From positions 1 through 11,659 of the forward strand of contig JADFGH010000025.1 in the NCBI GenBank assembly GCA_022567775.1: a stretch of 11,659 bases of DNA. Direction: 5' to 3'. A model generated the notes under the pieces. It saw only the letters and a program-made list of their open reading frames with translations, had not been told where the DNA came from and did not search any database. Of this stretch, positions 1 to 11,659 are shown piece by piece. The first letter of the stretch is position 1. Each line of letters opens with the position of its first letter. Made by a program: the position numbers and the translations under genes. The DNA comes from Pseudomonadota bacterium (GTDB lineage Bacteria; Pseudomonadota; Gammaproteobacteria; Steroidobacterales; Woeseiaceae).

Positions 1-1110
1 CCCAAGCAGGAAGCTGCCTGGAATCGAGACACCGACCAGGCTCGCAGCGCGAAACCCGAGAATACCGATGATAACGATGAACACGAGCAGAACCGCGGAT
101 ATAACGCTGTTCTGCAGGTTCGACAGCATTCGATGAACATCTTTGGACTTGTCTCGCGACGCGACGATACTGATGCCAGCCGGCCAGGACCGACGATCGT
201 TCTCGATCAGCGCCTTGATCTCATCGACTGTGCTGATGACATTTGCGCCGCTGCGTTGCACGACTTCAATTGCCAGTGCCGGTTCCCCGTTCAGGCGCGC
301 GTAACTTTCGGCGTCTTTATAGGTGCGCCGTACTTTGGCGACGTCTTTGAAATGAACGATTCGCTCGCCGACAGCCTTGATCGGCATTTCCAGCACGTCC
401 TCGGCAGACTCGAATACACCCGATACCTTTATCGGGAACCTTCCCTCACCGGTGTGCAAAGCGCCGGCAGCTACCAGGCGGTTATTGCGAGCAACCAGAG
501 AAAAAATCTCCGCCTGATCGAGCCCGTAACTCTCCATCGCCAGTGGGTCGACCACCACTTCCAGCAGCTCTTCGCGGACGCCCACAAGATTGACTTCAAG
601 AACACCGGAGACACCTTCGATCTTCTCCTTGAGATCCCTTGCAAGCACGGTCAGCGTTCTTTCGGGAACGTTGCCGGCGAGGTTCAGAACCAGCATCGGA
701 TCGAAACGGGAAAACTTGACTTCCGTTACCGTTGGTTCCTCAGTTTCATTCGGCAGTTTGGCCTTCGCGATATCGACTTTCGCCCGCACATCCTGCAATG
801 CGACATCGGTATCGGTGCCGGCATCGAATTCAATCTGGATATTTGCGCCACCTTCGTAGGCGTTGCCGACCAATTCTTCGATGCCTTCGATGGTCCTGAT
901 TTCCTGCTCCATCGGCCTGATGAGCAGGCGTTCCGAGTCTTCCGGGGAGATGCCCTCATGTTTAATGCTGACGTAGACGATCGGGATATTCAGATCAGGC
1001 TCTGCCTCCTTCGGCGCGTTCGCGTAGGTGACAACACCGGCAATGATAATCACCGCCAGCGACATGATGACGGTACGCGAACGGCGCATTGCAGATTCGA
1101 TAATCTGCAC
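1..1110 (-). CDS. RND efflux transporter permease subunit, N-terminal part (cut by the window edge)
   Basis: This is the inner-membrane, proton-driven pump protein of a tripartite efflux system. Only the first 370 codons are inside the window; the family is usually about 1,000-1,050 residues. Translation from the GTG at 1110 gives a first membrane helix near residues 12-29, then the periplasmic porter domain with the family signatures SPEDSERLLIRPMEQE and RTIEGIEEL. It ends at the second and third helices (NLQNSVISAVLLVFIVIIG, then LVGVSIPGSF). No in-frame stop occurs. The GTG lies 2 nt after the adaptor gene's stop, suggesting translational coupling; an internal ATG at 1089 would cut into the conserved N-terminus, so GTG is preferred. 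The exported substrate cannot be deduced from this part. Confidence 0.93.
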   Translation of the reverse strand, partial: MQIIESAMRRSRTVIMSLAVIIIAGVVTYANAPKEAEPDLNIPIVYVSIKHEGISPEDSERLLIRPMEQEIRTIEGIEELVGNAYEGGANIQIEFDAGTDTDVALQDVRAKVDIAKAKLPNETEEPTVTEVKFSRFDPMLVLNLAGNVPERTLTVLARDLKEKIEGVSGVLEVNLVGVREELLEVVVDPLAMESYGLDQAEIFSLVARNNRLVAAGALHTGEGRFPIKVSGVFESAEDVLEMPIKAVGERIVHFKDVAKVRRTYKDAESYARLNGEPALAIEVVQRSGANVISTVDEIKALIENDRRSWPAGISIVASRDKSKDVHRMLSNLQNSVISAVLLVFIVIIGILGFRAASLVGVSIPGSFLLG

Positions 1111-1112
1111 GG

Positions 1113-2252
1113 TTACTGTTCCAGTTGACCTGACTTGATGGCGACAGCGGTTTCGATTTCGTCTTCGGGAATCGCGTCAACGACGGCGCCCTCATTGACG
1201 AAACCCTGGCCGACCGTAATGATCGTTGCGGAGTAGGGAAGGCCGGCAATCCAGACTCCCTCGCTGGACGACATTGCAATGTCGGCGGAATGAAATTCGA
1301 CAATGCCGGACTCATTGACAACCTTGATGCCCAGGTTGCCTTCGTCGTCGAGCGTCAGCAAAGACGGAGAGACTTTGTGTGCGTAGATTTTTTCTGCCGG
1401 GATTACTAACTCGGCGGTCATTCCCGCCCGCAGTAAACCGTCCGCGTTGTCGATCTCAAGCTCGACATCGAAAGTGCGCGTCGCCTCGTTGGCGACCGGT
1501 GCAATGTAGCGGATAGTGCCACTGACGGTTTGGCCGGTGGCCAGTTTCGCAGTGCCCGGGTTGCCCTTGCTGACGAAATGCGCTTCGTATTCTGCAATGC
1601 TCGCGCTGACAACCAGTGTACGGTCATCAACAATCGTTGCAATCGGGTCACCGAGCTTGACGAAGTCACCGACTTCGACCTGCCGGTCCTGTAGTGCGCC
1701 GTCGAACGGGGCACGAATGACCATGTAATCGACATCCAGCCGGGCCCGGGTAAGTTCTGTGTTTGCGGCTTCCAGCAATGCCTTGGCTTCCTGCAACTGT
1801 GCCTCGGAAACGTAGCTATTGCCCATGAGTTTGGCCCGCGCTTCGAATTCGAGTTCACGTTGTTTGACCGTGGCTTCGGCCTGCAAGAGGCGGGCGCGGC
1901 GATCCCTTTGGTCAAGATTCACGATGACATCGCCGGCGTCGAATCGATCACCCCGTTCCACGCCAATACTGACTACACGTCCGTCCGTTTCAGCATTAAG
2001 TTCTACGATTCTTGCCGGCGCCGTACGGCCATTGACGGTGATGTTCCGGGTGACTTCCACAGCGGTTTGATGTCGTACTCTGACGCTTGTGCGTGGCGCC
2101 GAGGCGACATTCGGATTTTGCTCGCTATCATATGATTTGGTGCCGCCACCAATGTGGCCGCTGGCGAGCCACAGTGCGATTGCAATGGTTATTCCGGCGG
2201 ACGTGAGCCAGGATTTGTAAGGACGCAATTTATTTAATTCTAATTTCAACAT
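1113..2252 (-). CDS. RND efflux periplasmic adaptor (membrane fusion protein, HlyD-like)
   Basis: This 379-residue protein links the inner-membrane RND pump to an outer-membrane channel. An N-terminal membrane anchor (about residues 16-31) is followed by a short linker. The first half of a lipoyl-like domain lies near 75-115 (ETDGRVVSIGVERGDRFDAG). An alpha-hairpin coiled coil (about 118-172) follows, then the second lipoyl half (VIRAPFDGALQDRQVEVGD, about 177-195), a beta-barrel (about 205-285) and a membrane-proximal domain. It has no lipobox, so it is probably anchored by the helix and not by lipid. It starts 31 nt after the padR stop and ends 2 nt before the permease start, so the three genes form one operon. 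No outer-membrane channel gene is visible in the window. Confidence 0.93.
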   Translation of the reverse strand: MLKLELNKLRPYKSWLTSAGITIAIALWLASGHIGGGTKSYDSEQNPNVASAPRTSVRVRHQTAVEVTRNITVNGRTAPARIVELNAETDGRVVSIGVERGDRFDAGDVIVNLDQRDRRARLLQAEATVKQRELEFEARAKLMGNSYVSEAQLQEAKALLEAANTELTRARLDVDYMVIRAPFDGALQDRQVEVGDFVKLGDPIATIVDDRTLVVSASIAEYEAHFVSKGNPGTAKLATGQTVSGTIRYIAPVANEATRTFDVELEIDNADGLLRAGMTAELVIPAEKIYAHKVSPSLLTLDDEGNLGIKVVNESGIVEFHSADIAMSSSEGVWIAGLPYSATIITVGQGFVNEGAVVDAIPEDEIETAVAIKSGQLEQ

Positions 2253-2283
2253 TGCTCTATCTCAAAACTCTCCATGGCGCAGA

Positions 2284-2832
2284 TCAGCCTGCTGCAGATT
2301 TGACATCTGCCAGGACTGGCTTCGTCAGCAGTTTGCGATTTTCCTCAATGTAATTCCTGAACGCCGACGCCATGTGTTTGCCGTATCCGGCAACAAATTG
2401 TGCGCCCTGTCCCGTGCCGGGACATTCAATGGACTGGAACTCTTCGATCATCTCCAGGAATTCGTTTATTTCTGCGAGCTTGTTGTCGATCACCGTGTCG
2501 ATTTGCTCAGCCGTCATCAGGTGCGCGAACCACAAGGTCGCCAGGAACTCAGATCGCAATTTGTGCGCGGGGTTCGCATTTGCAAGGCCTTCCATCAGCG
2601 CCTCACGCCCCTTTTCGGTGATGTTGTATACCTTGCGGTCCGGTTTCCCGTCCTGCAGAACCTGCTCGAATTCAACCAGACCGTTTCGCGCAAGCGTGGC
2701 AAGGGCCGGGTAGATTGAGCCGTACCCTGCGGGGAAAAAATGTCCGAACGACGATTCGAAGCACTTCTTCATATCGTAGCCGGAGGCTTCTCCGTCGGTA
2801 AGCATCCCAAGACAAACTGTTTTGACATCCAT
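2284..2832 (-). CDS. PadR-family transcriptional regulator
   Basis: This is a 182-residue PadR regulator, the first gene of the efflux operon. Residues 1-80 form the winged helix: the start MDVKTVCLGML is typical of PadR, YGSIYPALATLARNGLVE (about 37-54) is the recognition helix, and GKPDRKVYNITEKGREAL (about 62-79) is the wing. The C-terminal half (about 90-170) is helical, as in the PadR dimerisation region. The reading frame also allows an ATG at 2865, but that ATG lies inside the inverted repeat near the predicted transcription start and has no ribosome site. The ATG at 2832 has a GGGA box upstream and gives the canonical N-terminus. PadR proteins commonly repress a neighbouring efflux operon and themselves and are released by a ligand; that role here is inferred. 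Confidence 0.92.
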   Translation of the reverse strand: MDVKTVCLGMLTDGEASGYDMKKCFESSFGHFFPAGYGSIYPALATLARNGLVEFEQVLQDGKPDRKVYNITEKGREALMEGLANANPAHKLRSEFLATLWFAHLMTAEQIDTVIDNKLAEINEFLEMIEEFQSIECPGTGQGAQFVAGYGKHMASAFRNYIEENRKLLTKPVLADVKSAAG

Positions 2833-2863
2833 CAGATTTATTCCCGCCAGTTGTTGCCCGGAC

Positions 2864-2908
2864 ATATATCGGGGCGATGCATACTATCAATTCGATATAT
2901 ATTGTCCA
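2864..2908 (-). promoter_or_regulatory. padR-efflux operon promoter with inverted-repeat operator
   Basis: Reading leftwards, TGGACA (2903-2908) and TAGTAT (2881-2886) are separated by 16 bp, a plausible sigma-70 promoter that would start transcription near 2874, about 40 nt before the padR ATG. A perfect 8-bp inverted repeat overlaps it: CGATATAT at 2893-2900 lies within the spacer, and ATATATCG at 2864-2871 lies just past the start site, with centres 29 bp apart. The layout fits a PadR dimer blocking RNA polymerase. The repeat is seen directly; binding is inferred. Confidence 0.5.
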
Positions 2909-2949
2909 GCTATAGGGTAGAAGTATTTTCACTATGGAGAAAATCAACT

Positions 2950-3033
2950 ATGAATCAAGGTGTTAAGCATCTCTCCCGGATATGCCGGTGCGCGGGAATG
3001 CGCTCGCAGCACCTCGGGGTGCGCGAAAAATAG
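2950..3033 (+). CDS. Possible 27-residue small protein
   Basis: A short reading frame divergent from padR starts with ATG at 2950 and stops with TAG at 3031-3033. Its only support is a good ribosome-binding box, GGAGA at 2936-2940, with 9-nt spacing. The product is basic with two cysteines (N-terminus MNQGVKHLSRICRCAG) and resembles no family I know. Any rightward transcript would start near the padR operator. It may well be chance in a 217-bp intergenic stretch (2833-3049) that otherwise holds only the padR promoter and a weak GCACC/GGTGC hairpin at 3009-3022. Confidence 0.2.
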   Translation: MNQGVKHLSRICRCAGMRSQHLGVREK

Positions 3034-3049
3034 TGAATTTCCGGTCGAT

Positions 3050-3790
3050 TCAGGTGCTGGCGGACTTGGTGGCGACGACGACAATCATGCCCTTCTCGGT
3101 CATTTGCCGACTGATATCAAGGCCGTTGGCCTGCAGACGCTGGTTGATCTCTGCTGTGTCGAGCCTGAGTTTCAGGTAATCGCTGATGTGCATTTTCCAG
3201 GCACCGCCCTCTTTCCGGTACAGCACATCATGCACGTGCACGACAGTGTCCCGGTAATCCAGGAAGCAGGTGAAAATCTGCTGATCGTCGGCCCTGATCG
3301 GCACAAAGCGATCAGCGCCCGCCGGCTCGCTCGATACATAGTCGCGAATTGAATAGACAAACGTACCGCCGGGCTTTAGTGCCCGAGATACCCGGTCGAT
3401 ACATTTATCGACCGCAGCCGTATCCGGAAGATGTACCAGCGTATCGCCCATGCAAACGATCAGGCCGGGCGGCTCGTCGATGTACTGGTCGAATTCCCTC
3501 AGATCAGCGCAAACCGTCGTGATCTGCAAATCGCCTGCGCGCTCCTCCAATTCGTCAAGCAATTCCTGACAGAAATCAATCGCGATAACGCTGAATCCCC
3601 GTTCGGCAAGCGGCAACGACTGACAACCCGGCCCGCAGCCAAGGTCGAGCGCAAGATCACCGTATTCAGGAGAAAGTTCCAGGCTGGCGAACAATTCGAC
3701 GTTGGCCTGATACGCGTTCTCGAAATCCCCGAGGATCCATGAATAGACCGGAGCCAAGAATTCGTCGTAATGATTCCTGACGGATTTCAA
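3050..3790 (-). CDS. Class I SAM-dependent methyltransferase
   Basis: This is a 246-residue cytosolic methyltransferase with the Rossmann fold. The SAM-binding motif I, ALDLGCGPG, lies at residues 47-55. The acidic residue after strand 2 is in IDFCQ (D72). CADLREF (about 94-100) contacts the adenine side, MGDTLVHLPD (about 114-123) is the motif IV region, and ALKPGGTFVYSIRD (137-150) is the post-motif segment. The frame is open back to an ATG at 3826, but that start has no ribosome box. The TTG at 3790 follows AAAGGGG with 7-nt spacing and starts the protein just before the conserved NHYDEFLAPVYSW, so TTG is my choice. The gene begins 51 nt after the FAD oxidoreductase stop on the same strand, so it is probably co-transcribed and under the same riboswitch. 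The substrate is unknown. Confidence 0.87.
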   Translation of the reverse strand: MKSVRNHYDEFLAPVYSWILGDFENAYQANVELFASLELSPEYGDLALDLGCGPGCQSLPLAERGFSVIAIDFCQELLDELEERAGDLQITTVCADLREFDQYIDEPPGLIVCMGDTLVHLPDTAAVDKCIDRVSRALKPGGTFVYSIRDYVSSEPAGADRFVPIRADDQQIFTCFLDYRDTVVHVHDVLYRKEGGAWKMHISDYLKLRLDTAEINQRLQANGLDISRQMTEKGMIVVVATKSAST

Positions 3791-3841
3791 GCCGTTCCCC
3801 TTTCGCCTTTCGCGAACGCATGCCAATGCCAGCGTATTTGT

Positions 3842-5209
3842 TTACAGAAAGTATTGTGACAAAAACGGATTCATCATACGGTTTTCGGGATCGAATTGTC
3901 GGCGGATTTTGCGGAAGAATGTCAGCCGGCTGCCGAACACTTGTTGCGGGTAATCTGCGGGAATATCACGTGTCTGATTGAATATCGGTACGCCGCCCCA
4001 GTGCCGGGCGAAGTCACCAAAGTCAATGGCAAAGTCTTCCCAACCCTGCGCCTGGGTAGAAATCGCGCGCAGCGCCACCATCGGTTCGTCGAAACTGGGT
4101 GACAGCATTGCAGAGGTATCTCTGCCGATGCGAAAGCCCACCGTCGGCATGTCGCAGCGGTAATTACTGCTCTCGTGAATTCTCAAACAGAAGTCGCGAT
4201 ACGCTTGTACGACAATCGCGAAATCTGCGGCAGGAAAGAACCAGGTCGAGTAATACAAGCTGTTGGCGACATCATGCTTCCTGGTGCTGCTTAGTTGCGC
4301 GGTCGAGTTACTGCCCGATGAGACCAGGCGGTTGTTGACCAGTCCTTGTGTTACCTGGCTGATTTCGTCAATCAGGCGATACCGTACACCTGCAAGCGGA
4401 ACAATCCGGTTTATCGACTTGAACACCTTTGGCAATACGGTGCTCTCGCCCCAGTCTTTGATCTTCCAGGGGATACGGCGAGTTGAACGAGCGGCCGGAC
4501 TGTATCGTCTCAGGTCAAGGTATACGCGATCGCGAAACGGCAACAGGTAAAACTTCAGTCCAACGTCTACGTTACTGAGTTTTTCCGCAACGCCGGCAAA
4601 CTGATCGAAACAGCAGCGCCGGTGCGTGACGGCAAATGGTTTGATCGGCCGGACTTTGAGCGTGATCTCATCAATGACGCCGAGCATGCCGAAACTCAGA
4701 CGATATGCATTCAGGAGATTTTGCTGGCTTCGCCGTATTTCGATAGGTTTGCCGTTAGGAGTTATGACGCGAATGCTTTTGACTTGCGACGCAAAAAAGG
4801 CGCCGTCATCGCCGAAAGCCGGACCGATGCAGGCTCCTGCTACTGCGCCGCCGACGGTGCGACTCATAAGGTCGTGACTGCCGCCGAGTTCGAGGCCTTG
4901 TGCCGCAAGTTCGCGGGCGAGGTCGCCGATGCGTACACCGGGTTGCACAGTAACAGTGTCGCCGTATGCGTCTATATTCTTTATCCGATTCAGGCAGGTC
5001 AGATCGATGACGGTGCCAGCGCTGGAGGACGTGCAATCTGTGGCGGAACTATTGGCGCCCATCGGGCGAAATGGCGGCAAATATCTGGAATCCGGATTCA
5101 GCACATCGCGAATTACTCTGCTATTGACAGGTTTTATGATGGTGGGACCGGACAGTCTGTGCAGGCGAAAACGGCTTGAGCGCCGAAGTTGAATCGGGTT
5201 TGCTGACAT
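3842..5209 (-). CDS. FAD-binding oxidoreductase, sugar-lactone oxidase type (VAO/PCMH superfamily)
   Basis: This 455-residue flavoprotein has an N-terminal PCMH-type FAD-binding domain: PFRPMGANSSATDC (46-59), TVIDLTCLNRI (66-76), TVTVQPGVRIGDLARELAAQGL (85-106), and a glycine-rich GGSHDLMSRTVGGAVAG (109-125). The C-terminal half resembles the D-arabinono-1,4-lactone oxidase domain, with ARHWGGVPIF (401-410) and QFDPENRMMNPFL (438-450). In covalent family members a histidine in a GHS motif binds FAD; here the equivalent appears to be GANSS with Asn53, so FAD is probably non-covalent. The frame is open to 5314, but the ATG at 5209 has GGAG with 6-nt spacing, and the longer N-terminus would be the riboswitch leader. 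Such enzymes oxidise sugar lactones or related alcohols; the substrate here is not deducible. No signal peptide is evident. Confidence 0.88.
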   Translation of the reverse strand: MSANPIQLRRSSRFRLHRLSGPTIIKPVNSRVIRDVLNPDSRYLPPFRPMGANSSATDCTSSSAGTVIDLTCLNRIKNIDAYGDTVTVQPGVRIGDLARELAAQGLELGGSHDLMSRTVGGAVAGACIGPAFGDDGAFFASQVKSIRVITPNGKPIEIRRSQQNLLNAYRLSFGMLGVIDEITLKVRPIKPFAVTHRRCCFDQFAGVAEKLSNVDVGLKFYLLPFRDRVYLDLRRYSPAARSTRRIPWKIKDWGESTVLPKVFKSINRIVPLAGVRYRLIDEISQVTQGLVNNRLVSSGSNSTAQLSSTRKHDVANSLYYSTWFFPAADFAIVVQAYRDFCLRIHESSNYRCDMPTVGFRIGRDTSAMLSPSFDEPMVALRAISTQAQGWEDFAIDFGDFARHWGGVPIFNQTRDIPADYPQQVFGSRLTFFRKIRRQFDPENRMMNPFLSQYFL

Positions 5210-5346
5210 TTGTGGCTCCAAAATCGAAAGGGACGAAATTCGCGTTGATTCCAGGCAACAAAATGCAGGACCGGTACATAGTTGCTGAGATTGCCAGGCG
5301 AATGCCACCAGCAACGGGCCGCCCGCGAGAACTTCCGGCGATCCGG
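5210..5346 (-). promoter_or_regulatory. Riboswitch leader (expression platform) of the FAD oxidoreductase gene
   Basis: This is the 137-nt untranslated stretch between the aptamer and the ATG at 5209. It holds several hairpins: CCGG/CCGG around 5335-5346, CGGG/CCCG near 5316-5326, and a 7-bp stem pairing 5309-5315 with 5281-5287. None is followed by a U-run, so no intrinsic terminator is visible. CCGGUC at 5269-5274 is complementary to GACCGG at 5343-5348 on the 3' side of P1, a possible switching pair. The ribosome box GGAG is at 5216-5219. Control by translation initiation or by Rho is more likely than intrinsic termination. Confidence 0.55.
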
Positions 5347-5435
5347 TCGGTTTGGCAACCCCGCTGTCATAGGTTTCCCCTTAGACCGGTGGTTTTGCGA
5401 CCCTTTCTTTCGAAAGGTGTGCCTTTGTCAAACGA
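5347..5435 (-). promoter_or_regulatory. Cyclic di-GMP-I (GEMM-I) riboswitch aptamer
   Basis: The minus-strand RNA matches the Vibrio Vc2-type c-di-GMP-I aptamer in every main element. P1 is UCGUUUG (5429-5435) with CAAACCGA (5347-5354), 7 bp with one bulged C. GGCACACC is followed by a perfect 6-bp stem CCUUUC/GAAAGG capped by a GAAA tetraloop (5408-5411). Next come GGGUCGCAAAACC, then CCGGUCUAAG with UAUGAC, which form the 11-nt GAAA tetraloop receptor, then AGCGGGGUUGCC. The residues equivalent to the ligand contacts G20, A47 and C92 are all kept (at 5423, 5396 and 5355). G at position 20 argues for c-di-GMP over cGAMP. Deviations are A for G50 and C for A24. Identification is from memory of the family consensus. 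Confidence 0.9.
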
Positions 5436-5441
5436 GTGAGA

Positions 5442-5471
5442 ATCGTGGCACATGGGCAATCGGGCTGTCAA
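5442..5471 (-). promoter_or_regulatory. Promoter of the riboswitch-FAD oxidoreductase-methyltransferase unit
   Basis: A perfect TTGACA -35 box (plus-strand 5466-5471) and a weak -10 CACGAT (5442-5447) have an 18-bp spacer. Transcription would start near 5435, the first base of aptamer helix P1. The agreement between promoter and aptamer boundary supports both calls. The -10 box matches the consensus at only three of six positions. Confidence 0.5.
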
Positions 5472-5589
5472 TTTTCCGGCCCAGGTAAATAACAGATAAT
5501 GTTAAATCGGCACTTTATGGTGTTCTCCGGCCAGCATTGCGTACAATTATGTTGACTGGTATCCGGCCAACCGACCCTGAGGAATTGCC
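5472..5589 (+). promoter_or_regulatory. Probable promoter region of the DUF4412-like gene
   Basis: This stretch lies between the divergent riboswitch promoter and the ATG at 5590. Two candidate -10 boxes read rightwards: GATAAT at 5495-5500, with a poor TTTTCC -35 box at 5472-5477 (17-bp spacer), and TACAAT at 5542-5547 without a recognisable -35 box. A strong ribosome box, GAGGAA, sits at 5579-5584. I cannot choose between the two promoters. Confidence 0.3.
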
Positions 5590-6435
5590 ATGATGTTCCA
5601 TCGATGTATTTCAGTCTGCCTGCTCGGCTTCGTGGTGGCCGCCCCGTCGTTTGCCGACTCGATTCTCGAATTTCAGTCGACAGAATTCGGCCAGGGGCAG
5701 CCGATCGTCGGTACCGTCCAGATCTCGACTTCAGGCGACAACACCAGACTCGAAATTAATTCCGTCAGCAGCGCCGAGGCCGGTGGCATGATCTTTCATG
5801 GCGCACGCGATGAAATGATCATCCTGGATCATGCGCAGGGAAGCTACATGATCATTGATCAGGCTCGCATGAACGCGATGGCCTCGCAGGTCAGCCAGGC
5901 CATGACGCAAATGCAGGAAGCGTTGGCGGCGATGCCGCCGGAGCAACGGGCCCTGGCGGAACAGATGATGCAACGACAGTTTCCCGCCGCAGCGCCGAAA
6001 CAATCGCCAAAACAATCACCCGATATCATCAACGCCCTCGGCAGTCACGGCGAGGTAGCAGGCATCGAGTGCCGGAACTATGAAGTAATGCGCGACGGCC
6101 GCAAGGTCCGCGAGCTTTGTATGAGCGACTGGGACGATATTGCGGGCGGGCAGGAGACTGCTGAGGCCCTTAAAGATGTCGCCGGATTTTTTGAGAGCAT
6201 GAGACAGGCATTCTCCGGCGCGGGCGCGATGGACGCGTTCGATCGGCAGCAGGAATTATTCGGGCACATGAATGAACTGGATGGATATCCCATTCTCTAT
6301 CGCGATTTTTCCGCGAGTGGCGCGCTCGAACGTCAGGTAATACTGACTTCGGCCAGACAGGAAGATGTGAGCCCCCGATTTTTTAAACCACCGCAGGGCT
6401 ACAAGTTGCAGGAGTTGCCGCAGGGCATGAAATAG
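5590..6435 (+). CDS. Exported DUF4412-like protein of unknown function
   Basis: This 281-residue protein has an N-terminal signal peptide (hydrophobic core about residues 6-18, probable cleavage after SFA, residue 22), so it is likely periplasmic. The mature part begins with a beta-rich region resembling DUF4412 proteins (SILEFQSTEFG, then TRLEINSVSS, MIILDHAQGSYMIID). A Met/Gln/Ala-rich helical segment follows (about 92-130), then a proline/glutamine linker with a KQSP repeat. A second beta region contains VAGIECRNYEVMRDGRKVRELCMSDW, where C161 and C177 could form a disulfide. The ATG at 5590 has GAGGAA 5 nt upstream; the ATG at 5593, with 8-nt spacing, is equally possible. It is followed at 38 nt by the dehydratase gene. 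Function is unknown. Confidence 0.85.
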   Translation: MMFHRCISVCLLGFVVAAPSFADSILEFQSTEFGQGQPIVGTVQISTSGDNTRLEINSVSSAEAGGMIFHGARDEMIILDHAQGSYMIIDQARMNAMASQVSQAMTQMQEALAAMPPEQRALAEQMMQRQFPAAAPKQSPKQSPDIINALGSHGEVAGIECRNYEVMRDGRKVRELCMSDWDDIAGGQETAEALKDVAGFFESMRQAFSGAGAMDAFDRQQELFGHMNELDGYPILYRDFSASGALERQVILTSARQEDVSPRFFKPPQGYKLQELPQGMK

Positions 6436-6473
6436 GAAATTCCTGCGAACGGCGTATGCGGTACAGCTAAGAA

Positions 6474-7433
6474 ATGAACAAGGAATTACTGCCTGCGCAG
6501 GCTGTCCTGGCCGCCAATCGGATCGCTGCATATATTCGCGAGACGCCGCTCGATTATTCGCCGTATTTCAGCGATCTGACCGGCGCAAACGTCTACCTCA
6601 AACTCGAGAATCTGCAGCATACGGGCTCTTTCAAACTTCGTGGTGCATTCAACAAATTGCTGTCGCTGTCTGCAGAAGATCGGGAAGCGGGTGGAGTCGC
6701 GGCATCCAGCGGCAATCACGGCGCAGCAATTGCGTACGCGATGAATGAGCTCGGTATGTCGGGCACGATATTCGTGCCCGAGCAAACGTCGCCGACGAAA
6801 GTGGACGCAATCAAACGTGCGGGTGGCGATGTGCAGTTTTTTGGCACTGATGGTCTCGACACGGAAACGCACGCTCGTGAGTATGCCGGGCAGAACGGGA
6901 TGGTTTATCTGTCCCCATACAACGACCTGGATGTCATAGCAGGACAGGGAACTTGCGGGGTTGAGATTGCGAAACAGTTATCAATTGTGGACGCGATATT
7001 TATCGCGGTCGGGGGCGGAGGACTGATCAGTGGTGTCGGTTCGTTCTTGAAGTCGGTGAATCCCTCGCTAACGGTCGTAGCCTGTCAGCCTGCCGCATCG
7101 GCGGTAATGACCGAATCGGTCAAAGCGGGAAAGATTCTCGACCTGCCAAGTGATCCCACATTATCTGACGGCACCGCGGGCGGCATCGAGGCCGACGCGA
7201 TCACCTTTGATATCTGCCGTGAAATCACGGACGAATTCGTGGTCGTTTCCGAGGAGCAGATTGCGGAAGCTATGCGAGGGTTCATCGATTCCCACCACAT
7301 GCTGATCGAGGGTGCCGCAGGAGTCGCGATTGCCGGCCTGCTGGCCAGTGGCCACAAATACAAGGGCAAGAACGTTGTTGTCATCGTTTGTGGTGCCAAT
7401 ATTAGCCGGGAAACGCTGAAGAAAGTCATCTAG
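6474..7433 (+). CDS. PLP-dependent threonine/serine dehydratase, catabolic type (no ACT domain)
   Basis: This 319-residue fold-type II PLP enzyme probably deaminates threonine (to 2-oxobutyrate) or serine (to pyruvate). GSFKLRGAFNKL carries the PLP lysine K54. SSGNHG (78-83) binds the substrate carboxylate, VGGGGLISG (179-187) is the PLP phosphate loop, and VCGANIS near the C-terminus contacts the pyridine nitrogen. The length matches short catabolic dehydratases and lacks the regulatory ACT domains of the biosynthetic enzyme. Serine racemase and hydroxyaspartate dehydratase share this fold and length, so the exact reaction is uncertain. The start at 6474 is preceded only by a weak purine stretch, so translation may depend on the upstream gene. 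The amidohydrolase gene follows after 27 nt. Confidence 0.9.
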   Translation: MNKELLPAQAVLAANRIAAYIRETPLDYSPYFSDLTGANVYLKLENLQHTGSFKLRGAFNKLLSLSAEDREAGGVAASSGNHGAAIAYAMNELGMSGTIFVPEQTSPTKVDAIKRAGGDVQFFGTDGLDTETHAREYAGQNGMVYLSPYNDLDVIAGQGTCGVEIAKQLSIVDAIFIAVGGGGLISGVGSFLKSVNPSLTVVACQPAASAVMTESVKAGKILDLPSDPTLSDGTAGGIEADAITFDICREITDEFVVVSEEQIAEAMRGFIDSHHMLIEGAAGVAIAGLLASGHKYKGKNVVVIVCGANISRETLKKVI

Positions 7434-7460
7434 GCCGAACCAAGGTGCAGAACTGATCCA

Positions 7461-8804
7461 GTGAAAGCTCTTACAAACCTTATGCCGGCCTTGCTGCTTG
7501 CCGCATCACCGGCGGTCGCCGAGTCGACGGTAATTATCAACGTTAACGTGATTCCGATGACGTCGGAAACGGTGCTGAGTGCCCGCACTGTCATCGTTAC
7601 CGATGGTGAAATCGTAACAATCGGCGATGTTGACGATACGCCGGTGCCAGATGATGCAGTTGTCGTCGATGGGACGGACCGCTTCCTGATGCCGGGATTA
7701 TTCGAAATGCACGGACATGTGCCGGGCCTCAAATCGCGCGATCTCGATCGGGTTTTGCATTTGTTTGTCGCGAACGGAATTACGACAGTGCGTGGCATGC
7801 TCGGACAACAGTCTCACCTTGAATTGAGAAGTGCATTACAAAAAGGGGACAGGCTGGGTCCGCGACTATACACCTCCGGGCCATCTCTGAACGGCCGCAG
7901 TGTTACCAGCCCTGAAAGGGCGATCAGCATGGCTGAGCAGCAACATGCAGCCGGTTACGACTTTCTGAAGATTCACCCCGGTCTCACGCGAGAGGAATTC
8001 GACGCGATGGCGGCGACGGCCAATCGGGTGGGCATTCGATTTGCCGGTCATGTGCCGGAGGATGTCGGGATCAGGCGGGCGCTGGCAGCGGGAATTGCGA
8101 CGGTCGACCACCTCGACGGTTATATGGAGTCATTACTCAGGCCGAATGATGATCCTTCAGGCGGTCTCAGTGGGTTTTTCGGTGTCTTTATTGCCGATCA
8201 GGCGGACGAGACCAAGATCGCCGAAATTGCTGCGGCAACTGCCGAAGCCGGTGTCTGGAATGTCCCGACGGAGTCCCTGTTCAGGCACGCGACCTCGTCC
8301 GAATCAGATCCTGACGACATGGTGGACTGGCCGGAGATGAAATATATGCCGGCAGACACTGTTGCGCGGTGGCACCGCGCCAAACGCGACATACTTGACG
8401 ATGTAAATTATAAGCCGGATACAGCAGCCCGCGCCGTCGCATTACGGCAGCAACTGATACTGGCATTGCATCACAGCGGGGCAGGATTGTTGCTGGGCTC
8501 GGACTCACCGCAGATATTTAACGTCCCCGGCTTCGCCATTCATCGCGAACTCGAGTACCTGGTCGATGCCGGCCTCACGCCATATGAAGCTTTGCAAACC
8601 GGGACTACGAATCCCGCAGAGTTCTTTGGGCGACCCGGCGTTCTCGGCGTAGTGAAGACTGGCGCTGTGGCCGATCTCATCCTGCTTGATGCGAACCCGC
8701 TTGATGACATTACGAACACGCGCCGCATCCACGGAGTGATGGTCCGCGGGCGCTGGCTTCCCCGTAGCGAACTGGACGGCCTTCTTGACAGATTGGCGCG
8801 ATAA
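7461..8804 (+). CDS. Exported metal-dependent amidohydrolase (imidazolonepropionase-like)
   Basis: This 447-residue amidohydrolase has a signal peptide (cleavage probably after AVA, residue 20), so it is likely periplasmic. The two-part beta-sandwich flanks a TIM barrel. The full ligand set of a binuclear site is visible: H84 and H86 (EMHGHVPG), bridging lysine K170 (DFLKIHPG), H197 (FAGHVPE), H217 (TVDHLDG) and D348 (LLGSDSP). The C-terminal GAVADLILLDANPLDDI is the usual sandwich return. Related exported enzymes include Xaa-Pro and Xaa-Arg dipeptidases and other hydrolases of cyclic amides; the substrate is undetermined. The start is GTG at 7461; the nearest ribosome-like box, AGGTG (7443-7447), is 13 nt away, so initiation is probably weak or coupled to the dehydratase gene 27 nt upstream. 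It ends 22 bp from the convergent oxygenase gene. Confidence 0.9.
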   Translation: MKALTNLMPALLLAASPAVAESTVIINVNVIPMTSETVLSARTVIVTDGEIVTIGDVDDTPVPDDAVVVDGTDRFLMPGLFEMHGHVPGLKSRDLDRVLHLFVANGITTVRGMLGQQSHLELRSALQKGDRLGPRLYTSGPSLNGRSVTSPERAISMAEQQHAAGYDFLKIHPGLTREEFDAMAATANRVGIRFAGHVPEDVGIRRALAAGIATVDHLDGYMESLLRPNDDPSGGLSGFFGVFIADQADETKIAEIAAATAEAGVWNVPTESLFRHATSSESDPDDMVDWPEMKYMPADTVARWHRAKRDILDDVNYKPDTAARAVALRQQLILALHHSGAGLLLGSDSPQIFNVPGFAIHRELEYLVDAGLTPYEALQTGTTNPAEFFGRPGVLGVVKTGAVADLILLDANPLDDITNTRRIHGVMVRGRWLPRSELDGLLDRLAR

Positions 8805-8826
8805 CAGGGGTTCGACGGTTTGTGTA

Positions 8827-9804
8827 CTACGAAGACGCATCACGATTGCGGGCCGCCTTTTCAAGTTCGCGATGCAAATGATCGCGTTGTTTAACGGCAG
8901 CGTATTTTGCCGGGTTAGTTTCACTGATGAAGTCCTCCAATGGGCAGATTATCTCGTCATCGTTAACGGCAAAGAACATGACGATGCTGTAGCGCTGTTC
9001 GCCTGTGTTCCGAACCCGATGGCCGGTGGCGTGGAAGAGACCATTGGTCCATCGTTCCATCATGTCGTCGAGCATCACTAGCAGCCGGCCATCGTGTCCG
9101 GGCACGTCGTACCAGTCACCGTCGGTGGCCAATAGCTCCAGCCCCGGGGCTGTCTGATATATCAGCGTCATACACTCGAAGTCCGTGTGCGCCGATATGC
9201 CGACATTGGTATCTGTCGCTGGTGCATCGTTCTCAGGATAATTGAGCAAACGTAGCGTATTGAATTGCTGAGAACTGCAGCGATCGGCAAAAAACCTGCG
9301 TTCCAGACCTGCGGCGAGGGACAGGCCCTCGAGGACTGAGGTGCCGACGTCTGTCAGCGCATCCCAGCAGGCACGCACATCGCGCCGAAAATCCGTCATC
9401 TCGGGCCAGATATTCGGCGGCTCATCGCTGCCCTGCGGCGGGCGCCGTCCGCAATCGAAGGACTCGACATGTGCGATCGTCCCGGGCTGGTATGGGAGTT
9501 CCCCGTAAAGCGGTGTCCATCCCTGGCTGGTTTTCGTCACAGCTACATTGACGGCCTGCTTCAGCGGGTCAGCATCGTCAAGCGCGAAAAAGGCATGCAT
9601 CTGCCCAAGAACACGGCTGATCGTATCCTCGCTGTCGAACGCGTGGTCCAGGAAAAAGAAGCCGGTATTGAGACAGGCATCGCGGATCGTTGCGATGACT
9701 GCAGCGTCATTGCCGGCAAGTTCGCGCGCATCGACGCACGGTACCGAGCCGAATTTTTGTCCCCGGACCGGGTCCGTTTGCTGCAATTCATGGGTCCGTG
9801 GCAT
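8827..9804 (-). CDS. 2-oxoglutarate/Fe(II)-dependent oxygenase (isopenicillin N synthase family)
   Basis: This 325-residue cytosolic non-heme iron oxygenase has the N-terminal DIOX_N region (VPCVDARELAGND through DACLNTGFFFLDH, about 21-54) and the C-terminal double-stranded beta-helix. The iron triad is H206 and D208 (ISAHTDFECMTLIYQ) and H262 (TGHRVRN). R271 and S273 in RYSIVMFF form the RxS motif that binds 2-oxoglutarate. All catalytic residues are present, so it should be active; it hydroxylates or oxidises an unknown small molecule. The ATG at 9804 fits the family N-terminus, but no clear ribosome box precedes it, and the upstream 100 bp are taken up by the REP-like pair, so its promoter is unclear. 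It is convergent with the amidohydrolase (22-bp gap), in which I see no terminator hairpin. Confidence 0.92.
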   Translation of the reverse strand: MPRTHELQQTDPVRGQKFGSVPCVDARELAGNDAAVIATIRDACLNTGFFFLDHAFDSEDTISRVLGQMHAFFALDDADPLKQAVNVAVTKTSQGWTPLYGELPYQPGTIAHVESFDCGRRPPQGSDEPPNIWPEMTDFRRDVRACWDALTDVGTSVLEGLSLAAGLERRFFADRCSSQQFNTLRLLNYPENDAPATDTNVGISAHTDFECMTLIYQTAPGLELLATDGDWYDVPGHDGRLLVMLDDMMERWTNGLFHATGHRVRNTGEQRYSIVMFFAVNDDEIICPLEDFISETNPAKYAAVKQRDHLHRELEKAARNRDASS

Positions 9805-9829
9805 GGCGCATGCTGTTACTTTTTCGTGG

Positions 9830-9893
9830 CTGTAGGTGCGGCTTCAGTCGCGAATGACTCAACCCCGATTCGCGGATAAATCCGCTCCTACAG
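9830..9893. repeat. Facing pair of REP-like palindromic elements (BIME-like)
   Basis: Two 26-bp arms, 9830-9855 and 9868-9893, are inverted copies matching at 21 of 26 positions around a 12-bp spacer. Each arm carries the GTAGG(A/T)GCGG core and its own internal hairpin, with the GCGG and CCGCGAAT ends. This form, starting CTGTAGGAGCGG, is typical of REP elements scattered between genes in gammaproteobacteria and spread by RAYT transposases. It lies between two divergent genes and is not at a transcript end. Confidence 0.75.
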
Positions 9894-9944
9894 TATCATT
9901 CGATAGGAACACGCGCAGCCGATATCGGAAATTATTGACTCGCC

Positions 9945-9974
9945 TTGCAACTGTTTTCTGCCCTGGGGTATCTA
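9945..9974 (+). promoter_or_regulatory. Candidate promoter of the DDGSG-repeat protein gene
   Basis: TTGCAA (9945-9950) and TATCTA (9969-9974) are separated by 18 bp and would give a leader of about 47 nt before the ATG at 10028. The match is moderate. The leader ends in a clear ribosome box, AAGGGG. A 10-bp palindrome CCGATATCGG (9919-9928) lies just upstream. Confidence 0.35.
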
Positions 9975-10027
9975 ATCAGTACATGACCGGGCGGGCCGGG
10001 TCAGAACCTATAAAAGGGGCAAAAATC

Positions 10028-10741
10028 ATGCGCGGCATTATTGTGATGGTGATGTTCACGGCGAGCCTGGCGAGCGCCGCCTGGAGTGACTATGAAGAGC
10101 AGCGGGAGCTGAAGCTGAGTGCCAGGGATATTGGCACAGTCGATATAGAAGCGGGTTCCGGCAGCCTTGAGATCTCCGGCGTGTCCGGTGCAGACGCAAT
10201 TGCCGTGACGGCGACAATCCGCGTACCGGATCGGGACGATGACAAGGCGCGCAAAATAATCGAGTCCGACCTAGTGCTGACGCTGGAGAAGCAAGGTGAT
10301 ACCGCGGTTCTGAAGGCATATTTCAAACACAAACTCTGGCGCACGGGCGATAGTCCAAGCGTGCAACTGGTCGTGCGCATGCCCGACAATCTGAATCTGG
10401 CGGTAGATGATGGCTCTGGATTCATGTCTGTTGCCGATATATCGGGTGCCATTGACGTTGAAGACGGTTCCGGATCGATCACGATGACGAACGTCGGCGG
10501 CGAGGTTCAGATCGTCGACGGATCCGGATCGATTTCTGTTGATGGCGTCGGCGGCGATATCTCGATCGATGATGGCTCCGGTAGCATCACGGTTCGAGGG
10601 GTCGCAGGCAGCGTGGTCATCGATGACGGTTCCGGCAGCATCAATGTCAGCGAGGTCGAACAGGACCTGATCATTGTGGACGATGGCAGCGGCGGATTGA
10701 ATTTCTCCGATATCAAAGGCCGTGTGAAAAAGGATATTTAA
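10028..10741 (+). CDS. Exported DDGSG-repeat protein, probable beta-solenoid (DUF4097-like)
   Basis: This 237-residue protein has a signal peptide (hydrophobic residues 3-15, cleavage near SLASAA, 13-18). An N-terminal beta domain (about 35-120) opens with IEAGSGSLEISGVSG, a first repeat-like unit. From residue 126 on, six units of about 18 residues follow the pattern (V/I)(D/E)DGSGSIxVxxVxGxxx: they start near 126, 144, 162, 180, 198 and 216. This regular hydrophobic-turn pattern is what a right-handed beta-solenoid with one coil per repeat looks like. It resembles DUF4097/DUF2807-type putative adhesin or head-domain repeats. The frame is open upstream to 9836, but that part includes the REP repeat; ATG 10028 has AAGGGG with 8-nt spacing and creates the signal peptide. 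No lipobox or C-terminal anchor is seen. Confidence 0.88.
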   Translation: MRGIIVMVMFTASLASAAWSDYEEQRELKLSARDIGTVDIEAGSGSLEISGVSGADAIAVTATIRVPDRDDDKARKIIESDLVLTLEKQGDTAVLKAYFKHKLWRTGDSPSVQLVVRMPDNLNLAVDDGSGFMSVADISGAIDVEDGSGSITMTNVGGEVQIVDGSGSISVDGVGGDISIDDGSGSITVRGVAGSVVIDDGSGSINVSEVEQDLIIVDDGSGGLNFSDIKGRVKKDI

Positions 10742-10853
10742 AAACCGGAATCGAACCAGAAAACCGGGGTCGAACCGAAGTTTTCATAGAAAACACTGGA
10801 TTAAGCCGGTCTTTAAGAAAACTTCGGTTCGACCCCTGTTTTCCCGGTTTTCT
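10741..10853. repeat. MITE-like inverted repeat with tandem half-copy
   Basis: The arms 10758-10785 and 10817-10853 are inverted copies of a unit containing GGGGTCGAACCGAAGTTTTC, perfectly matched over that core. A short insertion, TGTTTTC, separates the outer AAAACCGG/CCGGTTTT ends. The 31-bp centre includes CTGGATTAAG. A degenerate direct copy of the arm start (10741-10759, 15 of its first 17 bases match 10760-10776) lies just outside, directly after the stop codon of the repeat-protein gene. No transposase is present. The folded RNA could act as a transcription barrier for that gene. Confidence 0.7.
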
Positions 10854-11092
10854 GTGGCAGGATAAATCGGGTTGTAACGCCGATATTGTCATATAAGCAT
10901 CGCCCGCTTAGGAAGGGCTCCTACGCGAACGATTGAATTTTTCCGCGAAAAACCGGTCTGATACTAAGCTGATCCGCATGGACCTTGCTGCCCGGCGGTG
11001 ATGGTGGTTGGGTATGGCCGTCTGAGATGCGTGTTTGTGCTTCGGAGGGCCAAAATGGTCTAAAATCGCAGGTAACACCGGAGTTTCAAAAC
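10854..11092 (+). other. Intergenic region before the TPR gene
   Basis: Apart from the REP-like remnant, I see only a good -10 box TAAAAT at 11061-11066 without a convincing -35 box (TGCTTC at 11038-11043 is poor), giving a possible transcription start near 11073, and the ribosome box GGAG at 11080-11083. If correct, the leader is about 20 nt. Confidence 0.3.
10898..10931 (-). repeat. Degenerate REP-like element
   Basis: Read leftwards, the element begins CGTAGGAGCCC and ends GCGGGCGATG, with GCCC (10915-10918) able to pair with GGGC (10902-10905). It shares the TAGGAGC head of the 9868-9893 arm but belongs to a different stem class. It is a single, decayed copy. A separate 6-bp palindrome, TTTTTC/GAAAAA, follows at 10938-10952. 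Confidence 0.35.
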
Positions 11093-11635
11093 ATGGGCAG
11101 CCGATTTGCTCTTCTGACAGTGCTTGTTCTTGCCGCGCCGCTTTGCTGGGGGCAGGGGGCTGAAAGGATAATGCGTGATCAGAACGCGACGACCGTCATC
11201 GGTCCGCGCAACATGCCCTTATACGATGGAGCGAAGGCGCTGCTTGCCGGCGACGATGTGGAGGGTGTTCGCCTGACGCTCCAGGGACTGAAAATGGCGC
11301 AGGGGCGGCGCGAAGAAGAAGCGGCTCTGTCGAATCTCTGCGCCGGATATATCATGCTCGCTCTTTATGATAATGCGCTCAAATATTGTGAGCTGCTGAT
11401 CGCGCGCAACGACAAGAACTGGCGCGGTTTTAACAACAGGGCAGTTATTTATATCAAGACCAAACAGTGGGACAAGGCGGAGAAGGACCTGATACGAGGC
11501 GAAGAACTGCATCCAAACGCAAGGACGCTGAAGATTGCGCGTTCGATGTATATGGATGCGGTGCATCCTGTTGCGCCTGAAATTGAAATCGATGACCGTC
11601 AACGGCAATTCAGTGCAGAATCCGATCCACAATAA
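11093..11635 (+). CDS. Exported small tetratricopeptide-repeat protein
   Basis: This 180-residue protein has a signal peptide (hydrophobic residues 5-18, cleavage near CWG-QG, residues 20-21). The mature part holds helices that read as two to three TPR units: GAKALLAGDDVEGVRLTL (46-63), AALSNLCAGYIMLALYDNALKYCE (77-100) and RGFNNRAVIYIKTKQWDKAEKDL (111-133), followed by HPNARTLKIA. The charged C-terminal tail (about 160-180) appears disordered. TPR proteins of this size in the periplasm act as protein-binding adaptors; no partner can be named. The frame is open upstream to 10985, but ATG 11093 has GGAG with 9-nt spacing and begins the signal peptide, so it is the better start. No other gene is seen after its stop before the window ends. 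Confidence 0.85.
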   Translation: MGSRFALLTVLVLAAPLCWGQGAERIMRDQNATTVIGPRNMPLYDGAKALLAGDDVEGVRLTLQGLKMAQGRREEEAALSNLCAGYIMLALYDNALKYCELLIARNDKNWRGFNNRAVIYIKTKQWDKAEKDLIRGEELHPNARTLKIARSMYMDAVHPVAPEIEIDDRQRQFSAESDPQ

Positions 11636-11659
11636 GACGCCCACTGTTTTCGTCATTGC

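What the first reader, a model, noticed from the sequence alone, without database searches (positions are those of the whole stretch)
3050..5471. c-di-GMP riboswitch controlling an FAD oxidoreductase-methyltransferase pair
A clear c-di-GMP-I aptamer stands directly before an FAD-linked lactone-oxidase-like gene, with a SAM methyltransferase 51 nt downstream on the same strand. Known targets of this riboswitch class are mostly motility, adhesion, pili, secreted enzymes and cyclase genes. An oxidase-methyltransferase pair would point to a small-molecule or cell-surface modification pathway switched with the biofilm state. I know of no described pathway of this layout.
Basis: partly seen in the sequence, partly recalled or inferred. 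Interest (0 to 1): 0.85.

Follow-up and report, generated by a model that had tools for sequence, protein, structure and literature searches.

The report
c-di-GMP switch on a flavoenzyme gene
In a family of common sea-floor bacteria, an RNA switch of a type known to sense the lifestyle signal c-di-GMP sits right in front of the gene for an uncharacterised flavin enzyme, and switch and gene have stayed together in most related families examined while the genes around them changed.

Summary
The aptamer is real: RF01051 at 5433-5351 (-), 82.9 bits, E 1.5e-15, 141 nt before the ATG (5209) of a FAD_binding_4 oxidoreductase; a methyltransferase follows after 51 nt. Relatives are titled Woeseiaceae. 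The aptamer-oxidase link is strongly conserved: a same-strand aptamer precedes the gene in 75 of 81 Woeseiaceae loci (75 of 77 with upstream DNA) and in 25 of 32 loci from other families of the order, down to 29% identity. The methyltransferase is not: adjacent in 9 of 81 loci and 0 of 32; in two same-genus genomes it persists at a locus where neither oxidase nor aptamer was found. A PadR-RND efflux module downstream has its own conserved upstream element. So the unit is promoter-aptamer-flavoenzyme; the oxidase-methyltransferase pathway is at most a local addition. Likely mechanism: control of ribosome access, most likely repression by c-di-GMP, best seen where the SD lies inside the aptamer (10 of 74 loci); for the window's own leader the sign is unresolved. 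The enzyme resembles alditol oxidase, aldonolactone dehydrogenase and DprE1 in fold but passes none of the family cut-offs tested; substrate unknown. A new target of a known riboswitch class.

The parts
5442..5471 (-). probable promoter: TTGACA (5471-5466), 18 nt, CACGAT (5447-5442); would start transcription at the aptamer edge
   Evidence: sequence; of 14 Woeseiaceae loci printed, TTGACA stands in this place in 11 and a TGYGC..[AC]GAT-like element in 14, by eye; the automatic scan did not score it
5351..5433 (-). c-di-GMP-I riboswitch aptamer (RF01051)
   Evidence: 82.9 bits, E 1.5e-15, model 1-87
5354..5362 (-). aptamer 3' strand GGGGUUGCC, which could pair with 5287-5295 instead
5287..5306 (-). 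candidate anti-aptamer strand GGCAAUCUC (5295-5287) behind a small hairpin GGC-AUUC-GCC (5306-5297)
   Evidence: one compensatory change in each helix among 10 same-genus loci
5223..5244 (-). candidate hairpin just upstream of the ribosome-binding site
5216..5219 (-). Shine-Dalgarno GGAG of the oxidoreductase gene
3842..5209 (-). FAD_binding_4 (VAO/PCMH-fold) oxidoreductase, 455 aa, substrate unknown
3050..3790 (-). class I SAM methyltransferase (Methyltransf_25), 246 aa, lineage-specific neighbour, possibly co-transcribed here
2860..2907 (-). inverted repeat ATATATATCGA..CGATATAT with promoter-like TAGTAT between the arms: probable own promoter and operator of the PadR-RND module
   Evidence: present in the 12 loci printed, with changes in L079 and L081, by eye
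2284..2832 (-). PadR-family regulator (neighbour, not part of the switch unit)
   Evidence: homologues begin MDVKTV
1113..2252 (-). RND periplasmic adaptor (neighbour)
1..1110 (-). RND pump, cut by the window end (neighbour); named from its sequence and its place after the adaptor, not scanned against Pfam

Best explanation
The 5' leader of the flavoenzyme gene is a c-di-GMP-I riboswitch with its own promoter directly in front. c-di-GMP made by the cell's GGDEF proteins binds the aptamer and changes access of ribosomes to the start site of the flavoenzyme gene; the most likely sign is repression at high c-di-GMP. The unit is promoter, aptamer and one gene. In the window's genus and a few relatives the methyltransferase rides along; the PadR-RND module downstream has its own control element. 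Shown here: the aptamer, its conservation with this gene across an order, absence of both from the syntenic place in two genomes, and the SD lying inside the aptamer in ten genomes. Inferred: promoter activity, ligand binding, the sign of the effect, and the role of the enzyme (probably oxidation of a sugar, alditol or lipid-linked sugar).
For: RF01051 match. Aptamer upstream on the same strand in 75 of 81 Woeseiaceae loci, one per locus; four of the six without it begin inside the gene. Aptamer in 25 of 32 loci of other families of the order at 29-48% protein identity, although none of the window's downstream neighbours was found there. Promoter-like elements next to the aptamer in the family. 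In 10 of 74 loci the start codon follows the aptamer within 1 nt and the SD GGAG is part of the aptamer's 3' strand; that strand reads GGAG in 10 of 10 of these and in 6 of 64 others (56 GGGG, 2 undefined). With the aptamer forced, computed SD accessibility falls by more than 0.05 in 28 of 74 loci and rises in 4; among the 18 with a gap of 8 nt or less it falls in 15 and rises in 1. 11 GGDEF matches in the own genome, 10 over the cut-off. The relative Vc2 is called a translational OFF switch (PMC9262584, passages).
Against: For the window's own 141-nt leader the forced aptamer does not change SD accessibility (0.26 to 0.29), so the sign is not shown here; among the 56 loci with longer leaders it falls in only 13 and rises in 3. 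The leader is no more stable than shuffles (z 0.41). The pairing of aptamer tail with leader beats shuffles in only 9 of 56 loci, and the best partner found for the window there was another segment. Five loci of one related family (f9), one of f6 and two Woeseiaceae loci have the gene with upstream DNA but no aptamer found. No ligand binding was measured.
Confidence: 0.8

Rival explanations
1. One reading: the riboswitch controls an oxidase-methyltransferase pair that forms one small-molecule or surface-modification pathway.
For: Short same-strand gaps of 15-72 nt in the 9 loci that have both genes; both would lie on one transcript there.
Against: Adjacent in 9 of 81 Woeseiaceae loci (six of the 81 end too soon to tell) and 0 of 32 outside. 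Methyltransferase homologue in 12 of 107 genomes of the family at E<=1e-25, against the oxidase in 82 of 107 at E<=1e-40. G029 and G031 have a methyltransferase homologue but no oxidase hit, and no aptamer beside it.
Confidence: 0.1
2. The riboswitch heads a long operon and mainly controls the RND efflux pump downstream.
For: PadR-adaptor-pump or adaptor-adaptor-pump genes follow on the same strand in most Woeseiaceae loci with enough downstream DNA.
Against: An element of about 48 nt with inverted-repeat arms lies before PadR in the 12 loci printed. Where no methyltransferase intervenes, FAD-to-PadR gaps are 62-365 nt, with two of about 1.7 kb. Two different pump systems occupy the place, and four loci with 4.5-5 kb downstream (L088, L095, L116, L136) have neither. 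None of these genes was found in the 32 loci of other families.
Confidence: 0.06
3. The aptamer on this gene has drifted to another ligand, for example another cyclic dinucleotide; the Woeseiaceae copies share GGCACA and [U/C]CGCAAA where the other aptamers sampled mostly have GGCAAA and ACGCAAA.
For: Signature: ACA in 73 of 75 and U or C in 74 of 75 oxidase-linked aptamers, against AAA in 25 of 27 and A in 22 of 27 others. Five of the eight f10 aptamers score best with RF03167 c-di-GMP-I-GGC. Rare variants of this class are known to sense cAMP-GMP (PMC7266159, passages).
Against: The 25 aptamers of other families read AAA (23) or AUA (2) at the first place, none ACA, so the change is confined to one family while the gene link is older. 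The guanine thought to contact the ligand (G20 of Vc2, numbering recalled) is kept. The window's match to RF01051 is full-length and strong.
Confidence: 0.06

Closest known systems
Vc2 c-di-GMP-I riboswitch of Vibrio (upstream of the tfoX/tfoY-type gene)
   Same: Class I aptamer in a 5' leader; [quoted passage not shown])
   Different: Controls a regulator gene, not an enzyme; here some relatives have the SD inside the aptamer itself, and the sign for the window's leader is unproven
Alditol oxidase (8ot8, 2vfr-2vfv)
   Different: No His where alditol oxidase has GSGHSF (S in 24 and T in 13 of 37 relatives; that this His carries the FAD is recalled)
L-galactono-1,4-lactone dehydrogenase (8qmy, 8qnb, 7sml, 7a24)
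   Different: Only the FAD-binding half aligns well by sequence; ALO domain below Pfam's cut-off
DprE1
   Different: 50.8 bits against a family cut-off of 500

Membership tests
c-di-GMP-I riboswitch (RF01051) | covariance-model match above the gathering score over the whole aptamer | tested here: met
   82.9 bits against 35, model 1-87 of 87
c-di-GMP-I riboswitch (RF01051) | ligand-contacting bases G20, A47, C92 of Vc2 | tested here: inconclusive
   The window has GGC, GCAAAA and GCC where the consensus has them, but the numbering is recalled and no structure was aligned
c-di-GMP-I riboswitch (RF01051) | binds c-di-GMP selectively | not testable with these tools
   needs in-line probing or calorimetry
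c-di-GMP-I riboswitch (RF01051) | placed in the 5' leader of the gene it controls | tested here: met
   75 of 81 Woeseiaceae loci, same strand, 0-156 nt before the chosen start codon in 74 measured; that it is transcribed with the gene is inferred
D-arabinono-1,4-lactone oxidase (PF04030) / TIGR01679 | score over the curated cut-off | tested here: not met
   22.7 against 23.1 bits; 98.8 against 292.25 bits
DprE1 (NF053785) | score over the curated cut-off | tested here: not met
   50.8 against 500 bits
FAD_binding_4 (PF01565) flavoenzymes | FAD-binding domain over cut-off and VAO/PCMH fold | tested here: met
   72.9 bits; model pLDDT 78.3 with matches to alditol oxidase and relatives
Class I SAM methyltransferase | Methyltransf_25 or _11 over cut-off | tested here: met
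   61.8 and 52.1 bits; no NCBIfam model over its cut-off, so no substrate assigned

The most novel reading that the evidence does not exclude
A flavoenzyme of unknown substrate is an ancient, widely kept direct target of c-di-GMP in this order of Gammaproteobacteria, fixed by a leader riboswitch that outlived the changes of gene order; it would mark an undescribed oxidation step, probably on a sugar or lipid-linked sugar of the envelope or matrix, that is set by the free-living versus attached state.
Probability: 0.4. Interest if true: 0.65.

Novelty: new member of a known kind. Interest (0 to 1): 0.5.

Why it matters
c-di-GMP riboswitches are described mostly before motility, chemotaxis, adherence and related genes (PMC6366702, passages), though one survey counts 114 genes of unknown function in the class I regulon (PMC3766115, passages). 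The other targets sampled in this family look mostly like surface and secretion genes. A lone flavoenzyme held behind this switch across an order points to a small-molecule step of the c-di-GMP programme in bacteria that are widespread in marine sediments. It gives an entry to a protein family without known substrate and a natural series of leaders, from SD-in-aptamer to platforms of about 150 nt, for studying how one aptamer acquires different expression platforms.

Tried and rejected
Oxidase-methyltransferase pathway and riboswitch-driven efflux operon: rejected as conserved units.

A single mechanism for all leaders by folding: forced-aptamer folding gave no signal for the window, and anti-aptamer pairing beat shuffles in 9 of 56 loci. 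In the window's genus the conserved-pair count is better: 92.6% of cells paired against 25.3-46.4% when slid, four pairs with changes on both sides against 0.8 in shuffles; the structure was derived from the same sequences, which favours it, and each double change is seen in one sequence only. A third pairing (anti-aptamer strand with a segment near 5255) looked good in some rows and failed in others; left out.

Intrinsic terminator in the leader: none found by the scan.

Active-site residues of the aldonolactone family could not be placed, because the C-terminal half did not align well to PDB sequences.

Literature: among the titles and abstract openings listed by searches (lists capped at 8-15 papers) I saw none that describes this riboswitch-oxidase link; one search (c-di-GMP, riboswitch and FAD-binding oxidoreductase together) returned 0 papers. 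Most subscription papers are not held and I did not see the original GEMM gene lists, so prior listing there is not excluded. Term searches of two Woeseiaceae papers (PMC7082342, PMC12175321) found neither 'riboswitch' nor 'c-di-GMP' in the main text.

Full report
The minus strand carries a full-length c-di-GMP-I aptamer at 5433-5351 (82.9 bits, gathering score 35, E 1.5e-15). The next gene on that strand is a 455-aa FAD_binding_4 protein whose start is most likely ATG 5209 with GGAG 6 nt before it, so the leader between aptamer and start is 141 nt. A 246-aa class I methyltransferase starts at TTG 3790, 51 nt after the oxidase stop. The genome is a 2.38-Mb assembly (82.95% complete) with four such aptamers and 11 GGDEF matches, 10 over the cut-off. 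Named records with the gene are titled Woeseiaceae, Woeseia, or unclassified Chromatiales, Gammaproteobacteria or Proteobacteria (46 loci).

Conservation within the family. The oxidase was found in 82 of 107 genomes of the family at E<=1e-40; 97 of 107 have RF01051 matches. I fetched 80 further oxidase loci (the fragment of G080 was left out) and built a covariance model from 28 aptamers, the window's and 27 others, mostly top-scoring ones. It hits the window (by construction) and 74 of 80 loci, once each, always upstream on the gene's strand. Of the six without a hit, four begin inside the gene and two (L107, L135) have upstream DNA; an unfiltered search found nothing convincing in the six (best 13.4 bits, on L134).

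Conservation beyond the family. In 296 genomes of the order the gene occurs in 102, of which 32 belong to other families. In 25 of these 32 loci the model finds the aptamer upstream on the same strand, 67-272 nt before the first aligned residue: 8 of 8 in f10, 10 of 10 in f15, 6 of 7 in f6, 1 of 1 in f3, 0 of 1 in f4 (contig ends about 150 nt upstream), 0 of 5 in f9. The f10 protein used as a query is itself named as from a Steroidobacteraceae bacterium by its source (P0121). In the 17 aptamers of f3, f6 and f15 the letters are GGU..CACAAA where the 8 of f10 and the 75 of the Woeseiaceae have GGC..CGCAAA, a C-G to U-A exchange at one of Rfam's pairs. In the wider class, 3 of 369 genomes had the gene, one of them outside the order (G632, 31% identity), and no aptamer was found at that locus. 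Altogether 100 of 113 loci have the aptamer, 100 of 108 if the five with the gene start cut off or at the contig edge are set aside. Relatedness means these are not independent counts.

Neighbours. The methyltransferase follows the gene in 9 of 81 family loci (window, L065-L068, L071, L073, L079, L080), with gaps of 15-72 nt; six of the 81 end too soon to tell. It is found in 12 of 107 genomes at E<=1e-25. In G029 and G031, of the same genus, the oxidase search had no hit and no aptamer lies beside the methyltransferase; in G029 the order threonine dehydratase, methyltransferase, PadR, adaptor remains, in G031 threonine dehydratase and methyltransferase. Farther downstream, 52 of 81 family loci have PadR followed by an adaptor (44 PadR-MFP-RND, 6 with the methyltransferase in front, one cut after the adaptor and one whose adaptor match is in two pieces), 15 have two adaptors and a distantly related pump, one has PadR before that second system, three show only the methyltransferase and/or PadR, and ten show none of these, four of them (L088, L095, L116, L136) with 4.5-5 kb of downstream DNA. 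An element of about 48 nt with inverted-repeat arms precedes PadR in the 12 loci printed, with changes in L079 and L081, so that module seems to have its own control. None of these genes was found in the 32 loci of other families (tblastn, E<=1e-4).

How it may work. Immediately before the aptamer, TTGACA stands in 11 and a TGYGC..[AC]GAT-like element in 14 of the 14 family loci printed (by eye), so the aptamer should be the first part of the transcript. Start codons, chosen by script, follow the aptamer by 0-156 nt (median 75.5, 74 loci). In 10 loci the gap is at most 1 nt and the SD GGAG belongs to the aptamer's own 3' strand (10 of 10 read GGAG, against 6 of 64 others). Forcing the aptamer lowers computed SD accessibility by more than 0.05 in 28 of 74 and raises it in 4; for leaders over 8 nt it falls in 13 of 56 and rises in 3. 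This, with the precedent of Vc2 (PMC9262584, passages), favours repression by c-di-GMP. For the window's leader the same computation shows no change (0.26 to 0.29). There, the aptamer's 3' strand can instead pair with GGCAAUCUC at 5295-5287; in 10 same-genus loci this helix, a small hairpin inside it and a hairpin before the SD show 92.6% paired cells and four pairs with changes on both sides (shuffles 0.8, 1 of 500 as high). A test of that pairing against shuffled leaders was significant in only 9 of 56 loci and for the window chose another partner. So an alternative fold is plausible, but its sign is open.

Comparison with other targets. Ten downstream proteins of other aptamers in the family were scanned (34 aptamer loci listed): one M23 peptidase, four with Ig-type (He_PIG) domains, one FHA/AAA protein, one PD40 protein and three without a Pfam match. 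None looks like a small-molecule enzyme, so the oxidase is the exception in this sample. The oxidase-linked aptamers of the Woeseiaceae carry a signature, GGCACA in 73 of 75 and U or C before CGCAAA in 74 of 75, against AAA in 25 of 27 and A in 22 of 27 others, which fits vertical descent with the gene.

Verdict. The riboswitch-flavoenzyme link is real and old; the oxidase-methyltransferase pathway is not a conserved unit. It is a new, well-conserved target of a known riboswitch class, with unknown substrate and, for this window, unknown sign of control.

Noticed in passing
window 10741-10851: Imperfect inverted repeat with arms around GGGGTCGAACCGAAGTTTTC; short pieces of it recur on four other contigs of the own genome. 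It probably explains the spurious microRNA matches; possibly a dispersed palindromic repeat.
   Followed up: partly
window 2860-2907: Conserved element TATATATCGA..GATAGTATGCATCGCCCCGATATAT before PadR in the 12 loci printed (changed in L079 and L081), a likely PadR operator and promoter.
   Followed up: partly
L002, L013, L016, L021, L022, L025, L031, L033: c-di-GMP-I aptamers 71-124 nt before a gene of similar sequence (MN.VIFGKG start) in 8 of 34 aptamer loci; the L002 copy is an M23 peptidase by Pfam, and in the window's genome secA- and lpxC-like ORFs, recognised by eye, flank it: another recurrent target.
   Followed up: no
L005, L008, L015, L026: c-di-GMP-I aptamers before Ig-domain (He_PIG, fn3, Big_9) proteins; similar sequences follow several other aptamers.
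   Followed up: no
L229 3519-3600: In the own genome another aptamer ends at the ATG of a 369-aa protein with no Pfam match; here too GGAG lies in the aptamer's 3' strand.
   Followed up: no
L215, L216, L217, L219, L223: Five of eight f10 aptamers score best with RF03167 c-di-GMP-I-GGC rather than RF01051.
   Followed up: no
G023:C138, G024:C380, G089:C9, G100:C157: The oxidase gene matches in two pieces in G023 and G100 and holds one TGA in G024 and G089; decay or assembly error, not resolved.
   Followed up: no
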